Positions 1 through 64,000 of a stretch of 64,000 nt of DNA are shown one piece after another. Source of the DNA: Streptomyces sp. Y2F8-2 (lineage in GTDB: Bacteria; Actinomycetota; Actinomycetes; Streptomycetales; Streptomycetaceae); the NCBI RefSeq assembly GCF_014905555.1, contig NZ_BNGS01000001.1:310001-374000 (forward strand). Direction: 5' to 3'. Position 1 is the first letter of the stretch; each line of letters opens with the position of its first letter. The notes under the pieces were generated by a model. That model saw nothing but the letters and a program-made list of their open reading frames with translations. It was not told the origin of the DNA and did not search any database. The position numbers and the translations under genes were made by a program.

Positions 1-659
1 TCGACGTCGGAGACGTAGTTCAGCTCGTGGCCGCCGCACTTGCCCATGCCGATCACCGCGAGCCGGCACAGCGCCGCGTCGTCGGGGGCGGCGGCGCGGG
101 CGATGCCGAGGGCGGCACGCAGGGTGGCGGTGGCCAGGTCGGCCAGTTCGGCGGCGGCCTGGGCGACGTCGGTGGTGCCGCAGACGTCACGGGCGGCGAT
201 GGACAGCAGGCAGCGGCGGTAGGCGACGCGCAGCGAGACGGGGTCCGTGGCCTCGGCGAGCTGCCGCTCGAACTCCGCCACGCCGGGGTGCAGGTCGTGC
301 GGCTCGTAGTTGACGAGGGCGTGCCAGTCGCCGGGGTGGCGGGCGAGGTGGTCGGCGAGCGCCGCGGAGGCGCCGAGGACACCGAGCAGCCGGTCGCGCA
401 GGGGCTTGGCCGAGATCAGCGTGTCGAGGAGCTCTCGGCGGGCGGTGGGCGCGGGCTGCGCCTCCAGCAGCCGGACGAGGCCGCCCAGCGCGAGATCGGG
501 GTCGGCGGTGGCGCCCAGGGCGTCCAGCAGGACGGGGTCGGACCTGACCGGCGCCAGCTCGACGCTCTCCAGCAGCCGCTCGGCCGCGGAGGGGTCGGTG
601 AAACCGTGTCGCAGCAGTCGCGTGAAGGTGCTGCTTCTGCGCCCCTGGGGCACGGTCAT
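1..659 (-). CDS. glnE: Glutamine synthetase adenylyltransferase/adenylyl-removing enzyme, N-terminal part (cut by window start)
   Basis: The start is ATG at 659 (complement) behind a GAGG-rich leader, and the frame stays open to the window edge. The last visible residues read GGHELNYVSDVD, which is the nucleotidyltransferase active-site motif of the N-terminal adenylyl-removing half of GlnE. The family protein is about 1000 residues, so only about 220 are here. The known role is reversible adenylylation of GlnA-type glutamine synthetase in response to nitrogen state, acting in the cytoplasm. A TACGCT -10-like hexamer lies some 40 bases upstream of the start. The presence of a GlnA-like enzyme about 6 kb away is the conserved Streptomyces context. 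Confidence 0.93.
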   Translation of the reverse strand, partial: MTVPQGRRSSTFTRLLRHGFTDPSAAERLLESVELAPVRSDPVLLDALGATADPDLALGGLVRLLEAQPAPTARRELLDTLISAKPLRDRLLGVLGASAALADHLARHPGDWHALVNYEPHDLHPGVAEFERQLAEATDPVSLRVAYRRCLLSIAARDVCGTTDVAQAAAELADLATATLRAALGIARAAAPDDAALCRLAVIGMGKCGGHELNYVSDV

Positions 660-828
660 CCCTCGGCCTCCCGAGCATCGAGATCAAGGTCCTGCGGCTT
701 TGAGCGTAACCGGAGACGGGGACGGGAGCGCCGGGGTGGTGGCCCATGGGGCGCAGGCCTGGGGGTACGGGGCCGTGCGGGTGCGTAGGCGGGGGTACGC
801 GGATGCGGGCGCGGCGGGTGCGGGTGGC

Positions 829-1010
829 GGTGGTTGCGGGGGCGCGGGCGGGGGTGCGGTGGTTGCGGGAGCGACCGGTGCGGGTGGCGGTGGTTACGGG
901 CGCGCAGGCGCGGGTGCGGTGGTTGCAGGCACGAGTCGGGGGCGCGGGCGCGGTGGTTACGGGCGCGCGGGCGCGGGTGCGGTGGTTACGGGCGCGCACG
1001 GCCCGGGTCG
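829..1010. repeat. Intergenic GC-rich direct repeats, about 29 bp, six degenerate copies
   Basis: Copies begin with GGTGGTTRCGGG at 829, 858, 889, 918, 952 and 981, giving unit lengths of 29, 31, 29, 34 and 29 bases. The consensus unit continues with CGCGSGCGCGGGTGC. It fills the 460-base gap between the glnE start and the 3' end of the DUF72 gene (660-1119), where I see no gene. Open frames in this stretch are artefacts of the repeat. Function unknown; slippage-generated filler is the simplest reading. Confidence 0.75.
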
Positions 1011-1119
1011 TGGTGCTCCTGCGGTGGCGCAGGCGCGCGTGGCGGCGCCGTGCGGGCAGGCAGGCGCTCGTGGCGGTGATCTGCGGGCGTGCAGGCCGCG
1101 GATGGCGGAGCCACGGGCG

Positions 1120-2055
1120 TCAGTCCTCCGGCCACAGCCCCGGCAGCGGCGTGAAGGCGTGCCGCACCTGGTGCGGTACCTGCTCCCCCAGCAGGCGGCG
1201 CATCGCCTCCGCCGCGCGGACCGCCGCGTCGGCGCAGCAGTTGTTGAACAGGACGTGCACCTGTTCCGTCCGCTCGGCCAGGCCCCGCACCCGCGGCACC
1301 CACTCCGCCAGCTCCCCCTCGGTGTACGTGTGGCGGTAGGCGTCCTCCTTGGACCCGGTGCCCCAGTGCGGGCTGCGCCCGTGGAAGCGGACGACGGCCA
1401 GCCGCCGTGTCGTGACCGGCGCGAAGGGCGGCATCGAGGTCGGCAGGTCCCGCGCCGTGTCCACGGCGACCGCGGTGGCGTCCAGATCCGCGAGCAGTGC
1501 CGCGGTGGCCGTCTCCCGGTCGCCCCGCCACCAGTCCGGGTGCCGGAACTCGACGGCGAACGGCCAGCCGCGGGCCCGCTCACGGCAGGCGCGTACGAAC
1601 GCCTCCGACCGTGGGCCGGGAGTGAGCGAGGGAGGGAACTGGAACAGCACCGTCCCGAGCCGTCCGGCCCGCCGCAGCGGCGCCAGCGCTTCGGTGAAGC
1701 GCGCCCATAACTCGTCGAGCAGGCCCGCGTCGCCGCCGCCCGGATCCGGGGCGCGCCGTCGGGCCAGGGCCGGCCGCAGGTCGGCGGGCAGCGCGTCCGG
1801 CCGCGTCGGATGTCCCGTCAGCAGTGAGAAAGCCTTGACGTCGAAGACGAAGCCGTCCGGTGTCCGCTCCACCCACAGGCGACTGGTGCGTTCGCTGGGC
1901 AGCGCGTAGTACGAGGAGTCCGCCTCGACCACGGGAAACCGCTCGGCATAGAACCTCAGCCGCCCCTCCGCGTCGCGCCGCCCCCGCGGATACCAGCCGC
2001 TCGCCACCAGCGCCCGGTCCGTCCAGGAACACGTCCCCACCAGGATGTCGCCCAT
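1120..2055 (-). CDS. DUF72 family protein
   Basis: This 311-residue protein begins with ILVGTCSWTD and contains YYALPSERT and FDVKAFSLLTGHPTRPDAL, followed by FQFPPSL, FAVEFRHPDW and VRFHGRS; these are typical of the DUF72 (YecE-like) TIM-barrel-like family. The biochemical role is not established. The start at 2055 was chosen because the family homology begins there; a longer frame upstream is low-complexity. A TAACAC hexamer ends 7 bases before the ATG and there is no good Shine-Dalgarno, so the transcript may be leaderless. It is convergent with nothing on its 3' side, which is the repeat region. Confidence 0.85.
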   Translation of the reverse strand: MGDILVGTCSWTDRALVASGWYPRGRRDAEGRLRFYAERFPVVEADSSYYALPSERTSRLWVERTPDGFVFDVKAFSLLTGHPTRPDALPADLRPALARRRAPDPGGGDAGLLDELWARFTEALAPLRRAGRLGTVLFQFPPSLTPGPRSEAFVRACRERARGWPFAVEFRHPDWWRGDRETATAALLADLDATAVAVDTARDLPTSMPPFAPVTTRRLAVVRFHGRSPHWGTGSKEDAYRHTYTEGELAEWVPRVRGLAERTEQVHVLFNNCCADAAVRAAEAMRRLLGEQVPHQVRHAFTPLPGLWPED

Positions 2056-2225
2056 GGGCCCCGTGTTACCCGGGGACGTCCGGCCATGTCCGGCCGGTGC
2101 GGCACGCCGGCAATTCACCGGCTCTTCATCCGCCGGGTCGCGGGGCGTGGGGCGAGGGCACCTTGGCGTGAGCATGCTCTGGCAGCGCTGCCCCCCGTAG
2201 CCCCTCCCCTCACCGGAGGTTGATT

Positions 2226-3113
2226 GTGTCCGGCAGTTCCCTGTACCGCCGCACCCGTGCCACCGTGGCGTCCGCGGCGGCCTTCGCCGCAGCAGCGATC
2301 GGGCTGTGGACCGGGCTCGGCGGTGAGTCCGCGCACGCCGCGGGCTCCGTCCCCAGCCCGGACCACGTGGTCGTCGTGGTCATGGAGAATCACGCGTACA
2401 GCCAGATCATCGGCTCCTCCAGCGCCCCGTACATCAACTCGCTGAAGTCCGGTGGCGCCAACCTCACCCAGTCGTACGCCATCACCCACCCCAGCCAGCC
2501 CAACTACCTCGCGATGTTCTCGGGTTCCACCCAGGGCATCACGGACGACAGCTGCTACACCCCCGGCTTCTCCTCCGCCGCCAACCTGGCCTCCGAGCAG
2601 CTCGCCGCGGGCCGCACCTGGGCCAGCTACAACGAGTCGCTGCCCAGCCAGGGCTCCACCACGTGCAGCAGCGGCAACTACGCCCGCAAGCACAACCCGT
2701 GGTTCGCCTTCAGCAACGTGCCGACGTCGAGCGCCAAGACCTTCGCGCAGTTCCCCACCGACTACACGACGCTGCCTCAACTGTCCTTCGTCGTCCCCAA
2801 CCTGTGCAGCGACATGCACGACTGCTCGATCTCGACCGGTGACACCTGGCTGAAGAACAACCTGGGCGCCTACGCCACCTGGGCCAAGACCCACAACAGC
2901 CTTCTCGTCGTCACCTTCGACGAGGACAACAGGCTCAGCGGCAACCGCATCCCGACGGTGCTGTACGGCCAGCCGGTGACCCCGGGGTCCAGCACCTCCA
3001 CCACCTACAACCACTACGACCTGCTGCGCACCCTGGAGGACACCCAGGGCCTGACGACGCACGCGGGCAACGCCGCCTCCGCCAAGGACATCACCGGCAT
3101 CTGGGCGCCGTGA
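2226..3113 (+). CDS. Secreted phosphoesterase (PF04185-type acid phosphatase)
   Basis: The 295-residue product has an N-terminal signal peptide ending near AHAAG, then HVVVVVMENHAYSQIIG, THPSQPNYLAMFSG and later VVTFDEDN, the metal-ligand blocks of the bacterial phosphoesterase/acid phosphatase family related to phospholipase C. It is expected to act outside the cell on phosphate esters. GGAGG at 2215-2219 stands directly against a TTG codon at 2220 but 6 bases before the GTG at 2226, so GTG is the better start. The next gene begins one base after the stop, implying an operon with the MFS transporter. Confidence 0.85.
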   Translation: MSGSSLYRRTRATVASAAAFAAAAIGLWTGLGGESAHAAGSVPSPDHVVVVVMENHAYSQIIGSSSAPYINSLKSGGANLTQSYAITHPSQPNYLAMFSGSTQGITDDSCYTPGFSSAANLASEQLAAGRTWASYNESLPSQGSTTCSSGNYARKHNPWFAFSNVPTSSAKTFAQFPTDYTTLPQLSFVVPNLCSDMHDCSISTGDTWLKNNLGAYATWAKTHNSLLVVTFDEDNRLSGNRIPTVLYGQPVTPGSSTSTTYNHYDLLRTLEDTQGLTTHAGNAASAKDITGIWAP

Positions 3114-3114
3114 C

Positions 3115-4386
3115 ATGTATGTAGCGGACAGCCGCGCCGGTACCCCGGCGCGGGCGTCCGCGGACGGCGCCGCCCGGCCCAGCGCCGGGCGGCGCCTCAC
3201 CGCGGTCGCCCCCACCGTGCTCGCACTCGGCACGGTCAGCCTCATCACCGACGTCTCCTCCGAGATGGTCACGGCGGTGCTCCCGCTGTACCTTGTCACG
3301 CGCCTCGGCCTGTCCCCGCTGGGCTTCGGCCTGCTGGACGGCGTCTACAACGGCTTCTCCGCGCTCGTACGGCTCGCCGGAGGCCATCTCGCCGACCGGG
3401 GCGGAGGCCGTCACAAGTGGGTGGCGGGCCTCGGCTACGGCATCTCGGCCCTGTGCAAACCCCTTCTGCTGGTGGCCCATGCCCTCACCCCCGTCGGCCT
3501 CGTCCTGGCCGCCGACCGCACCGGCAAGGGCCTGCGCACGGCCCCCCGGGATGCGCTGATCTCGCTCTCCAGCACCCCCGAGACCCGTGGCCGCGCCTTC
3601 GGCGTGCACCGCGCGATGGACACCGCGGGCGCGCTGCTCGGCCCGCTCGTGGCGTTCCTGATCCTGCGGGCGACGGTGGACGGCTACGACGCGGTGTTCA
3701 CGGTGAGCTTCTGCGTGGCCGTGACGGGCGTCCTGGTCCTGGTGCTGTTCGTGCCGGGCGGCCGCGCACACGCCCCGGCGGCCGGCGACGGCCCCCGGCC
3801 GACCCTCCGCGCCGCCCTCGCCCTGCTGCACCGCCGCGACCTGCGCCGCCTCACGGTCTGCGCGCTGCTGCTGGGCCTCGCCACGGTCAGCGACTCGTTC
3901 GTCTACCTGCTGCTGCAACACCGCCTCGGCGTCCCCGACCGCTGGTTCGCGCTGCTGCCGCTGGGCACGGCGGCCGCGTTCCTGCTGCTGGCGATGCCGC
4001 TCGGGCGGCTCGCGGACGAGGTGGGCCGCTGGCGGATCTTCCTGGCGGGCCACGCAGCGCTGCTCCTGGCCTACGCCCTGCTGCTCACGTCCTGGCACAC
4101 GGCGGCCCTGCCGTACGCCGTGCTCGCCCTGCACGGCGGCTTCTACGCGGCCACCGACGGCGTGCTGATGGCGGCGGCCTCCGGCAGCGTCCCCGAGGAA
4201 CTGCGCTCCTCCGGTCTCGCCCTGGTGCAGACGGGCCAGGCGCTCGCCCGGTTCGCCTGCTCGCTGGGGTTCGGTGCGGTCTGGACGGTGTGGGGCGACC
4301 GTACGGCGCTGACGGCCTCCGCGGTCGCGCTCGCGGTGTGCGCGGCCTTCTCCCTGACGACGCTCCGCCCGAAAGGCACGGCATGA
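3115..4386 (+). CDS. MFS transporter
   Basis: This 423-residue protein has about 12 hydrophobic segments and the MFS loop 2-3 signature GGHLADRGGGRHKW, plus ADRTGKGLRTAPRDALI, a pattern seen in a subfamily of MFS exporters. Substrate unknown. The ATG lies one base after the preceding phosphoesterase stop, and its own stop overlaps the next start as ATGA at 4383-4386, so the three genes from 2226 to 5420 are probably co-transcribed and translationally coupled. An export role for a compound linked to the secreted phosphatase is only inference. Confidence 0.85.
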   Translation: MYVADSRAGTPARASADGAARPSAGRRLTAVAPTVLALGTVSLITDVSSEMVTAVLPLYLVTRLGLSPLGFGLLDGVYNGFSALVRLAGGHLADRGGGRHKWVAGLGYGISALCKPLLLVAHALTPVGLVLAADRTGKGLRTAPRDALISLSSTPETRGRAFGVHRAMDTAGALLGPLVAFLILRATVDGYDAVFTVSFCVAVTGVLVLVLFVPGGRAHAPAAGDGPRPTLRAALALLHRRDLRRLTVCALLLGLATVSDSFVYLLLQHRLGVPDRWFALLPLGTAAAFLLLAMPLGRLADEVGRWRIFLAGHAALLLAYALLLTSWHTAALPYAVLALHGGFYAATDGVLMAAASGSVPEELRSSGLALVQTGQALARFACSLGFGAVWTVWGDRTALTASAVALAVCAAFSLTTLRPKGTA

Positions 4387-5420
4387 CGGTACGCTCCCGC
4401 ATCCTGGTCCTGCTCTCGGCCCTCCTGGTCCTGGCGGGGGTCGGCACGGCCTCGGTCCTGCACGCGTCGGCGCGGGCGGAGCGCAGGGACCAGGCCCAGG
4501 CCGGCGGCCCTCGGATCACCTCGGGCAAGGTCACGCTCACCGAGCCCGGCCGCATGGTGTTCCGCAACATGGCGTGGGGCCCGCACCGCGACGAACTCAC
4601 GACGGTCCCGGCGTCGGACCCCTCCGGCCCGCGCACCGCCTCGGGGGTGAAGTGCCTGCGCTTCTACGCCGCCGCGGGCACCGGAGTCTGCCTCCAGGCC
4701 GTGCACGGGCCGGTCTCGGACACCTACCGCGCGCTGATCCTCGACGCGTCCCTGCACATCAGGGCGCACTACGACGTCCCGGGCATCCCGTCCCGCGCCC
4801 GGGTCTCCCCCAGCGGCCACTACGCGGCGTGGACGGCGTTCGTGGGCGGCGACTCGTACGCGGGAACGAACTTCTCGACCCGTGCGGCGATCGTGGACAC
4901 CCGCACGGGCGCGCTGATCCCGTCCCTGGAGGCGTACCGCATCGTCAAGGACGGCAGGACGTACCACGCGTCGGACGCGAACTTCTGGGGCGTGACGTTC
5001 GCGTCCGACGACCGCACGTTCTACGCGACCCTGGCGACGAAGGGAACGACGTACCTGGTCCGGGGCGACCTGCGCGCCCGCACGGTCACCACCCTCCACC
5101 CGAACGTCGAGTGCCCGTCCCTGTCCCCCGACGGCACGCGGATCGCGTACAAGAAACGGGTGAAGGGCCTGCCCAAGGACGCCCCCTGGCACCTGTACGT
5201 GCTGGACCTGCGCACGATGCGCGAGACCCCGCTCGCGGAGTCCCGCAGCGTGGACGACCAGGCTGTCTGGCGTGACGAACGCACGGTGGTGTACGCACTG
5301 CCGGGCGACTTCGGAGCGGACCTGTACGAGGTCCCGGCGGACGGCACGGGCGCCCCGCGCCGGATCGACAGCGCGGCGGTGTCCCCGGCGTTCGTCGGCG
5401 GGACGGGGCCGGCGTCCTGA
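4383..5420 (+). CDS. TolB-like beta-propeller protein, membrane-anchored or secreted
   Basis: The 345-residue product starts with a hydrophobic leader (RSRILVLLSALLVLAGVG) and then shows repeated propeller-like strands: ARVSPSGHYAAWTAFV, GVTFASDDRTFYATLA, CPSLSPDGTRIAYKK and QAVWRDERTVVYAL. These resemble WD40/TolB-type 'SPDG' blades. No catalytic motif is visible. The ATG overlaps the MFS stop by four bases (ATGA), indicating coupling. The gene ends three bases before the convergent DUF899 stop. Function unknown; it may be an extracytoplasmic partner of the MFS protein. Confidence 0.75.
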   Translation: MTVRSRILVLLSALLVLAGVGTASVLHASARAERRDQAQAGGPRITSGKVTLTEPGRMVFRNMAWGPHRDELTTVPASDPSGPRTASGVKCLRFYAAAGTGVCLQAVHGPVSDTYRALILDASLHIRAHYDVPGIPSRARVSPSGHYAAWTAFVGGDSYAGTNFSTRAAIVDTRTGALIPSLEAYRIVKDGRTYHASDANFWGVTFASDDRTFYATLATKGTTYLVRGDLRARTVTTLHPNVECPSLSPDGTRIAYKKRVKGLPKDAPWHLYVLDLRTMRETPLAESRSVDDQAVWRDERTVVYALPGDFGADLYEVPADGTGAPRRIDSAAVSPAFVGGTGPAS

Positions 5421-5423
5421 TCG

Positions 5424-6107
5424 TCAGTAGTCCAGCCCCGCGAACCAGTCGCCGCGACCGCCCGGGGTCAGGTCGAGGAGGTGCCAGACGGGGTTGAGCA
5501 GGTCGATGCCGCGCTGGTCGATGTCGTCGGCCATGCGCGGGTGGGCCGAGTAGAAGTGGCGGACCGTGCCGTCGCCGTCCCGGGTGAAGACGGAGACGGT
5601 GGAGTCCTGCGCACCGTCCTCGTCCTCGCTGCCGAGGTCGTACTTGAAGGTGCTGTCGCCGCAGCTCAGCAGGCGCAGCCGGGACCAGCCGCGGTTGCGG
5701 GCGTGCTGCCGCAGGGTGGGCGGGTCGGCCGCGGCGGCGACGGCGAAGTCGGCTCTCTGGGCGATGTGGTGGGCGACGCCGTTGAAGCCGTCGATCCACA
5801 GGGTGCACATCGGGCAGGGGTCGATCTGCACCTTGCCGTACATGAAGTGGTAGACGATCAGCGGCCGGTCCGGGGCCGTGAACAGCCCGCTGAGGGTGAC
5901 CTCGCGGACGGGGGTGTCACCCTCGTCGAGGTCCGCCGGGCCTTCGAGGAAGACGTAGTCGTCGACGGCAGGGCCCTGAGGGAGCGCCCGGCGCCGGGAA
6001 GCGACTTCCTCCCGGTGGCGCATCAGCTCGATCTCGGCGAGGCGGAGCTCTTCGCGGGCGGCGAGGTAGTCGGCGGACTCGCCGGGCAGTCGGGTGTGCC
6101 GCACCAT
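5424..6107 (-). CDS. DUF899 thioredoxin-like family protein
   Basis: The 227-residue protein contains a thioredoxin-fold-like block HFMYGKVQIDPCPMC, with a CPMC redox-type pair, followed by WIDGFNGVAHHIA, and ends with a PVWHLLDLTPGGRG block; this is characteristic of DUF899. ATG at 6107 has GGAGG 5-9 bases upstream, which decides against the longer frame. The function of the family is not established. Expressed alone; it is convergent with the TolB-like gene (3-base gap). Confidence 0.85.
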   Translation of the reverse strand: MVRHTRLPGESADYLAAREELRLAEIELMRHREEVASRRRALPQGPAVDDYVFLEGPADLDEGDTPVREVTLSGLFTAPDRPLIVYHFMYGKVQIDPCPMCTLWIDGFNGVAHHIAQRADFAVAAAADPPTLRQHARNRGWSRLRLLSCGDSTFKYDLGSEDEDGAQDSTVSVFTRDGDGTVRHFYSAHPRMADDIDQRGIDLLNPVWHLLDLTPGGRGDWFAGLDY

Positions 6108-6239
6108 CACGACCTCCTGGGTGGGGGAGCCCCGAGGCCATTCGAGTCTAGGGCGACATGCCCGGCGACGCCGGGACGCGGCGGGGGCCGACGGTCCGCG
6201 ACCGTCGGCCCCCGTCCAGCAGACCACCGAAACCTGCGC

Positions 6240-7601
6240 CTACAGCACCGGCAGGTTCTTCCGCAGCTCGAACGCCGTGACCTCGCTGCGGTACTCCTCC
6301 CACTCCTGCTTCTTGTTGCGCAGGAAGAAGTCGAACACGTGCTCGCCCAGCGTCTCGGCGATCAGGTCGCTGCGCTGCATCAGCGCGAGCGCCTCGCCCA
6401 GGTTCTGCGGCAGCGGCTCGATGCCCATCGCGCGGCGCTCGGAGTCCGTCAGCGCCCACACGTCGTCCTCGGCGCCGGGAGGCAGCTCGTAGCCCTCCTC
6501 GATGCCCTTCAGGCCGGCGGCGAGCAGGACGGCGTAGGCCAGGTACGGGTTCGCGCCGGCGTCCAGCGAGCGGACCTCGACACGGGCCGAGCCCGTCTTG
6601 CCCGGCTTGTACATCGGGACCCGGACCAGGGCCGAGCGGTTGTTGTGCCCCCAGCAGATGTACGACGGCGCCTCGCCGCCGGCGCCCGCGGTGCGCTCGG
6701 TGCCGCCCCAGATGCGCTTGTAGGAGTTCACCCACTGGTTGGTGATCGCCGAGGTCTCCCCGGCGTGCCGCAGCAGGCCGGCGATGAAGGAGCGGCCCAC
6801 CTTGGACAGCTGGTACTCCGCGCCGGACTCGTAGAACGCGTTCCGGTCACCCTCGAACAGGGACAGGTGCGTGTGCATACCGGAGCCGGGGTGCTCGGAG
6901 AACGGCTTCGGCATGAAGGTCGCCTGCACGCCCTGCTCCAGCGCGACCTGCTTCATGACCAGGCGGAACGTCATGATGTTGTCGGCGGTGGACAGCGCGT
7001 CGGCGTACCGCAGGTCGATCTCCTGCTGGCCCGGGGCGCCCTCGTGGTGGGAGAACTCGACCGAGATGCCCATCGACTCCAGCATGGTGATCGCCTGGCG
7101 GCGGAAGTCCATGCCGACGTTCTGCGGGGTGTGGTCGAAGTAGCCGGAGTTGTCGGCCGGCGTCGGGCGGCTGCCGTCGAGCGGCCGGTCCTTCAGCAGG
7201 AAGAACTCGATCTCGGGGTGGGTGTAGAAGGTGAAGCCCAGGTCGGAGGCGCGGGCCAGGGCGCGCTTGAGGACGTACCGGGGGTCGGCGAAGGACGGCG
7301 AGCCGTCCGGCATCAGGATGTCGCAGAACATACGGGCCGTGCCGGGGGCCTCCGCGCGCCAGGGCAGGACCTGGAAGGTCGACGGGTCCGGCTTGGCGAT
7401 CATGTCGGACTCGTAGACGCGGGCGAAGCCCTCGATGGCGGAGCCGTCGAAGCCGATGCCCTCGTCGAACGCCTGCTCAAGCTCGGCAGGGGCCACGGCC
7501 ACGGACTTGAGGAAGCCCAGCACGTCCGTGAACCACAGGCGTACGAACCGGATGTCGCGCTCCTCCAAGGTCCGGAGCACGAACTCCTGCTGCTTGTCCA
7601 T
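6240..7601 (-). CDS. glnA2: Glutamine synthetase homologue, GlnA2 type (gamma-glutamylpolyamine synthetase in Streptomyces)
   Basis: The 453-residue product has the class I glutamine synthetase blocks: GFDGSAIEGFARVYESDM, EIEFFL, GMHTHLSLFEG, the ATP-site NRSALVRVP and ARVEVRS. At the position of the adenylylated tyrosine (NLYDLPP in GlnA) it reads DDVWALT, so GlnE should not modify it. Closely similar Streptomyces GlnA2 is known to ligate glutamate to polyamines rather than make glutamine; I infer the same here from the overall sequence match and context. A start five codons upstream at 7616 is possible; 7601 has GGGGAAG six bases before it. Leader to hmpA is divergent. Confidence 0.88.
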   Translation of the reverse strand: MDKQQEFVLRTLEERDIRFVRLWFTDVLGFLKSVAVAPAELEQAFDEGIGFDGSAIEGFARVYESDMIAKPDPSTFQVLPWRAEAPGTARMFCDILMPDGSPSFADPRYVLKRALARASDLGFTFYTHPEIEFFLLKDRPLDGSRPTPADNSGYFDHTPQNVGMDFRRQAITMLESMGISVEFSHHEGAPGQQEIDLRYADALSTADNIMTFRLVMKQVALEQGVQATFMPKPFSEHPGSGMHTHLSLFEGDRNAFYESGAEYQLSKVGRSFIAGLLRHAGETSAITNQWVNSYKRIWGGTERTAGAGGEAPSYICWGHNNRSALVRVPMYKPGKTGSARVEVRSLDAGANPYLAYAVLLAAGLKGIEEGYELPPGAEDDVWALTDSERRAMGIEPLPQNLGEALALMQRSDLIAETLGEHVFDFFLRNKKQEWEEYRSEVTAFELRKNLPVL

Positions 7602-7833
7602 CTTCCGCTTCCCCATCCTTGCTGGTCAGGCCGCCTGTCTCCCGCACCACGGGAGGCGGTCGGGCACCTGAGCATCCCACCACAACAGCATTTCATGCGC
7701 GTTGCGGACCTTGATCGGCCGCCCGACCTCGGGCTGAACGCCTCGCATACGGCAGGTGTCCTGCTCTGACGCCCATCTTGCCTGTTCGGCGGCCCATGCG
7801 TAATGGCCGATCTCGTCCCTCCCCCTTCTCCTT

Positions 7834-7858
7834 AATTTTGCATCTCAGATGCAAGTTT
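7834..7858 (+). promoter_or_regulatory. NsrR-type operator of hmpA
   Basis: A perfect palindrome TTGCATCT-C-AGATGCAA occupies 7838-7854, flanked by AAT and TTT, giving the 11-1-11 layout and the ATGCAT-like core known for NsrR sites. It overlaps a TTGCAT -35 (7838-7843) that is 18 bases from a TACGGT -10 (7862-7867), so binding would block RNA polymerase. The adjacent flavohaemoglobin and the nsrR gene 2.2 kb away, with a second copy of the motif, support the assignment. Confidence 0.85.
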
Positions 7859-7919
7859 TATTACGGTGCCGACGGCCGAGCGAGCCGAAGCCCACCCTTC
7901 CTTCACAAAAGGAGTCCCG

Positions 7920-9101
7920 ATGCTCTCCGAGCAGTCCGCCGCCACCGTGCGCGCGACCCTCCCCGCCGTCGGCGCCTCACTGGCCGAGATCACCGAGCGC
8001 TTCTACGACGGACTGTTCGCCGCCCACCCGGAGCTGTTGCGCGACCTGTTCAACCGCGGCAACCAGGCGGCCGGCACCCAGCGGCAGGCGCTGGCGGGCT
8101 CGATCGCCGCCTTCGCCACCCACCTGCTGGAGCACCCGGACGAACGCCCCGACGTGATGCTGGGCCGTATCGCCCACAAGCACGCCTCGCTGGGCGTCAC
8201 GCCCGAGCAGTACAAGGTCGTCCACCAGCACCTCTTCGCGGCCATCGCCGAGGTCCTCGGCGACGCGGTCACCCCCGAGGTGGCCGCCGCCTGGGACGAG
8301 GTCTACTGGCTGATGGCGAACGCGCTGATCGCGATCGAGAAGCGGCTGTACGCGGCGAGCGGGCAGACCGGCTGGCGGCAGTGGCGGGTCGTCGGACGCA
8401 CGGAGGAGACGGCGGACGTCGCCACCTTCCAGCTCAGCCCGGCCGACGACGGCCCGGTGCCCGACTTCCGCCCCGGCCAGTACGTCTCCGTCCGCGTGGA
8501 ACTCCCGGACGGCGCCCGGCAGATCCGCCAGTACAGCCTGTCCGCCGCGCCGGGCTCCCCGGTGCGCCAGATCGGTGTCAAGCGCGTCCACGGCGGCGAC
8601 ACGCCGGACGGCGAGGTCTCCGGTCACCTCCACGCGCGCGTGCGCGAGGGCGACACCCTGGAGCTGTCCGCCCCGTACGGCGACCTGGTCCTGGACGCCA
8701 CCGACGCGCCCCTGCTGCTCGCCTCCGCCGGCATCGGCGTGACCCCGATGATCGCCATGCTGGAGCAGCTCGCCCGCACCGGCCACCGCGCCCCGGTCAC
8801 CGTGGTGCACGCCGACCGCTCCGCCGCCACGCACGCGCTGCGCAGCGACCACGAGGGCTTCGCGGCCAAGCTGCCGGACGCCGCCGTGCACTTCTGGTAC
8901 GAGCAGGAGGCACCCGAGTCCGCACACAAGGGCCTCGTGGACCTGTCCGCCGTGCCGGTCGCGTCGGGCACGCGCGCGTACCTGTGCGGTCCGCTGCCCT
9001 TCATGCGCGCGGTGCGCGCCCAGCTGATCGAGAAGGGTGTGCGCCCCGCCGACATCCACTACGAGGTGTTCGGGCCGGACCTCTGGCTCGCTCGGGACTG
9101 A
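7920..9101 (+). CDS. hmpA: Flavohaemoglobin, nitric oxide dioxygenase
   Basis: The 393-residue protein has an N-terminal globin domain (about 1-140; RFYDGLFAAHPEL with the distal-pocket Tyr, RIAHKHASLG with the proximal His) fused to an FAD/NAD(P)H reductase (about 150-393; RQYSLSAAPGS flavin site, ASAGIGVTPMIAM NAD site, YLCGPLPFM). Known activity is oxidation of NO to nitrate with electrons from NAD(P)H in the cytoplasm. ATG at 7920 follows AAAGGAG. The promoter carries an NsrR-like operator, so induction by NO through [4Fe-4S] NsrR is expected. Confidence 0.95.
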   Translation: MLSEQSAATVRATLPAVGASLAEITERFYDGLFAAHPELLRDLFNRGNQAAGTQRQALAGSIAAFATHLLEHPDERPDVMLGRIAHKHASLGVTPEQYKVVHQHLFAAIAEVLGDAVTPEVAAAWDEVYWLMANALIAIEKRLYAASGQTGWRQWRVVGRTEETADVATFQLSPADDGPVPDFRPGQYVSVRVELPDGARQIRQYSLSAAPGSPVRQIGVKRVHGGDTPDGEVSGHLHARVREGDTLELSAPYGDLVLDATDAPLLLASAGIGVTPMIAMLEQLARTGHRAPVTVVHADRSAATHALRSDHEGFAAKLPDAAVHFWYEQEAPESAHKGLVDLSAVPVASGTRAYLCGPLPFMRAVRAQLIEKGVRPADIHYEVFGPDLWLARD

Positions 9102-9234
9102 TCCCGCCGCGGCTGCCCGGCTGGCCGGTGAGGGGTCCTGGTGCGACGGTGGTGTGGTGAGGCTTGTGAGGCAGAAGAGACCTTCGAGGGTGTGAGGTCG
9201 AGCCACCCACCATTCAAAGCGGAGGACGGCGCTC

Positions 9235-9819
9235 ATGGCACGCACAACGAGGAAACGCGTGGGGACGCTCTTGTCCGCGGCCGCGGCCGGAGCTGTCGCG
9301 GCAGGCCTGTCGGCCGCTGCCCCTGCTGCTGCCACCGCTGCCGGCGTCGGCGCCGGCACTGCGATGGCGGACGGGGCCACGTCGCCGCAGGTGACGGTCG
9401 CCCCGTGCACGAGCGCGCAGCTCATCGCGAGCAGCGCGCACCGTCTGGCGTCGGGCCAGGTGGTGGTGACGGTCGTCAACCAGGGCCCTCGACCGTGTGT
9501 GCTCAAGGGCTATCCCACCGTCGCCCTCGCCGGTCTGGGCTCGCCCGGCAGGAACAAACCTCTCCAGGTCGTCCACCAGGGCGCCTCGGGACCGGTGACG
9601 CTGACAGTCGGCGGCCGGGCGTCGACGCAGCTCAGCTTCACGCCCGTCCTCGGCGAGGCGAGCGGGTACTGCGCGTCCGGCGCCGTGCCCTCCGTCGCAC
9701 CCTCGATCGTGGTGGGCGTCGCGGGCGGGGGCCAGCAACTGGCCCCGGACGACGGCGGCGACTTCGCGCTCTGCGGGACCAGTGTGCGCGCCACCGCCTT
9801 CCGCGCCACGGGCGCCTGA
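9235..9819 (+). CDS. Secreted DUF4232 protein
   Basis: The 194-residue product starts with a long Ala-rich signal peptide (about 1-45) and then matches the DUF4232 pattern: CTSAQL, VVTVVNQGPRPCVLKGYPTVALA, QLSFTPV, YCASGAVPSVAPSIVVGV and FALCGTSVRATAF, with conserved cysteines probably paired as disulfides. Such proteins are exported in actinobacteria and have no known activity. GGAGG precedes ATG 9235 by about 12 bases. It sits between hmpA and nsrR but I see no NsrR-like site in front of it. Confidence 0.8.
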   Translation: MARTTRKRVGTLLSAAAAGAVAAGLSAAAPAAATAAGVGAGTAMADGATSPQVTVAPCTSAQLIASSAHRLASGQVVVTVVNQGPRPCVLKGYPTVALAGLGSPGRNKPLQVVHQGASGPVTLTVGGRASTQLSFTPVLGEASGYCASGAVPSVAPSIVVGVAGGGQQLAPDDGGDFALCGTSVRATAFRATGA

Positions 9820-9839
9820 GCCGGGCGGACGCGGAACCG

Positions 9840-10172
9840 CCTCCCGCGCGCCGTCCGAGTGCGCCGTCCTCGGCCTGCTCAGGAGCGCGGACACCTTCCA
9901 CGCCGGGCGGTACACGGTGGTGATGTCCCCGTCGTGCCACGGGACGGCGACGTCGCCGGTGCCCTGCGGCAGCGGGAGCCGTTGACCGTGGCGATGCGAG
10001 ACGACTTCGCCCGGGCGTCGGCGCAGACGGGGAAGCCTGTCCCGCCGGGCGCGGCGGGGCAGGAGAGCGGCGACCGTACCGCTCGGAGGCGGTCGAGTCC
10101 GGCGACGCTTGCATCGTGTGCGGCAGTCCACAGGCACGGGACGAGGTCGAGACCCCGGCCATTCGCCGTCAC
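9840..10172 (-). pseudogene. Possible decayed gene fragment of unknown family
   Basis: The 349-base gap between the DUF4232 gene and nsrR has no intact gene. On the complement, a stretch of coding-like sequence appears split over two frames: ARAKSSRIATVNGSR in one, then GTGDVAVPWHDGDITTVYRP and AWKVSALLS in another. One indel would join them. I do not recognise the family, and the upstream part is not coding-like. It could also be chance in GC-rich DNA. Confidence 0.25.
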
Positions 10173-10603
10173 AGCGCTGAGGGCATACCGAGAAGCAGCG
10201 GCCCCGTCGGCGCCGCCACCACGTCCTCGACCGTCACCGGGTCCAGCGAGGCGAAGAAGGCCTCCTGGGCCCGGCGCAGCGCGCCCCGCAGCCGGCAGCC
10301 GGTGTGCAGGGGGCAGGGCGCGGCGCCCTCGCAGTCGACGACGTCGCCGTCCCCCTCGAAGCGGCGCACGACCGCGCCGACCGACGCCGTCCGCCCGGCC
10401 TCGGTGAGCGTGAGCCCGCCGCCCCGGCCGCGGCGGGCCTCGAGGAGCCCCATGTGCGTCAGTTCGGCCACGACCTTCGCGGTGTGGGTGTACGGCACGT
10501 CCATGGCCCCCGCGACCTCGCGGGTCGTGGGGCTGGAGTCGCCCGCGACGGCGAGCCGCATCAGGACCCGCAGCGCCAGGTCGGTGGAGCGCAACAACCG
10601 CAT
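10169..10603 (-). CDS. nsrR: Nitric oxide-sensing Rrf2-family repressor NsrR
   Basis: The 144-residue protein has an N-terminal winged helix (RSTDLALRVLMRLAV, MDVPYTHTAKVVAEL, RGRGGGLTL) and the cluster-binding cysteines at positions 91, 97 and 103 (DCEGAAPCPLHTGC), with Asp8 matching the fourth ligand reported for Streptomyces coelicolor NsrR. It ends with AAPTGPLLLG, as in that protein. It is expected to bind DNA as a [4Fe-4S] dimer and release on nitrosylation. ATG 10603 lies six bases after a TACGCT -10, so the transcript is probably leaderless. The promoter carries an NsrR-like site, suggesting autorepression. Confidence 0.93.
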   Translation of the reverse strand: MRLLRSTDLALRVLMRLAVAGDSSPTTREVAGAMDVPYTHTAKVVAELTHMGLLEARRGRGGGLTLTEAGRTASVGAVVRRFEGDGDVVDCEGAAPCPLHTGCRLRGALRRAQEAFFASLDPVTVEDVVAAPTGPLLLGMPSAL

Positions 10604-10609
10604 GCCGTC

Positions 10610-10641
10610 AGCGTAGATAATGCGCATCTGGGCTTCAAATT
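10610..10641 (-). promoter_or_regulatory. nsrR promoter with overlapping NsrR-like operator
   Basis: On the complement, TTGAAG (10633-10638) and TACGCT (10610-10615) are separated by exactly 17 bases, and the nsrR ATG follows six bases later. The 23-base stretch 10619-10641 matches the hmpA operator layout: arm AATGCGCATCT, centre G, arm GGCTTCAAATT. The second arm agrees with the ideal AGATGCAAATT at 8 of 11 positions. It covers the -35 and spacer. This is a weaker site than that of hmpA. Confidence 0.75.
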
Positions 10642-10757
10642 ATTCGGCGGGAAGGCCGCCCCCTCGGCCATTCGGGTGGTCCGGCCTAGGTCCAGGGACT
10701 GGCGCCCCACTACGATCAGCCGTCCCGAAGGTCCCTTTTCCCCTCGAAGGACGCGCC

Positions 10758-11507
10758 ATGGGCTCCGCCCCCACCCCTGGTTCCGCCGAGCGCAAGGCCC
10801 GCATGGAGCAGATGCGCCGTGCGGAACGCGCACGTGAGCGCCGCAACCGCATCCTGACGATCGCGGCGAGCGTGGTCGTCGTCGCCGGTCTCGTCGTCGG
10901 CGGGGTGGTCCTCATCGACTCGCAGTCCGGGAGCAAGGCGTCCGCGGCGAGCGGCTCGAAGGACTCGGCCGGCGGCTCCAAGGGCTCGGCGAGCGGTTCC
11001 AAGGGCTCGGCGAGCGGCTCCAAGGGCTCCGCGAAGAGCGCGGAGGACTCCGGCCACTTCGTCACCGGCAAGGACGGCGTGCGGATCTGGACGGGCAGGC
11101 TGTCCCGCAACCACGTCACCACGAACGTGCCCTACCCGATGCGCCCGCCCGTCGGCGGCGACCACAACCCGGTCTGGCTGAACTGCAACGGCGACGTCTA
11201 CACCGAGCCTGTCAGGGACGAGAACGCCGTGCACTCGCTGGAGCACGGCGCGGTGTGGGTGACGTACTCGAGCAAGGCGTCGAAGGCCGACGTCGCCGCG
11301 CTCGCGGCGAAGGTGAGGAAGACCCCGTACACGCTGATGAGCCCCTACGAGAACCAGGCGAGCCCGATCATGCTCACGGCCTGGGGCCATCAGCTCTCCG
11401 TGCAGAGCGCCGGCGACCCGGGCGTCGATCGGTTCCTCGCGACCTACGTCCAGGGCGAGCAGACGCCGGAGCCGGGTGCCTCGTGCACCGGCGGGACGAT
11501 GCGGTGA
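10758..11507 (+). CDS. DUF3105 membrane-anchored protein
   Basis: The 249-residue product has a charged N-terminus, one transmembrane helix (about 36-56), a low-complexity Ser/Gly/Lys linker made of GSKGSAS repeats (about 58-95, also visible as about 18-base DNA repeats) and an extracytoplasmic DUF3105 domain (HVTTNVPYPMRPPVGGDH, CNGDVYTEPV, VHSLEHGAVWVTY). Function of DUF3105 unknown; the His/Glu-rich HSLEHG block could hold metal. GAAGG precedes ATG 10758. Its stop overlaps the next start as GTGA (11504-11507), so it is translationally coupled to the DUF305 gene. Confidence 0.85.
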   Translation: MGSAPTPGSAERKARMEQMRRAERARERRNRILTIAASVVVVAGLVVGGVVLIDSQSGSKASAASGSKDSAGGSKGSASGSKGSASGSKGSAKSAEDSGHFVTGKDGVRIWTGRLSRNHVTTNVPYPMRPPVGGDHNPVWLNCNGDVYTEPVRDENAVHSLEHGAVWVTYSSKASKADVAALAAKVRKTPYTLMSPYENQASPIMLTAWGHQLSVQSAGDPGVDRFLATYVQGEQTPEPGASCTGGTMR

Positions 11508-12133
11508 ACCGGCACATCGGCTGGATCGCCGGGGCCGCGGCGGCGGCGCTCGTCGCGACGGGCGCGATCACGTACGCCGTCGCCGAGGACGGCGGGACGG
11601 GGAGCGTCCGGGTGCCCGCCGCGGACTCGGCGGACGCCGGCTTCGCTCGGGACATGGCGGTCCACCATCAGCAGGCCGTCGAGATGTCGTACATCGTGCG
11701 CGACCGCACCGGGAACGAGGAGGTGCGCCGCCTCGCGTACGACATCGCGCAGACACAGGCCAACCAGCGCGGCATGCTGCTGGGCTGGCTCGACCTGTGG
11801 GGGCTGCCGAAGGTGTCCTCCGAGCCGCCGATGACGTGGATGGGCATGGGCGGCATGGCCTCCGGCGAGGACGGCGCGCTGATGCCGGGCATGGCGACCG
11901 ACACGGAGCTGAGGAAGCTGGGCGAACTCAGCGGCAAGCAGGCGGAGATCCTCTACCTGCAACTGATGACCGACCACCACAAGGGCGGCATCCACATGGC
12001 CGAGGGCTGTGTCGCCAAGTGCACGGTGGCCGTGGAGAAGAGGCTCGCGCAGGGCATGGTCGACGCACAGCGGTCGGAGATCGACCTGATGACGACGATG
12101 CTCGAGGAACGCGGCGCCGAGCCACGCACCTGA
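11504..12133 (+). CDS. DUF305 exported protein, probable metal-binding
   Basis: The 209-residue protein has an N-terminal membrane anchor/signal (HIGWIAGAAAAALVATGAI) and the two DUF305 halves: FARDMAVHHQQAVEM and YLQLMTDHHKGGIHMAEGC. It is rich in Met/His, with the segment MTWMGMGGMASGEDGALMPG between them. DUF305 proteins are exported and several bind copper; a copper-handling role is inference. GTG start overlaps the DUF3105 stop (GTGA). The pairing DUF3105-DUF305 is common in actinobacteria. A strong terminator follows at 12246. Confidence 0.85.
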   Translation: MNRHIGWIAGAAAAALVATGAITYAVAEDGGTGSVRVPAADSADAGFARDMAVHHQQAVEMSYIVRDRTGNEEVRRLAYDIAQTQANQRGMLLGWLDLWGLPKVSSEPPMTWMGMGGMASGEDGALMPGMATDTELRKLGELSGKQAEILYLQLMTDHHKGGIHMAEGCVAKCTVAVEKRLAQGMVDAQRSEIDLMTTMLEERGAEPRT

Positions 12134-12245
12134 CGCCACCGATCTGCATACAAGTCGACAAAGCGGCATCGAACGGAGTCCACCGCAAGGGCATCCCGGG
12201 AATCGCAACCTTTCCGCAACATACGGGGAACACCCAAATCCACCC

Positions 12246-12277
12246 AAACCCCAAGTGGCCGCGACCACTTGGGGTTT
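12246..12277 (+). terminator. Rho-independent terminator after DUF3105-DUF305
   Basis: Perfect 13-base-pair inverted repeat AAACCCCAAGTGG (12246-12258) and its complement (12265-12277) with a six-base loop CCGCGA, followed by TCCTTGG. It lies 113 bases after the DUF305 stop. Confidence 0.85.
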
Positions 12278-12432
12278 CCTTGGCCTTTTCATTCCCCTGG
12301 CATGAATCGTTCATCGACAGAGTGACCCCCATCGTGTGATCCATACGGTCGGCCGAACCGCCGCGGGCCGGCACGCGGACCGCATGACGTATCGACCACT
12401 ACATGCATGCGAACCGCATCGCAGGGGGTTCT

Positions 12433-14373
12433 ATGAGATCCAACCGCGCCAAGATGCGCGCTGTGAGCATGGCAGCAACACTGCCCATGATCGCCGGCGC
12501 GCTGGCGCTGGGCATACCCGCGGCGCACGCCGCGGGCAGCCCCGCTCGTGACGTACTGCAGGGCACCAAGCCCGCGTGGGCGACGGCCACGGCGGACAAG
12601 GGCGCGACCTCCGACAGCGCCCAGGTCTCCGCCCGGGTCTACCTCGCCGGCCGTGACGCGCGCGGCCTGGCCGCCTACGCGAAGGCCGTCTCCGACCCGC
12701 ACTCGCCGTTGTACGGCAAGTACCTGAGCGCCAAGCAGACGCAGGCGCGCTTCGGCGCGACCAAGGAGCAGGTGGCCGCGGTGAAGTCGTGGCTGAAGGC
12801 GTCGGGCCTGACGGTCACCGCCGTCACGCAGCACTACGTCGCCGTGACCGGTGACGTGGCCGCCGCCGAGAAGGCGTTCGGCACGCAGCTGCACAACTAC
12901 GCCAAGGGCGGCAAGACCTACCGTGCGCCCTCGAAGGCGGCCACCGCTCCGGAGAGCCTGAAGGGCGCCGTCCTGACCGTCACCGGCCTGGACAACGCCC
13001 CGCACAAGGCGAACCACGACGACCAGCTGCCGCCGCCGGAGACCGTCTTCCGCAACTCCGGGCCGTTCTCCTCCTACTACGGCTCGAACACCGCGACGAC
13101 GCTGCCGGAGGCGTACGGCCACGAGATCCCGTACGCCGTCAAGGGCTACACGGGCAAGCAGCTGCGGGCCGCGTACGGCGCGGGCACCCGCACGGGCAAG
13201 GGGGTGCGTATCGCCATCACCGACGCGTACGCCTCCCCGACCATCGCCTTCGACGCGGCCACCTACGCGAAGAAGCACGGCGACGCCGCCTGGACCACCG
13301 GCCAGCTGCACCAGGTGCTGCCGAACCAGTACACCAAGACCAAGGAGTGCTCGGCCGCGGGCTGGTACGGCGAGGAGACGCTCGACGTCGAGGCCGTGCA
13401 CGCGGTCGCCCCGGCCGCGAACGTCACCTACGTCGGCGCCGCCTCCTGCTACGACGACGACCTGCTCGACTCGCTCAGCAAGGTCGTCGACAACCACCTG
13501 GCCGACATCGTCTCCAACTCCTGGGGCGACATCGAGGCCAACCAGACCCCGGACCTCGCGGCCGCCTACGACCAGGTCTTCCAGTTCGGCGCGGTCGAGG
13601 GCATCGGCTTCTACTTCTCCTCCGGCGACAACGGCGACGAGGTCGCCAACACCGGTACGAAGCAGGTCGACACCCCGGCCAACTCCGCCTGGGTGACCGC
13701 GGTCGGCGGAACCTCGCTGGCGGTCGGCAAGAACGACACGTACAAGTGGGAGACCGGCTGGGGCACCGAGAAGGCTCTGCTGTCGAGCGACGGCAAGAGC
13801 TGGGCGGGCTTCCCCGGCGCGTTCACCTCGGGCGCGGGCGGCGGCACCAGCAAGACCGTGGCGGAGCCCGACTACCAGAAGGGCGTCGTCCCGGACGCGC
13901 TGGCGAACGCCAACAACGCGACCGGCAACCGCGTCGTCCCGGACATCGCGGCGATCGCCGACCCCAACACCGGTTTCCTGGTCGGCCAGACGCAGACCCT
14001 GCCCGACGGCAAGACGCAGGCGTACGACGAGTACCGCATCGGCGGCACCTCGCTCGCCGCGCCGGTGATCGCCGCCGTCCAGGCGCTGGCCCAGGAGGCC
14101 CGCGGCGGCCAGCCGATCGGCTTCGCCAACCCGGAGATCTACGCCAGGTACGGCTCGAAGGTGTACCACGACGTCACGGACAACCCGACGGGCTCCGGTC
14201 TCGCCGTGGCGCGCGTCGACTTCGTCAACGGCTACGACGCCACGGGCGGCATCGCCACCTCGGTCCGCAGCCTCGGCAAGGACAGCTCGCTGAGCGCGGT
14301 GAAGGGCTATGACGACGTGACCGGCGTGGGCTCGCCCGCTCCCGGCTACGTCGAGTCGTACAAGCGCCGCTGA
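12433..14373 (+). CDS. Secreted S53 family (sedolisin/kumamolisin-type) serine-carboxyl peptidase
   Basis: The 646-residue preproprotein has a signal peptide ending near AHAAG, a pro-kumamolisin activation domain (about 45-190; YLSAKQTQARFGA, AFGTQLHNY) and an S53 catalytic domain. The acid pair is in GEETLDVEAVHAVAP, the oxyanion Asp in SNSWGDIE, and the nucleophile in GGTSLAAPV. The Asp-rich C-terminal block (HDVTDNPTG, VNGYDATGG) corresponds to the calcium site. Known members are secreted endopeptidases, often acid-active. ATG at 12433 has AGGGGG about five bases upstream, favoured over an ATG 30 bases earlier. Bounded by terminators on both sides, so monocistronic. Confidence 0.93.
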   Translation: MRSNRAKMRAVSMAATLPMIAGALALGIPAAHAAGSPARDVLQGTKPAWATATADKGATSDSAQVSARVYLAGRDARGLAAYAKAVSDPHSPLYGKYLSAKQTQARFGATKEQVAAVKSWLKASGLTVTAVTQHYVAVTGDVAAAEKAFGTQLHNYAKGGKTYRAPSKAATAPESLKGAVLTVTGLDNAPHKANHDDQLPPPETVFRNSGPFSSYYGSNTATTLPEAYGHEIPYAVKGYTGKQLRAAYGAGTRTGKGVRIAITDAYASPTIAFDAATYAKKHGDAAWTTGQLHQVLPNQYTKTKECSAAGWYGEETLDVEAVHAVAPAANVTYVGAASCYDDDLLDSLSKVVDNHLADIVSNSWGDIEANQTPDLAAAYDQVFQFGAVEGIGFYFSSGDNGDEVANTGTKQVDTPANSAWVTAVGGTSLAVGKNDTYKWETGWGTEKALLSSDGKSWAGFPGAFTSGAGGGTSKTVAEPDYQKGVVPDALANANNATGNRVVPDIAAIADPNTGFLVGQTQTLPDGKTQAYDEYRIGGTSLAAPVIAAVQALAQEARGGQPIGFANPEIYARYGSKVYHDVTDNPTGSGLAVARVDFVNGYDATGGIATSVRSLGKDSSLSAVKGYDDVTGVGSPAPGYVESYKRR

Positions 14374-14399
14374 GGTACCGCCGGTAACGGCACCTTGAG

Positions 14400-14429
14400 G
14401 GGGCGCGGGGTGGGTCCACCCCGCGCCCC
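14400..14429 (+). terminator. Terminator after the S53 peptidase
   Basis: Near-perfect inverted repeat: GGGGCGCGGGGTGG (14400-14413) and its complement (14416-14429). The real loop must be at least four bases, so the top pairs stay open. It lies 27 bases after the stop and ends in TTCG. Confidence 0.75.
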
Positions 14430-14498
14430 TTCGCCGTGCGTGAGGTGGCACACACCCCGCACCACCCATCGCGTCGCTCTGACGATTACACTGGGCCC

Positions 14499-16547
14499 GT
14501 GCCTCCCTTGAACTTCTGGTCGATCTATCAGCACGGCTTCGCACGCGTCGCCGCGTGCACGGGTCACACCGTCATCGCGGACCCGCAGGCCAACGCCGAA
14601 GCGGTCCTGCGCCACGCGCGCCGGTGCGCCGGGGAGGGGGTCGCCGTCGCCGTCTTCCCGGAGATGGTGCTGAGCGGCTACTCGATCGAGGACCTGCTGC
14701 TCCAGGACGCGCTGCTCGACCAGGTCGAGGAAGCGCTTCAGGAGGTGGTGACCGGGTCGGCGGATCTGCTGCCGGTCCTGGTCGTCGGTGCCCCGCTGCG
14801 CCACCGCAACCGGGTCTACAACTGCGCGGTCATCGTGCACCGCGGCCGCGTCCTCGGTGTCGTGCCCAAGTCGTACCCGCCGAACTACCGGGAGTTCTAC
14901 GAGCGCCGGCAGATCGGCGACGGCGCCGACGAGCGCGGCGGGTCGATCCGGGTCGGCGGCGAGACCGTGCCGTTCGGTGTGGATCTGCTGTTCGCGGCCG
15001 AGGACGTCCCGGGTCTCGTGCTGCACGCGGAGATCTGCGAGGACATGTGGGTGCCGGTGCCGCCCAGCGCGGAGGCGGCCCTCGCCGGTGCGACCGTCCT
15101 GGTCAACCTCTCGGGCAGCCCGATCACGGTCGGGCGGGCCGAGGACCGCAAGCTGCTGTGCCGCTCGGCGTCCTCCCGCTGCCTCGCGGCGTACGTCTAC
15201 GCGGCGGCCGGCCTCGGTGAGTCGACCACCGACCTGTCCTGGGACGGACAGACCATGATCTACGAGAACGGCGTGCTGCTGGCCGAGACGGAGCGGTTCC
15301 CGCTCGGCGACAGTTACGCGGTGGCCGACGTGGACCTCGACCTGCTGCGGCAGGAGCGGCAGCGCATGGGCACGTTCGACGACAACCGCCGTACGCACCG
15401 CGCGCGGACCGGCGACTTCCGGACGGTCACGTTCGAGCTCGAGCCGCCGCTCACCGACCTGGGGCTGCGCCGCCGCCTGGAGCGCTTCCCGTTCGTGCCG
15501 GCCGACCCCGAGCGCCTCGCCCTGGACTGCTACGAGGCGTACAACATCCAGGTCGAGGGCCTACAGCAGCGGCTCGCGGCGATCGGCGGCCCGAAGGTCG
15601 TCATCGGGGTGTCCGGGGGCCTGGACTCCACGCACGCGCTGATCGTCGCGGCGCGCGCCATGGACCGCGCCGGCCGCCCGCGCAGCGACATCCTGGCCTT
15701 CACGCTGCCCGGTTTCGCCACCAGCGACCACACCAAGGACAACGCCCACAAGCTGATGAACTCGCTCGGCGTGACCGCGGCCGAGCTGGACATCACGCCC
15801 ACCGCGCGGCTGATGCTGAAGGAGATGGGCCACCCGTTCGCCTCCGGCGAGCCGGTGTACGACGTCACCTTCGAGAACGTGCAGGCGGGCCTGCGCACGG
15901 ACTATCTCTTCCGGCTCGCCAACCAGCGCGGCGGCATCGTGCTGGGCACCGGCGACCTGTCGGAGCTGGCGCTCGGCTGGTCCACGTACGGCGTGGGCGA
16001 CCAGATGAGCCACTACAACGTCAACGGCGGGGTGCCGAAGACGCTGATCCAGCACCTGATCCGCTGGGTCATCAGCAGCGGCCAGTTCGACGAGGAGACC
16101 GGCAAGACGCTCGCCGCGATCCTCGACACCGAGATCAGCCCGGAGCTGGTGCCGGGCGAGGAGATGCAGTCCACCGAGTCCAAGATCGGCCCGTACGCGC
16201 TGCACGACTTCACGCTCTTCCACGTGCTGCGCTACGGCTTCCGGCCGTCGAAGATCGCCTTCCTGGCCTGGCACGCCTGGCACGATGCCGAGGCCGGCGC
16301 CTGGCCGCCGAACTTCCCCGAGGCCAAGCGGGTGGCGTACGACCTGCCGGAGATCCGGCACTGGCTGGAGGTCTTCTGCCGTCGTTTCTTCGCGTTCGCG
16401 CAGTTCAAGCGGTCCGCCATGCCGAACGGGCCGAAGGTCTCGGCCGGCGGTTCGCTCTCCCCGCGCGGCGACTGGCGAGCGCCGTCCGACAGCAACGCGC
16501 GGGCCTGGCTGCGGGACCTCGCCCGCCTCGACGCCCCGGAGAAGTGA
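14499..16547 (+). CDS. nadE: Glutamine-dependent NAD+ synthetase
   Basis: The 682-residue enzyme has an N-terminal nitrilase-type glutaminase domain (catalytic triad in FPEMVLSGYS, VPKSYPPNYREFYE and ICEDMWVP) and a C-terminal synthetase with the PP-loop SGGLDSTHALI, plus GTGDLSELALGWSTYGVGDQ. It converts deamido-NAD to NAD using glutamine, the last step of NAD synthesis. GTG 14499 is preceded by TACACT ending 6 bases before it and lacks a Shine-Dalgarno, so a leaderless mRNA is likely. It is convergent with the DUF397 gene (24-base gap). Confidence 0.95.
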   Translation: MPPLNFWSIYQHGFARVAACTGHTVIADPQANAEAVLRHARRCAGEGVAVAVFPEMVLSGYSIEDLLLQDALLDQVEEALQEVVTGSADLLPVLVVGAPLRHRNRVYNCAVIVHRGRVLGVVPKSYPPNYREFYERRQIGDGADERGGSIRVGGETVPFGVDLLFAAEDVPGLVLHAEICEDMWVPVPPSAEAALAGATVLVNLSGSPITVGRAEDRKLLCRSASSRCLAAYVYAAAGLGESTTDLSWDGQTMIYENGVLLAETERFPLGDSYAVADVDLDLLRQERQRMGTFDDNRRTHRARTGDFRTVTFELEPPLTDLGLRRRLERFPFVPADPERLALDCYEAYNIQVEGLQQRLAAIGGPKVVIGVSGGLDSTHALIVAARAMDRAGRPRSDILAFTLPGFATSDHTKDNAHKLMNSLGVTAAELDITPTARLMLKEMGHPFASGEPVYDVTFENVQAGLRTDYLFRLANQRGGIVLGTGDLSELALGWSTYGVGDQMSHYNVNGGVPKTLIQHLIRWVISSGQFDEETGKTLAAILDTEISPELVPGEEMQSTESKIGPYALHDFTLFHVLRYGFRPSKIAFLAWHAWHDAEAGAWPPNFPEAKRVAYDLPEIRHWLEVFCRRFFAFAQFKRSAMPNGPKVSAGGSLSPRGDWRAPSDSNARAWLRDLARLDAPEK

Positions 16548-16571
16548 CGGTGACGGCCCCTGGGCCCCGGT

Positions 16572-16850
16572 TCACCTCTTCAGCGACGCGATGAAGGGGG
16601 CCCAGGCGGCGGCGGTGAGGACGAGGACGGGCCCGTCGGGCACCTTGGAGTCACGGACGGGGACGAGGCCGGGGATGTTGTCGGCTACCTCGACACAGTT
16701 GCCGCCGTCACCATTGCTGTAGCTCGACTTGCGCCAGAGGGCGGCGCCGGGGAAGTCGCTGGCGACTTCTACGCATTCCCCGCCGTCACCGTTGCTGTGG
16801 CTGCTCTTGAACCAGAGCGCATCACTCAAGTCGACCGGGTTGCTTGCCAT
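16572..16850 (-). CDS. Protein with two tandem DUF397 repeats
   Basis: This 92-residue protein carries two copies of the DUF397 motif, WFKSSHSNGDGGECVEVA and LWRKSSYSNGDGGNCVEVAD, then VRDSKVPDGPVLVLTAAAW. Most DUF397 proteins have one copy. In Streptomyces they pair with WhiJ-like XRE regulators and appear to modulate them. The start lies 29 bases inside the 3' end of the upstream XRE gene, so it is co-transcribed with it. Confidence 0.85.
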   Translation of the reverse strand: MASNPVDLSDALWFKSSHSNGDGGECVEVASDFPGAALWRKSSYSNGDGGNCVEVADNIPGLVPVRDSKVPDGPVLVLTAAAWAPFIASLKR

Positions 16851-17685
16851 TTCGGTAATCCTCTGCGGCGGCCTTGATCATGGCGAGGGACGTGTCTGGT
16901 GACAGCGCGACGGCCCTGAGCCGATCGTATGCCTTGCGGTACTGCTTCACGAGGGCCGGATCATCGATGGTGTCGCCGCTGTAGGACGCCTCGGTGTAGA
17001 TCAGAGGCGGAGCGTCCGGGAACGTCATGACCATGATGGAGGCGGCCATCAAGGGGTACGCGCCGCACGTCCGCGGAACGATCTGCGGAGTGATCCGCCG
17101 CCGCTCGGCCAACTCCACGATCCGCTCGAGCTGTTCAGCCGTCTCGGGCGGCGAGAGGATCGGGTCCGCGATCAACGACTCGTGCAGGATCGCCCAGTAC
17201 TCCGGGGTGGAGTGATCATCCTCGAAGAGACGGGCGCGCGCGAGTCGGGCGGTCACCTTCTCCTCGACCCACTCGTCGGAGGCCGCCGGGTGGGCCGACC
17301 GGACCAGCGTCCGAGCGTACGGGGCGGTCTGGAGCAGCCCGGGGAAGATGATGGGGGACCACAGCTCGATGGAGTCCGCGTACTTCTCCGCCTCCAGGGC
17401 CTTCTCGAAGTACGCGGCATGCGGCCCTCGCCGCGCCTTCCGCACATCCTCGCAATGCCGCTCGAAGAACCCGTCGGTCTTCAGTACCCGGTCCGCATGC
17501 CGGGCCAAGTCCAACGGCATCCGCCGCTCCCCGCGCTCGATGTCGCTGAGGTAGGTCTTGCCGTAGAAGCTGCCTTCGAGGAACGCTTCGAGCGACAGCC
17601 CCGCCGCCTCCCTCTTCCACCGCAACTCCTTGCCGTAGAAGGTGGGGACGCTCATCGAGCCGTCGATGTCCCTACGCCGTGCCAC
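16822..17685 (-). CDS. WhiJ-like XRE-family regulator (HTH + DUF5753)
   Basis: The 287-residue protein has an N-terminal helix-turn-helix (ELRWKREAAGLSLEAFLEGS, YLSDIERGERRMPLDLARHADRVL) and a C-terminal DUF5753 ligand-like domain (about 100-280; SPIIFPGLLQTAPYARTLV, RRITPQIVPR, EASYSGDTIDDP). This combination next to DUF397 and an HATPase gene is the WhiJ/AbaA-type module that influences differentiation and antibiotic production in Streptomyces. GTG 17685 was chosen over ATG 17655 because GGTGAG lies just upstream; either is possible. Divergent from the small protein/ATPase operon. Confidence 0.85.
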   Translation of the reverse strand: MARRRDIDGSMSVPTFYGKELRWKREAAGLSLEAFLEGSFYGKTYLSDIERGERRMPLDLARHADRVLKTDGFFERHCEDVRKARRGPHAAYFEKALEAEKYADSIELWSPIIFPGLLQTAPYARTLVRSAHPAASDEWVEEKVTARLARARLFEDDHSTPEYWAILHESLIADPILSPPETAEQLERIVELAERRRITPQIVPRTCGAYPLMAASIMVMTFPDAPPLIYTEASYSGDTIDDPALVKQYRKAYDRLRAVALSPDTSLAMIKAAAEDYRNGKQPGRLE

Positions 17686-17721
17686 GTGCTCACCGCCATA
17701 ACTCACCGCGCCGTTTCCGCT

Positions 17722-17742
17722 GTTCGCGTCGCGGACGCGAAC
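17722..17742. promoter_or_regulatory. Candidate operator between the XRE gene and the small protein/ATPase operon
   Basis: Perfect inverted repeat GTTCGCGTC-GCG-GACGCGAAC (9-3-9) in the 134-base divergent promoter region. A second weaker repeat, TGTGA-N8-TCACA, is at 17775-17792. Either could be bound by the WhiJ-like regulator; which one is not decidable from sequence. Confidence 0.5.
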
Positions 17743-17819
17743 GCCCTTCCACGCTAGTAAGCAGGGCGACACTCTGTGAGGTGTTCGTCACACATCGCAC
17801 AGAAGGCTGCCATCTCCCC

Positions 17820-18044
17820 ATGCCCGACCCCTCCCCCACAGCCCACGACGTCACCCTCTGCGTCGAGGACCTCCGCGCCGCCCTCGCCCTGCACGGCATC
17901 ACGCTGCCTTCCCTGGGCGTCGACCTGCCGAGCTTCGCGAGCACGTACGCACCGCCCGCCGGCCTCGTAGCGCTCGGGAACTGCAACACGGACACGGCCC
18001 ACGCGCTCGCCACCGCCCTCCGGAAGACGGCGGCCGAGCGATGA
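17820..18044 (+). CDS. Small conserved protein preceding HATPase
   Basis: This 74-residue acidic/Ala-rich protein (DVTLCVEDLRAALALHGITL, VDLPSFASTYA, LVALGNCNTDTAHALATAL) has no domain I can name. Similar short proteins accompany RsbW-like ATPases in Streptomyces. Its stop overlaps the ATPase ATG by four bases (ATGA, 18041-18044), so the two are coupled. There is no strong Shine-Dalgarno before ATG 17820. Confidence 0.7.
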   Translation: MPDPSPTAHDVTLCVEDLRAALALHGITLPSLGVDLPSFASTYAPPAGLVALGNCNTDTAHALATALRKTAAER

Positions 18045-18454
18045 CCTTCGAACTCGACCTGCTCGCCACCCCCAAGGCCGTACCCGAACTGCGCCACCAC
18101 CTTCGTGCGCTCGACTTCGAAGTGCGCCTGTGCGTCACGGAGTTGCTGACCAACGTCATCGACCACCTCGGCGAGGGCACCCCGGTGACCGTCCGCGTCA
18201 CCGGCACGCCCCACGGCCACACCCGCGTCGAGGTCACCGATCCGGACCCACGCGCACTGCCAACGCTCCTGTCCGCCACCGGAACAGCCGAGTCCGGCCG
18301 CGGTCTGACCCTGGTCGACCAGCTCTCCCAGCGCTGGGGCGTGGATCAGGGAGCGGACCGCAAGACGGTCTGGTGCGAGCTGGCCGAACCGGAGCAGCGG
18401 CCTGTCACCGGGAACGGGAGAGCTGTTCGCGCACCCATGCGGGATCGCGGTTGA
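18041..18454 (+). CDS. RsbW-like ATP-binding protein (HATPase_c_2, anti-sigma kinase family)
   Basis: The 137-residue protein shows the GHKL N box ELLTNVIDHL, the G1 box VTDPDPRALP and the G2 box ESGRGLTLVDQLSQRWGV. Such single-domain proteins are abundant in Streptomyces; only some are true anti-sigma kinases. In the WhiJ/AbaA-type module this gene is the AbaA-OrfA counterpart. It is coupled to the small gene upstream. The 3' end faces the decayed glycosyltransferase, whose open frame runs through this gene on the other strand. Confidence 0.85.
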   Translation: MTFELDLLATPKAVPELRHHLRALDFEVRLCVTELLTNVIDHLGEGTPVTVRVTGTPHGHTRVEVTDPDPRALPTLLSATGTAESGRGLTLVDQLSQRWGVDQGADRKTVWCELAEPEQRPVTGNGRAVRAPMRDRG

Positions 18455-18550
18455 CGTGCGGCCGGCCGGCACAAGACTCGCGATGCCTCCCTCAACCCGA
18501 GCGAAACCATGTCTGACCAGCAGAAACAAGGGATCACGTTCGGTTGGGAT

Positions 18551-20042
18551 CGGCTTCTTACGTTCATACACTGTCACCCTGCGGCCGCGGATCTGTTCGT
18601 CAGCCACCGGGGTGAAGTACTGGCGCAGGATTGTGGTCTTCATTTTGTCGCGGTCGGCTGTCACCGGGCGAGCCACCCGAGATGCGTCCGTCACCAGGAG
18701 GACTCGGTGCTCGGCGAGGATCGCGGCGCGTATGCGATGTGGGGCCGACTCAATGCCTTTCAACGTGCCGGATGCTTCCGGTGTCTCCGCGAGGGCTATG
18801 TCCCTCAAGCCCGCGAAGGCCTCCGGGCAGACGGACTTGGTGTCGCGGCGGGCTGAGGGGACAAAGAGCACCGCATCCCCGGTCTGCCTCAAGTGCCTTA
18901 CGTCCGACGCAACAGCCAGGACGTCGTCCACCCGGCTAGCCGGGGACCGCTTGGCCAGTGACTGCGGCAGCAGGGCCGGCATTGCCAGCGCGAGCACTGC
19001 GGGAAGCACCCATTTCGCTGCTGCCGGGAGGCGGAGTTCGACCGCCTGTACCGCGGAGCCGACGGCCGTACCGATCAGCAGTGCCAACCCCAGCATGCTG
19101 TAGAGGATGTAGCGGTCCAGGAAGATCGGTTGAATCAGGGACAGCGCGATGAGGCCCAGTTGCGGCACCGCCAGCAGCGGCAACCCCACGGCCGCCGACG
19201 ACAAGCGACCCGCCCGAGAGCGATCCAGCAGTGCGCCGGCACCGCCGATCGCCAGCAGTACCCCCGGGCCGATCAGCATGTGCCACGACAGCGGTGGGAT
19301 CCAGGACAGCTGCGCGGACTGGCTCCGGCTGAACACGATCAACGGCAACACACCGACGCTGGCGCACCCGGCTGCCACCGCCCAGCGGGCGAGGACTCCA
19401 CGCTCGGCACGGGTCCAAAGCAAGGTAGCCAGGTGTGCCGCGAGGATCATGAGGGAGAGCCAGTTCAGCAGGCTCACGAGAAGCACGGCCGCGCCGTAGC
19501 CGGCCCAGTGGCGCGTCCTGACCGGCCGTTGGAGGGCTGTTATGAGGAACAGCGTCGAAACCCCGGCTCCGGCCGCCACCAGCGCGTATGACCGACCTTC
19601 CTGGAGATAGAACTGCACGGTCGGCAGCAGCGGCAAAGCCATTCCGCCGGCTAGGTCCGCCCGCCACCCGGCGGCCGATGACGGCCACACAGGCCGCTGC
19701 CACAGCCGTGGCCAGCACTGACGGCAGACGGAGGGTCGTGGTGCTGGGGCCGAAGCACTCGAACAGTAGATGCATCAGCAGGTAGTAGAACCCATGGACC
19801 ACGTCGACGTTCGCCAGCATGTGCCAGATCTGCACTGTCGAGCGTTGGGCCACCTGCCAAGTCGCGGCCTCGTCCCGCCACACACTGTCCTGCCGTGACA
19901 ACCCCCACAGGCCGAGGGCGAACGTCCACAGCATCGGCAGCAGCCACACGAGACCGGCGTGGTGCGAGCGGGTCGGTATTGCAGGCGGACTTACGAACCA
20001 GGGAAAGCGGAACGCCGTCTCTAACTTTTGGCCGGTCGGCAT
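18551..20042 (-). pseudogene. Membrane glycosyltransferase of GT39/ArnT-like type, frameshifted and with a damaged 3' end
   Basis: The 5' part (20042 to about 19665) encodes a first transmembrane helix, then the catalytic-type acidic motif DEAATWQVAQRS and TTTLRLPSVLATAVAAACVA up to VIGRRVAG. Coding then continues in another frame with DLAGGMALPLLPTVQFYLQE, many membrane helices and ends near RRVTVYERKK (18551). One extra base in the G-rich run GGTGGCGGGCGGACC (about 19660-19675) explains the shift. The second frame has no stop where the family normally ends and stays open far into the HATPase gene. Sequencing error cannot be excluded for the indel, but the missing stop is independent. Confidence 0.7.
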
Positions 20043-20160
20043 GGAGAAGGGCTCCCGAAGCGGTAGTCGATGAGGGCTGGCCGCCAGGAGTTACCTACCG
20101 GCCGTGGACCGTACGGACCCGGCCCCGGCCCCGGCGTGATCGCTACCCTGACGGGTCCGT

Positions 20161-20247
20161 GAAGGTGGCAACGCGTACTACATCAAGCTCATGCGAGCCA
20201 AAGGACACCCGGACGGCTTCTACGTACAGACTTGCCATCCGAAGTGA
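20161..20247 (+). pseudogene. 3' remnant of a polymorphic-toxin-like gene
   Basis: Between a stop at 20149 and TGA at 20245 the frame reads EGGNAYYIKLMRAKGHPDG then FYVQTCHPK. This looks like a real protein C-terminus, with YY-I-K, HPDGFYVQ and a terminal CHP, and lies 14 bases before the immunity gene. Other frames just upstream contain RDRYPDGSVKV, which may be the preceding segment after an indel. I cannot name the toxin family. The rest of the gene is absent, replaced by the glycosyltransferase side. Confidence 0.5.
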
Positions 20248-20261
20248 GGAGACAGGACACG

Positions 20262-20861
20262 ATGCCACGCTTCACGGAGTTCGACTTCGGCGTGTCCTGG
20301 GTGATGCACTTCTTCCACCAGGACTGGACCTACGAAGGGGACACCGCTGCCGACGTCGTCGCCAAGCACCTTGCGGAATCGGCCGACGAAGACTCCCTGG
20401 CAGTACGCCGTGACGCGCTGATTCTCGGCAACCTTCCGTCCCCGACGCTGGAGGTCTTGTGGGAAGCCGGATCACAGTACATGCCGAGCTTCGAGCGCCT
20501 GGGAGGCGGAGCTGAGTGGACGCGGACGGTCGTCGATCTGTGTGACGCCCGACTGTCCGCGAACGCGGAGGTGTGCCCCCTCACGGGGGCGAACACCGAG
20601 GACGGCACGGCCTACCTCGACGCGGTCCTCGCCGAGATCGAGGGCGCACCGTTCCTGGCGGCCGAGGTGCGTGCGGCGCTCACCGACTGCGCGCGCCGCT
20701 GCACCCCGGACGTGGCGTTCCGGACGCTGCTGAGAGCGATCAGCTGTGCTCCCGACGCCTCACTCTCCGTCGAGCAGTACACAAGGCTGGAAGCCATCGG
20801 ATCGGCGCTCCAGTACGGCGAATACGTCGTCGACTACGTCAGGTACCTGGTCGAACAGTAG
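20262..20861 (+). CDS. CdiI-like immunity protein (contact-dependent inhibition immunity family)
   Basis: The 199-residue soluble protein has an N-terminal segment (FDFGVSWVMHFFHQDWTYEGD, then AADVVAKHLAES) resembling CdiI_2-type immunity proteins, in which a FHQDW motif is typical, followed by an acidic helical second half (EEYTRLEAI-like, ending YVVDYVRYLVEQ). ATG 20262 has GGAG upstream. The 3' end of a possible toxin lies immediately before it, as expected for a toxin-immunity pair. The partner toxin is not intact here, so it may be an orphan. The family call is from memory of the motif only. Confidence 0.5.
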   Translation: MPRFTEFDFGVSWVMHFFHQDWTYEGDTAADVVAKHLAESADEDSLAVRRDALILGNLPSPTLEVLWEAGSQYMPSFERLGGGAEWTRTVVDLCDARLSANAEVCPLTGANTEDGTAYLDAVLAEIEGAPFLAAEVRAALTDCARRCTPDVAFRTLLRAISCAPDASLSVEQYTRLEAIGSALQYGEYVVDYVRYLVEQ

Positions 20862-20872
20862 GAGCAGAACGA

Positions 20873-20913
20873 ACGGCGTTCCTCTCCAGGACCACATCGA
20901 GGAGGAACGCCGT
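20873..20913 (+). terminator. Hairpin after the immunity gene
   Basis: Perfect 12-base-pair inverted repeat ACGGCGTTCCTC (20873-20884) and GAGGAACGCCGT (20902-20913) with a 17-base loop, 12 bases after the stop. No T run follows, as is usual in Streptomyces. Confidence 0.7.
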
Positions 20914-21061
20914 CCGGCTCCGGCGGGGCCTCCGTCCGCAGACGGCAAGCCCACGTGACGCACCCCGCCCCCACCACCCCGCCGCTCCCTTGCTCCCGCA
21001 GCGGATCCAGTCGGTTCGAGCCCCGAGTCAGATCGGGGACCCGGTGGCGGAGCTCCCTGGG

Positions 21062-22276
21062 TCAGGGATGCAGGGCGCCGGACTGCTCGGGTACGTGGGT
21101 GGCGACCACCCGGCCCACCCGGACAACCTCCCGCCGCCGGTCCACCGCGTAAGCCACCCCGGCCACCGCCAGCCCCAGCACCGCGAGCCCCGCGCCGGCC
21201 ACCGCCGGAGACGTCACGCCGAAGCCCGCGGCCAGCGCGAGGCCGCCGATCCACGCTCCGCCCGCGTTCGCCAGGTTGAACGCCGCCTGGTTCGCCGAGG
21301 AGGCCAGCGACGGCGCCGCCGACGCCTTCTCCATGACCATGAGCTGGAGCGGCGACCCGGTGACGAACGCCGCCATGCCCAGCAGGGTGACCGCCAGGGC
21401 CGCGCTCCACTCGGCGCTCATCAGGAGCGGGAAGAGGGACAGGACCGCCGCCAGCGACGTCAGGCCGCCGAACAGCGTGCCCCGCAGCGAGTGGTCCGCC
21501 AGCCGGCCGCCCACCAGGTTGCCGATCGTCGCGCCCACGCCGAACAGGGCCAGCAGGAGCGTCACGCTCGAGTCGGCGTAGCCCGCCGCGTCCGTCAGCA
21601 TCGGCGTGACATAGCTGTACGCCGAGAACAGCGCGCCGAAGCCCGCCACCGTCGTCCCCAGCGCCAGCCACACCGGCAGCGAGCGCAGGGCGGCCAGTTC
21701 GCCGCGCAGGCCGCCGGCCGCGGCGTGGGTGTGGTCGTGCGGGATCAGCAGGAAGAGGGAGGCGATCGCGGCCAGGCCGATCGCGCTCACGCCCAGGAAC
21801 GTGGCGCGCCACCCCAGGTGCTGGCCCATCAGCGTGGCCACCGGCACACCCGCGACGTTCGCGACCGTCAGGCCCAGGAACATCAGCGAGACCGAGCGGG
21901 CCTTGCGCTCGGGCGCCACCAGGTTCGTGGCGACGACCGCGCCGACGCCGAAGAACGCCCCGTGCGGCAGCCCGCTCAGGAAGCGGGCGGCCAGCAGCCA
22001 GTCGTAGCCGGGCGCCAGCGCCGAGAGGGCGTTGCCCAGCACGAACAGGGCCATCAGGCCGATCAGGACCGTGCGCCTGGACATGCGTGCCGTGACCGCG
22101 GCGAGCAGTGGCGCGCCGATCACCACGCCCAGGGCGTACGCCGAGACCAGGTGCCCGGCGGTGGGGATGGATATGTGCAGGTCGTCCGCGACATTGGGCA
22201 GGAGGCCCATCATCACGAACTCGGTTGTTCCGATGCCGAAGGCGCCCACGGCGAGGGCGAGCAGGGCCAGGGGCAT
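21062..22276 (-). CDS. MFS efflux transporter, DHA1/AraJ type
   Basis: The 404-residue protein has 12 membrane segments, with GIGTTEFVMMGLLPNVADDL at the start, the motif A region RMSRRTVLIG, and LPHGAFFGVGAVVATNL. This signature is typical of AraJ/ chloramphenicol-type DHA1 exporters; substrate unknown. A GTG 60 bases earlier (22336) lies inside a perfect inverted repeat that looks like an operator, so ATG 22276, with AGG six bases upstream, is preferred. The next gene upstream is on the same strand, 40 bases beyond that repeat. Confidence 0.85.
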   Translation of the reverse strand: MPLALLALAVGAFGIGTTEFVMMGLLPNVADDLHISIPTAGHLVSAYALGVVIGAPLLAAVTARMSRRTVLIGLMALFVLGNALSALAPGYDWLLAARFLSGLPHGAFFGVGAVVATNLVAPERKARSVSLMFLGLTVANVAGVPVATLMGQHLGWRATFLGVSAIGLAAIASLFLLIPHDHTHAAAGGLRGELAALRSLPVWLALGTTVAGFGALFSAYSYVTPMLTDAAGYADSSVTLLLALFGVGATIGNLVGGRLADHSLRGTLFGGLTSLAAVLSLFPLLMSAEWSAALAVTLLGMAAFVTGSPLQLMVMEKASAAPSLASSANQAAFNLANAGGAWIGGLALAAGFGVTSPAVAGAGLAVLGLAVAGVAYAVDRRREVVRVGRVVATHVPEQSGALHP

Positions 22277-22303
22277 GAAGTGCCTGTGCCTTTCCAAAAC
22301 GGG

Positions 22304-22345
22304 GTTCCGTACGTCGTCTGCGATTCGTATGTTCACGTACGGAAC
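22304..22345. promoter_or_regulatory. Operator-like inverted repeat before the MFS gene
   Basis: Arms GTTCCGTACGT (22304-22314) and ACGTACGGAAC (22335-22345) are perfectly complementary, separated by 20 bases; the arm centres are 31 bases apart, close to three helical turns. Each arm contains the palindrome CGTACG. It lies in the 5' region of the MFS gene on the complement. A regulator binding it is not encoded next door. Confidence 0.6.
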
Positions 22346-22375
22346 AAAGTCTGGCAGGCCCAGTATTCCGCGGGG

Positions 22376-23410
22376 TTAAGACGTGGTGACGTTCACACGT
22401 GCCGCCACCGGCAGATGGTCGCTCCCCGTCCTCGGCAGCGTCCAGGAACTCACCGGCTCGATGCCCTTGACCATGATCTGATCGATCCGCGCCATCGGGA
22501 ACGACGCCGGCCAGCTGAACCCGAAACCGCTGCCGGCCGCGCCCTGCGTGGAACGCATCTGGGAGGTGACGGCGTTGAGCGCCCGGTCGTTCATGGTGCC
22601 GTTCAGGTCGCCGAGCAGGATCACCTTGCTCAGCTTCTCCTCCGCGATGGCCTCCCCGAGCGCGTCCGCGCTGGTGTCCCGCTGCCGCGCCGTGAACCCG
22701 GCCGCCAGCTTCACCCGCACGGAGGGCATGTGGGCGACGTAGACGGCGACCTCGCCCTGCGGCGTGTCCACGGTGGCCCGCATCGCCCGCGTCCAGCCCA
22801 GTTTGATGTCCACGGGCTCGACCCCGCTCAGCGGGTACTTGCTCCACAGCCCGACCGTGCCCTGCACCGAGTGGTACCGGTACGTCGACGCCAGCGCCCG
22901 CTCGTACACCGGCACGGCGGACGCCTTCAGCTCCTCCAGCGCCAGCACGTCGGCCCCGGACGCGGCCACGTCCCGGGCGGTGCCGGACGGGTCGGGGTTG
23001 TCGGCGTTCACGTTGTGCGTGGCGACGGTCAGGTCGCCGCCGCTGCCGCTCTTGTCGCCGAGCAGCCCGCCGAAGAGGTTCAGCCAGACCGTCACGGGCA
23101 CCAGCACCGCGATCAGTGCCGTCGCCGACTTCCGCAGCAGCGCGAGGATCAGCAGCAGCGGCACGCCCACGATCCCGAGCCACGGCAGGAACGTCTCCGT
23201 CAGGGAGCCGAGGTTTCCGACCCTGTTGGGGATCCGCGCGTGCAGCAGCATCACCAGTGCGAGGACCACCGCGAGCGCGGCCAGGACGATGCCGCGGCGC
23301 CAGATGCCGCGGTCACCGCGCAGAGCGTCGTACAGGCGCCGGAGCCGGGATCCTCTGCGGCCCGGCCCCGTGCCGCCGCCACCCGTCTCCGTCATGTACG
23401 CCTGCGCCAT
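22376..23410 (-). CDS. Membrane-anchored endonuclease/exonuclease/phosphatase family protein
   Basis: The 344-residue protein has three N-terminal membrane helices (about 40-115) and a C-terminal EEP domain: VATHNVNADNP, ALEELKASAV, VGLWSKYPL, VYVAHMP, ILLGDLNGTMND and TGSDHLPVAARV. The His/Asp/Asn set for metal-dependent phosphodiester cleavage is intact. Likely acts outside the membrane on nucleic acid or a phospholipid head group; substrate unknown. An alternative start six codons in (MTETGG) cannot be excluded. Confidence 0.85.
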   Translation of the reverse strand: MAQAYMTETGGGGTGPGRRGSRLRRLYDALRGDRGIWRRGIVLAALAVVLALVMLLHARIPNRVGNLGSLTETFLPWLGIVGVPLLLILALLRKSATALIAVLVPVTVWLNLFGGLLGDKSGSGGDLTVATHNVNADNPDPSGTARDVAASGADVLALEELKASAVPVYERALASTYRYHSVQGTVGLWSKYPLSGVEPVDIKLGWTRAMRATVDTPQGEVAVYVAHMPSVRVKLAAGFTARQRDTSADALGEAIAEEKLSKVILLGDLNGTMNDRALNAVTSQMRSTQGAAGSGFGFSWPASFPMARIDQIMVKGIEPVSSWTLPRTGSDHLPVAARVNVTTS

Positions 23411-23615
23411 ACCGTCGCCTCACACCTTGCCGTGCACACCGTCGTCCCCCCGCGCTAACGACCCTAGGGGATGATCGGCTCCGTCCCTGCCGCCCCATGG
23501 CGGCCGTACGCGCACGAGGACGAACGAGGCGGCGTCCGAAGTTCCGAACGGGGGTTCCTGAGGGGCCTTCTGTGACGAAACGCGCACATACGCGCGGGAA
23601 ATCGGCACGGGGGCG

Positions 23616-24245
23616 TTACGATCTGACGGGTCGTAGGCCTTCCAGGGTCGTGTCGACGATCCGCTCGCTCAGGCCCTCCTCGAGCGGTGCCTCGGGGCGC
23701 AGCAGGGAGCGTACGAGCATGGGGGCGACCAGCATGTCGTTCATCAGATCGATGTCCACGTCCGTGCGCAGCTCGCCGTTCCGCTGTCCACGGCGCAGGA
23801 TGTCGAGGCCGAGCCGGCGCCGGGGTGCTATGACGGTCGCGTGATAGGCGGCCCAGATCTTGGGGCTGGACTTCATCTGCGCCTGCACGTTGCGCAGGAT
23901 TGCCGAGGAGCGGCTGGCGAGGGCGCGCTGCCGCAGCCACTCCAGCAGCACGACCAGGTCGTCGCGCATCGAGGTGCCCGGCAGTTCGGGGTCCTCGGGG
24001 TCGGCGGCGCGCAGGACGTCGACGAAGAGGTCCTCCTTGTTGTTCCACCGCCGGTAGATGGTGGCCTTGCCGACGCCCGCGGTGCGGGCGATGCGCTCTA
24101 TGGAAAGGTCGGCGAGGGACACGCCGTCCTCCATGAGCTTCATCACCCCTTCGATGATGGCCCGTTCGACGGCCTCGCTGCGCGGACGTCCGCGTACGGG
24201 CCACTCCTGCTGCTGGGTCCGGGGCCTGCTCTCGGCGAGGCTCAC
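23616..24245 (-). CDS. TetR-family repressor, probably of the adjacent DHA2 exporter
   Basis: The 209-residue protein has the TetR helix-turn-helix (SLADLSIERIARTAGVGKAT followed by IYRRWNNKEDLFVDVL) and a C-terminal ligand domain. GTG 24245 was chosen because GGAG lies six bases before it; the longer reading to 24299 begins without a site. It follows the DHA2 exporter on the same strand with a 93-base gap, the usual operon of an exporter with its repressor. The 35-base palindrome upstream of the exporter is the likely operator. Confidence 0.88.
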   Translation of the reverse strand: MSLAESRPRTQQQEWPVRGRPRSEAVERAIIEGVMKLMEDGVSLADLSIERIARTAGVGKATIYRRWNNKEDLFVDVLRAADPEDPELPGTSMRDDLVVLLEWLRQRALASRSSAILRNVQAQMKSSPKIWAAYHATVIAPRRRLGLDILRRGQRNGELRTDVDIDLMNDMLVAPMLVRSLLRPEAPLEEGLSERIVDTTLEGLRPVRS

Positions 24246-24338
24246 GTTCGACTCCGTCCTTGGCCGGCGGTGGGATCTTCCCCCGCTGTCTGTCGTCAAC
24301 GGGCACCCGGCTGTCCGAGTGCCCGTCTTGACGCACCG

Positions 24339-25928
24339 TCAGTGATCGGCCGCGACCAGTTCCGGCTCCTCCGTGCCGGTCCGCGCGGCCGCCTTCCCGG
24401 GCAGGAACAGCGCGACCACCACGGCGCCGAGCACCGCCACGCCCGCGCCCCACAGCGCGGTGACGTGCATGGCGTGCAGGAAGGCGTCGTTGGCCGGGGA
24501 GACGAGCGCCCTGCCCTTCGGGCCGAGCTTCGAGGCGACGCCGAGGGTCGCCTCGATGGACTCGCCCGCGGTGTGGCGTACGCCTGCCGGCAGGAACGTC
24601 AGCTTGTCCTGGATGCCGTCGCGGTACGACGTCGACAGGACCGAGCCGAGCACCGCGATGCCGAGCGCGCCGCCCACCTGACGGAAGGTGTTGCTGAGCG
24701 CGGACGCGGAGCCGGCCTTCTCGCGGGGAAGGGCCTGCATTATGACGACGCTGGTCGGGGTCATGATGTGCGCCATCCCGGTGCCCATCAGGAAGAACAG
24801 GACCTCGAGGATCCAGATGGGCGTGTCCGCCGTCAGGGCGGCGAACGCGGCGAGCATCGCGGCGATGATGAGCATGCCCGCGGTGGTGGTGGCCTTGTTG
24901 CCGAACCGGTCGACCAGCAGCCGGGCACGCGGCGCGAAGATCAGCTGTGCGGCGGCCAGCGGCAGCAACAGCAGACCGGCCTGCAGCGGCGAGTAACCGC
25001 GCACGCTCTGGGTGTAGAAGACGGAGAAGAAGGTCACGCCCATCAGCGCGAAGAAGACCAGGGAGATCGCGGTGACGGCCGAGGAGAAGGCCTTGTTCTT
25101 GAAGTAGCCGACGTCGATGGACGGGTGGTCGCTGCGCTTCTCGAACACGACGAAGAGCGCGAGGACGGCGAGGCCGGCCAGTATGGTCCCGATCACCTTG
25201 GTGTCGGTGAAGTCGGCGAGCTGGCCGCCCTTGATGATGCCGTAGACGAGCAGGACCAGGCCGACGACGGACAGCACGACGCCGATGGGGTCGAGGCGCC
25301 CGGGGTTGGGGTCGCGGGAGTCGGGGACCAGCCAGATCATCAGGGCGAGCGCCAGGATCACGATCGGCACGTTGATCAGGAAGACGGAGCCCCACCAGAA
25401 GTGGTCGAGCAGCACGCCGCCGGTGATCGGCCCTATGGCGATGGCGAGGCCGACGCCGCCGGCCCAGATGCCGATGGCCTTGGGCTGCTCGTCGCGCTCG
25501 AAGACGTTCATGAGGACGGCGAGCGTGGCCGGCATCACGAAGGCCGCGCCGAGGGCCATGAGGGCGCGGAACGCAATCAGCTGATCGGGTGAACCGGACT
25601 CCGCGGCGAGCGCCGACCCCGCGCCGAACACCACGAGACCGGCCAGCAGCGCCTTCTTCCGGCCCAGACGGTCGCCCAGCAGCCCCGCGGTGAACAGCAG
25701 CCCGGCGAAGACGAGCGTGTAGGCGTTGATGGCCCACTCCAGCTCGCTCTGGGTGGCGCCGAGGCCGATCGGCGCGGGGGTGGAGATCGTCTTGATGGCG
25801 ACGTTCAGGATGGAGTTGTCGAGCACCACGATCAGCAGGCTGAGCATCAGCGTGCCGAGGATGGCCCACCGGCGCCGGTGCACGGCATCGGGCACCCGCC
25901 GTTCGACAGGGGCAGCAGGGGTAGTCAT
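24339..25928 (-). CDS. MFS drug exporter, DHA2 (EmrB/QacA) family
   Basis: The 529-residue protein has 14 predicted membrane segments, the motif D1-like [17 protein letters not shown], motif A in [13 protein letters not shown] and motif C in [19 protein letters not shown]. These mark 14-TM proton-driven multidrug exporters. Substrate unknown. ATG 25928 is 16 bases downstream (on the complement) of a perfect 13-9-13 inverted repeat. Transcription with the TetR gene downstream makes the repressor self-limiting. Confidence 0.92.
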
Positions 25929-25944
25929 ATGAGCGAGCCTAGGC

Positions 25945-25979
25945 GACTTCCGATACGGAACCGTCTCGTATCGGAAGTC
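25945..25979. promoter_or_regulatory. TetR-type operator of the DHA2 exporter operon
   Basis: Perfect palindrome GACTTCCGATACG-N9-CGTATCGGAAGTC (arms 25945-25957 and 25967-25979). Arm centres are 22 bases apart, two helical turns. The spacer side holds a nested ACGG-AA-CCGT. It ends 17 bases before the exporter start. Confidence 0.85.
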
Positions 25980-26072
25980 TTTACGGACTCCTTAAGAAGA
26001 GACCTGTGTCACGTGTCAAACGGCCCAATCCGGGAGATGCGGGCTCGGCCCCGAGGTCGAGCGGCCACCTGT

Positions 26073-26114
26073 CCCCCGGCCCGGGCCGAGCTCGGCCCCC
26101 GGCCCGGGCCGAGC
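26073..26114. repeat. 19-base direct repeat upstream of panB
   Basis: CCCCCGGCCCGGGCCGAGC occurs at 26073-26091 and again at 26096-26114, 23 bases apart. The unit itself is self-complementary (GGCCCGGGCC). It lies in the 285-base divergent region between the DHA2 exporter and panB; no gene there. Confidence 0.6.
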
Positions 26115-26214
26115 CCCGCTCCCTGCCCTAGCCGCGCGTGGCACGAGGTGCCACCATGGGGGTGGTCCGGGGACGCCGTCAGGGCGCCTCGAGATGACAG
26201 AAGGAGCCGTTGCG

Positions 26215-27102
26215 ATGACGCAGCTTCCGGCTGCCCAGGGGCAGCACGCTCAGGGCACGCTCAGGTCCTCCGACAGCAGCAAGGCGCTGTACGGGGGGAA
26301 GAGCACCCGCCGCATCACCGTCCGCGACCTCACCGCCGCCAAGGAGCGCGGCGAGAAGTGGCCCATGCTCACCGCCTACGACGCGATGACCGCGTCCGTG
26401 TTCGACGAGGCCGGCATCCCGGTCATGCTCGTCGGCGACTCGGCGGGCAACTGCCACCTCGGGTACGAGACGACCGTGCCCGTCACCCTCGACGAGATGA
26501 CCATGCTCTCCGCGGCGGTCGTACGGGGCACCAGGCGCGCCCTGATCGTCGGCGACCTGCCCTTCGGCTCGTACCAGGAGGGTCCGGTGCAAGCGCTGCG
26601 CTCGGCCACCCGGCTGGTGAAGGAGGCCGGGGTCGGCGCGGTGAAGCTGGAGGGCGGCGAGCGCTCGCACCGCCAGATCGAGCTGCTGGTGGAGTCCGGC
26701 ATCCCGGTCATGGCGCACATCGGCCTCACCCCGCAGTCCGTGAACGCCATGGGGTACCGCGTGCAGGGCCGCGGCGAGGAGGCGGCCGCGCAGCTGCTGC
26801 GGGACGCCAAGGCGGTGCAGGACGCGGGTGCGTTCGCGGTGGTCCTGGAGCTGGTGCCGGCGGAGCTGGCGGCCGAGGTGACGCGGGTGCTGCACATTCC
26901 GACGGTCGGCATCGGCGCCGGTCCGGACACGGACGCGCAGGTGCTCGTGTGGACGGACATGCTCGGACTGACCGGGGGCCGGGTGCCGAAGTTCGTGAAG
27001 AAGTACGCGGATCTGCGCCAGGTGATGGGCGACGCGGCGAAGGCGTTCGCCGAGGACGTGGTGGGCGGGACGTTCCCGCTCGAGGAGCACTCGGTCCACT
27101 GA
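26215..27102 (+). CDS. panB: 3-methyl-2-oxobutanoate hydroxymethyltransferase
   Basis: The 295-residue enzyme has the TIM-barrel blocks of ketopantoate hydroxymethyltransferase: MLTAYDAMTASVFDEAGI, VGDSAGNCHLGYETT, VGDLPFGSYQ, VKLEGG, AHIGLTPQSVNAMGY and IGIGAGPDTDAQVLVW. It adds the hydroxymethyl of methylene-tetrahydrofolate to ketoisovalerate, the first step to pantothenate and CoA. ATG 26215 has AGAAGGAG eight bases upstream; an ATG 21 bases earlier has none. Monocistronic. Confidence 0.96.
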   Translation: MTQLPAAQGQHAQGTLRSSDSSKALYGGKSTRRITVRDLTAAKERGEKWPMLTAYDAMTASVFDEAGIPVMLVGDSAGNCHLGYETTVPVTLDEMTMLSAAVVRGTRRALIVGDLPFGSYQEGPVQALRSATRLVKEAGVGAVKLEGGERSHRQIELLVESGIPVMAHIGLTPQSVNAMGYRVQGRGEEAAAQLLRDAKAVQDAGAFAVVLELVPAELAAEVTRVLHIPTVGIGAGPDTDAQVLVWTDMLGLTGGRVPKFVKKYADLRQVMGDAAKAFAEDVVGGTFPLEEHSVH

Positions 27103-27173
27103 CGTCCGCCGGCCGTCCACACGGCGAAGCCCCATAAGGCCACCGCCCCGCGCCCCTTCAGGTGGCGCGCAGC

Positions 27174-27203
27174 AGCCCGCCGATCTTCCCCCGTCGGCGG
27201 GCT
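27174..27203 (+). terminator. Hairpin after panB
   Basis: AGCCCGCCGA (27174-27183) and TCGGCGGGCT (27194-27203) form a perfect 10-base-pair stem with a 10-base C/T-rich loop, 72 bases after panB. Its right arm overlaps the first heptamers of the downstream array. Confidence 0.55.
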
Positions 27204-27262
27204 GTTCGCCGTCTGTCGGCACCCTGTCGGCGGCTGTAGGTGCGCTGTCGGTCGTTTGTCGG
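27191..27262 (+). promoter_or_regulatory. Array of seven phased heptamers, SARP-type binding region of the ABC exporter
   Basis: Heptamers start at 27191 (CCGTCGG), 27202 (CTGTTCG), 27213 (CTGTCGG), 27224 (CTGTCGG), 27234 (CTGTAGG), 27245 (CTGTCGG) and 27256 (TTGTCGG). The spacings are 11, 11, 11, 10, 11, 11 bases, so all lie on one face of the helix. SARP regulators are known to bind direct heptamer repeats with 11-base spacing near the -35. A large SARP gene is convergent to the two ABC genes. The array ends 22 bases before the ABC start codon. Confidence 0.7.
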
Positions 27263-27284
27263 TGGGGGCTGACACCTTCGTGGC

Positions 27285-28310
27285 ATGACGCGAATCGACA
27301 ACACCCCGAAAGACGCCGCACCGGACGCGGCCGTCACCGTGCGGGGGCTGGTCAAGCACTACGGTGAGACCAAGGCGCTGGACGGCGTCGACCTCGATGT
27401 GCGCGAGGGCACCGTCCTCGGCGTGCTGGGGCCGAACGGTGCCGGCAAGACCACCCTCGTGCGCTGCCTGTCCACCCTCATCACCCCGGACGCCGGCCAC
27501 GCCGTGGTCGCCGGCTACGACGTCGTACGGCAGCCGCGGCAGACGCGCCGCGTGATAGGCCTCACCGGCCAGTACGCCTCCGTGGACGAGAAGCTGTCCG
27601 GTTTCGAGAACCTCTACATGATCGGCCGGCTCCTCGACCTGTCCCGCAAGGAGGCCCGCGCCCGGGCCGACGGGCTGCTGGAGCGGTTCTCGCTCACCGA
27701 GGCCGCGAAGCGCCCGGCGTCCACGTACTCCGGCGGTATGCGCCGGCGCCTGGACCTCGCCGCCTCGATGATCGGGCACCCGGCGGTGCTCTACCTGGAC
27801 GAGCCGACCACCGGCCTCGACCCCCGCACCCGGAACGAGGTGTGGACCGAGGTCAAGCGGATGGTCGCCGAGGGCGCGACCGTGCTGCTCACCACCCAGT
27901 ACATGGAGGAGGCCGAGCAGCTCGCCTCCGAGCTGACCGTCATCGACCGCGGCAAGGTCATCGCGGGCGGCGGCATCGACGAACTGAAGGCCAAGGTCGG
28001 CGGCCGTACGCTGCGCGTCCGTCCGGCCGACCCGGCGGAGCTGCGCCCGACGGCCGCGGCACTCGACGAGTTCGGCCTCACCGGTCCCGGCGGCGCGACC
28101 TTGGACACCGAGACCGGCACCGTCCTCGTGCCGATCCTCAGCGACGAGCAGCTGACCGCCGTGGTCGGCGCGCTCACCGCCCGCGGCATCACGCTGGCCG
28201 GCATCTCCACCGAACTGCCCAGCCTGGACGAGGTGTTCCTGTCCCTCACCGGCCACAAGGCCGGAACCCCGCAGAACGCGTCCCCCGCCCGTGAGGAGGT
28301 CGCCGCATGA
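27285..28310 (+). CDS. ABC exporter ATP-binding protein, DrrA type
   Basis: The 341-residue protein has Walker A LGPNGAGKTTL, the Q loop GLTGQYASVDEKLSG, the signature YSGGMRRRLDLAAS, Walker B VLYLDEPTTGLDP, a switch His region equivalent (LLTTQYMEEAEQLA, with Gln in the usual His position) and a C-terminal DUF4162 domain. This is the daunorubicin-resistance DrrA family of drug exporters. There is no Shine-Dalgarno before ATG 27285, so transcription may start at or near the ATG. Its stop overlaps the permease ATG (ATGA, 28307-28310). Confidence 0.93.
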   Translation: MTRIDNTPKDAAPDAAVTVRGLVKHYGETKALDGVDLDVREGTVLGVLGPNGAGKTTLVRCLSTLITPDAGHAVVAGYDVVRQPRQTRRVIGLTGQYASVDEKLSGFENLYMIGRLLDLSRKEARARADGLLERFSLTEAAKRPASTYSGGMRRRLDLAASMIGHPAVLYLDEPTTGLDPRTRNEVWTEVKRMVAEGATVLLTTQYMEEAEQLASELTVIDRGKVIAGGGIDELKAKVGGRTLRVRPADPAELRPTAAALDEFGLTGPGGATLDTETGTVLVPILSDEQLTAVVGALTARGITLAGISTELPSLDEVFLSLTGHKAGTPQNASPAREEVAA

Positions 28311-29125
28311 GCGCCACCACCCTGACCGCACCTGCCGCCCCGGTCTCCGAAGGCCGTATCGGACTGCGCGCCAACCTGCGCCACATCGGCGCGCTGGTCC
28401 GCCGGAACCTGCTGTGGATCCGGCAGGACCCGGAGTCGATGTTCGACGCGATCCTGTTCCCCGTCATCTTCTGCCTGCTGTTCGTGTTCGTCTTCGGCGG
28501 CGCGATCGCGGGCACCCACAACCGGCACGCGTACGTCAACTACGTGGTCCCCGGCCTGATGGCGATGATGGGCATGAACATCGCGCAGGGCGTGGGCACC
28601 GGGTTCAACGAGGACTTCCACAAGGGCGTGATGGACCGCTTCCGGTCCCTGCCGATCAGTCGCGCCTCCGTCCTGGTCGCGAAGATCACGGTGGAGCTCG
28701 GGCGGATGCTGTTCGCCACTGCGGTTCTGCTCACGGTGGGCTTCATGCTCGGACTGTCGGTGTCGAACGTCCCGGGCCTGTTCGCGGCGATCGGCCTGTC
28801 GGTGCTCTTCGGGTTCGGGATCATGTGGATCTTCCTGACCCTGGGCGTGGTGCTGAAGAGCGCCCAGGCCGTCCAAGGGATGGGGTTTCTCGTGCTGATG
28901 CCGCTGCAGTTCGGTTCGTCGATCTTCGCCCCGACCAGCACCATGCCGGGCTGGCTGCAGGCGTTCACCGACTACAACCCGCTGTCGACGCTCGCGGACG
29001 CCGCCCGGGGTCTGATGAACGGGGGTCCGGTCGCCCACAGCGTGCTGATGACCCTCGCCTGGTCGGCCGTCCTCACGCTGGTCATGGCGCCGATCGCCAT
29101 CCGCAAGTTCAACAACAAGAGCTGA
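28307..29125 (+). CDS. ABC-2 type exporter permease, DrrB type
   Basis: The 272-residue protein has six membrane segments typical of ABC-2 permeases and the family blocks IRQDPESMFDAILFPVIFCL, ALGVGTGFNEDF-like GVGTGFNEDFHKGVMDRFRS, LGVVLKSAQAVQGMGF and PTSTMPGWLQAF. It forms the membrane half of the exporter with the ATPase to which it is coupled. Substrate unknown, probably a hydrophobic compound. Convergent with the SARP gene, 28 bases apart. Confidence 0.92.
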   Translation: MSATTLTAPAAPVSEGRIGLRANLRHIGALVRRNLLWIRQDPESMFDAILFPVIFCLLFVFVFGGAIAGTHNRHAYVNYVVPGLMAMMGMNIAQGVGTGFNEDFHKGVMDRFRSLPISRASVLVAKITVELGRMLFATAVLLTVGFMLGLSVSNVPGLFAAIGLSVLFGFGIMWIFLTLGVVLKSAQAVQGMGFLVLMPLQFGSSIFAPTSTMPGWLQAFTDYNPLSTLADAARGLMNGGPVAHSVLMTLAWSAVLTLVMAPIAIRKFNNKS

Positions 29126-29153
29126 CGCCGGGCACGGGCACAGCCGGTCCGCG

Positions 29154-32100
29154 TCACACGAGGGCGGCGGCCTCCTCCAGAGTGAGGCCGCCGCCCTCCG
29201 CGTACGCGGACTCGTAGGCAGTGTCGCCCAGCGCGGCCCGGGCACCCGCCTCCGCCCTGGCGCGTGCCTCGAGCTCCGCGGGTGCCCGGACGTGGCCGGG
29301 CGGCAGCAGCCCGTCTGCGGCGGCCACGCACCGGGCCGCGTCCGCGGCGCGACGCCCGCCGTCCACGCCGGCGAGCGCGATCGCCGCGGTCACCAGATGC
29401 ACGGAGGCCATGTGCGGAGCGATCACCAGGCTCACCCGGTCCGCCGCGCGTGCGAGTGCCGTGCGCACCTTGACGAGCGCCTCCTCGTACCGCTCCTCGA
29501 CGGCGTCCAGCCAGGCGTCCAGGCCGGTCATCATCCCGTCGAAGACCGCGAAGGACGCGGCGCCGAACTCCTCGCGGACCACCTGGAGTTGCTCGCGCGC
29601 CTCGGCGACGCGGTCCGTCCGGCCGAGCCACATCACCAGGAAGATCCGGGCGAACGGCATCGCGTCCATCGCGCCGTGGCGTTCCTCGATCACCTGGCGC
29701 AGCAGCCGCTCACCCCGCTCGGCCTCCCCCGCGTCCAGCAGGGCGCTGCCGAGGCGGGCGCCGAGCACGGCCATCTGGGAGAGGGCACCGAGCTGTTCGG
29801 CCTGACGCTGCGCGGCTTCGTAGTCGGCGGCGGCGAGCAGGTAGTCACCGCGGCGTTCGTTCGCCTCACCGCGGGCTGACAGGGCCTCGGCCGCGCCCCA
29901 GGCGTCGCCGAGGCGGCGGAAGATCTCCAGCGCCTCGTCCGCGTCCCGGGTCGCGTCGCCCGCCCAGTCGCCGCGGTTGGCGAAGATGTTGGCGCGCAAC
30001 TGCAGGGTCTGGGCCAGCTCCCAGGTGTAGCCGAGCTCGCGGCAGGTGCGGACCGACTCGTCGAGGACCGTGCGCACACGCTCCATGTCCGTGGTGAGCA
30101 GAACGGCGAAGAACCACAGGAACCCGGGCACCCGGCAGGTCTGCGGCTGCCCGGGGCGGTAGGTCCGGCTGATGACGCTCAGCTTCTCCTTGGCCTCGGG
30201 CGTCTCCCACGCCTGGATGTCCACGTCCATGCAGGAGAGGTGGACGAGATGCGCGTCGCGGCGGGCCTCGTCGAGGACCTCGGGGCGCATCGGCGGCGGG
30301 GTGTCGGTGGGCCGGTCGAGCAGGTCCGGCACCGCACGCGCGGGCGAGGTGAACGGGTCGGGGCCGAGCGCCATGACCGCGGTCGACCAGGCGCGGGCCT
30401 CCGTGCGCAGGTCCCGCATCTGCCAGTACCAGCACAGCGAGAGCAGCAGGCACAGCGCCTCCTGCTCGTCGCGGGCGGCGACTGCGTGGCGCAGGGCGGT
30501 ACGCAGGTTCTCGTACTCGAGCTGGAGGCGCTCGACCGCCGACCGTTGCTGCGAGGAGCGCAGCAACGGGTCGGTGGTGCGGGCCAGTTCACGGTAGTAG
30601 GTGAGGTGCGCGCGTTCGGTGTCGGACCGCTCGCCCGACTCGTCGAGCCGCTCCCCCGCGTACTCGGCGACCGTCTCGAGAAGCCGGTAGCGCATCTCGC
30701 CGTCGCCCGAAGGGGCGGCCACGACGAGGGACTTGTCGACGAGCGAGCCGAGTGCCTCCAGGGCGGCGGGTCCGCACACGGCCTCGGCGGCGGTCAGGTC
30801 GCATCCGCCGGAGAAGACGGACAGCCGGCGCAGCACCGCGCGTTCGTCCTCGTCGAGGAGGTCCCAGGACCAGTCGACGACGGCCCGCAGCGTCTGCTGG
30901 CGGGGCAGCACGGTGCGGCTGCCGGAAGTCAGCAGCCGGAAGCGGTCGTCGAGCCGGTCGGCGATCTGGCGCGGGGTGAGCATGCGGAGGCGGGCGGCCG
31001 CCAGTTCGATGGCGAGGGGCAGCCCGTCGAGGCGGCGGCAGATCTCGGCGGCGGCCTCGGGGTCGTCCTCGACGCGGAAGCCGGGCCGGGCGGCGGCGCC
31101 GCGGTCGGCGAGCAGTTCCAGGGCGTACGGCTGCGGCAGCGGCTCGACGGGGCGCAGTACCTCTCCGGGGACGCCGAGGGGTTCCCGGCTGGTGGCGAGG
31201 ACCGTCAGGCCGGGGCAGCGTTCGAGCAGGTGCGCGACGAGGTGGGCGGCGGCGTCCACGACGTGCTCGCAGTTGTCGAGGATGAGCAGCATGCGGCGCC
31301 GGGCGCAGTGCTCGGCGAGCCGGACGAGGGGGTCGTCGTGCCGGTCGGCGACGGCGCGCATCTCCTCGGCGCCGGCGCCGCGCAGCACGGTCTCGCGCGC
31401 GCCGACGGCGGTGAGCACGGCCTCGGGCACGGCCTCGGGGTCGTCGACGGGCGCGAGTTCGGCCAGCCACACGCCGTCCCGCAGTTCGTGCGCCACGGTC
31501 TCGGCGGCCTCCTGGGACAGCCGCGTCTTTCCGGCGCCACCGGGCCCGAGCAGGGTGACGAGCCGGGAGTGGGCGAGATCACCGCGAAGGGCGTCGATGT
31601 CGGCGTCGCGCCCGACGAAGGAGGTGAGCCGGGCGCGGAGGTTTCCGGGAGGCGGGGGTGCGGCGGGGGTGCCGCCGTGGGACGGGCGCGTGGTGGGCGC
31701 GGCGCCGGGGACACGCAGCAACTCCTCGTGGAGCGCGCGCAGTTCGGGTCCGGGGTCGGAGCCCAGCCGGTCAGCCAGCAACTGCCGTACGTCCTCGTAG
31801 GCGGCCAGGGCCTGAGCCGGGCGGCCCGCGTCCCGCAGGGCGCGCAGGCGCAGCGCCTGGAGGGGCTCGTCCAGGGGGTGGAGGTCGCACAGGGCGGTCA
31901 GCTCGGGCAGGTGCTGCTCGCCGTGGCCGAGGGCGAGCCCCGCGGTGAGGCGGGCGCGGAGCGCGTCGAGGCGGCGGGTCTCCCAGCGGGCGGCCTCGGC
32001 GGTGCGGTCGGGCAGGTCGGCGAGGGCGGGGCCGCGCCACAGGGCGAGGGCGTCGTCCAGCACGACCGCCGCCTTCGCGGGGTCGCCGTCGGCCAGTGCG

Positions 32101-32435
32101 CGCAGGCCCTCCCCGGCCAGCCGCTCGAACCGGTGCAGGTCGACGTCGTCCGGCGCGGCGGCCAGCCGGTAGCCGCCGTCCACGGACTCCACGGCCTCCG
32201 CACCGAGCGCCCGGCGCAGCCGCCCGACCAGCGCCTGCAGGGCGCCGGGGGCATCGGCGGGCGGGTCGCCGTCCCACACCTCGTCGACGAGCAGGGTGGC
32301 CGGCACGACCCGGCCGGCCCGCAGCGCGAGCACGGTCAGCAGGGCACGCAGCCGCGCCCCGCCGAGGGGCAGCGGCGTGCCGTCGGGGCGAAGTGCCTGG
32401 GTGGTACCGAGAAGGCGATAGCGCACGGGGTTCAT
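29154..32435 (-). CDS. Large SARP-family (AfsR-like) transcriptional regulator
   Basis: The 1093-residue protein has an N-terminal winged-helix (RYRLLGTTQALRPDG, LRALLTVLALRAGRVVPATL), a BTAD domain (about 95-245), an NB-ARC/AAA ATPase (about 270-560; Walker A LLGPGGAGKTRLSQ, Walker B LLILDNCEHVVDAA, LPLAIELAAARL) and C-terminal TPR-like repeats. SARPs activate genes by binding direct heptamer repeats. The array in front of the convergent ABC exporter fits such a target. ATG 32435 was preferred to 32453; GTG 32426 has the better-spaced GGAG and is also possible. Confidence 0.92.
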   Translation of the reverse strand: MNPVRYRLLGTTQALRPDGTPLPLGGARLRALLTVLALRAGRVVPATLLVDEVWDGDPPADAPGALQALVGRLRRALGAEAVESVDGGYRLAAAPDDVDLHRFERLAGEGLRALADGDPAKAAVVLDDALALWRGPALADLPDRTAEAARWETRRLDALRARLTAGLALGHGEQHLPELTALCDLHPLDEPLQALRLRALRDAGRPAQALAAYEDVRQLLADRLGSDPGPELRALHEELLRVPGAAPTTRPSHGGTPAAPPPPGNLRARLTSFVGRDADIDALRGDLAHSRLVTLLGPGGAGKTRLSQEAAETVAHELRDGVWLAELAPVDDPEAVPEAVLTAVGARETVLRGAGAEEMRAVADRHDDPLVRLAEHCARRRMLLILDNCEHVVDAAAHLVAHLLERCPGLTVLATSREPLGVPGEVLRPVEPLPQPYALELLADRGAAARPGFRVEDDPEAAAEICRRLDGLPLAIELAAARLRMLTPRQIADRLDDRFRLLTSGSRTVLPRQQTLRAVVDWSWDLLDEDERAVLRRLSVFSGGCDLTAAEAVCGPAALEALGSLVDKSLVVAAPSGDGEMRYRLLETVAEYAGERLDESGERSDTERAHLTYYRELARTTDPLLRSSQQRSAVERLQLEYENLRTALRHAVAARDEQEALCLLLSLCWYWQMRDLRTEARAWSTAVMALGPDPFTSPARAVPDLLDRPTDTPPPMRPEVLDEARRDAHLVHLSCMDVDIQAWETPEAKEKLSVISRTYRPGQPQTCRVPGFLWFFAVLLTTDMERVRTVLDESVRTCRELGYTWELAQTLQLRANIFANRGDWAGDATRDADEALEIFRRLGDAWGAAEALSARGEANERRGDYLLAAADYEAAQRQAEQLGALSQMAVLGARLGSALLDAGEAERGERLLRQVIEERHGAMDAMPFARIFLVMWLGRTDRVAEAREQLQVVREEFGAASFAVFDGMMTGLDAWLDAVEERYEEALVKVRTALARAADRVSLVIAPHMASVHLVTAAIALAGVDGGRRAADAARCVAAADGLLPPGHVRAPAELEARARAEAGARAALGDTAYESAYAEGGGLTLEEAAALV

Positions 32436-32580
32436 TCTCTCCGCCACCGTCACCGCGGGTCACGGGGTTTCCGCGCGGCGCGGCGCGGGCACCGGAACTC
32501 GGCCCCCGTGGCGAGACGTTTTCCCGCTGCGCCCGGTACGGTCGGGCCGTCGCCGTATGTGTACGAGTTCAGGGAGACCC

Positions 32581-33381
32581 ATGACCACCGCCGCCGCCCG
32601 GCGCAGTGACCGCAGGATCAGTCCCGTGTTCGTCGGGATTCTGGCCGTGACGGCGGTCACCGGCTGGGCCACCTGGAGCGGGTTCGCCGAGCAGCCTGGC
32701 GTCGCCGTGTTCCTGTTCGTGACGGCCGCCTGGGTGGTCTCCCTGTGCCTGCACGAGTACGCGCACGCCCGCACCGCCCTGCACAGCGGCGACATCTCGG
32801 TCGGCGCGAAGGGCTACCTCACGCTGAACCCGCTGAAGTACACGCACGCCCTGCTGAGCATCGTGCTGCCGGTGGTCTTCGTGATCATGGGCGGGATCGG
32901 TCTGCCGGGCGGCGCGGTGTTCATCGAGCGGGGCCGTATCCGGGGCCGCTGGCGGCACAGCCTGATCTCGGCGGCGGGCCCGCTGACGAACGTGGTGTTC
33001 GCGGCGCTCCTGACGGCCCCGTTCTGGCTGGGCGCGCTGGACGGGGTGCCGCGGGACTTCCGGTTCGCCCTGGCCTTCCTCGCCCTGCTGGAGGTCTCGG
33101 CGACGATCCTGAACTTCCTGCCGGTGCCCGGCCTGGACGGCTACGGCATCCTGGAGCCCTGGCTGCCGTACGGCGTCCGGCGCCAGGTGGAGCCGTTCGC
33201 GCCGTTCGGCCTGCTGTTCGTGTTCGCGCTGCTGTGGGTGCCGTCCGTCAACAACGCGTTCTTCGACGCGATCGACACCATCCTGAACGGCCTGGGCATC
33301 GGCGACTTCGACCGGTACTGCGGTCAGGAGCTGTACCGCTTCTGGCAGGGCACCAACGAGGGCTGCTCGGTCAGCCCGTGA
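32581..33381 (+). CDS. M50-family intramembrane metalloprotease (site-2 protease type)
   Basis: The 266-residue protein has about six membrane segments, the zinc motif HEYAH (in VVSLCLHEYAHARTALHSGD) and the second conserved block NFLPVPGLDGYG. Substrate unknown; actinobacterial members cleave membrane anti-sigma factors or similar. AGGGAG lies 6 bases before ATG 32581. The 3' end overlaps the convergent small membrane gene by 11 bases. Confidence 0.9.
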   Translation: MTTAAARRSDRRISPVFVGILAVTAVTGWATWSGFAEQPGVAVFLFVTAAWVVSLCLHEYAHARTALHSGDISVGAKGYLTLNPLKYTHALLSIVLPVVFVIMGGIGLPGGAVFIERGRIRGRWRHSLISAAGPLTNVVFAALLTAPFWLGALDGVPRDFRFALAFLALLEVSATILNFLPVPGLDGYGILEPWLPYGVRRQVEPFAPFGLLFVFALLWVPSVNNAFFDAIDTILNGLGIGDFDRYCGQELYRFWQGTNEGCSVSP

Positions 33382-33565
33382 CGGACCTCGCCCCGTCCGA
33401 CCGGCCCGCGCGGCCGCGCTTGAAGTAGTACCAGGTCATGTTGGACGACACGCCCGCGAGCAGGATCCACACGATGCCGAGCCAGCTGCCCTGGACGAAG
33501 GAGACGACGGCCGCGGCCACGGAGAGGACGCAGACGGCGAGGGCGTAGAGGGCTAGGCGGGGCAT
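33371..33565 (-). CDS. Small membrane protein
   Basis: This 64-residue protein has two hydrophobic helices (LALYALAVCVLSVAAAVVSF and IVWILLAGVSSNMTWYYF) and a basic tail RGRAGRS. AGGAG precedes ATG 33565. No family recognised. It lies 84 bases downstream of the F420-NADPH reductase on the same strand, but a hairpin separates them. Confidence 0.65.
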   Translation of the reverse strand: MPRLALYALAVCVLSVAAAVVSFVQGSWLGIVWILLAGVSSNMTWYYFKRGRAGRSDGARSVTG

Positions 33566-33583
33566 GGGTTCGGCTCTCCTGTC

Positions 33584-33643
33584 GGGGGACACTGCTCGGA
33601 ATGCTCGCAATGCTCGGAACTGCTTCGCCGACCAGTGTCCCCC
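33584..33643 (-). terminator. Hairpin between the F420 reductase and the small membrane gene
   Basis: GGGGGACACTG (33584-33594) and CAGTGTCCCCC (33633-33643) form a perfect 11-base-pair stem around a 38-base loop that has internal ATGCTCG repeats. It starts seven bases after the reductase stop. Confidence 0.6.
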
Positions 33644-33649
33644 ATCGGG

Positions 33650-34354
33650 TCACACGTCCGTGATCCGGAGACCGGCGTGTGCCTTGTACCGCCGGTTGAC
33701 GGAGATCAGGTTCGCCACCAGCGACTCCACCTGGTGGGCGTTGCGCAGCCGGCCGGCGAAGATGCCGCGCATGCCGGGGATGCGTCCGGCCAGCGCCTGC
33801 ACGATCTCGACATCGGCCCGCTCCTCACCGAGCACCATGACGTCCGTGTCGATCTGCTCGACCTCCGGGTCCTCCAGGAGGACGGCGGACAGGTGGTGGA
33901 AGGCGGCGGTGACCCGCGACTCGGGCAGCAGAGCGGCGGCCTGCTCGGCGGCGCTGCCCTCCTCCGGCTTCAGCGCGTAGGCGCCCTTCTTGTCGAAGCC
34001 GAGCGGGTTGACACAGTCGACGACGAGCTTGCCGGCCAGCTCCTCGCGCAGTGACTCGAGCAGCGGGCCGTGGCCCTCCCACGGCACGGCGACGATCACG
34101 ATGTCGCTGCGCCGCGCGGTCTCGGCGTTGTCGGCGCCCTCGATGCCGTGGCCGATCTCCTGGGCGGCGTTCTGCGCGCGCTCCGCGGCACGGGAGCCGA
34201 TGATCACCTTCTGGCCGGCCCGGGCGAGCCGGTAGGCGAGGCCCTTGCCCTGCGGCCCGGTGCCGCCGAGCACGCCGACGACGTGTCCGGAGACGTCGGG
34301 GAGGTCCCAGGGGTCCTTGGCGGGGGCCTTGGGTGCACTGTCGGTAGAGGTCAT
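33650..34354 (-). CDS. NADPH-dependent F420 reductase (NADPH:F420 oxidoreductase)
   Basis: The 234-residue protein has a Rossmann start GVLGGTGPQGKGLAYRLA, IIGSRAAERA, VIVAVPWEGHGPLL, VVDCVNPLGFDKKGAYAL and RVTAAFHHLSAVLLEDPEV, as in the Fno/NpdG family that reduces coenzyme F420 with NADPH. It supplies reduced F420 for F420-dependent enzymes in the cytoplasm. TAGAGT (34361-34366) ends six bases before the ATG with no Shine-Dalgarno, so the mRNA is probably leaderless. Confidence 0.92.
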   Translation of the reverse strand: MTSTDSAPKAPAKDPWDLPDVSGHVVGVLGGTGPQGKGLAYRLARAGQKVIIGSRAAERAQNAAQEIGHGIEGADNAETARRSDIVIVAVPWEGHGPLLESLREELAGKLVVDCVNPLGFDKKGAYALKPEEGSAAEQAAALLPESRVTAAFHHLSAVLLEDPEVEQIDTDVMVLGEERADVEIVQALAGRIPGMRGIFAGRLRNAHQVESLVANLISVNRRYKAHAGLRITDV

Positions 34355-34556
34355 GGGCCGACTCTACGTGCGCCCCGGCCGGCCGCGCCGCTCAGGTGAG
34401 GGCCGTCCCGGGATCCGACGGACGGTGCCCTCCGGAGGGCCGGTGGCGGTGGGCGGTGGTGCGTCTGCGGCCGGTGGTCCTGACCCGTCCCCGGGTCGGG
34501 GGAATTCAGGGGGAACTCCCGCTTCCCAGGGGCCGTTTGCGGCAGGATACGTGCGT

Positions 34557-35159
34557 ATGGACGCCGTACGGGTCGCCTTGCTGCGGGAAGTGCTCGCCGG
34601 GACCGAGTGGCCGGTCGCCACGCGGCGGTTCGCGGGGACGCTGCGCGGGTCCGTGGTGTCGCACGGGGGCGGGCTGCTGCTCGTGGGCACTCAGGACTAC
34701 GAGCCGTGGCACCTGGCGGCGCACCTGGCCGACGAGGCGGCCTGGTCCGGGACGCCGGAGCTGTCCCCGACGCTGGTGCGGCACGCGGCGCGGGCCTCGG
34801 ACCCGGCGCACCTGGCGGTGGGGCCGGGACGGCTGTCGGCGGCGCGGCGCGGGGAGACACTGCTGGTGGTGTCGCCCGCCGCGCCGGGGGCGGCGCTGCT
34901 GGAGCGGGTCCACGACGCGCGGCGGGCCGGGGCGACGGTGCTGGCGCTGGACGCCGGGGACCGGGACCTGACGGCTCTGGCACACGAGTCGCTGACGGTG
35001 CCCGAGGAGACGGATCTGGACCTGGACACGGTGCAGCACCTGGTGAGCGCGGCGGCCGGGGAGAACCGGCTGCCGGCTCCACGGGGCCGCCGCCGCTTCC
35101 GGGACCGTCTGTCCCGGCTGGCGGACCAGCTGACGGAGCCGCCGCCGGCGCGGTGGTAG
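34557..35159 (+). CDS. Conserved hypothetical protein with SIS-like fold features
   Basis: The 200-residue protein contains [17 protein letters not shown] and [20 protein letters not shown] followed by [20 protein letters not shown], resembling the Ser-rich sugar-phosphate binding strand and following helix of SIS domains, then a C-terminal basic tail. It is not a clear family match. CAGGAT lies eight bases before ATG 34557; GTG 34551 in frame is an alternative. It precedes map by about 480 bases. Confidence 0.65.
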
Positions 35160-35278
35160 CCGGCGGGAGACCCGGTTGCCCCGGGCGCCGGGCGGTGGGC
35201 ACCCGCCCGCCCGGAAGGCGGACGGGTGGGGGGCCTCCTGTCTCCGCCGGGCAGCGGCGGAGGCGGTGCGTGAGCCCC

Positions 35279-35357
35279 GGCTCAGTCCTCCATCCGCTCT
35301 GCGCGAGCCCCTGGCTCAGTCCCGATGCCGCTCCGCGCAAGCCACACGGCTCAGTCC
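35279..35357. repeat. Triplicated 3' end segment of the small gene at 35351
   Basis: The plus-strand decamer GGCTCAGTCC occurs at 35279, 35313 and 35348 (34- and 35-base period), with GCGC and CCGCTC between. On the complement it reads GGACTGAGCC, and the copy at 35348 contains the TGA stop of the small gene, so the end of that gene has been tandemly copied twice into the untranslated 3' side. Confidence 0.65.
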
Positions 35358-35581
35358 CCCTCCCGTTCCGCCGGAGGCGCGTCGTGCCAGCGCGGGTCCG
35401 TCTCCCACTCGACGTTCCGCTCCCGTGCCGTCTCCATCGCGTGTTCCGCCTCCTGGCGGGACGCGTACGGACCGAAACGGTCCTTCGCGGGGCAGTCCGG
35501 GCCCTCCTCGACCTTCTGGTGGACCAGGCAGTAGTACCACTCGCCCGGCTTGCCGACCGTACGCTTCCTGAACAGCGCCAT
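35351..35581 (-). CDS. Small conserved actinobacterial protein (76 residues)
   Basis: The protein reads [20 protein letters not shown], then [18 protein letters not shown] and [15 protein letters not shown], a pattern of a small soluble domain with SPOR-like [22 protein letters not shown] precedes ATG 35581 by 8 bases. Function unknown. It is divergent from map; its 3' end lies in the repeat at 35279-35357. Confidence 0.8.
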
Positions 35582-35641
35582 CGCAGGAGCTCCTTTCGCC
35601 ACGGCCATGGTCCCGCACGGCCGCTGGATAGACTCGCTGGC

Positions 35642-36499
35642 ATGTCTGGCCAGTCGCTGCTCGTACCAGGAGAGCTCTCTCCCACCCGTTCCGTGCCCGG
35701 AAACATCCGCCGCCCCGAGTACGTCGGCAAACCGGCGCCGACCCCGTACACCGGGCCGGAGGTGCAGACCCCCGAGACCGTCGAGGCGATGCGCGTCGCC
35801 GGGCGGATCGCGGCGCGGGCGATGGCCGAGGCGGCGAAGATCATCGCCCCGGGCGTCACCACGGACGAGCTGGACCGCGTCGCGCACGAGTACATGTGCG
35901 ACCACGGCGCCTACCCCTCCACCCTGGGCTACCGCGGGTTCCCCAAGTCGCTGTGCACCTCGATCAACGAGGTCATCTGCCACGGCATCCCGGACTCCAC
36001 GGTCCTGCGCGACGGCGACATCATCAACCTCGACGTGACGGCGTACATCGGCGGCGTCCACGGCGACACCAACGCCACCTACCTGGTCGGCGACGTCGAC
36101 GAGGACTCCCGGCTGCTCGTCGAGCGCACCCGCGAGTCCCTCAACCGTGCCGTCAAGGCCGTCAGGCCCGGCCGTCAGATCAACGTGATCGGCCGTGTCA
36201 TCGAGTCGTACGCGAAGCGGTTCGGGTACGGGGTCGTGCGGGACTTCACCGGTCACGGGATCAACTCGTCGTTCCACTCCGGGCTGATCATCCCGCACTA
36301 CGACAGCCCGCACGCGACCACGGTGATGCAGCCCGGCATGACCTTCACCATCGAGCCCATGCTCACCCTCGGCACGCACGAGTACGACATGTGGGACGAC
36401 GGGTGGACGGTGGTCACGAAGGACCGCAAGCGGACCGCGCAGTTCGAGCACACGCTGGTCGTCACGGAGACGGGCGCGGAGATCCTCACGCTGCCGTAG
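35642..36499 (+). CDS. map: Type I methionine aminopeptidase
   Basis: The 285-residue enzyme has an N-terminal extension with [17 protein letters not shown], as in one actinobacterial class of MetAP, and the five metal ligands in [20 protein letters not shown] (two Asp), [12 protein letters not shown] (His), FTIEPML (Glu) and [16 protein letters not shown] (Glu). It removes the initiator methionine. No strong Shine-Dalgarno before ATG 35642. A perfect terminator follows. Confidence 0.95.
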
Positions 36500-36515
36500 C
36501 CACGCCGCACCCCCG

Positions 36516-36543
36516 GAGCCCGCTCTGTCCACAGAGCGGGCTC
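36516..36543 (+). terminator. Rho-independent terminator after map
   Basis: Perfect 12-base-pair stem GAGCCCGCTCTG (36516-36527) with its complement (36532-36543), four-base loop TCCA, followed by TTT. Confidence 0.9.
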
Positions 36544-36572
36544 TTTCGCGTGGGCCGGGAGCGGATCGCGGG

Positions 36573-36601
36573 TAGGATTTTGCCGACAGGATGTCGGCAA
36601 A
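36573..36601 (+). promoter_or_regulatory. Heme oxygenase promoter with overlapping inverted repeat
   Basis: TAGGAT (36573-36578) is a good -10. A perfect inverted repeat TTTGCCGAC-AGGAT-GTCGGCAAA (36579-36601, 9-5-9) covers the expected transcription start. It differs from the DtxR-type iron box seen at efeO, so another regulator is likely. No clear -35. Confidence 0.6.
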
Positions 36602-36614
36602 CCGCGGAGGCCTC

Positions 36615-37283
36615 ATGAACACCCCGGAGACGACCGGCACGGCCTTCTCGGCGCTCATCCGCGCCGCGTCACAGGACGGGCACCGGGAGGCGAACACCTC
36701 CGGGTTCATCACCGGACTGCTCGGCGGCAGGCTCGGCGTGGACGCGTACACGCGGTACACGGAGCAGCTGTGGTTCGTGTACGAGGCCCTGGAGTCCGCC
36801 GCCGCCCGGCTGGCGGGCGACCCGGTGGCCGGGCCGTTCGTGCGGCCGGAGCTGTTCCGGCTGACCGCGCTGGAGCGGGACCTGGCGCATCTGCGCGGAC
36901 CCGAGTGGCGGGCGCACCTGGCGGCGCTGCCCGCGACGCGGACGTATGCGAACCGGGTGCGGGAGTGCGCCGAGCAGTGGCCCGGCGGATACGTCGCCCA
37001 TCACTACACCCGCTACATGGGCGACCTCGCCGGCGGCCAGATCATCCGCGACATGGCCGAGAGGACATGGGGCTTCACCCGGAAGGGCGACGGGGTCCGG
37101 TTCTATGTGTTCGACGCGATCCCCAACCCGGCGGCGTTCAAGAGGACGTACCGGACCCTCCTGGACGGCATCCGGGTCGACGACCTGGAGAAGCAGCGGG
37201 TCATCGCCGAGTGCCGGCGGGCGTACACACTCAACACGGCCGTCTTCCGGGCGCTGGGCGAGGAGTTCCCACGCAGCGCCTAG
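36615..37283 (+). CDS. hmuO: Heme oxygenase (biliverdin-producing)
   Basis: The 222-residue protein matches HmuO: FSALIRAASQDGHREANTSG with the proximal His, FITGLLGGRLGVDAY, YVAHHYTRYMGDLAGGQI with the distal-helix glycines, and YRTLLDGI. It opens heme to biliverdin, CO and Fe(II), using external electron donors. GGAGG is six bases before ATG 36615. It stands next to the Efe iron-uptake genes, consistent with iron acquisition from heme. Confidence 0.93.
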   Translation: MNTPETTGTAFSALIRAASQDGHREANTSGFITGLLGGRLGVDAYTRYTEQLWFVYEALESAAARLAGDPVAGPFVRPELFRLTALERDLAHLRGPEWRAHLAALPATRTYANRVRECAEQWPGGYVAHHYTRYMGDLAGGQIIRDMAERTWGFTRKGDGVRFYVFDAIPNPAAFKRTYRTLLDGIRVDDLEKQRVIAECRRAYTLNTAVFRALGEEFPRSA

Positions 37284-37293
37284 GGTCAGCGTG

Positions 37294-37950
37294 TCAGCGT
37301 TCGAGAAACACCCTCCCCCCGACCTCCACCCACCCCTCCGGCTGCGGCGCCGTGAGGATCTGTGAGCCTGCTCCCTGGCGGATGTTGAGCGCGCGGCCGA
37401 GTCGGGCCGTGAGCAGGAGCGCTGCCGCCCCCGTCGCCTCGTCCTCCTCGATACCGTCGTCGCGCCCCGGGAAGGCCCGGGCGCGGATCCGGCCCGCCGA
37501 CTCGTCCTCCCACGCCCAGGCGTAGATCCACTCCCCCGGCGGCGGGACGGCCAGGCCGTCCACCTCGGCGGCCGTCGCGTACTGCCGCAGCGTGCGCGGC
37601 GGCGCCCACTCCGGGCGGGCCTCGATCCAGCTGAACTCGCCGTCCTGGCGCGCCCCCGCCACACCGGCCGGAGTGACGAGTTCCGGCAGATCGAGCAGCC
37701 AGGCCGTGCCCACGCAGGGGTGCCCGGCGAACGGCAGCCGCAGCGTGGGCGTGTAGATGTCGATGATCCCGCGCTCGGGGTCGTCGACGAACACGGTCTC
37801 GCTGAACCCGAGTTTGGCGGCGAACGCCTGCCGCTCGTCCCTCCCGGGCATCAGCGAACCGTCCCGGACGACGCCGAGTTCGTTGCCGTAGCCGCCGCTG
37901 GGTCCGCAGAAGACGCGCAGCACGTCGTAGTCAGTCACCGGCGCATTCAA
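37294..37950 (-). CDS. PhzF-family protein, shortened form
   Basis: The 218-residue protein has the PhzF/DAP-epimerase-like blocks YDVLRVFCGPSGGYGNELGVV, FSETVFVDDPE, RLPFAGHPCVGTAWLL and EDEATGAAALLLTARLG, plus WVEVGGRVFLER at the end. PhzF enzymes are usually about 280 residues; the inner segment between the halves is shorter here. Isomerase-type activity is possible, substrate unknown. It is convergent with hmuO (10-base gap). Confidence 0.88.
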   Translation of the reverse strand: MNAPVTDYDVLRVFCGPSGGYGNELGVVRDGSLMPGRDERQAFAAKLGFSETVFVDDPERGIIDIYTPTLRLPFAGHPCVGTAWLLDLPELVTPAGVAGARQDGEFSWIEARPEWAPPRTLRQYATAAEVDGLAVPPPGEWIYAWAWEDESAGRIRARAFPGRDDGIEEDEATGAAALLLTARLGRALNIRQGAGSQILTAPQPEGWVEVGGRVFLER

Positions 37951-38044
37951 ACATCACCCGGGGACGCAGGGCGGAGCCCCGAAGACCCCAGTGAGACCTG
38001 AATCACGGTCCGGGTGGGTATGGGGAAGGTAATGCTCAGTTAAA

Positions 38045-38063
38045 TTAGGCAAGCCTCACCGAA
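38045..38063 (+). promoter_or_regulatory. DtxR/IdeR/DmdR-type iron box of efeO
   Basis: TTAGGCAAGCCTCACCGAA agrees with the consensus TTAGGTTAGCCTAACCTAA at 15 of 19 positions. It overlaps TAAATT (38041-38046), a good -10, and lies 20 bases before the efeO ATG, so iron-loaded DmdR1 would block transcription. Confidence 0.85.
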
Positions 38064-38083
38064 CCGTTCTTCCTGGAGCCTGC

Positions 38084-39226
38084 ATGCGAGCCGTTCGACT
38101 CCCCGTCGTCACCGCCGCCGCCACCGCGGCGGCTCTGACCGCTCTCACCGGATGCACGGAGAAGAGCACCGCTGAGGGATCCGACCGCGCGATCCGGGTG
38201 ACCGCCACCGACTCGAAGTGCGAGGTGTCCAAGAAGGAGTTCCCGGCCGGGCACGTCGAGGTGGCGGTCGAGAACAAGGGCGCCAAGGTGACCGAGGTGT
38301 ACCTGCTGTTCCCGGACGACCGGATCGTCGCCGAGCGCGAGAACATCGGCCCCGGCACCAAGCAGACGGTCACCGCCGAGGTGAAGGCCGGCGACTACCA
38401 GATCGCCTGCAAGCCGGGCATGACGGGCAAGGGCATACGCCAGACCGTCACGGCCACCGGCGGCGGCAGCGTCGCCAAGCGTGACCCGCGCCTGGACCAG
38501 GCCGTGGCCGCCTACCGCGAGTACGCGCAAGCGCAGGCCGACGAGACGATGCCCAAGGTCAAGGTGTTCACCGACGCCGTGAAGGCCGGGGACTTGGAGG
38601 CGGCGAAGAAGGCGTACGCCCCCTCCCGTCTCGGCTGGGAGCGCACCGAGCCCGTCGCCGAGTCCTTCGGCGACATCGACCCGAAGGTCGACGTCCGCGA
38701 GGACGGCCTCGAGGGCGGCCAGAAGTGGACCGGCTGGCACCGTCTGGAGAAGGCCCTCTGGCAGGACAAGAAGATCGGCGCCGAGGAGAAGGCCCTCGCC
38801 GACCAGCTGGTGACCGACCTGAAGGAGTGGCAGGAGAAGGTCGGCACGGCCGAGATCACCCCGACCTCCATGGCCAACGGCGCCAAGGAACTCCTCGACG
38901 AGGTCGCCACCGGAAAGGTCACCGGTGAGGAGGAGCGCTACTCCCACACCGACCTGGTCGACTTCAAGGGCAACGTGGAGGGCGCGCAGAAGGCGTACGA
39001 GCTGCTCAAGCCGGTCGCGTCGAAGAACGACCCGGCGCTGGCCAAGGAGCTGGACAAGCAGTTCGCGGCGCTGAACGCCCTGCTGGACAAGTACCGCTCG
39101 GACAAGGCCTCGTACGAGTTCGTCTCCTACGACAAGGTCACCGAGGACCAGCAGAAGGAGCTCTCGGACGCGGTGAACGCCCTCGCCGAGCCGCTCTCCA
39201 AGCTCGCCGCCGCGGTCGTGAAGTAA
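38084..39226 (+). CDS. efeO: Iron uptake lipoprotein EfeO
   Basis: The 380-residue protein has a lipoprotein signal with lipobox LTGC (Cys near 24), a cupredoxin-like N-terminal domain (about 35-125, with CEVSKKEFPAGHVEVAVENK and YQIACKPGMTGKGIR) and the C-terminal M75 imelysin-type domain (HRLEKALW with the conserved HxxE). Known EfeO is a periplasmic/extracytoplasmic ferrous iron-binding partner of EfeU. Preceded by an iron box; first gene of efeO-efeB-efeU. Confidence 0.92.
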   Translation: MRAVRLPVVTAAATAAALTALTGCTEKSTAEGSDRAIRVTATDSKCEVSKKEFPAGHVEVAVENKGAKVTEVYLLFPDDRIVAERENIGPGTKQTVTAEVKAGDYQIACKPGMTGKGIRQTVTATGGGSVAKRDPRLDQAVAAYREYAQAQADETMPKVKVFTDAVKAGDLEAAKKAYAPSRLGWERTEPVAESFGDIDPKVDVREDGLEGGQKWTGWHRLEKALWQDKKIGAEEKALADQLVTDLKEWQEKVGTAEITPTSMANGAKELLDEVATGKVTGEEERYSHTDLVDFKGNVEGAQKAYELLKPVASKNDPALAKELDKQFAALNALLDKYRSDKASYEFVSYDKVTEDQQKELSDAVNALAEPLSKLAAAVVK

Positions 39227-39242
39227 GCAGGGGGGTAGGGCG

Positions 39243-40493
39243 ATGACCGACATCCAGGGGAGCAGTCCGTCGCGCCGGGCGCTGATCGGCTGGACAGGCG
39301 CCGGGCTCGCGCTCGGTGCCGCCGTGGCCGGTGGCGCGGTGGCGGCTGCCAACGCGGGCAACGACGTGGATCCGGCCGCGGCGGAGGCCGGTGGCGCGGT
39401 GGAGTTCCACGGCGCCCACCAGGCGGGCGTCGCCACGCCCGTGCAGGACCGGCTGCACTTCGCCGCGTTCGACGTGAAGACCGACGACCGCGCCGAGTTC
39501 GTGCAGATGCTGAAGGACTGGACGGCCGCGGCCCGGCGGATGACGGCCGGGCAGGCCATCGGTGAGGGCGCGTACGGCGGGCTTGCCGAGGCGCCGCCGG
39601 ACGACACCGGGGAGGCGCTGGGTCTCAAGCCCTCGCGGCTGACCCTGACGATCGGCTTCGGACCGTCGCTCTTCGACAAGTTCGGGCTGAGGGACAAGCG
39701 GCCCGAGGCGCTGGTCGACCTGCCGAAGTTCCCCGGCGACAACCTGGACAGGTCCCGCACGGGCGGCGATCTGTGCATCCAGGCCTGCGCGGACGACCCG
39801 CAGGTCGCCGTGCACGCGATCCGCAACCTGGCCCGCATCGGCTTCGGCAAGGTCGCCATCCGCTGGTCCCAGCTCGGCTTCGGCAAGACCTCCTCGACGA
39901 CCCCGGACGCGCAGACGCCGCGCAACCTCTTCGGGTTCAAGGACGGCACCCGCAACATCGCGGGGACGGAAGAGGACCGGCTGAAGAAGTTCGTGTGGGT
40001 GGGCGACGGGGACGGGCCGGAATGGATGACCGGAGGCTCGTACCTGGTCGCCCGGCGGATTCGCATGAACGTCGAGACCTGGGACCGGACCTCGCTGCAG
40101 GAGCAGGAGGACGTCTTCGGCCGGGACAAGCGCGAGGGCGCGCCGGTCGGCAAGGCGAAGGAGCACGACGAGCCGTTCCTGAAGGCGATGAAGCCCGACG
40201 CGCACGTCCGGCTCGCACACCCCGATTCCAACGACGGCATCACCATCCTGCGCCGGGGCTACTCCTTCACCGACGGCACCGACGGCCTCGGCCGCCTGGA
40301 CGCGGGCCTGTTCTTCCTGGCCTACCAGCGCGACGTGCGCAAGGGGTTCATCCCGCTCCAGCGCAGGCTGGCGGCGCACGACGCGCTCAACGAGTACATC
40401 CAGCACGTGGGTTCGGCCGTCTTCGCCATCCCGCCCGGCGTCCGGGACTCCGGCGACTGGTGGGGCCGCACCCTGCTGTCCGAGGAGGCGTAG
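39243..40493 (+). CDS. efeB: Dyp-type heme peroxidase EfeB, Tat-exported
   Basis: The 416-residue protein has a twin-arginine signal (SPSRRALIGWTGAGLALGAA), the DyP Asp motif GFKDGTRNI, and the heme ligand His region (VRLAHPDSNDGI), with RIGFGKVAIRW. Known EfeB oxidises ferrous iron or works as a deferrochelatase with EfeO. It starts 16 bases after efeO and is followed by efeU after three bases, so one operon under the iron box. Confidence 0.93.
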   Translation: MTDIQGSSPSRRALIGWTGAGLALGAAVAGGAVAAANAGNDVDPAAAEAGGAVEFHGAHQAGVATPVQDRLHFAAFDVKTDDRAEFVQMLKDWTAAARRMTAGQAIGEGAYGGLAEAPPDDTGEALGLKPSRLTLTIGFGPSLFDKFGLRDKRPEALVDLPKFPGDNLDRSRTGGDLCIQACADDPQVAVHAIRNLARIGFGKVAIRWSQLGFGKTSSTTPDAQTPRNLFGFKDGTRNIAGTEEDRLKKFVWVGDGDGPEWMTGGSYLVARRIRMNVETWDRTSLQEQEDVFGRDKREGAPVGKAKEHDEPFLKAMKPDAHVRLAHPDSNDGITILRRGYSFTDGTDGLGRLDAGLFFLAYQRDVRKGFIPLQRRLAAHDALNEYIQHVGSAVFAIPPGVRDSGDWWGRTLLSEEA

Positions 40494-40496
40494 CCC

Positions 40497-41372
40497 GTGT
40501 TCTCCAACTACCTGATCGGCCTGCGCGAGGGGCTGGAGGCCAGCCTCGTCGTCTGCATCCTGATCGCCTACCTGGTCAAGACCGGCCGTCGCGACGCCCT
40601 GAAGCCGATCTGGACCGGCATCGGCATCGCGGTCGCCATCGCGCTCGGCTTCGGCTGCGTCCTCGAGTTCGGCTCCCAGGAGCTGACGTTCCAGGCGCAG
40701 GAGGCGCTGGGCGGCTCCCTGTCGATCCTCGCCGTCGGTCTGGTGACGTGGATGGTCTTCTGGATGCGGCGCACCGCCCGGCATCTGAGGTCCGAACTGC
40801 ACGGCAGGCTGGACGCGGCCCTGGCGATGGGCACGGGCGCGCTGGTCGCCACCGCGTTCCTCGCCGTGGGCCGCGAGGGGCTGGAGACCGCCCTGTTCGT
40901 GTGGGCGTCGGTGCACGCGGCGAGCGACGGCACCCCGCGCCCGCTCGTCGGCGTCGCCCTGGGCCTCGCCACGGCCGTCTTCCTGGGCTGGCTGTTCTAC
41001 CGCGGCGCCCTGAAGATCAACCTGGCGAAGTTCTTCACCTGGACCGGCGGCATGCTGGTCGTCGTCGCCGCGGGCGTGCTCGCCTACGGCTTCCACGACC
41101 TGCAGGAGGCCGGCTGGGTCCCGGGCCTGACGAGCCTCGCCTTCGACATCAGCGACACCGTTCCGCCGGACAGCTGGTACGGCACGCTGCTGAAGGGCGT
41201 GTTCAACTTCCAGCCCGATCCGACGGTCCTTCAGGTCACGGTGTGGCTGCTGTACTTGATCCCGACGCTCACGCTTTTCCTGTCCCCGGTAGGGTTCGCC
41301 TCCGGAAAGGGGAAGGTGAAGGTCACTGATGAGCAGGGAGCGCGGGGATCGCAGCCCTCGAACGCTGCGTAG
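40497..41372 (+). CDS. efeU: Ferrous iron permease EfeU (Ftr1/OFeT family)
   Basis: The 291-residue protein has seven membrane segments and two REGLE motifs, LREGLEASLVV at the N-terminus and GREGLETALFVW in the middle, which are the Fe-binding sites of Ftr1-type permeases. GTG 40497 is three bases after the efeB stop. The C-terminus overlaps the next gene by 44 bases. Confidence 0.93.
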   Translation: MFSNYLIGLREGLEASLVVCILIAYLVKTGRRDALKPIWTGIGIAVAIALGFGCVLEFGSQELTFQAQEALGGSLSILAVGLVTWMVFWMRRTARHLRSELHGRLDAALAMGTGALVATAFLAVGREGLETALFVWASVHAASDGTPRPLVGVALGLATAVFLGWLFYRGALKINLAKFFTWTGGMLVVVAAGVLAYGFHDLQEAGWVPGLTSLAFDISDTVPPDSWYGTLLKGVFNFQPDPTVLQVTVWLLYLIPTLTLFLSPVGFASGKGKVKVTDEQGARGSQPSNAA

Positions 41373-42330
41373 TCCAGGCCGGTTCGCCCTGGCAACGGCG
41401 GCGGTGACGGTTCTGTCCGTGACGGCGAGCGGCTGCGTCGTGGTGCACGGCGAGCGGGAGGTCGTACCGACGGCGACACGCGCCGAGGCGGCCCGCGCGC
41501 TGACGGACTTCCTCACCGCCTACAACAAGGCGGACAAGACTTACGACCGGTCCCAGGACGCGAGCCGGGTCACCGGTGCGCTCGGCGCCATCGACGGCGG
41601 CAAACTGGAGGCCGGCCACAAGACCGATCCGGGCGGCAACCCCGGCCATGTGCCGCTGAAGCTGACCGACGCCAAGTTCACGATCCCGAGGAAGGCCGGC
41701 TGGCCGCGCTGGTTCGTCGCCGACACCCGCGCCAACAAGGGCAGCGCGGACGCCCATTGGCTGCTCGTCTTCACCCGCTCCGATGCGAGCAAGGTGTGGG
41801 CGGTGTCGTACCTGACGATTCTCGCGCCCGGGGACGTACCGGCGTTCAAGACGGACAAGGACGGCTGGGCCGAACCCGTCACCGCGGACGACCCGGCGCT
41901 CGCCGTCCAGCCCCAAAAGCTCAGCACCGCGTACGCGACCTATCTGCGAAGCGGCGGGGACATGTTCGCGCCCGGCCCGCACACCTCGCAGTGGCGCGCC
42001 ACCCGGCTGAAGAACGCGAGCCAGCCCGGGCTGGCCCGGCAGTACATCGACGAGCCGCTGACGAACGGCGACTACGCCCCGGTGGGGCTGCGCACCACGG
42101 ACGGCGGGGCGCTGGTGTTCTTCGCCACCCACCACTACGAGAGGCAGACGGCCGCGCAGGGCGTGAACATCAACATCAGCGACCCGAACATCAAGGCCCT
42201 GCTGACCGGGGAGGTCAAGCAGTCCCTGACCCTGGAGTACGTGTCGAACCAGGCGGTGCTGGATCCGAGGAAGGGCCCGGTGAAGTTCGTGAGCCGGGTG
42301 GAGGGGCTCACGGGGGCCGAGGGGGAGTAA
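41329..42330 (+). CDS. Lipoprotein of unknown function, last gene of the efe operon
   Basis: The 333-residue protein has a lipobox (VTASGCVVV) and a long extracytoplasmic region without a recognised domain: AARALTDFLTAYNKADKTYD, KAGWPRWFVADTRANK, WLLVFTRSDASKVWAVSYLT and LVFFATHHYERQTAAQG. It resembles a NTF2-like or sensor-type fold but I do not claim that. ATG 41329 has AAGG upstream and lies 44 bases inside efeU. Its conservation at the end of efeOBU suggests a role near the iron uptake complex; inference only. Confidence 0.8.
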   Translation: MSRERGDRSPRTLRSPGRFALATAAVTVLSVTASGCVVVHGEREVVPTATRAEAARALTDFLTAYNKADKTYDRSQDASRVTGALGAIDGGKLEAGHKTDPGGNPGHVPLKLTDAKFTIPRKAGWPRWFVADTRANKGSADAHWLLVFTRSDASKVWAVSYLTILAPGDVPAFKTDKDGWAEPVTADDPALAVQPQKLSTAYATYLRSGGDMFAPGPHTSQWRATRLKNASQPGLARQYIDEPLTNGDYAPVGLRTTDGGALVFFATHHYERQTAAQGVNINISDPNIKALLTGEVKQSLTLEYVSNQAVLDPRKGPVKFVSRVEGLTGAEGE

Positions 42331-42404
42331 GCCGAGCGGGAGTAACGGGGCAACGGGAGCGGGAGCAAGGGGAGCGACGCGGTGACGGGGGTCTCCGCCG
42401 GGGC

Positions 42405-43136
42405 TCAGCCCCGGTGGGGCCAGCCCGCCAACTCGCTCTCCTCGCCCGCGTACCGCGCGCACGCGTCGGTGAGCACCTCGAGCAGGCTCAGCGGATCCGG
42501 CAGCGCGTGCTCGGGCCCCCGTACCCACTCCACGGTCAGCTCACCCGGCAACTGCGCCGGAGGCACCAGCACATACGACCCCCGGCAGTGCCACCGCAGT
42601 CCCGGGTGCTCGTCCATCGTCTCGGGGTGGCAGTCCAGTTCGCACGGCCACCATTCGTCCTCGTCCTCGGGCGTGCCGCGGGTCAGCGTGAAGAACAGCA
42701 TGCGGCCGTCCCCGGTCGTGGCGACCGGACCCACCTCGACACCGGACGTGAGCAGCCGGTCCAGGGCCTTCTCGCCGGCCTCCCGCGGGACGTCGAGCAC
42801 GTCGTGCACCATCCCGGTGGCGGTGATGAAGTTGGCCTGCGGCTGGTGCCGGGCCCATCGCTCGATCTGCGCGCGGTCCGTGGTGGACTGCGTCTGCCAG
42901 GCGAAGGAGACCGGGTGCCGGGCAGGCGTGGGACAGCCGACGCGGTCACAGGAACAGCGGTAGCCGACGGGGTGGGCGGCGGGCGCGAGCGGCAGCCCCG
43001 CGGCGGCGGCAGCCAGCAGCATCGCCTCACGGCCGCCGTCGCCGGCGTCCTCCTTGAGACGGGCGGGACGTCGTCCGCGCAGCCACTGGGAGATCCTGCC
43101 CTGCACGCTCGTGCGGCGGCCGAAGTCTGCGCTCAT
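42405..43136 (-). CDS. Bifunctional DNA primase/polymerase (PrimPol N-terminal domain) family protein
   Basis: The 243-residue protein shows the block CSCDRVGCPTPARHPVSFAW, VLDVPREAG, TGDGRMLFF and RGSYVLVPPA, which match the short PrimPol-like N-terminal domain proteins common in Streptomyces. Active catalysis is uncertain since the D-V-P and H motifs are partly modified. It may act in DNA metabolism. GGGG before ATG 43136. The Rsm22-like gene follows upstream on the same strand, 164 bases away. Confidence 0.8.
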   Translation of the reverse strand: MSADFGRRTSVQGRISQWLRGRRPARLKEDAGDGGREAMLLAAAAAGLPLAPAAHPVGYRCSCDRVGCPTPARHPVSFAWQTQSTTDRAQIERWARHQPQANFITATGMVHDVLDVPREAGEKALDRLLTSGVEVGPVATTGDGRMLFFTLTRGTPEDEDEWWPCELDCHPETMDEHPGLRWHCRGSYVLVPPAQLPGELTVEWVRGPEHALPDPLSLLEVLTDACARYAGEESELAGWPHRG

Positions 43137-43230
43137 CTATCCCCTCGCCTCGCTGCTGTGTCTTGACAGCATGCCCTATGGTCCCACCATCCTGCGCGCC
43201 GGGTGACCGGAGCTGCCTGCCGGGACAGGC

Positions 43231-43262
43231 AGGGCGACGGGTAGGGCGACGGGTAGGGCGAT
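43231..43262. repeat. 12-base tandem repeat in the PrimPol-Rsm22 gap
   Basis: AGGGCGACGGGT is repeated at 43231 and 43243, with a partial third copy AGGGCGAT at 43255. It lies between the PrimPol-like gene and the Rsm22-like gene. Confidence 0.75.
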
Positions 43263-43300
43263 GCCAACTGCGGTGCACCACCAGCAGACATCGCGGCAAT

Positions 43301-44311
43301 TCATCCGGTCTGTCCGTGCGCATCGTCGCGGGGCGCGGGCCAGGCGTCGCCCCAATCCGCGTCGCGGGCGGCCCTGTAGAGAGGACCGTGGCGCTTGGTG
43401 ACCGTGTCGCGGTGCAGGGACTCGTCCGGGCCGCACAGGTCGAGGAGCACCTGGCCCTTGCGGATCTGGGGGCGCCGGACCACTCGGGAGGCGGCGGGGC
43501 GCACCGGGAAACGGGCCGCGGCGACATAGCTGAACTTCTCGTCCTCGTACGCCAGCGAGCCGCCCTTGACCTGGCGGTGCAGTGAGGAACGGCTGACGCG
43601 GGCCGAGAAGTGGCACCAGTCCTCGCCGGGAACGATGGGGCAGGCGGCGCTGTGCGGGCAGGGGGCGGCGACGTGGAAGCCGGCGCGGATCAGGCGGTCG
43701 CGCGCCTCGATCACGCGGGCGTAGCCGTCGGGGGTGCCGGGCTCGACGATCACGACGGCCTGGGCGGCGGTGGCCGCGGCGTCGACGACGGCGGCGCGGT
43801 CGGCTTCGGTCAGCTCGCCGAGGACGTACGAGACCGTGACGAGATCAGTGCTCTCTATGTTGAGCGCCGATCCGATACGAGAGCGGCGCCACTCGGCGGT
43901 CTTGAGCGCCGGATGTGCGGCGGCGATCTCCCGGCCGAGCGCCAGCGCGGGCTCGGCCCAGTCGAGGACGGTCACCGGGCGCTCGCCGCCCCAGGTGGCG
44001 CTCACGGCCCAGGTCGCGGCGCCGGTACCGCCGCCGACGTCCACGTGGCTCGTGGGCACCCAGCCGGGGACGGCGTCCGCGAAGGCGCCGAGCGCCGCGG
44101 ACACCGCCTCGAAGGTCGCGGGCATGCGGTAGGCGGCGTAGGCGACGACGTCGGAGCGGTCCCGCAGCACGGGCGCGTCGGTCGGGGTCCGCCCCCGGTA
44201 GTTCGCGATCAGCCGGTCCACGGCCTGCGCGGCCTGCCGGGACGGAAGCCCGTCGAGCAGCCGGGACAGGGCGGCACGGAGGGCGTCGGCTGAGGAGTCG
44301 GGGGCGTTCAC
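43301..44311 (-). CDS. Rsm22-family ribosomal small subunit methyltransferase-like protein
   Basis: The 336-residue protein has a SAM-binding block HVDVGGGTGAATWAVSA, a methyltransferase core (VLDWAEPALALGREIAA; SYVLGELTEADRA) and the cysteine cluster ACPHSAACPIVPGEDWCHFSA typical of the Rsm22 family, where an iron-sulphur cluster is proposed. It may methylate rRNA. GTG 44311 is six bases after TAGAAT (44318-44323 on the complement), so probably leaderless. Confidence 0.88.
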   Translation of the reverse strand: MNAPDSSADALRAALSRLLDGLPSRQAAQAVDRLIANYRGRTPTDAPVLRDRSDVVAYAAYRMPATFEAVSAALGAFADAVPGWVPTSHVDVGGGTGAATWAVSATWGGERPVTVLDWAEPALALGREIAAAHPALKTAEWRRSRIGSALNIESTDLVTVSYVLGELTEADRAAVVDAAATAAQAVVIVEPGTPDGYARVIEARDRLIRAGFHVAAPCPHSAACPIVPGEDWCHFSARVSRSSLHRQVKGGSLAYEDEKFSYVAAARFPVRPAASRVVRRPQIRKGQVLLDLCGPDESLHRDTVTKRHGPLYRAARDADWGDAWPAPRDDAHGQTG

Positions 44312-44444
44312 GTGCCGATTCTAGGGCGGTGAGCGGTGCTCGCCTTTCAGAGCGGAGCGCCCGAACCGATGGGGCGATGTCGGCTCGATGGGAGGGATGG
44401 GCCGGAATATCCTGACCTGTACAGGAAAGCGATGGTGATCAGAG

Positions 44445-44984
44445 ATGGCCCACCAACGCGAAGTCCCCCGTTCGCGCCTTCATGACGCCGCCCGGCTCGC
44501 ACTGGCCGGCGTTCTGGCGGCTGTCCTGTCGCTGGGCGCAGGTCCTGCCCAGGCATCCGCGGGCCATGTTTCGACGCTCGACGCGGCGACCCATCGGATG
44601 ACCGTCACGGATCACGGCCGGACGGTGATGACCTTCAGCGTGAGCTTCGGCAAGCCCGGCTTCCGTACGCCGTCCGGAACCTTCCACGTGCTGGGCAAGG
44701 ACGCGGTCGTCAGGATGACCTCGTGCAGCGCGAACATCACGTGTGATCCGCACAATCCCAACTACTACGCCCTCATGGTCCGCTGGGCGGTGCGCCTGAC
44801 CAGCGGCGGTGTGTTCGTCCATGCGGCACCCTGGAACCATGCCATCGGCCGGGCCGACATCTCCCACGGCTGCATCCACCTGAGCACGGCGGACGCCCAC
44901 CGCTTCTACGACTTCAGCCGGATCGGCGACACAGTGATCGTCAAGAACACCGGCGGCCACGCCGGCAGCGCGAGCGGCCCGTAG
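44445..44984 (+). CDS. Exported L,D-transpeptidase (YkuD domain)
   Basis: The 179-residue protein has a signal peptide (ARLALAGVLAAVLSLGAGPAQASA) and a YkuD domain with GKPGFRTPSGTFHV and the catalytic ISHGCIHLSTADAHRFYDFS (His-Gly-Cys). Such enzymes make 3-3 cross-links in peptidoglycan. CCTGTACAGG (44416-44425), a perfect palindrome, lies 19 bases before ATG 44445 and may be a binding site. Confidence 0.92.
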   Translation: MAHQREVPRSRLHDAARLALAGVLAAVLSLGAGPAQASAGHVSTLDAATHRMTVTDHGRTVMTFSVSFGKPGFRTPSGTFHVLGKDAVVRMTSCSANITCDPHNPNYYALMVRWAVRLTSGGVFVHAAPWNHAIGRADISHGCIHLSTADAHRFYDFSRIGDTVIVKNTGGHAGSASGP

Positions 44985-45069
44985 ATCAGCACAGGGCTGC
45001 CGCAGGAGACGGAGCCGGCCGACACCAGCGCTCACACACGAGAGCGGGTCCCTCTCCGGAGAGCACCGC

Positions 45070-46239
45070 TCACTTGACAGAGCGCCCATCGCTGCCCGGA
45101 TCACCGCTCACTCCCCGTACCGCCCGAGCCAGCCGGTCGCCCGCCCGTGCCCGTGGCCCGTTGTCCGGCCCCCGGCGTCGCGGATGCACGGTGTTCGCCA
45201 GCAGCATCAGGAACGTGTCCGTCGCCGGGTCCAGCACCAGTGAGGTGCCCGTGAAGCCGGTGTGGCCCGCCGCCCCCTGGCCCGCCAGCTCGCCCATGAA
45301 CCACGGCTGGTCCACCGCGAAGCCCAGCCCCGGCGGGGTCAGCATCAGCTCGACGAAGTCGGGACCCAGGATGCGAGCCGTCCCGTACGAGCCTCCGGCC
45401 AGCAGTGTGCGGCAGAAGACCGCCAGGTCCCGCCCCGTCGAGAAGAGGCCCGCGTGCCCGGCCACCCCGCCGAGCGCCCACGCGTTCTCGTCGTGGACGC
45501 GGCCCCGCACCATCCCCCGGTCCGCCTTGGCCCACGGCCGCCGCTGGTCCTCCGTCGCCGCCGCGTGAGGGCACGGTCCGAAGCCCGTCGCGGCCATCCC
45601 CAGCGGCCGGGTGATCCCGTCGCGGAAGAGCACGTCGAGGCTGCGGCCGGTGACGCGCTCCAGGACGTACTGCAGAAGCAGCGGGTTCAGGTCCGAGTAG
45701 CAGTACGCCGTGCCGGGCTCGCCCACCGGCTCCTCCGCCCGCAGCAGCGCCAGCCGCTCCTCCTGCGACGCGCAGTCGTACAGCGGGAGTTCGGGCCGCA
45801 GCCCGGAGGTGTGGGTGAGCAGCTGCCGTACGGTGATCCCCGCGTGCGCCACCGCCCGGAACTCCGGAAGGTACGCCCCCACGCGCGCATCGATGCCGAG
45901 CGTGCCCCGCTCCAGCTGCTGCACCGTGGCGACCGCCGTGAACAGCTTGGTCAGCGAGGCCAGGTCGAAGGGCGTGTCCACGGTCATCGGCACCCGCTCG
46001 TGCGGCGGCAGCTCGACACCCCGGTCGGCCTGCTCGTCGTAGGCGGCGTAGCGGACCGCCCAGCCCACCGCCTCCTCCACGGCGACCACCGGTCCGCGTC
46101 CGGCGACCACCACCGCGCCGGCCGCCCAGGGGCGCTCCCCTTCGACGGCGGCGTGGACCTCGCGTACGAGAAGACGCAGTTGCTCCGCGTCGAGCCCGGC
46201 CCTCTCCGGGGTGTCGACACGCAGTCTCGGTGCGCTCAG
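45070..46239 (-). CDS. Serine hydrolase, beta-lactamase/PBP4* type, with CTG start
   Basis: The 389-residue enzyme shows the class C-like motif FDLASLTKLFTAVATVQQLE (S-x-x-K), CYSDLNPLLLQYVLE (Y-x-N equivalent YSD), and HTGFTGTSLVLDP (H-T-G). It hydrolyses an amide or ester; substrate unknown. In the reading frame no ATG, GTG or TTG lies at the homologous start; a CTG at 46239-46237 does, four bases after GGAGG and overlapping the MFS TGA as CTGA (46239-46236). That suggests a translationally coupled CTG start. Promoted as part of the MFS operon. Confidence 0.85.
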   Translation of the reverse strand: MSAPRLRVDTPERAGLDAEQLRLLVREVHAAVEGERPWAAGAVVVAGRGPVVAVEEAVGWAVRYAAYDEQADRGVELPPHERVPMTVDTPFDLASLTKLFTAVATVQQLERGTLGIDARVGAYLPEFRAVAHAGITVRQLLTHTSGLRPELPLYDCASQEERLALLRAEEPVGEPGTAYCYSDLNPLLLQYVLERVTGRSLDVLFRDGITRPLGMAATGFGPCPHAAATEDQRRPWAKADRGMVRGRVHDENAWALGGVAGHAGLFSTGRDLAVFCRTLLAGGSYGTARILGPDFVELMLTPPGLGFAVDQPWFMGELAGQGAAGHTGFTGTSLVLDPATDTFLMLLANTVHPRRRGPDNGPRARAGDRLARAVRGVSGDPGSDGRSVK

Positions 46240-47606
46240 TGCTCCTCCCCCAAGTTCTCGGCTGCGCTCGAGGCGGGGGCACCCCCGCCCTCCGCGCCCG
46301 CGCGTGCGGTCCAGGGACGGCACAGTGCCACGAAGCAGGCGACCGCCACCAGTGCGGCCGCCAGTTGGACGACGGCCATCGGGACGGCGGTGTCCTCGCC
46401 TGCGACCCCGACGAGCGGCGAGGCGACCGCGCCGATGAGGAACGAGGTGGTGCCGAGCAGCGCGGACGCGGAACCGGCGTGGCGGCGGGTGCGCATCAGA
46501 GCCAGTGCCTGGGTGTTGGGCAGGGTGATGCCCATCGCGGACATCAGCACGAACAGGGCGGCGGCGACCGGAGCGAGGCCGACCTCGCCGAGGGTGCCCG
46601 TCGCCATCAGCAGCAGCGCGGTGGCGGCGAGGGTGACGACCGTGAGGCCGACCGCCAGGACCTTGTCGAGGCTGACCCTGCCGACCAGGATCTTGCCGTT
46701 GACCTGCCCGGCGACGACCAGGCCGACCGAGTTGAGGCCGAACAGCAGGCTGAAGGTCTGGGGGGAGGCGCCGTAGATCTCCTGGATGACGAACGGGGAC
46801 GCGGAGACGTACGCGAACAGCGCGGCGAAGGCGAAACCGCCCGCGATGGTGTAGCCGGTGAAGACGCGGTCGGCGAGCAGGGTCCCCATGGAGCGCAGGG
46901 CGGCACCCACTCCCCCGCCCCCGTGCCGTCCGGCCGGCTCGAGCGTCTCGGGCAGCCGGACCCACACGAGCGCGGTGAGCGCGATGCCGACGAGCGTGAG
47001 GACCACGAACACGCCCCGCCAGTCCGTGACGCGCAGGATCTGGCCGCCGATCAGCGGCGCGACGATCGGCGCCACCCCGGAGATCAACATGAGCGTGGAG
47101 AAGAACCGGGCCATGGCGACGCCGTCGTACAGGTCCCGGACGACTGCCCGGGCGATCACGATCCCGGCCGCGCCCGCGAGCCCCTGCACCAGGCGGAAGG
47201 CGACCAGCGCCTCCACCGAGGGGGCGAGGGCGCACAGCGCGGTGGCGAGGACGTAGACGACGAGGCCCGTGAGCAGCGGGCGGCGGCGCCCCCACTTGTC
47301 ACTCATCGGGCCGATCAGCAGCTGACCGAGCGCCATGCCGGCGAGGCAGCCGGTGAGGGTGAGCTGCACGGTCGCGGCGGGCGCGTGCAGCGACCTGGTG
47401 ACCTCCGGCAGGGACGGGAGGTACATGTCCATGGCGAGCGGGGGCGTGGCGGTGAGGGCGCCGAGGAGGAAGGTGACCAGCAGGCCGGTGCGGCGCTGGA
47501 CGGCGCCCCGGGGGTGCGACGGGGTGCCGGGCGGTGCCGTCTCCGGCTCGGTTATGTGGCTTTCCGGCTGCTTCCTGTCGTGCGTGGTACGTCCACGCTC
47601 GAGCAT
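46236..47606 (-). CDS. MFS exporter, Bcr/CflA-type DHA1
   Basis: The 456-residue protein has 12 membrane segments with PPLAMDMYLPSLPEVTRSL, PMSDKWGRRRPLLTGL, GAAGIVIARAVVRDLYDG and PETLEPAGRHG, matching the Bcr/CflA drug-resistance transporters. GAGGAGG is five bases before ATG 47606. Its stop overlaps the CTG of the downstream serine hydrolase (CTGA), so they are coupled. Confidence 0.92.
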   Translation of the reverse strand: MLERGRTTHDRKQPESHITEPETAPPGTPSHPRGAVQRRTGLLVTFLLGALTATPPLAMDMYLPSLPEVTRSLHAPAATVQLTLTGCLAGMALGQLLIGPMSDKWGRRRPLLTGLVVYVLATALCALAPSVEALVAFRLVQGLAGAAGIVIARAVVRDLYDGVAMARFFSTLMLISGVAPIVAPLIGGQILRVTDWRGVFVVLTLVGIALTALVWVRLPETLEPAGRHGGGGVGAALRSMGTLLADRVFTGYTIAGGFAFAALFAYVSASPFVIQEIYGASPQTFSLLFGLNSVGLVVAGQVNGKILVGRVSLDKVLAVGLTVVTLAATALLLMATGTLGEVGLAPVAAALFVLMSAMGITLPNTQALALMRTRRHAGSASALLGTTSFLIGAVASPLVGVAGEDTAVPMAVVQLAAALVAVACFVALCRPWTARAGAEGGGAPASSAAENLGEEH

Positions 47607-47706
47607 GTGATCCTCCTCGTCGTACGGTCCGCCCCTGATGTTCTCAGCTCCCACCGGTTGGACGGGATGGCGTACCGAGGGTCGGACACGCCTACGCTGC
47701 GGGCCC

Positions 47707-48465
47707 ATGACGAACAGGGAGACGAGGATCGCCGTGGTGACCGGCGCCGGTTCGGGGATCGGGCGCGCGGTCGCCGTGGAGTTGCTGGGCGCGGGCTGGG
47801 CGGTGGCGCTCGCGGGGCGGCGTGTGGAGACGCTCGAGGAGACGGCCGCGCTCGTGCCCGGGGGCGACACGCTCGCCGTACGGACCGACGTGTCACGGCC
47901 GGAGGAGGTCGAGGCCCTGTTCGCTGCCGTGCGTGACCGGTTCGGGCGGCTCGACCTGCTGTTCAACAACGCGGGCACGTTCGGCCCCGGTGGCGTCCCG
48001 GTCGAGGAGCTGCCGTACGACGCCTGGCGGCATGTGGTGGACACCAATCTCAACGGCGCGTTCCTGTGCGCGCAGGCGGCGTACCGGCAGATGAAGGAGC
48101 AGGATCCTCAGGGCGGCCGGATCATCAACAACGGCTCCGTCTCCGCGCACACGCCCCGCCCGCACTCGGTGGCCTACACGGCGACCAAGCACGCCCTGAC
48201 CGGACTGACCAAGGCGCTGTCCCTGGACGGGCGTCCGCACCGGATCGCGGTGGGCCAGATCGACATCGGCAACGCGGCGACCGACATGACCGCGCGTATG
48301 CGGCGCGGAGTCCTCCAGGCGAACGGGGAGGTGGCGGTGGAGCCCGTGATGGACGTGGCGGATGTGGCGCGCACCGTGCGGCACATGGCCGAGCTGCCGT
48401 TGGAGGCGAACGTGCAGTTCGCGACGGTGCTGGCGACGACGATGCCGTACGTGGGCCGCGGCTGA
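47707..48465 (+). CDS. Short-chain dehydrogenase/reductase
   Basis: The 252-residue SDR has the NAD(P) motif [27 protein letters not shown], the catalytic Ser/Tyr/Lys in NNGSVSAH and [17 protein letters not shown]. Substrate unknown. TACGCT (47693-47698) ends eight bases before ATG 47707 without a Shine-Dalgarno, so a leaderless transcript is possible. It is divergent from the Bcr-type MFS gene. Confidence 0.9.
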
Positions 48466-48628
48466 CGGATCCGGCGCCCGGGACAGCGTTTTGTCGACAA
48501 CTCAACTTCCACAAACGGAATAGAAGACTCCGCACCATCTGGGCCCGAGACGGGCTTACGCTGAGCGCATCTACACCAGAGCTTCACACTTGGAGCACTG
48601 GGATTCCGTAGGCCACACCAAGGGGGGT

Positions 48629-48707
48629 GGCAGCCGTTCCGTGGTCCGGCAGGGGGTGGACCTCGCGGGGGACCGCGGGGTACGCGCCGGACCTCGGAAC
48701 GGCTGCC
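48629..48707. other. Long nested hairpin between convergent genes
   Basis: Outer arms 48629-48650 and 48686-48707 (22 bases each) are complementary with one mismatch; they start GGCAGCCGTTCCG. The 35-base interior holds a second stem CCTCGCGG (48661-48668) with CCGCGGGG (48673-48680), loop GGGA. The element lies between the SDR stop (48465) and the carboxypeptidase stop (48723). It could end transcription of both genes or be a structured RNA. The rest of 48466-48722 shows no gene. Confidence 0.75.
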
Positions 48708-48722
48708 CAAACTTCGCCCGGA

Positions 48723-49913
48723 TCAACCCCGGTGGCGGCCGTCCTCCGCGGCTCTGCGCCGTCCGCGCCCGCGCCCACGCAGCGCGTAGACCCCGCCGGC
48801 CAGCAGCGACGCCGCTGCCCCGGCCCCGCCGATCAGCCCCCACGACGGACCACCGTGCCCCGCGGCGCCCGCCCCATGAGCCGACGCCTGCTTCCCCGGC
48901 GCGGGCGCCCCCTTTGCCCCGCCCTCACTGAGGGCCTCCGCCAGGGTGCCCACGGGCTGGACCTTCCCGGCGTGCGCGAAGCCCCAGTCGAGCAGGGAGG
49001 CGGTCTCCTGGTAGACGCCGTTGCCGCCGGGCTCGGGGTGCATGACGGTCACGATGAGGGTGCGCCCGTCGCGCGTGGCGGCGCCGGTGAAGGTGTTGCC
49101 GGCGTTGCTGGTGTACCCGTTCTTGACGCCGATGAGGCCCTTGTAGGCGCCAAGCCCCCAGGCACCGGTCAGCAGGCGGTCGGTGTTCTGGATCTGGAAG
49201 GTCTTCTTCCCACCCGCCGGGAAGTTCGCGATGCGGGTCGAGCAGTAGCCGCGGAAGTCGCCGTTCCTGAGGCCGTGGCGGGCGAACAGCGTCAGGTCGT
49301 ACGCGGAGGAGAGCTGCCCGGGGTGGTCGAAGCCGTCGGGGCTCATCACGTGGGTGTCGAGGGCCTGCATGTCCTCGGCCCGGGTCTGCATCTCGGCGAC
49401 GGTCTTCGCGATTCCGCCGTTCATATGGCTGAGGACGTGGACCGCGTCGTTGCCGGAGCGCAGGAAGACACCGAGCCACAACTGTTCGACGGTGTACGTG
49501 ATTCCGGGCTTGATCCCGACGAGGCTGGACCCGGCGGGGATGTCCGCGAGGTCGGCGTCGGTCACCGTGTAGGTCTGGTTCCGCTCGAACTTCCCCAGCA
49601 CGGTGTCCGCGAACAGCATCTTCAGCGTGGAGGCGGGGGCGAGCCGCCGATGCGCATCGCACGAGGCGAGCACCTCACCGCTGTCGTGGTCGGCGACGAG
49701 CCAGGCGCGGGCGGTGAGCTTCTTCGGCAGCGGGGCGTCCCCCTGCACCTGGACTCCGGCCAGGCCCAGCCGTTCGCCACCGATGACCGGGGACCCCGAG
49801 GCGAACGCGGACGCGGGCGCGGCCAGGGCCAGCGGCGTGGCGGCAGCGAGCCCGAGCACGGCGCGCCGCGACAGCCGCGCGTCACACGGGGAAAGCGAAG
49901 AGGAAAAACGCAC
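48723..49913 (-). CDS. D-alanyl-D-alanine carboxypeptidase (S11/PBP5-like)
   Basis: The 396-residue protein has an export signal (RRAVLGLAAATPLALAAPASA), the S11 motifs ASTLKMLFADTVL (S-T-L-K), LRSGNDAVHVL (S-G-N) and VKNGYTSNAGNTF, where the usual KTG is KNG, and a C-terminal membrane anchor (WGLIGGAGAAASLLAGGVYALR) with a basic tail. It trims peptidoglycan stem peptides. TACGGT (49920-49925) ends six bases before GTG 49913; a leaderless start is likely. Confidence 0.9.
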   Translation of the reverse strand: MRFSSSLSPCDARLSRRAVLGLAAATPLALAAPASAFASGSPVIGGERLGLAGVQVQGDAPLPKKLTARAWLVADHDSGEVLASCDAHRRLAPASTLKMLFADTVLGKFERNQTYTVTDADLADIPAGSSLVGIKPGITYTVEQLWLGVFLRSGNDAVHVLSHMNGGIAKTVAEMQTRAEDMQALDTHVMSPDGFDHPGQLSSAYDLTLFARHGLRNGDFRGYCSTRIANFPAGGKKTFQIQNTDRLLTGAWGLGAYKGLIGVKNGYTSNAGNTFTGAATRDGRTLIVTVMHPEPGGNGVYQETASLLDWGFAHAGKVQPVGTLAEALSEGGAKGAPAPGKQASAHGAGAAGHGGPSWGLIGGAGAAASLLAGGVYALRGRGRGRRRAAEDGRHRG

Positions 49914-50188
49914 CCCGGGACCGTACAAAGCCCATCCCCTGCGACACGCTCCGGGGCGTTAAAGGCACGGCAAAGTCCGGGTCGTGTCCGGAAAACATCC
50001 GTGGCGCAGACCACACCGCTCACCAGGAGTTTCCCGGCAGCACACCGCCAACAGCCGAAAATGCGCCGTCTTGCGAAAAACCGGCCCCGGGCGTCTTTCT
50101 CGGCCCTCACGCATTTCTTACTCAGGGCCCCTCAACGCTTTCTCCCCGGCCTGTGCCGCGCCCACGACGGGCGACCGTCCCAGTGCGC

Positions 50189-51184
50189 TCACCGCCCCAG
50201 GATCCGGTCCGCTTCGGCCAGTTGCGCGGCGGTGAGCGGCCCCTTCGCGAGCGCGCCGGCGTTCTCCTCGGCCTGGGCGACCGAGCGGAAGCCCGGGATG
50301 GGGACGGTGAGCGGGCTGCGGGCCCAGATCCAGGCGAGGGCTCCCTGGGCGAGCGTGCGTCCGCCGCTGGTGAGGACGTCCCGGAGCGCTTCGACACGCC
50401 GCAGCCACTCGGCGTCGGCACCGCCGCCCTCGGTGAAGCCCGGCAGCCACGCGGGCGGCGCATTGCGGATGTCGCCGGCCTCCAGCGTGCGTCCGGGTGT
50501 GTGCTTGCCGGTCAGCAGCCCCATGGCGAGGGGGCTGCGGTTGATGCTCGCGAGGTTCGACGCCTCGCACAGGGCGAGGAGTTCGGGCGCGTCCTGAAGG
50601 ATGTTCAGGCGGTGCTGGACGGCCGCACAGTGCTCCCCCTCGGCGAACACGGCGGCGCGGGCCGGGTCGTCGGTGCTCCACGCGTACGCGCGGATGAGCC
50701 CTTCCCGTACGAACTCCTCGCAGATGTCGCGGAGTTCGGCCGCGCGCCCGGGGTCCGCGTCGGACAGGTGCAGCTGGTAGAGGTCGATGTAATCGGTGTC
50801 GAGGCGGCGCAGGGAGGCGGTCAGCGCGCGGCGGGCGTACGCCGGTGAGTCGTCGCTGCCGGTGAGCAGCCGGCGTTCCTCGTCGATGAGGTTGCCCCAC
50901 TTGGTGGCGACGACCACGTCGGCGCGCCGTTTGCCGAGGGCGCGCGCGAGGACGCGCTCGCTGTGGCCGGTGCCGTAGGCGTCGGCGGTGTCGAAGAAGG
51001 TGACACCGAGGTCGAGGGCGCGTCGTACGGCCCGTACGGACTCCTCGTCGTCGACCTTCCCCCAGCCCAGGGGCTGTCCGTCGAGGGACGCCCACTCACC
51101 TCCGATGGCCCAGCAGCCGAAGCCGAGGGCGCTGACCCGGATGCCGCTTCTTCCCAGTGTCCTGACGTGCTCGATGCTCTCCAT
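50189..51184 (-). CDS. Aldo/keto reductase
   Basis: The 331-residue protein has the AKR blocks LGFGCWAIGG, GVTFFDTADAYGTGHSERVL, VVATKWGNL, DYIDLYQLHL and PIPGFRSVAQAEENAGAL. NADPH-dependent reduction of carbonyls is expected. TACGGT (51192-51197) ends seven bases before ATG 51184, with no Shine-Dalgarno, so likely leaderless. Divergent from the DoxX gene. Confidence 0.9.
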   Translation of the reverse strand: MESIEHVRTLGRSGIRVSALGFGCWAIGGEWASLDGQPLGWGKVDDEESVRAVRRALDLGVTFFDTADAYGTGHSERVLARALGKRRADVVVATKWGNLIDEERRLLTGSDDSPAYARRALTASLRRLDTDYIDLYQLHLSDADPGRAAELRDICEEFVREGLIRAYAWSTDDPARAAVFAEGEHCAAVQHRLNILQDAPELLALCEASNLASINRSPLAMGLLTGKHTPGRTLEAGDIRNAPPAWLPGFTEGGGADAEWLRRVEALRDVLTSGGRTLAQGALAWIWARSPLTVPIPGFRSVAQAEENAGALAKGPLTAAQLAEADRILGR

Positions 51185-51349
51185 GCCGGTGACCGTAGGA
51201 GTTGGAGTGCACACGAAGGCAAGCCCTTTCTCGGGTCGCGGTCGCGCCTTTCGCCACCCGAACGGCGTCGTGAACGGGTCGGCCGGTGCGACGGGTGGGA
51301 CGGTGGGAACGCGGAGGGGAATGTTCCTGTTGCCTGCCAGGGAGTGACC

Positions 51350-51895
51350 GTGACCTGTTTCGACCGACGTGACGTGGGGCTGTTGCTGCTCAGGCTGGGC
51401 ACCGGCGCGGTGCTGGCGGCGCACGGCGCGCAGAAGCTGTTCGGCTGGTTCGGCGGGGGCGGACTCGAGGGCACCGGGCAGTGGATGGAGTCCGTGGGTT
51501 ATCGGCCCGGCAAGCAGAACGCGCTGGTCTCCGGGCTGGTGGAGGCGGGCGGCGGCACCCTGCTGGCGCTGGGCCTCGCGACACCGGCGGCGGGCGCCGC
51601 GGTGGCCGGCGGGATGGCGGGGGCGGCTGCCGTGCACGCCCCGCAGGGGTTCTTCGCCCAGAGCGGCGGCCTCGAATACCCGGTGTCCCTCGGCCTGACG
51701 GCGGCGAGCCTGGCGGTCACGGGCCCGGGCCGGCTCTCCCTGGACGCGTTGTCCGGTCATGCCTTCAACCGCGACTGGATGGTCCCGGCGGCGTTCGCGG
51801 CGACGGCGGCGGGGACGGCGTTGGTGGTCGGGGCGCGGGCCAAGCGGCTGCGGCAGAAGTCGGAGGGCGAGCAGGAGGCGCTCTTCGAGGAGTGA
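51350..51895 (+). CDS. DoxX-family membrane protein
   Basis: The 181-residue protein has four hydrophobic segments: GLLLLRLGTGAVLAAHGAQK, FGWFGGGG, ALVSGLVEAGGGTLLALGLA, AVAGGMAGAAAVHA and YPVSLGLTAASLAV. GTG 51350 has GGGAG five bases before it; GTG 51344 is less well placed. DoxX proteins are linked with membrane redox or thiosulfate chemistry; role here unknown. Confidence 0.85.
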   Translation: MTCFDRRDVGLLLLRLGTGAVLAAHGAQKLFGWFGGGGLEGTGQWMESVGYRPGKQNALVSGLVEAGGGTLLALGLATPAAGAAVAGGMAGAAAVHAPQGFFAQSGGLEYPVSLGLTAASLAVTGPGRLSLDALSGHAFNRDWMVPAAFAATAAGTALVVGARAKRLRQKSEGEQEALFEE

Positions 51896-51919
51896 CCGTT
51901 TCCATGGCAGTCTGCCGGG

Positions 51920-52285
51920 ATGACCGAACAGGTGACGTCCGCGGACCTCTTGACATCGGACTCGAAGCCGGACCTCTGGGAGTCGATCGACCGGCTGCAC
52001 GCGTGGCTGGACGCGAACCGTGTGCACGACGGCGCCGACGAGCGGCTGCTGCGCGTGCTGAAGCTGTCGGAGGAGGTCGGCGAGGTCGCGCAGGCGGTGA
52101 TCGGCGCGACGGGCCAGAACCCGCGCAAGGGCACGTCGCACAGCTGGGAGGACGTACAGGCGGAGCTGTGCGACGTGGTGATCACCGCGCTGGTGGCGCT
52201 GCGCACCCTGACGCCTGAGGCGCGCGAGGTGTTCACGGCACACCTGGAGGGGGTCAGGGCACGCTCGCTGGGCTCCTCGTCCTGA
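51920..52285 (+). CDS. MazG-like nucleotide pyrophosphohydrolase
   Basis: The 121-residue protein has the metal-binding EExxE pair on LKLSEEVGEVAQAVIGATG and the DVQAELCDVVITALVALR second motif (E-x-x-D). Known MazG-type enzymes hydrolyse abnormal NTPs. Only 24 bases after the DoxX gene. CAGTCT ends six bases before ATG 51920. Confidence 0.88.
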   Translation: MTEQVTSADLLTSDSKPDLWESIDRLHAWLDANRVHDGADERLLRVLKLSEEVGEVAQAVIGATGQNPRKGTSHSWEDVQAELCDVVITALVALRTLTPEAREVFTAHLEGVRARSLGSSS

Positions 52286-52317
52286 GTTGCCCCACCAACG
52301 CCCAGAGGACTGAAGGT

Positions 52318-52346
52318 GTGTCAGGAATGACACGGCCTCGTACTGT
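52318..52346 (+). promoter_or_regulatory. Promoter of the PaaX-type regulator with an overlapping inverted repeat
   Basis: GTGTCA (52318-52323) serves as a partial -35 (4 of 6), 17 bases from TACTGT (52341-52346). GTGTCA-GGAA-TGACAC (52318-52333) is an inverted repeat covering the -35, as expected for autoregulation. GTG follows six bases after the -10, so the mRNA is probably leaderless. Confidence 0.7.
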
Positions 52347-52352
52347 ATCCGC

Positions 52353-53174
52353 GTGACCACCCCGGCCCTGCGCCCCCAGTCCCTGCTGCTCAGCTTCCTC
52401 GGTGACGAGGTGCTGGGCCGGGGGGTGTGCGTGTACACGGGGAGCGTCATCGAGGTGTTCCGGCGCGCCGGGGTGGGCGAGCAGGCCACCCGGTCCACCC
52501 TCACCCGCATGGTCGCCCGCGGACTGCTGTCCCGCCGCCGCGAGGGCCGCCGCACGTACGTCGGCCTCACCGACCGCTCGGAGGCGATCCTGCGCGACGG
52601 GGAGCGGCGCATCTGGAAGACGGGCGCGGTCAACCGGGACTGGGACGGCACCTGGACCCTCCTCGGCTTCTCGCTCCCGGAGTCCTGGCAGCGTCAGCGG
52701 CACGATCTGCGGTCGCAGCTGACCTGGGCGGGGTTCGGGGCGCTGTTCAGCGGGCTGTGGATCGCGCCCGGCGAGGTCGATGTCTCCGGGATCGTCGCCG
52801 AACTCGGGCTCGCGGCGCATGTGAAGGTCTTCCGGGCCCGGGCGGACACCGGCACGGACATCGCCGGAATGATCGACGAGACCTGGGACCTGGACGAACT
52901 GGCCGGCCGCTACCGGGAGTTCGAGGCGGCCTGGCGGCCGTTCGCGTCGGGCGGCACGGACATCACCGCGGAGGACGCCCTCGCGCTGCGGCTGCGGCTG
53001 ACCTCCGAGTGGTTGCAGGTGATCCGCAGCGACCCCCGGCTGCCCGTACGGCATCTGCCGGCCGACTGGCCCGCGGTCGGCGCGGAGGAGACGTTCCGGG
53101 CGGTTCACGGCCTGCTGGACGCGCCGGCCAGGGACGCGGCGCGGCGGCTGATCGAAACGATTCCGGCGGAGTAG
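52353..53174 (+). CDS. PaaX-family transcriptional regulator
   Basis: The 273-residue protein has the PaaX winged-helix (LRPQSLLLSFLGDEVLGRG, GEQATRSTLTRMVARGLLS, RRREGRRTYVGLT) and the C-terminal PaaX effector region (WTLLGFSLPESWQRQRHDL, LWIAPGEV). PaaX is the phenylacetate-CoA repressor; no paa genes lie near here. GTG 52353, leaderless by position of its -10. Divergently it has no partner; the next gene is a secreted hydrolase with its own promoter. Confidence 0.85.
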   Translation: MTTPALRPQSLLLSFLGDEVLGRGVCVYTGSVIEVFRRAGVGEQATRSTLTRMVARGLLSRRREGRRTYVGLTDRSEAILRDGERRIWKTGAVNRDWDGTWTLLGFSLPESWQRQRHDLRSQLTWAGFGALFSGLWIAPGEVDVSGIVAELGLAAHVKVFRARADTGTDIAGMIDETWDLDELAGRYREFEAAWRPFASGGTDITAEDALALRLRLTSEWLQVIRSDPRLPVRHLPADWPAVGAEETFRAVHGLLDAPARDAARRLIETIPAE

Positions 53175-53232
53175 CGGCCCTGCGGGCACGTGACCCCGGC
53201 CGCGGCGTCGCGAAGTGATGTTGTGCACTCCA

Positions 53233-53283
53233 TTGACGCCCGCAAGAAATCGGCCCTACATTCCCTGACGTTCAGTGCACTGA
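53233..53283 (+). promoter_or_regulatory. Promoter and palindrome of the secreted hydrolase
   Basis: TTGACG (53233-53238) and TACATT (53257-53262) are separated by 18 bases. TCAGTGCACTGA (53272-53283) is a perfect 12-base palindrome just after the start region. Downstream are two copies of GAGCAATCG and two of CCTTCGAGC before ATG 53367. The spaced pieces suggest regulation. Confidence 0.7.
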
Positions 53284-53366
53284 GCAATCGGGCCTTCGAG
53301 CCTTCCTTCAAGCCTTCGAGCAATCGCACGGTCCCTGCTCCCGAGCCGCCAGACAGGAGCCGACGC

Positions 53367-54770
53367 ATGCGCGCCGCCCGCACTCGTCCCCGTACCCGAC
53401 TCCGCATCGCCCTCGCCGCCCTGGCCACGGTGGCGTCCGCGACCCTGACCACGCTCCCCGCACCGGCCGCCCAGGCGGATTCGGGAGCCGGCCACCTCAC
53501 CGGCACCCTCGCCGACGGCGCCACCTGGATCGCGGACGTCCCCGCCCGCTGGAACGGCACCCTCCTCCTGTTCAGCCACGGCTTCGGCCCCACCGTCGCC
53601 CAGGACGCCCCCTCCGACGCCGTACGCACCGAGCTGCTCGCCGAGGGCTACGCGATGGCCGGGTCGTCGTACGACCCCCATGGCTCGATGTGGGCCCTGA
53701 ACAGCGCGGAACGCGACCAGTTCGCCACGCTCGACGCGGTCACCGCGAAGATCGGCACACCGCGGCGCACGCTGTCCGTCGGCCAGTCCATGGGCGGGCT
53801 CGTCAACGCGCAGATCGCCCGTGACGGCGCCGGTCGCGTCGACGGCGCGCTCGGACTGTGCGGCCTGGTCGCGGGCGGTAACGACCTGGACGACTACCAA
53901 CTCGACGCCGAGTACACGATCGCCCGGCTGCTCCTGCCCGGACAGGACGTCGGCCTGGTCCGCTTCGGGTCGGCCGCCGACGCGGCCGCCACCGCGAAGA
54001 AGCTCACCGACGCCGTCACCACCGCCCAGGCCACCCCGCAGGGCCGGGCCCGGATCGCGCTGGCCGCCGCCTTCCTGAACCTGCCCGCGTGGGCGCCGGG
54101 CGAGACCGCCCCCGCGCCGACCGACTGGGCGGGGCAGGAGAAGCAGCAGTACGCGTGGTTCGCGCAAGGCATCCTCTCCTTCGTGGAGGGCGGCCGGTAC
54201 GCGATCGAGCAGTCCGCCGGCGGCAACAACTCCTGGAACAAGGGCGTCGACTACGCCCGTCTGCTGGCCGGTTCCGTGCACGCCCCGCAGGTCCTCGCCC
54301 TGTACCAGGCGGCCGGCCTGGACCTGCGCGCCGACCTGAGGTCCTTGACGGCGGGCGCCGCGATCACCGCCGACCCGGCTGCCGTACGCACCGCCCAGCG
54401 CACGTCCTCCGCCGGCCAGGGCCTGGGCGTGCCGCTGCTGGACGTGCACACCGTCGCCGACAACCTGGTCCCGGTCGAGCAGGAGCGACGGTTCGGCGAC
54501 CGGGTGCGCGCCGCCGGTGACGGGGCGCTGCTGCGGCAGGCCTACGTCCAGCGCCAGGGCCACTGCACGTTCACCACCGCCGAGACGGTGGCCGCCCTGC
54601 ACGCACTGGAACACCGCGTCACCACCGGCCACTGGGACGACGCGGCGACGCCGGGGGCGCTCCAGCGGTCGGCCACGGCGCTCGGTCTGGACGGGGCGGC
54701 GTACGTCACGTACCGGCCGGCACGCCTGACGGTCGGCCGGGACCGCCCCTCATACCCCACGCAGCCCTGA
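53367..54770 (+). CDS. Secreted alpha/beta hydrolase (lipase/esterase-type)
   Basis: The 467-residue protein has a signal peptide ending near AAQADSG, the nucleophile elbow VGQSMGGLVNAQIA, an oxyanion block LLLFSHGFGPT and a late His in QRQGHCTFTTAETV. Substrate unknown. AGGAG precedes ATG 53367. The DHA2 MFS gene follows after 66 bases, without a terminator. Confidence 0.88.
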   Translation: MRAARTRPRTRLRIALAALATVASATLTTLPAPAAQADSGAGHLTGTLADGATWIADVPARWNGTLLLFSHGFGPTVAQDAPSDAVRTELLAEGYAMAGSSYDPHGSMWALNSAERDQFATLDAVTAKIGTPRRTLSVGQSMGGLVNAQIARDGAGRVDGALGLCGLVAGGNDLDDYQLDAEYTIARLLLPGQDVGLVRFGSAADAAATAKKLTDAVTTAQATPQGRARIALAAAFLNLPAWAPGETAPAPTDWAGQEKQQYAWFAQGILSFVEGGRYAIEQSAGGNNSWNKGVDYARLLAGSVHAPQVLALYQAAGLDLRADLRSLTAGAAITADPAAVRTAQRTSSAGQGLGVPLLDVHTVADNLVPVEQERRFGDRVRAAGDGALLRQAYVQRQGHCTFTTAETVAALHALEHRVTTGHWDDAATPGALQRSATALGLDGAAYVTYRPARLTVGRDRPSYPTQP

Positions 54771-54836
54771 CGTACGGCACCCGCCACCCGGCCTCGCGCC
54801 CCGCACCACACCCACCACCGACGTTGGGACCCGCCC

Positions 54837-56450
54837 ATGTCCGACACCTCCGCTCCTGCGACCTCCGCATCGGCTCCCCCGCGTGCGTCGCTCCCGATCG
54901 GCACGCTCGTGGCCGGCTGTCTCGCCGTGTGCCTGGCCCAGATCGGCCTCGCCATGCCGGCCACGCTCAACGGCCTGTTCCAGGAACACCTCCACCCCGT
55001 CGGCTCCCAGCTGACCTGGATCTCGGACGCGTTCCTGCTGCCCGTCGCCGTCCTCGAACTGTCCTTCGGCGTCCTCGGCGACCTCTTCGGCCGCAAACGG
55101 CTCCTGGTCGGCGGCGCCGCGCTGCTGTGCGCGGGCGAGATCGTCGCCGCGAGCGCCTCCGGCATCCACCAGCTGTGGGTGGGACAAGCCCTGGCCGGCC
55201 TGGGCGCCGCCGCACTCTTCCCCACCTCGCTCGCCATGATCGCCGCCGGCACGCACACCGGCCCCCAGCGGGCACGAGCCATCGCCGTATGGGCCTCCAG
55301 CCTGTCCGCGGGCGGCTTCCTCGCCCCGCTGCTCGGCGGCATCACGGGAACGTACGGCTCGTGGCGCTCGGCGTTCGTCGTGGTCGCGGCACTGGCCGCG
55401 ATCAGCGCGCTCGTGAGCCTGTGGCTGGCCACCGACTCCAGGGCGCCGGAGGGCCGCTCACTCGACGTCGGGGGCCAGATCACCATCGGCATCGGCCTGT
55501 TCGCACTGCTGTACGCGGTCATCCAGGGGCCGACGGACGGCTGGGGGTCCACCCCGGTGGTCGTGGCGTTCGTGATCGCGACGGTGTTCATCGGCCTGTT
55601 CGTCTACGCCGAGAGCCGAGCCCGGTCGCCCCTGCTCCGTCTGGACCTGTTCCGCAACCGCTCCTTCGCGATCGCGTCGGTCGTCGCGGTCGTGGGCATG
55701 TTCAGCTTCCTGGGCACCGCCTACGCGGCGAGCATCCGGCTCGGCCCGATCCAGCACCAGAGCCCGATGCGTACGGCGTTCGCGTTCCTGCTGCTCAACG
55801 CCATCACGCCGGTCCTCACTCCACTGACCTCGCGGCTGCTGCACCGGCTGCCGGCCCGGGCTCTGCTCACCGCCGGCCTGGCGCTGATCGCGGCGGGCGA
55901 CTTCCTGGCGGCGGGGCTGGACGTGGGCGACGAGAACCTGACCTCCCTGATCCTGCCGCTGGGTCTGGTCGGCATCGGCTTCGCCTTCACGGTGTCGTCG
56001 ATCACCGCGACCGCCGTCAACACGGTCCCGGTGCCGCTCGCGGGCATGGCGAGCGCGGCCACCAACCTGCTGCGCGACTTCGGCTTCACGCTGGGCCCGG
56101 CCGTCATCGGCGCGGTCGCTCTGAGCCAGGCCGCGTCCCGGGTGACCTCCTCGCTGGCGACCTCGTCCTCGCTGAGCGCGGAGTCGAAGGCGGCGGCACA
56201 CGAGGTGCTGAAGGAGGGCGGCCCGCTCGCCCTCAACTCGGTACCGCCCGCTTCCCCGCCCGGCGCGGCCCGCTCCTACGTCCTGGACGCGCTCGGCCAC
56301 GGCTACTCGATCGGGTTCGTGGTGTGCGGCTCGGCGGCCCTGTTCTCGGCACTGCTGGTGGTGACGGCCCTGCGGGGGCGTACGGCGGAGGAGAGCGCGG
56401 CGGAGCCGGAGGGGGACGGGAAGGAACGTGCGGTGCTCGCCACGGGGTGA
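54837..56450 (+). CDS. MFS exporter, DHA2 family
   Basis: The 537-residue protein has about 14 membrane segments, with LGDLFGRKRLLVGGA (motif A), WASSLSAGGFLAPLLGG (motif C), and ends in an acidic tail EESAAEPEGDG. Substrate unknown. It follows the secreted hydrolase and is closed by a strong terminator. Confidence 0.92.
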   Translation: MSDTSAPATSASAPPRASLPIGTLVAGCLAVCLAQIGLAMPATLNGLFQEHLHPVGSQLTWISDAFLLPVAVLELSFGVLGDLFGRKRLLVGGAALLCAGEIVAASASGIHQLWVGQALAGLGAAALFPTSLAMIAAGTHTGPQRARAIAVWASSLSAGGFLAPLLGGITGTYGSWRSAFVVVAALAAISALVSLWLATDSRAPEGRSLDVGGQITIGIGLFALLYAVIQGPTDGWGSTPVVVAFVIATVFIGLFVYAESRARSPLLRLDLFRNRSFAIASVVAVVGMFSFLGTAYAASIRLGPIQHQSPMRTAFAFLLLNAITPVLTPLTSRLLHRLPARALLTAGLALIAAGDFLAAGLDVGDENLTSLILPLGLVGIGFAFTVSSITATAVNTVPVPLAGMASAATNLLRDFGFTLGPAVIGAVALSQAASRVTSSLATSSSLSAESKAAAHEVLKEGGPLALNSVPPASPPGAARSYVLDALGHGYSIGFVVCGSAALFSALLVVTALRGRTAEESAAEPEGDGKERAVLATG

Positions 56451-56469
56451 GGCGGGCGACGGACGTTGT

Positions 56470-56510
56470 CGCGAGGCCCTGGGGCCGCTCCAGCGCCCCA
56501 GGGCCTCGCG
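56470..56510 (+). terminator. Terminator after the DHA2 exporter
   Basis: Perfect 15-base-pair stem CGCGAGGCCCTGGGG (56470-56484) with its complement (56496-56510) and an 11-base loop, 20 bases after the stop. Confidence 0.85.
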
Positions 56511-56566
56511 TCGGCAGCAGAGCGACGCGGCGAAAGCCGATTGACTGTGTCCCAAGGGGGCACACG

Positions 56567-57028
56567 ATGGACATGGTCGGCGACACGGACGACGACAGGT
56601 CGATGCGTCGGCAGGGTTCGAGCGGCCACCGAACGGTGCCGCACACCGCCGATGTACGGATCGAGGCGTGGGGAGTGAGCCGGGAGAGCTGCCTGGCGGA
56701 GGCGGCGACCGGCCTCGTGGACTGCTTCGCGGACCTGTCCACGGCACGTCCCACCGCCGTGGAGCGCGTAAGACTGGCCGAGAACGACGACGACGATCTG
56801 CTGGCCGCGCTCCTCGAGGAGGTCGTCTACCGGCTGGAGGTCCACGGCCAGGTGCCCGTGGACGTGGAGGCCGAGTCCGACGACGACGGGCTCGAGGTGC
56901 GGCTGACGGTCACCGGGCTGTCGGACGTGGAGATCACCGGCGCCGTACCGAAGGGCGTGTCGTGGCACGGTCTGCACATGGGCCCGGACCCGTACGGCTG
57001 GTCGTGCACGGCGATCGTGGACGTGTGA
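56567..57028 (+). CDS. Archease
   Basis: The 153-residue protein matches archease: HRTVPHTADVRIEAWG, SCLAEAATGLVDCFADL, NDDDDLLAALLEEVVYRLEV and MGPDPYGWSCTAIVDV. Archease assists RtcB by speeding guanylylation and multiple turnover. AAGGGGG is six bases before ATG 56567. The rtcB gene is convergent, ending 32 bases away. Confidence 0.92.
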   Translation: MDMVGDTDDDRSMRRQGSSGHRTVPHTADVRIEAWGVSRESCLAEAATGLVDCFADLSTARPTAVERVRLAENDDDDLLAALLEEVVYRLEVHGQVPVDVEAESDDDGLEVRLTVTGLSDVEITGAVPKGVSWHGLHMGPDPYGWSCTAIVDV

Positions 57029-57060
57029 GCAGCCGTCGACCTGGGGTTCATGGTTGAGGC

Positions 57061-58473
57061 TCAGCCCTTGACCACACCGAGCGGCACCAGACGGGCGACG
57101 ATGCGGCACAACCCGGCACTCTCACTCGCCGCCACGACCTCCCCGACGTCCTTGTACGCCTCAGGGGCCTCGTCGGTCAGGCCGCGCCAGGAGAGCGGAC
57201 GCACGGCGATGCCGTCCCGCTCGAGCCTGGCCCGCAGCTCCCTGCCGGTGATCGAACGGGCGGCCTGGTGGCGGCTCATCCTGCGCCCCGCACCGTGGCA
57301 GGTGGAGAAGAAGGCACCTCCCCCGGCCACCCCCGCCAGGACATACGAGGCCGTTCCCATGGTCCCGGGAATCAACACGGGCTGCCCCTGCTCGCGAAGG
57401 TCCTCGGGAAGCTCGGGATGCCCGGGCGGAAACGCCCGGGTGGCGCCCTTGCGGTGCACGCACAGCCGACGCCGCCGCCCGGCCACCTCATGGGTCTCGA
57501 GCTTGGCGAGGTTGTGCGACACGTCGTACACGAGGGACAACCGGACGTCGGCGGCGCGGCGGAGCACCCGCCGGGCGGCTTCGGTGAGCAGCTGGCGGTT
57601 GGCGCGCCCGTAGTTGGCGGCGGCTGCCATGGCACCCAGATACGCCTGCCCCTCCGGCGAGGTGACCGGGGTGCAGGCCAGCTGCCGATCGGGCACGGCG
57701 ATGCCGTACCGGGTCATGGCCCGGTCCATCGCCCGCACATGATCGGTACAGATCTGATGACCGAGCCCGCGCGACCCGCAGTGGATCATGACGGTCACCT
57801 GCCCGCGGGCGATCCCGAAGGCGTCGGCGGCCGCCTGGTCGTACACCTCGGCGACCTGCTGCACCTCGAGGAAGTGGTTGGCCGACCCCAGACTCCCCAC
57901 CTGCCCGAGCCCCCGCTCACGGGCCCGCCCGCCGACCTGCCCGACATCGGCGTCACCGACCGCTCCACGGTCCTCACACCGGGCAAGATCCCGTTCCTCA
58001 CCGTGCCCCTGCTCAACGGCATAACGGGCTCCGCCCTCCAAGACGCGTTCCAGCTCCCCCGGGCCGCCGGGCTTCCACACGCCGCCGGGTCCCGCGCCGC
58101 GCGGAATGGCCCGGTCGAGCCCGTCCATGACGGCGTCCAGGGCGGGGGCGAGCTGGGCGCGGTCACAGTCCGCGGCCAGCAACCGCACCCCACAGGAGAT
58201 GTCGAACCCCACCCCTCCCGGCGACACCACCCCGCCGTCCTCGACGTCGGTCGCCGCGACACCCCCGATGGGAAAGCCATAGCCCCAGTGGATGTCGGGC
58301 ATGGCGTACGAGGCGACGACGATGCCCGGCAGCGTGGCCACGTTGACGACCTGTCCCAGCGCCTGCTGCGCGTCGCTCAGCAGGGCCCGGGAGGCGAAGA
58401 CGACGCCCGGGACGCGCATGTCACCGTGTCGTTCGATGCGGAAGCGGTGGGGGGCTTCTTCGAGGAGGTCCAT
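57061..58473 (-). CDS. rtcB: RtcB RNA ligase
   Basis: The 470-residue enzyme carries [37 protein letters not shown] (metal-binding Cys), [24 protein letters not shown], and the guanylylated His in [15 protein letters not shown]. RtcB joins 2',3'-cyclic phosphate or 3'-phosphate RNA ends to 5'-OH ends with GTP and Mn. CAGGAG precedes ATG 58473. Bacterial rtcB is often tied to RNA repair under stress; here the archease cofactor sits convergently. Confidence 0.94.
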
Positions 58474-58802
58474 GGTGGTCTCCTGCGAGGTGCGGTGCGG
58501 AGGCCCGCCTCTTGCACTCCGGGTACCCAGGCCCGCGACTGCCTTCGCGTCCCGCCGTCTCCGGCTCACCCGTCCGCGCGCCGATCGCCGACCGCTCCCC
58601 GAACCCACCCCTGGGTACCCGCCGTCCGGCGCACCGCCCCTCTTCAGCTGCCCCCAGCGCAATTCGTCAGTGCCGCCCTTCCCTCCGCTTCGTCCGGTTC
58701 TGAAAGCAGTGGAGAAGATGCAGATCATCAGAGTCTGCTCCCGGACCGGTAGCCGTCGACGAGGGCAGTTCGTTCGTCAGACGCTGCCGCGATCGTCGGC
58801 TC
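58474..58802. other. Gene-free gap upstream of rtcB
   Basis: No gene seen in 329 bases. GGGTACCC occurs twice (about 58527 and 58615). It leads into the NUDIX fragment. Confidence 0.6.
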
Positions 58803-59027
58803 ATGGATGAGTGGGTTGATCAGGTCGACGAGCCGGACCAGGTATCTGCCGTAGTGCTTCGCAGTGAGGCGGTCCATCCGGGCCGGCTGCACCGGATCGC
58901 CGGAACGTTGTGCCGTGATCGAGATGGGCGGATCCTCGTCCATCGACGGTCCCCGCAAGCGTCTCGGTTCTCTTCACTGGCGAGCCCGCAACCGCATCCG
59001 TGCCCGTCACTTTTGGCATCCTTCTGA
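58803..59027 (+). pseudogene. N-terminal NUDIX hydrolase fragment
   Basis: The frame from ATG 58803 reads MDEWVDQVDEPDQVSAVVLR, then HRIAGTLCRDRDGRILVHRRSP, as in the IPP-isomerase-like NUDIX hydrolases of Streptomyces. After about 58965 homology stops, before the Nudix box, and the frame ends at 59027. The fragment is thus inactive. The opposite strand also has a short open frame, probably a shadow. It marks the border to the toxin-immunity region. Confidence 0.6.
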
Positions 59028-59205
59028 CCGCGTCCCCGCACACCAGCCAGTCGCTCGTCACCCGGGCCTGACCGGTTCATCGATTCAGGGTCGGGTGAGT
59101 GGGCCGGAAGCGAAGGTGCCGTCGGTTCGGCGCGGACGGGATTCCCTGGTGGCTCATCTCTTTCTCTGACCGCTCAAACCGTGACCCTGGTCATGGTTCT
59201 CACGC

Positions 59206-61239
59206 TTGGGACCTGGTGGGGTTCGCACTGTTGTTCCCACAGAGAGGTCACAGGTTGTTACCCCCACCAGAAAAAGACGACGCATAGCCCTCGGCACGAT
59301 CCTCGCGGTCGTCCTCGGATCCGGAGCCACCGCCACCAGCTACGCGGCCGGCTCCGACAACCCACCACCTGTCCACGGCCCCGGCTCACGGGCAGTCGCA
59401 GCCGCTGCCCCGAACACACCCAACGCACCAGAAGCGGGCCCGCCGTTCACGAAGACGAACGGCGTGTGGCAGGTCGACACCACCACTCCGACATTGCGCA
59501 ACACGGTCACTGCCACCAGCGGCCACAAGACCACGGCAACCTTCGAGGTCCACACCACCGATTCCACCGGCAAGCCGACCGCTACGGTGGTCAAGCTGAC
59601 CGACGCCAACCAATGGGGTGTCCTCGTCTCCGGCGAGGTGGACGCGGGCAAACCGGCCTCCGTCGCGGTCCCCGCCGGCAAGCTCAAGGAGGGCGTCACC
59701 TACGCGGTCCGCTCGTCGGGGTACGACGCCACCAGCAAGGTCTACGAGAACGACTGGTCCCCGTACTCCACCTTCAAGATCAGCGTTCCTCCGGCCGAGA
59801 AGCCGTACGTCACCTTCCCGGCGCCGCAGGCCACCTCCACCATCGACTCGGTTGCGCAGACTCCGAGAGAGTTCGGGCGCACCGATCCCGGCCCGATCCA
59901 GGGCGTGCGTAGCAAGGACGCCGGCCGGAAGTGCTCTTCCCCGGACTCCAAGGGCCGGAAGGTGTGCATCGAGATCAGCCGTGATGCGCCGACTCCGGAG
60001 GATGCAGCTGTTGCCAGGAAGGCGACGAGGAACACCCTCCGAGGCGCCGATCTCGTCCCGTGGTGTGCCGCGAAGCCGGACGGCAAGGACTACATGAACC
60101 GGACCGAGGCCTGCCTGAAGAGCGTCGGCTACGCGACCTTGATTTTCGTCGACGCCGACGAACTGCCGAAGTTCGGGACCGCCACCTTCGCGCTGTCCCA
60201 GCAGATCAAGCTGTACAACAAGGCGTCGGACACCGGCACCCAGCGAGCGGAGTTCGATCAGCAACTCACCGCGATTCCGACGCACATCGACGAGGCCACG
60301 GAGGGCGTTCACCTCACGTGGCAGGCGTCCGACAACTGCAAGGACTGCACCAGCTCGCAGGTCCAGTGGTCGAGCGACGACGGCCTCAACCACACACCGC
60401 ACTGGACAGTGGGCCAGGTCGGCTCCCAGTACGCCATGACCGCGAAGCAGCAGACGATCTGGAACGGCACCGGCAAGGAGCAGTTCGACCTCGGCTGGAG
60501 CCTCCTCGGCTCCGTCGACGCCGGAGAGGCGCACGCCCAGACCAGCCTCGGCACCAGCGGTGACGTCCGCGTCCGGGAACTTGCGCCGCGCTGCGACGAC
60601 ATCGCCGGAGGCACCATCAAGACCGGCTGCGTCTTCCCGTTCTTCAAGCCCACCTGGACGGTCGACACCAACCTGTACCCAGCGGCCGGCGCCTACTACT
60701 GGCTGGTGCAGCAGAAGCTCCCATCCCACCCGGGCAGCCCGCAACTCGACTCCCTCGTCACCTACCTCGGCCCCGGCAACAACGCCGACCCGGACGGCGG
60801 CGACTGGACCAACGACGACAGCCGCGAGATCGTCTGCCCCACAGGGGCGAACGGCTTCAAGCCGAATCCTGCCACTCCCGACGGGTCGTGCGACGAGTAC
60901 GCGCCCGCAGCCACGTACCAGAGCGGCGGCATGCCGAAGGGCCCGAACCAGGTCGGTTCCGGGAAGGAGTGCGCACAGCTGTACACCAAGCCGATGACCG
61001 GCGGCACGTGGGGACTCTTCGCAGAGAACCGCGATGGCTACACCGGCCCGAAGTGGAACGAGAAGTGTGGTCGTGCTTCCGTGCCGACCGATCAGAACAC
61101 GGGCGCCTTCCGCAAGTTCGGGATCAACTTCGTCCCGCAGATGCGGCTGCTCGACAAGGACGGGTTCTTCATCAGCGATCCCGGCTTCGAGCACTGCAAG
61201 AACGCCGACACGGTCTGCGCGTGGAAGAAGGTCGGCTGA
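59206..61239 (+). CDS. Secreted protein with C-terminal NucA/NucB-type nuclease domain
   Basis: The reading frame gives about 677 residues: a basic N-terminus and signal peptide (TRKRRRIALGTILAVVLGSG), an Ig/fibronectin-like strand-rich segment, a central unknown region with paired cysteines, and at about 555-650 a NucA/NucB-like domain with CDEYAPAATYQSG, CGRASVPTDQNTGAF and LLDKDGFFIS. Known NucB is a metal-independent-type DNase with the CDEYPFA motif; here PFA is altered to APA. No ATG or GTG is at the expected start: in frame only TTG 59206, and after GAGAGG (59240-59245) a GTT stands where GTG would be expected. Confidence 0.7.
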   Translation: MGPGGVRTVVPTERSQVVTPTRKRRRIALGTILAVVLGSGATATSYAAGSDNPPPVHGPGSRAVAAAAPNTPNAPEAGPPFTKTNGVWQVDTTTPTLRNTVTATSGHKTTATFEVHTTDSTGKPTATVVKLTDANQWGVLVSGEVDAGKPASVAVPAGKLKEGVTYAVRSSGYDATSKVYENDWSPYSTFKISVPPAEKPYVTFPAPQATSTIDSVAQTPREFGRTDPGPIQGVRSKDAGRKCSSPDSKGRKVCIEISRDAPTPEDAAVARKATRNTLRGADLVPWCAAKPDGKDYMNRTEACLKSVGYATLIFVDADELPKFGTATFALSQQIKLYNKASDTGTQRAEFDQQLTAIPTHIDEATEGVHLTWQASDNCKDCTSSQVQWSSDDGLNHTPHWTVGQVGSQYAMTAKQQTIWNGTGKEQFDLGWSLLGSVDAGEAHAQTSLGTSGDVRVRELAPRCDDIAGGTIKTGCVFPFFKPTWTVDTNLYPAAGAYYWLVQQKLPSHPGSPQLDSLVTYLGPGNNADPDGGDWTNDDSREIVCPTGANGFKPNPATPDGSCDEYAPAATYQSGGMPKGPNQVGSGKECAQLYTKPMTGGTWGLFAENRDGYTGPKWNEKCGRASVPTDQNTGAFRKFGINFVPQMRLLDKDGFFISDPGFEHCKNADTVCAWKKVG

Positions 61240-61262
61240 CCTGACCGTTTGACCGAAGGATC

Positions 61263-61298
61263 CTGTGGCCGAAGCACCCCGTGGTGCTCCGGCCACAG
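61263..61298. terminator. Bidirectional terminator between nuclease and SUKH genes
   Basis: A 16-base stem, 61263-61278 with 61283-61298 (one A/C mismatch), loop CCGT. It lies 24 bases after the nuclease stop and ends three bases before the SUKH stop, so serves both convergent genes. Confidence 0.8.
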
Positions 61299-61300
61299 TG

Positions 61301-61972
61301 CTATGCGATGCGTGTCCAGTCCGGGTCCCGCGGATGCCCCGGACTGTCCCACACCAGAGCCTGGTCGACGAGACCGGGCACCTTCTTGTCCTGGTGTCCG
61401 TCCGCGTACTCCACGCCACGGTTTTCGTACAGCGCATCGGCGACTTCGATGAGGTAGTCGGCGAACGACGGCCACACGCCCAGCCTGGGGATGCCGGCCT
61501 CCTCGAAGGTGCCGATCCGTCCGTAGCCGGGTCCCGGGGTGCAGTCCGTGAACAACCCGTACAGGCCGCTGCGGTCGGTAGCGGCGAAGGCGAGATACCG
61601 CATCGCGGGATCGACCGGCATGCCGATGGTGTGGGGGCCTTCGTCCCAGTACGGCAGATGTTGTACCGGAGGGATCCCGTGCTTCCTCGGCAACAGCCAG
61701 GCCGTTCCCTGCCCTTGGAGCGGAAGCCCGGTTTCGGGTTCGGGTGTCCAGCCGAAGTCGGCAGGGTGGCCAGTGCCGTTGCGGAGGCGGTAGAAGGCCT
61801 TGAGTCCCGGTGGGATGGTGAGGTCGAGTTCCTGCTCGACCGCACGGATGTCGGCTTCCGGAGCGGGTGGCGGAAGCATCCGGTGGGAACGCGGAGCGCT
61901 CTCCCTCAGCCACGCTTCGATCCTCGCCCAGGCGCCCGCTACGGCCTCTTCCTGCTGTCGGTCGTCGGTCAT
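61301..61972 (-). CDS. SMI1/KNR4 (SUKH) immunity-type protein
   Basis: The 223-residue protein has the SUKH signature: WARIEAWLRESAP, ADIRAVEQELDLTIPPGLKA, FYRLRNGTGHPADFGWTPE, and later GLYGLFTDCTPGPGYG, with a C-terminal WPSFADYLIEVADAL. SUKH proteins often neutralise nuclease toxins coded next door. The nuclease above is convergent and ends 61 bases away. TAGGGT (61980-61985) is seven bases upstream of ATG 61972, so leaderless. Confidence 0.85.
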   Translation of the reverse strand: MTDDRQQEEAVAGAWARIEAWLRESAPRSHRMLPPPAPEADIRAVEQELDLTIPPGLKAFYRLRNGTGHPADFGWTPEPETGLPLQGQGTAWLLPRKHGIPPVQHLPYWDEGPHTIGMPVDPAMRYLAFAATDRSGLYGLFTDCTPGPGYGRIGTFEEAGIPRLGVWPSFADYLIEVADALYENRGVEYADGHQDKKVPGLVDQALVWDSPGHPRDPDWTRIA

Positions 61973-62652
61973 ACCCGCGACCCTACGGTCCCCCTGCGCG
62001 TGCAATGCCTGCATCCGGACAACGCCGCTCTCCCGGAACCGTTCACGCCCCTCCCATTCAACAAAAACCGCTCAGCGCGACTGGATAATGCACGCCGAAT
62101 GCGGTGAGGGGCTCTGGAGCGCCCCGGCGACGAAGGCCGGCGCTTCTCGGCGTTCCGCAGCCTCAGCCGCGCGCCGGCGGCATCCTGACGTCGTGCCGCG
62201 GGAACGGCATCCGGCGCCTGCCCCGCCGCCTCCTGGATCGGACGGGGGCGGGCGCTGGAGGCGCGGGCCGGAGCAGCAGGAACGGTCGGACGGACCTTCC
62301 CGGAGTCGAGGATCGGCGTACCGGTGTCGACACTGGTCACACCGATGCCCGCCTGGTCCCGAGCCTCGCTCGCACGGCCCGGCGCCGCTTCCGCACGCGG
62401 CTCTCGCCCGCGAGGGGCAGGCCCTTTTTCATGCTGCGGGAAGGCGGGGATTCACGGCGGCTCGGTGATCATGTACTGCCGACCGGCGCCTGCCCCGGCG
62501 AATGATTATGGAACGATAGGGTTCCTGCCACATGAACGCAAGCACAACCTGCACAGCGGATCGCGTGTCTCGCGCCGAGACACATGCCCGGCCTTTCCCC
62601 TGGTCGTGCCCAGGAACAGGCTAAGATCCCGAAAGCCATACGAGAGGTGGCC
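61973..62652. other. Gene-poor gap with promoter of the glycosyltransferase
   Basis: In 680 bases I see no supported gene; frames on both strands are low-complexity Arg/Pro/Ala. An inverted repeat GTGTCTCG-CGC-CGAGACAC (62565-62583) and a TAAGAT -10 (62622-62627) precede the glycosyltransferase GTG. Confidence 0.55.
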
Positions 62653-64000
62653 GTGTCGATAGTTACCCCGCAGTCAGGCGTCGAATCGGAGGACGTGCCC
62701 GACATCAGTGTCGTGGTGATCGTCTACAACGATGCCCAGCGCCTGCCTACCGCCGTGCGGTCGGTTCTCGACCAGACGCTGGGGAACGTGGAGGTCGTCA
62801 TTGCCGACGACTGCTCCACCGACGACTCCTACGAGGTCGCGTGCTCGCTTGCCGCCACTCATCCCGGCCGTGTCCGGGCGATCCGGCTGGAGGAGAACAG
62901 CGGCGGCTGCGGTGAGCCCCGCAACCAGGGCATCGCCGTCGCCCGCGGGCGCTACGTGATGTTCCTCGACAGCGACGACACCCTGGATCCCAACGCCTGC
63001 CGCAACATGCTGGAGGCCGCCGACCGCACCGACGCCGACCTGGTCTCCGGCCTGTGCGTCCGCGTCCACACCGACAGCCGGCACGACAAGCGCGTCCCCT
63101 GGTACCCGTGGCTGTACCGGGAGACCCGCACCCTTGAGTCGGTGGCGGAACTGCCGGATCTGATGGTCTTCGACACCCTTTCGACCAACAAGTGCTACCG
63201 GCGCTCCTTCCTCGTCGAGGGCGGCCTGACCTTCCCCCGCGGCATCCACTACGAGGACCTGCTGTTCTCCGCGCAGGCCTACCTGGCGGCGCGGCGCATC
63301 ACGCTGATCCCGCAGACCATCTACTACTGGAACGTCGTCGAGAAGACGCAGGCGAAGTCGATCAGCAACCGGCGTCACGAGATCAACAACTTCGCGGACC
63401 GGGTCGAGATCCACCGTCGGATCGACGCGATCCTGGACCGGCTCGGGCACGACGAGCTGAAGCTGCGCAAGGACATCAAGTTCCTCAAGCACGACCTGGT
63501 GCTGTACCTGCGCGACCTGCCCTTCCTCGACGACGGCTACCGCCACCTCTTCGCCGAGCTGGCGCGCGGCTACATCCAGGACTTCCCGCAGGCGGCCTAC
63601 GACGAGTTGGACCGGATCCACGCCATCTGTGCCTACCTGCTGCTGCGGGAGGACTGGCCCAACCTCATGCCGGCGATCGACACCCTGATCAACCGGAACA
63701 AGATCTCCACCCCGCTCGTCGTGCGCGACGGCCGGGTCTACTGGTGCGACGAGCACCTCGACGATCCGCAGAGCCGGGCCGTGATGGATGTCACCTCGCT
63801 GGGTCTGCACGCCAAGCCGCTGGACGCCATGGTCCTGCGCAATCTGCTGACCGGTTACGAAGTGCACGGCGGCGACGTGACACTGTCGGGCGGCATCGTC
63901 AACCCGCTGCACACCATCGCCCCCGAGGCACGGCTCACCGCCCAGCTGGAGTTCCGGGCCCGTCGCCGCAGCCTCCAGACCTTCCACTTCCCCGTGCAGG
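62653..64000 (+). CDS. Family 2 glycosyltransferase, cut by window end
   Basis: At least 449 residues. The GT-A domain has ISVVVIVYNDAQRLPTAVRS, IADDCSTDDSYEVA, NQGIAVARGRYVMFLDSDDT (D-x-D), GIHYEDLLFSAQAYLA and YYWNVVEKTQAKSISNR, followed by a long C-terminal extension as in wall teichoic acid glycosyltransferases. GTG 62653 has GAGAGG five bases upstream. It probably adds sugars to a cell-surface polymer. The 3' end is outside the window. Confidence 0.88.
   Translation, partial: MSIVTPQSGVESEDVPDISVVVIVYNDAQRLPTAVRSVLDQTLGNVEVVIADDCSTDDSYEVACSLAATHPGRVRAIRLEENSGGCGEPRNQGIAVARGRYVMFLDSDDTLDPNACRNMLEAADRTDADLVSGLCVRVHTDSRHDKRVPWYPWLYRETRTLESVAELPDLMVFDTLSTNKCYRRSFLVEGGLTFPRGIHYEDLLFSAQAYLAARRITLIPQTIYYWNVVEKTQAKSISNRRHEINNFADRVEIHRRIDAILDRLGHDELKLRKDIKFLKHDLVLYLRDLPFLDDGYRHLFAELARGYIQDFPQAAYDELDRIHAICAYLLLREDWPNLMPAIDTLINRNKISTPLVVRDGRVYWCDEHLDDPQSRAVMDVTSLGLHAKPLDAMVLRNLLTGYEVHGGDVTLSGGIVNPLHTIAPEARLTAQLEFRARRRSLQTFHFPVQ

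Follow-up and report, generated by a model that had tools for sequence, protein, structure and literature searches.

In the window, the 64,000-nucleotide stretch of Streptomyces sp. Y2F8-2 DNA that was analysed, an array of phased heptamers lies in front of a DrrAB-type ABC exporter whose genes converge with the gene for a large SARP (Table 1). The best explanation is that the array is the operator of this adjacent SARP, which would activate a leaderless drrAB mRNA as part of a pump-and-detoxification response (probability about 0.84). The initial annotation had proposed a SARP-controlled export unit with seven operator copies; the unit is supported by the SARP-type operator before the exporter and by a dedicated, adjacent large SARP (100 of 100 relatives), but the number of copies is not. 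Judged from sequence organization, we are confident that the promoter is of the SARP-activated type and would be served by the neighbouring SARP. That the same SARP may also serve flavoenzyme genes is less sure. Taken together, the data point to self-protection under the control of a SARP, a circuit that has not been described before.

Table 1. Features of the panB–drrAB–SARP region, in window coordinates
Feature	Position	Strand	Remarks
panB (ketopantoate hydroxymethyltransferase)	26194–27102	+	PF02548, 362 bits; upstream neighbour, outside the unit
Strong hairpin behind panB	27169–27209	+	Fold -42.4 kcal/mol, z -6.2; contains heptamers 27191 and 27202
Heptamer CCGTCGG	27191	+	In 3' arm of the hairpin behind panB; outermost copy
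Heptamer CTGTTCG	27202–27208	+	In phase, degenerate (two mismatches to TGTCGG); doubtful
Heptamer 5 (counted from the promoter) CTGTCGG	27213–27219	+	Member of five-copy chain
Heptamer 4 CTGTCGG	27224–27230	+	Member of five-copy chain
Heptamer 3 CTGTAGG	27234–27240	+	10-bp step from heptamer 4; core triplet member
Heptamer 2 CTGTCGG	27245–27251	+	At -40 if A of ATG is +1; core pair member
Heptamer 1 TTGTCGG	27256–27262	+	Promoter-proximal, at -29; anchor for 97-relative alignment
Extended -10	27270–27278	+	TG 27270–27271, A, CACCTT 27273–27278; conserved in aligned relatives
drrA-like ABC exporter ATPase	27285–28310	+	TIGR01188, 384.7 bits (cut-off 312.45); PF00005
drrB-like ABC-2 membrane subunit	28307–29125	+	PF01061, 104.9 bits; 4-base overlap with drrA
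Large SARP	29154–32435	-	Trans_reg_C and BTAD; convergent to exporter, 28-bp gap

The Exporter and the SARP

The drrA product scored 420.7 bits against the OtrC oxytetracycline pump model NF000106, short of its cut-off of 750, and the drrB product scored 62.3 bits against the DrrB model TIGR01247 (cut-off 223). The SARP begins with a winged helix (PF00486, 35.2 bits, cut-off 26.2), which is followed by a BTAD domain (PF03704, 144.7 bits, cut-off 22.1). It also contains a NOD/STAND ATPase part, for which AAA_22 exceeded its cut-off (29.8 over 27.0), while AAA_16 (32.4 against 32.6) and NB-ARC (22.3 against 23.5) remained just below theirs. The protein aligns with the AfsR chains 8k60 and 8jke across residues 4–606, and no Pfam match to the TPR repeats of a C-terminal sensor was found at an E-value of 0.001. 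The SARP was rejected as an AfsR equivalog, with 194.3 bits for NF053617 against a cut-off of 1430. The base-reading residues of AfsR are R92 and T88 (PMC10936776); their aligned counterparts in the window SARP are, in our numbering, R72 and A68, both invariant in all 89 orthologues whose DNA-binding half was covered. By eye, no heptamer array was seen in 32380–32900 before the SARP gene, and autoregulation through the array was discarded. BTAD, the SARP-type domain, has 13 matches in the genome as a whole, and for eleven of these the open frame exceeds 500 aa.

The Heptamer Array

Seven phased heptamers at 27191–27262 had been described, and their positions and 11/11/11/10/11/11 spacing proved exact; only five of them (27213–27262), however, are good copies. 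The idea that all seven are functional was dropped, as the copy at 27202 is doubtful with its two mismatches and the copy at 27191 lies in the arm of the hairpin behind panB. This hairpin is terminator-like with no T run, and a scan for T-run terminators found none. The same type of hairpin was found in 60 of the 82 relatives that have panB in the fetched stretch and in none of the 18 that do not. Since the hairpin tracks panB, the copy at 27191 belongs to the end of panB. The 18 relatives without panB in the stretch (of 100) nonetheless keep the array. No Rfam family reached its gathering threshold in 26000–33500, and a structured RNA element was rejected as a reading on this ground.

The pattern TGTMGG-N5-TGTMGG-N5-TGTMGG had a single match without mismatch in the window. 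With up to three mismatches there were three window matches, all inside the array, against a shuffle expectation of 0.44; two of 100 shuffled windows reached three. Across the 8.57-Mb genome, the sole triple with no mismatch and the sole triple with two mismatches both lie in this array. At three mismatches the genome showed no enrichment (28 matches in all, against 62 for the reversed-pattern control), and exact two-copy matches numbered four, three of them in the array, against six for the control pattern, so that pairs alone carry no information. Loose or two-copy matches were therefore set aside as a way of finding a regulon in this genome. The remaining exact two-copy site (G000:C1:1002875, L210) lacks NANNNT at +17; the next long frame, of 361 aa and by eye resembling a luciferase-type flavin oxidoreductase, begins 192 bp further on. 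Heptamer pattern scans and PF01494 matches revealed no FAD_binding_3 target of the array in the same genome, where the pump is the only clear array target found.

The Promoter and the Predicted Start of Transcription

The initial annotation had seen no good -10, a view overturned by the conserved extended -10 TGA-CACCTT; its observation that the exporter ATG lacks a Shine-Dalgarno sequence was confirmed. The promoters of 97 relatives were aligned on the heptamer at -30 or -29, so the conservation of that heptamer itself is partly by construction; L108, L122, and L155 were left out because their start codons were misplaced. Counted from the heptamer start, a TG falls at offsets 14–15 (T in 94 and G in 97 of 97) and the -10 hexamer at offsets 17–22, with T as its last base in all 97 and A as its second base in 68, the others being mostly TCNNAT. 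The distance from the start of the last heptamer to the start of the -10 hexamer is thus 17 nt, and 6 or 7 nt separate the -10 from the ATG. A gap of this size would place +1 at the ATG, so the drrAB mRNA is probably leaderless, starting at the A of the ATG, which fits an ATG without a Shine-Dalgarno sequence.

No match to the sigma-70 consensus was found in 27050–27350, as expected for a promoter that depends on an activator. The features of a SARP-type promoter are present: direct heptamers spaced by one helical turn, the 3' one of which keeps a constant, short spacing to the -10. This 3' repeat stands in for the -35, in equal register to AfsR, whose direct repeat lies at -29 with the -10 at -12. 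On the proposed mechanism, the array would be the operator of the SARP encoded next door, with neighbouring SARP protomers each occupying one 11-bp unit after another. The two proximal units (-40 to -30 and -29 to -19) would replace the -35 element and bring RNA polymerase to the extended -10 (TGN-CANNNT), in the way described for AfsR at afsS. Transcription would then start from or next to the drrA ATG and yield a leaderless drrAB mRNA. The upstream heptamers probably add cooperative or tuning sites, and the SARP perhaps senses an inducer through its STAND/NOD-like part; what that molecule might be is a guess from the types of target.

Conservation in Streptomyces

A DNA search with 27081–27500 gave matches in 199 of 199 genus genomes (own included), the weakest of them being paralogues. 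From about 150 matches listed, 100 other genomes were sampled as 8-kb regions, five of which measured 5.3–6.1 kb at contig ends. Nearly all were picked through a match that reached the promoter region (in L156 and L165 it covered coding sequence only), and the sample therefore says nothing about the frequency of array loss. The claim that an AfsR-like SARP faces the DrrAB-type exporter was upheld, as the two are convergent in 100 of 100 fetched regions, with at least 486 bits to the window SARP. The gap between drrAB and the SARP has a median of 41 bp over the 93 loci with both ends read, the largest being 2,804 bp.

A chain was defined as heptamers with at most one mismatch in TGTCGG at 10–12-bp steps. 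At least three in-phase heptamers were found in 98 of the 100 exporter promoters, compared with 13 chains of at least three in the remainder of these loci, a total of 788,942 bp scanned on both strands, which makes promoters about 595-fold denser in chains than their flanks. The conservation of the 11-base spacing, put forward as a check by the initial annotation, held: with one mismatch per unit allowed, the core pair is present in 100 and the core triplet in 97 of 100 relatives, and 168 of 258 pairs of consecutive exact repeats, window included, are 11 bp apart. A chance origin was rejected in view of this conservation. The supposedly unusual length of the array is not the rule, however. The longest chain has three copies in 50 relatives, four in 18, five in 21, six to 11 in nine, and two in the remaining two (L139, L147), so that 30 of 100 carry five or more; the extremes are L150 with 11 and L069 and L084 with 10 each. 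L084 is a true tandem duplication of the 10-bp unit GTGTCGGtgc, and L150 an 11-bp tandem of a one-mismatch heptamer. A control core, GGCTGT, gave chains of at least three in 17 of 100 promoters, although it was poorly chosen because it overlaps the true repeats (GGCTGTCGG).

Presence and Absence of the Module

Neighbourhoods were searched with the SARP, DrrA, DrrB, PanB, and flavoenzymes. In 34 genomes with weak promoter matches, orthologues of the exporter and the SARP were scored by eye among the best matches listed: both were found in 17 genomes, neither in 14, and three were discordant. Among these best matches, the SARP was thus kept in 17 of the 18 exporter-bearing genomes and absent from 14 of the 16 without an exporter (Fisher p 1.6e-6, uncorrected for kinship). 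The exporter promoter was viewed in eight of the 18 exporter-bearing genomes and had a chain of at least three in every one. One genome, G145 (L197, 1400–4164), keeps the exporter and a perfect three-copy array with no SARP found beside them; a frame read by eye as site-2-protease-like directly follows its drrB. In G057 (L198) the module is decaying, with a SARP split over two frames, a drrB remnant, no drrA found, and no array. G152 has a SARP fragment near a contig end without the exporter. Near panB in L193 (G157), SARP remnants accompany a three-copy heptamer run with no exporter match, probably the relic of a lost module.

Diverged SARP–DrrAB pairs (L200, L241–L243; G120, G047, G105, G073) have no sense-strand heptamer chain before drrA. 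From this, the pairing of array and module appears specific to the present orthologue group, and the notion of one heptamer for all SARP–DrrAB pairs was abandoned. In L241, three one-mismatch units do form a single chain upstream of drrA, but on the opposite strand, and this was taken for chance. By eye, TGACAG/TGCCAG-like heptamers seem to lie 22 bp apart upstream of drrA in L200 and L241; in these diverged pairs, heptamer and SARP may have changed together.

Flavin Monooxygenase Genes Behind the Same Array

The exact triple pattern matched in 123 of 199 genus genomes, against nine for the reversed pattern. Twenty places were chosen by eye as lying off the exporter; two (L179, L196) proved to be exporters, which left 18 sites. 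At 11 of the 18, a gene for an FAD-dependent monooxygenase directly follows the array: six Tet(X)-like (L177, L178, L180–L182, L185), two rifampin-monooxygenase-like (L183, L190), and three destructase-like (L184, L188, L194). Three further sites precede other genes, for a small protein (L195), a short-chain dehydrogenase (L187), and a hydrolase of the esterase type (L186), while L189, L191, L192, and L193 have no plausible gene start within 250 bp (L191 has one at 255 bp). At 14 of the 18 sites, precisely the 14 with a target, the last heptamer begins exactly 17 nt before a NANNNT, against a background of 2.0% in 30 Tet(X)-like upstream regions. PF01494 has 40 matches in the window's own genome, often to short Rossmann stretches, which sets 11 monooxygenases among 18 targets far above background if 7,500 genes are assumed.

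PF01494 (FAD_binding_3, cut-off 22) was detected in all eight monooxygenase-like proteins scanned; the other three of the 11 are 72–78% identical to L180. Three proteins scored 115.5–139.6 of 750 bits with the Tet(X) model NF033111, three scored 285.9–292.5 of 550 with the tetracycline destructase model NF033476, and two scored 351–363 of 800 with the rifampin monooxygenase model NF033145. The best model for the three destructase-like proteins was PRK05868 (379–387 of 536). As none of the eight scanned proteins reaches the cut-off of a named resistance family, they are to be read as distant relatives only.

The Tet(X)-like family was then taken as the best match in each of 30 genomes, of which L211 and L223 had already been counted as off-exporter sites. 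A chain of at least three (9–12-bp steps) was found within 300 bp upstream in 22 of 30 loci, compared with none of 30 on the antisense strand, none of 30 in the gene body, and three of 30 with the reversed string. NANNNT lies at +17 of the last counted repeat in 13 of the 22 chain-bearing promoters, and in 19 of 22 when one more degenerate repeat is allowed. In many of these arrays the distal steps measure 9 and 10 bp. Seven of the eight loci short of a chain of three contain TGGAA...TTCCA palindromes instead (L218, L219, L222, L224, L227, L235, L238), suggesting that another regulator has taken over; the eighth, L213, lacks the palindrome and has two chained copies. Among further Tet(X)-like loci, L255–L259 (five) showed no chain and L260 a chain of seven. 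The same array in the same register before class A flavin monooxygenases makes it most likely that the SARP would control a pump-and-detoxification response.

Breadth Beyond the Genus

The exact triple, with YTGTCGG as its last unit, was found in 28 of 121 family genomes, 13 of them outside the genus, against four for the reversed pattern. Ten loci from other genera were examined: the exporter with the array occurs in two genera (L261–L263, L270), a Tet(X)-like gene with the array in another (L267), and a more distant DrrA with SARP and array in one more (L269), while L264–L266 and L268 have other targets or none. When genome_contigs (84,980 species) was scanned for the -10 preceded by three heptamers, at least 118 stretches were obtained. 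Of the 80 matches listed, some of which overlap genomes already counted, 69 precede this exporter (at least 76% identity) and three lie before genes of the other kinds of target, although two of these three are identical to L183 and L184 and hence not new evidence. The other eight listed matches precede neither kind of target, and six of them, to judge by their titles, come from outside the actinobacteria, mostly within longer tandem repeats. Named carriers include Streptomyces violaceoruber NRRL S-981, S. hygroscopicus ATCC 21589, and Kitasatospora aureofaciens NRRL B-2183. In the last of these (L276, 1173–1216), the array was seen together with exporter and SARP.

Alternative Explanations

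The reading closest to the preferred one is that the SARP controls the exporter only and that paralogous SARPs read the arrays of the flavin monooxygenases. SARP paralogues do occur in several genomes, and the 9- and 10-bp distal steps of the Tet(X)-like arrays would suit a separate reader. Against this division, the heptamer and the +17 register are identical at both kinds of target, and we regard it as unlikely, if a serious contender. Considerably less probable is that another winged-helix reader of 11-bp direct repeats, either OmpR/PhoB-type or a different SARP, binds the array and that the neighbouring SARP is incidental. G145, which retains array and exporter with no SARP alongside, fits such a reader, as do the SARP paralogues of several genomes, whose DNA-binding halves are about 60% identical, and the overlap of PhoP and AfsR binding sites described in PMC10936776. 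Nevertheless, the convergence of exporter and SARP in 100 of 100 regions and their joint retention and loss among the best matches of the weak-match genomes speak for the neighbouring SARP, and the heptamer is unlike the AfsR repeat CGTT(T/C)ATCGNN (PMC10972967).

Repression of drrAB by the SARP, in which case the array would act as a roadblock and not as a site of activation, is more improbable still. A repressive SARP, Atr32, has been reported (PMC10972967), yet the proximal pair lies exactly at the activating position of AfsR (PMC10936776) and the promoter lacks a sigma-70 consensus match. A neutral tandem repeat or plain chance can be given hardly any weight: true tandem duplications did arise in L084 and L150, but the contrast between promoters and flanks and the fixed register to the -10 speak against it. 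Several observations count against the preferred reading, an activating operator of the adjacent SARP. At the exporter these are the SARP-less G145, the two of 100 promoters with only two in-phase copies, and the diverged SARP–drrAB pairs with no sense-strand chain; elsewhere they are the lack of a three-copy chain in eight of 30 Tet(X)-like promoters, the other or missing targets at four of ten sites in other genera, and the FAD_binding_3 target looked for and not found in the window's own genome.

A wider version of the preferred reading is tentative, its odds falling somewhat short of even. In this version the SARP would have moved out of antibiotic biosynthesis to become the sensor-activator of a core xenobiotic defence regulon of the Streptomycetaceae, comprising a leaderless OtrC/DrrA-type pump and Tet(X)-, destructase-, and Rox-like flavoenzymes, and heptamer number would have served in evolution as a gain knob around an unchanging core pair and -10 register. 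If true, a SARP regulon for the export and oxidation of drug-like molecules would be a shared intrinsic defence of streptomycetes that can be read from DNA. With pumps and enzymes as targets, whose substrates can be assayed, the inducers of large SARPs would become testable, and natural arrays of two to eleven phased sites would provide material for learning how site number sets output.

Comparison with Known Systems

SARPs are best known as switches for antibiotic production. A literature search, in which subscription journals were thinly covered, found no account of the array, the convergent SARP–drrAB module, or flavoenzyme targets. The link between a pump and a SARP has a precedent in DnrI, the SARP that regulates the daunorubicin cluster and reportedly binds the DrrAB-pump resistance genes (drrAB/drrC) in S. 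peucetius; the window differs in having a large SARP beside panB. A shared DNA element before different resistance genes is also known from the rifamycin-associated element (RAE). The RAE, however, is a palindrome linked to rifamycin genes, whereas the window element consists of direct repeats in 11-bp phase.

The SARP operators covered by a review have two or three heptamers (PMC10972967). The PimR operators at pimM in S. natalensis have three plus two copies, and binding to them is reported to be cooperative; they resemble the window array in their heptamers with 4-nt spacers and in one pair with a 10-bp unit. They differ in their heptamer (CGGCAAG), in having no -35 overlap, and in serving antibiotic biosynthesis (PMC5930380). 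At the afsS promoter of S. coelicolor, the AfsR repeats lie at -40 to -30 and -29 to -19, with CACTGT as the -10 (PMC10936776). The likeness to the window comprises a large SARP, 11-bp direct repeats, 17 nt to a CANNNT -10, and a poor -35. In contrast, afsS has two repeats only and another heptamer, and the target is afsS rather than a pump. Moreover, T88 and S91 of AfsR correspond to A68 and G71 at the aligned positions of the window SARP.
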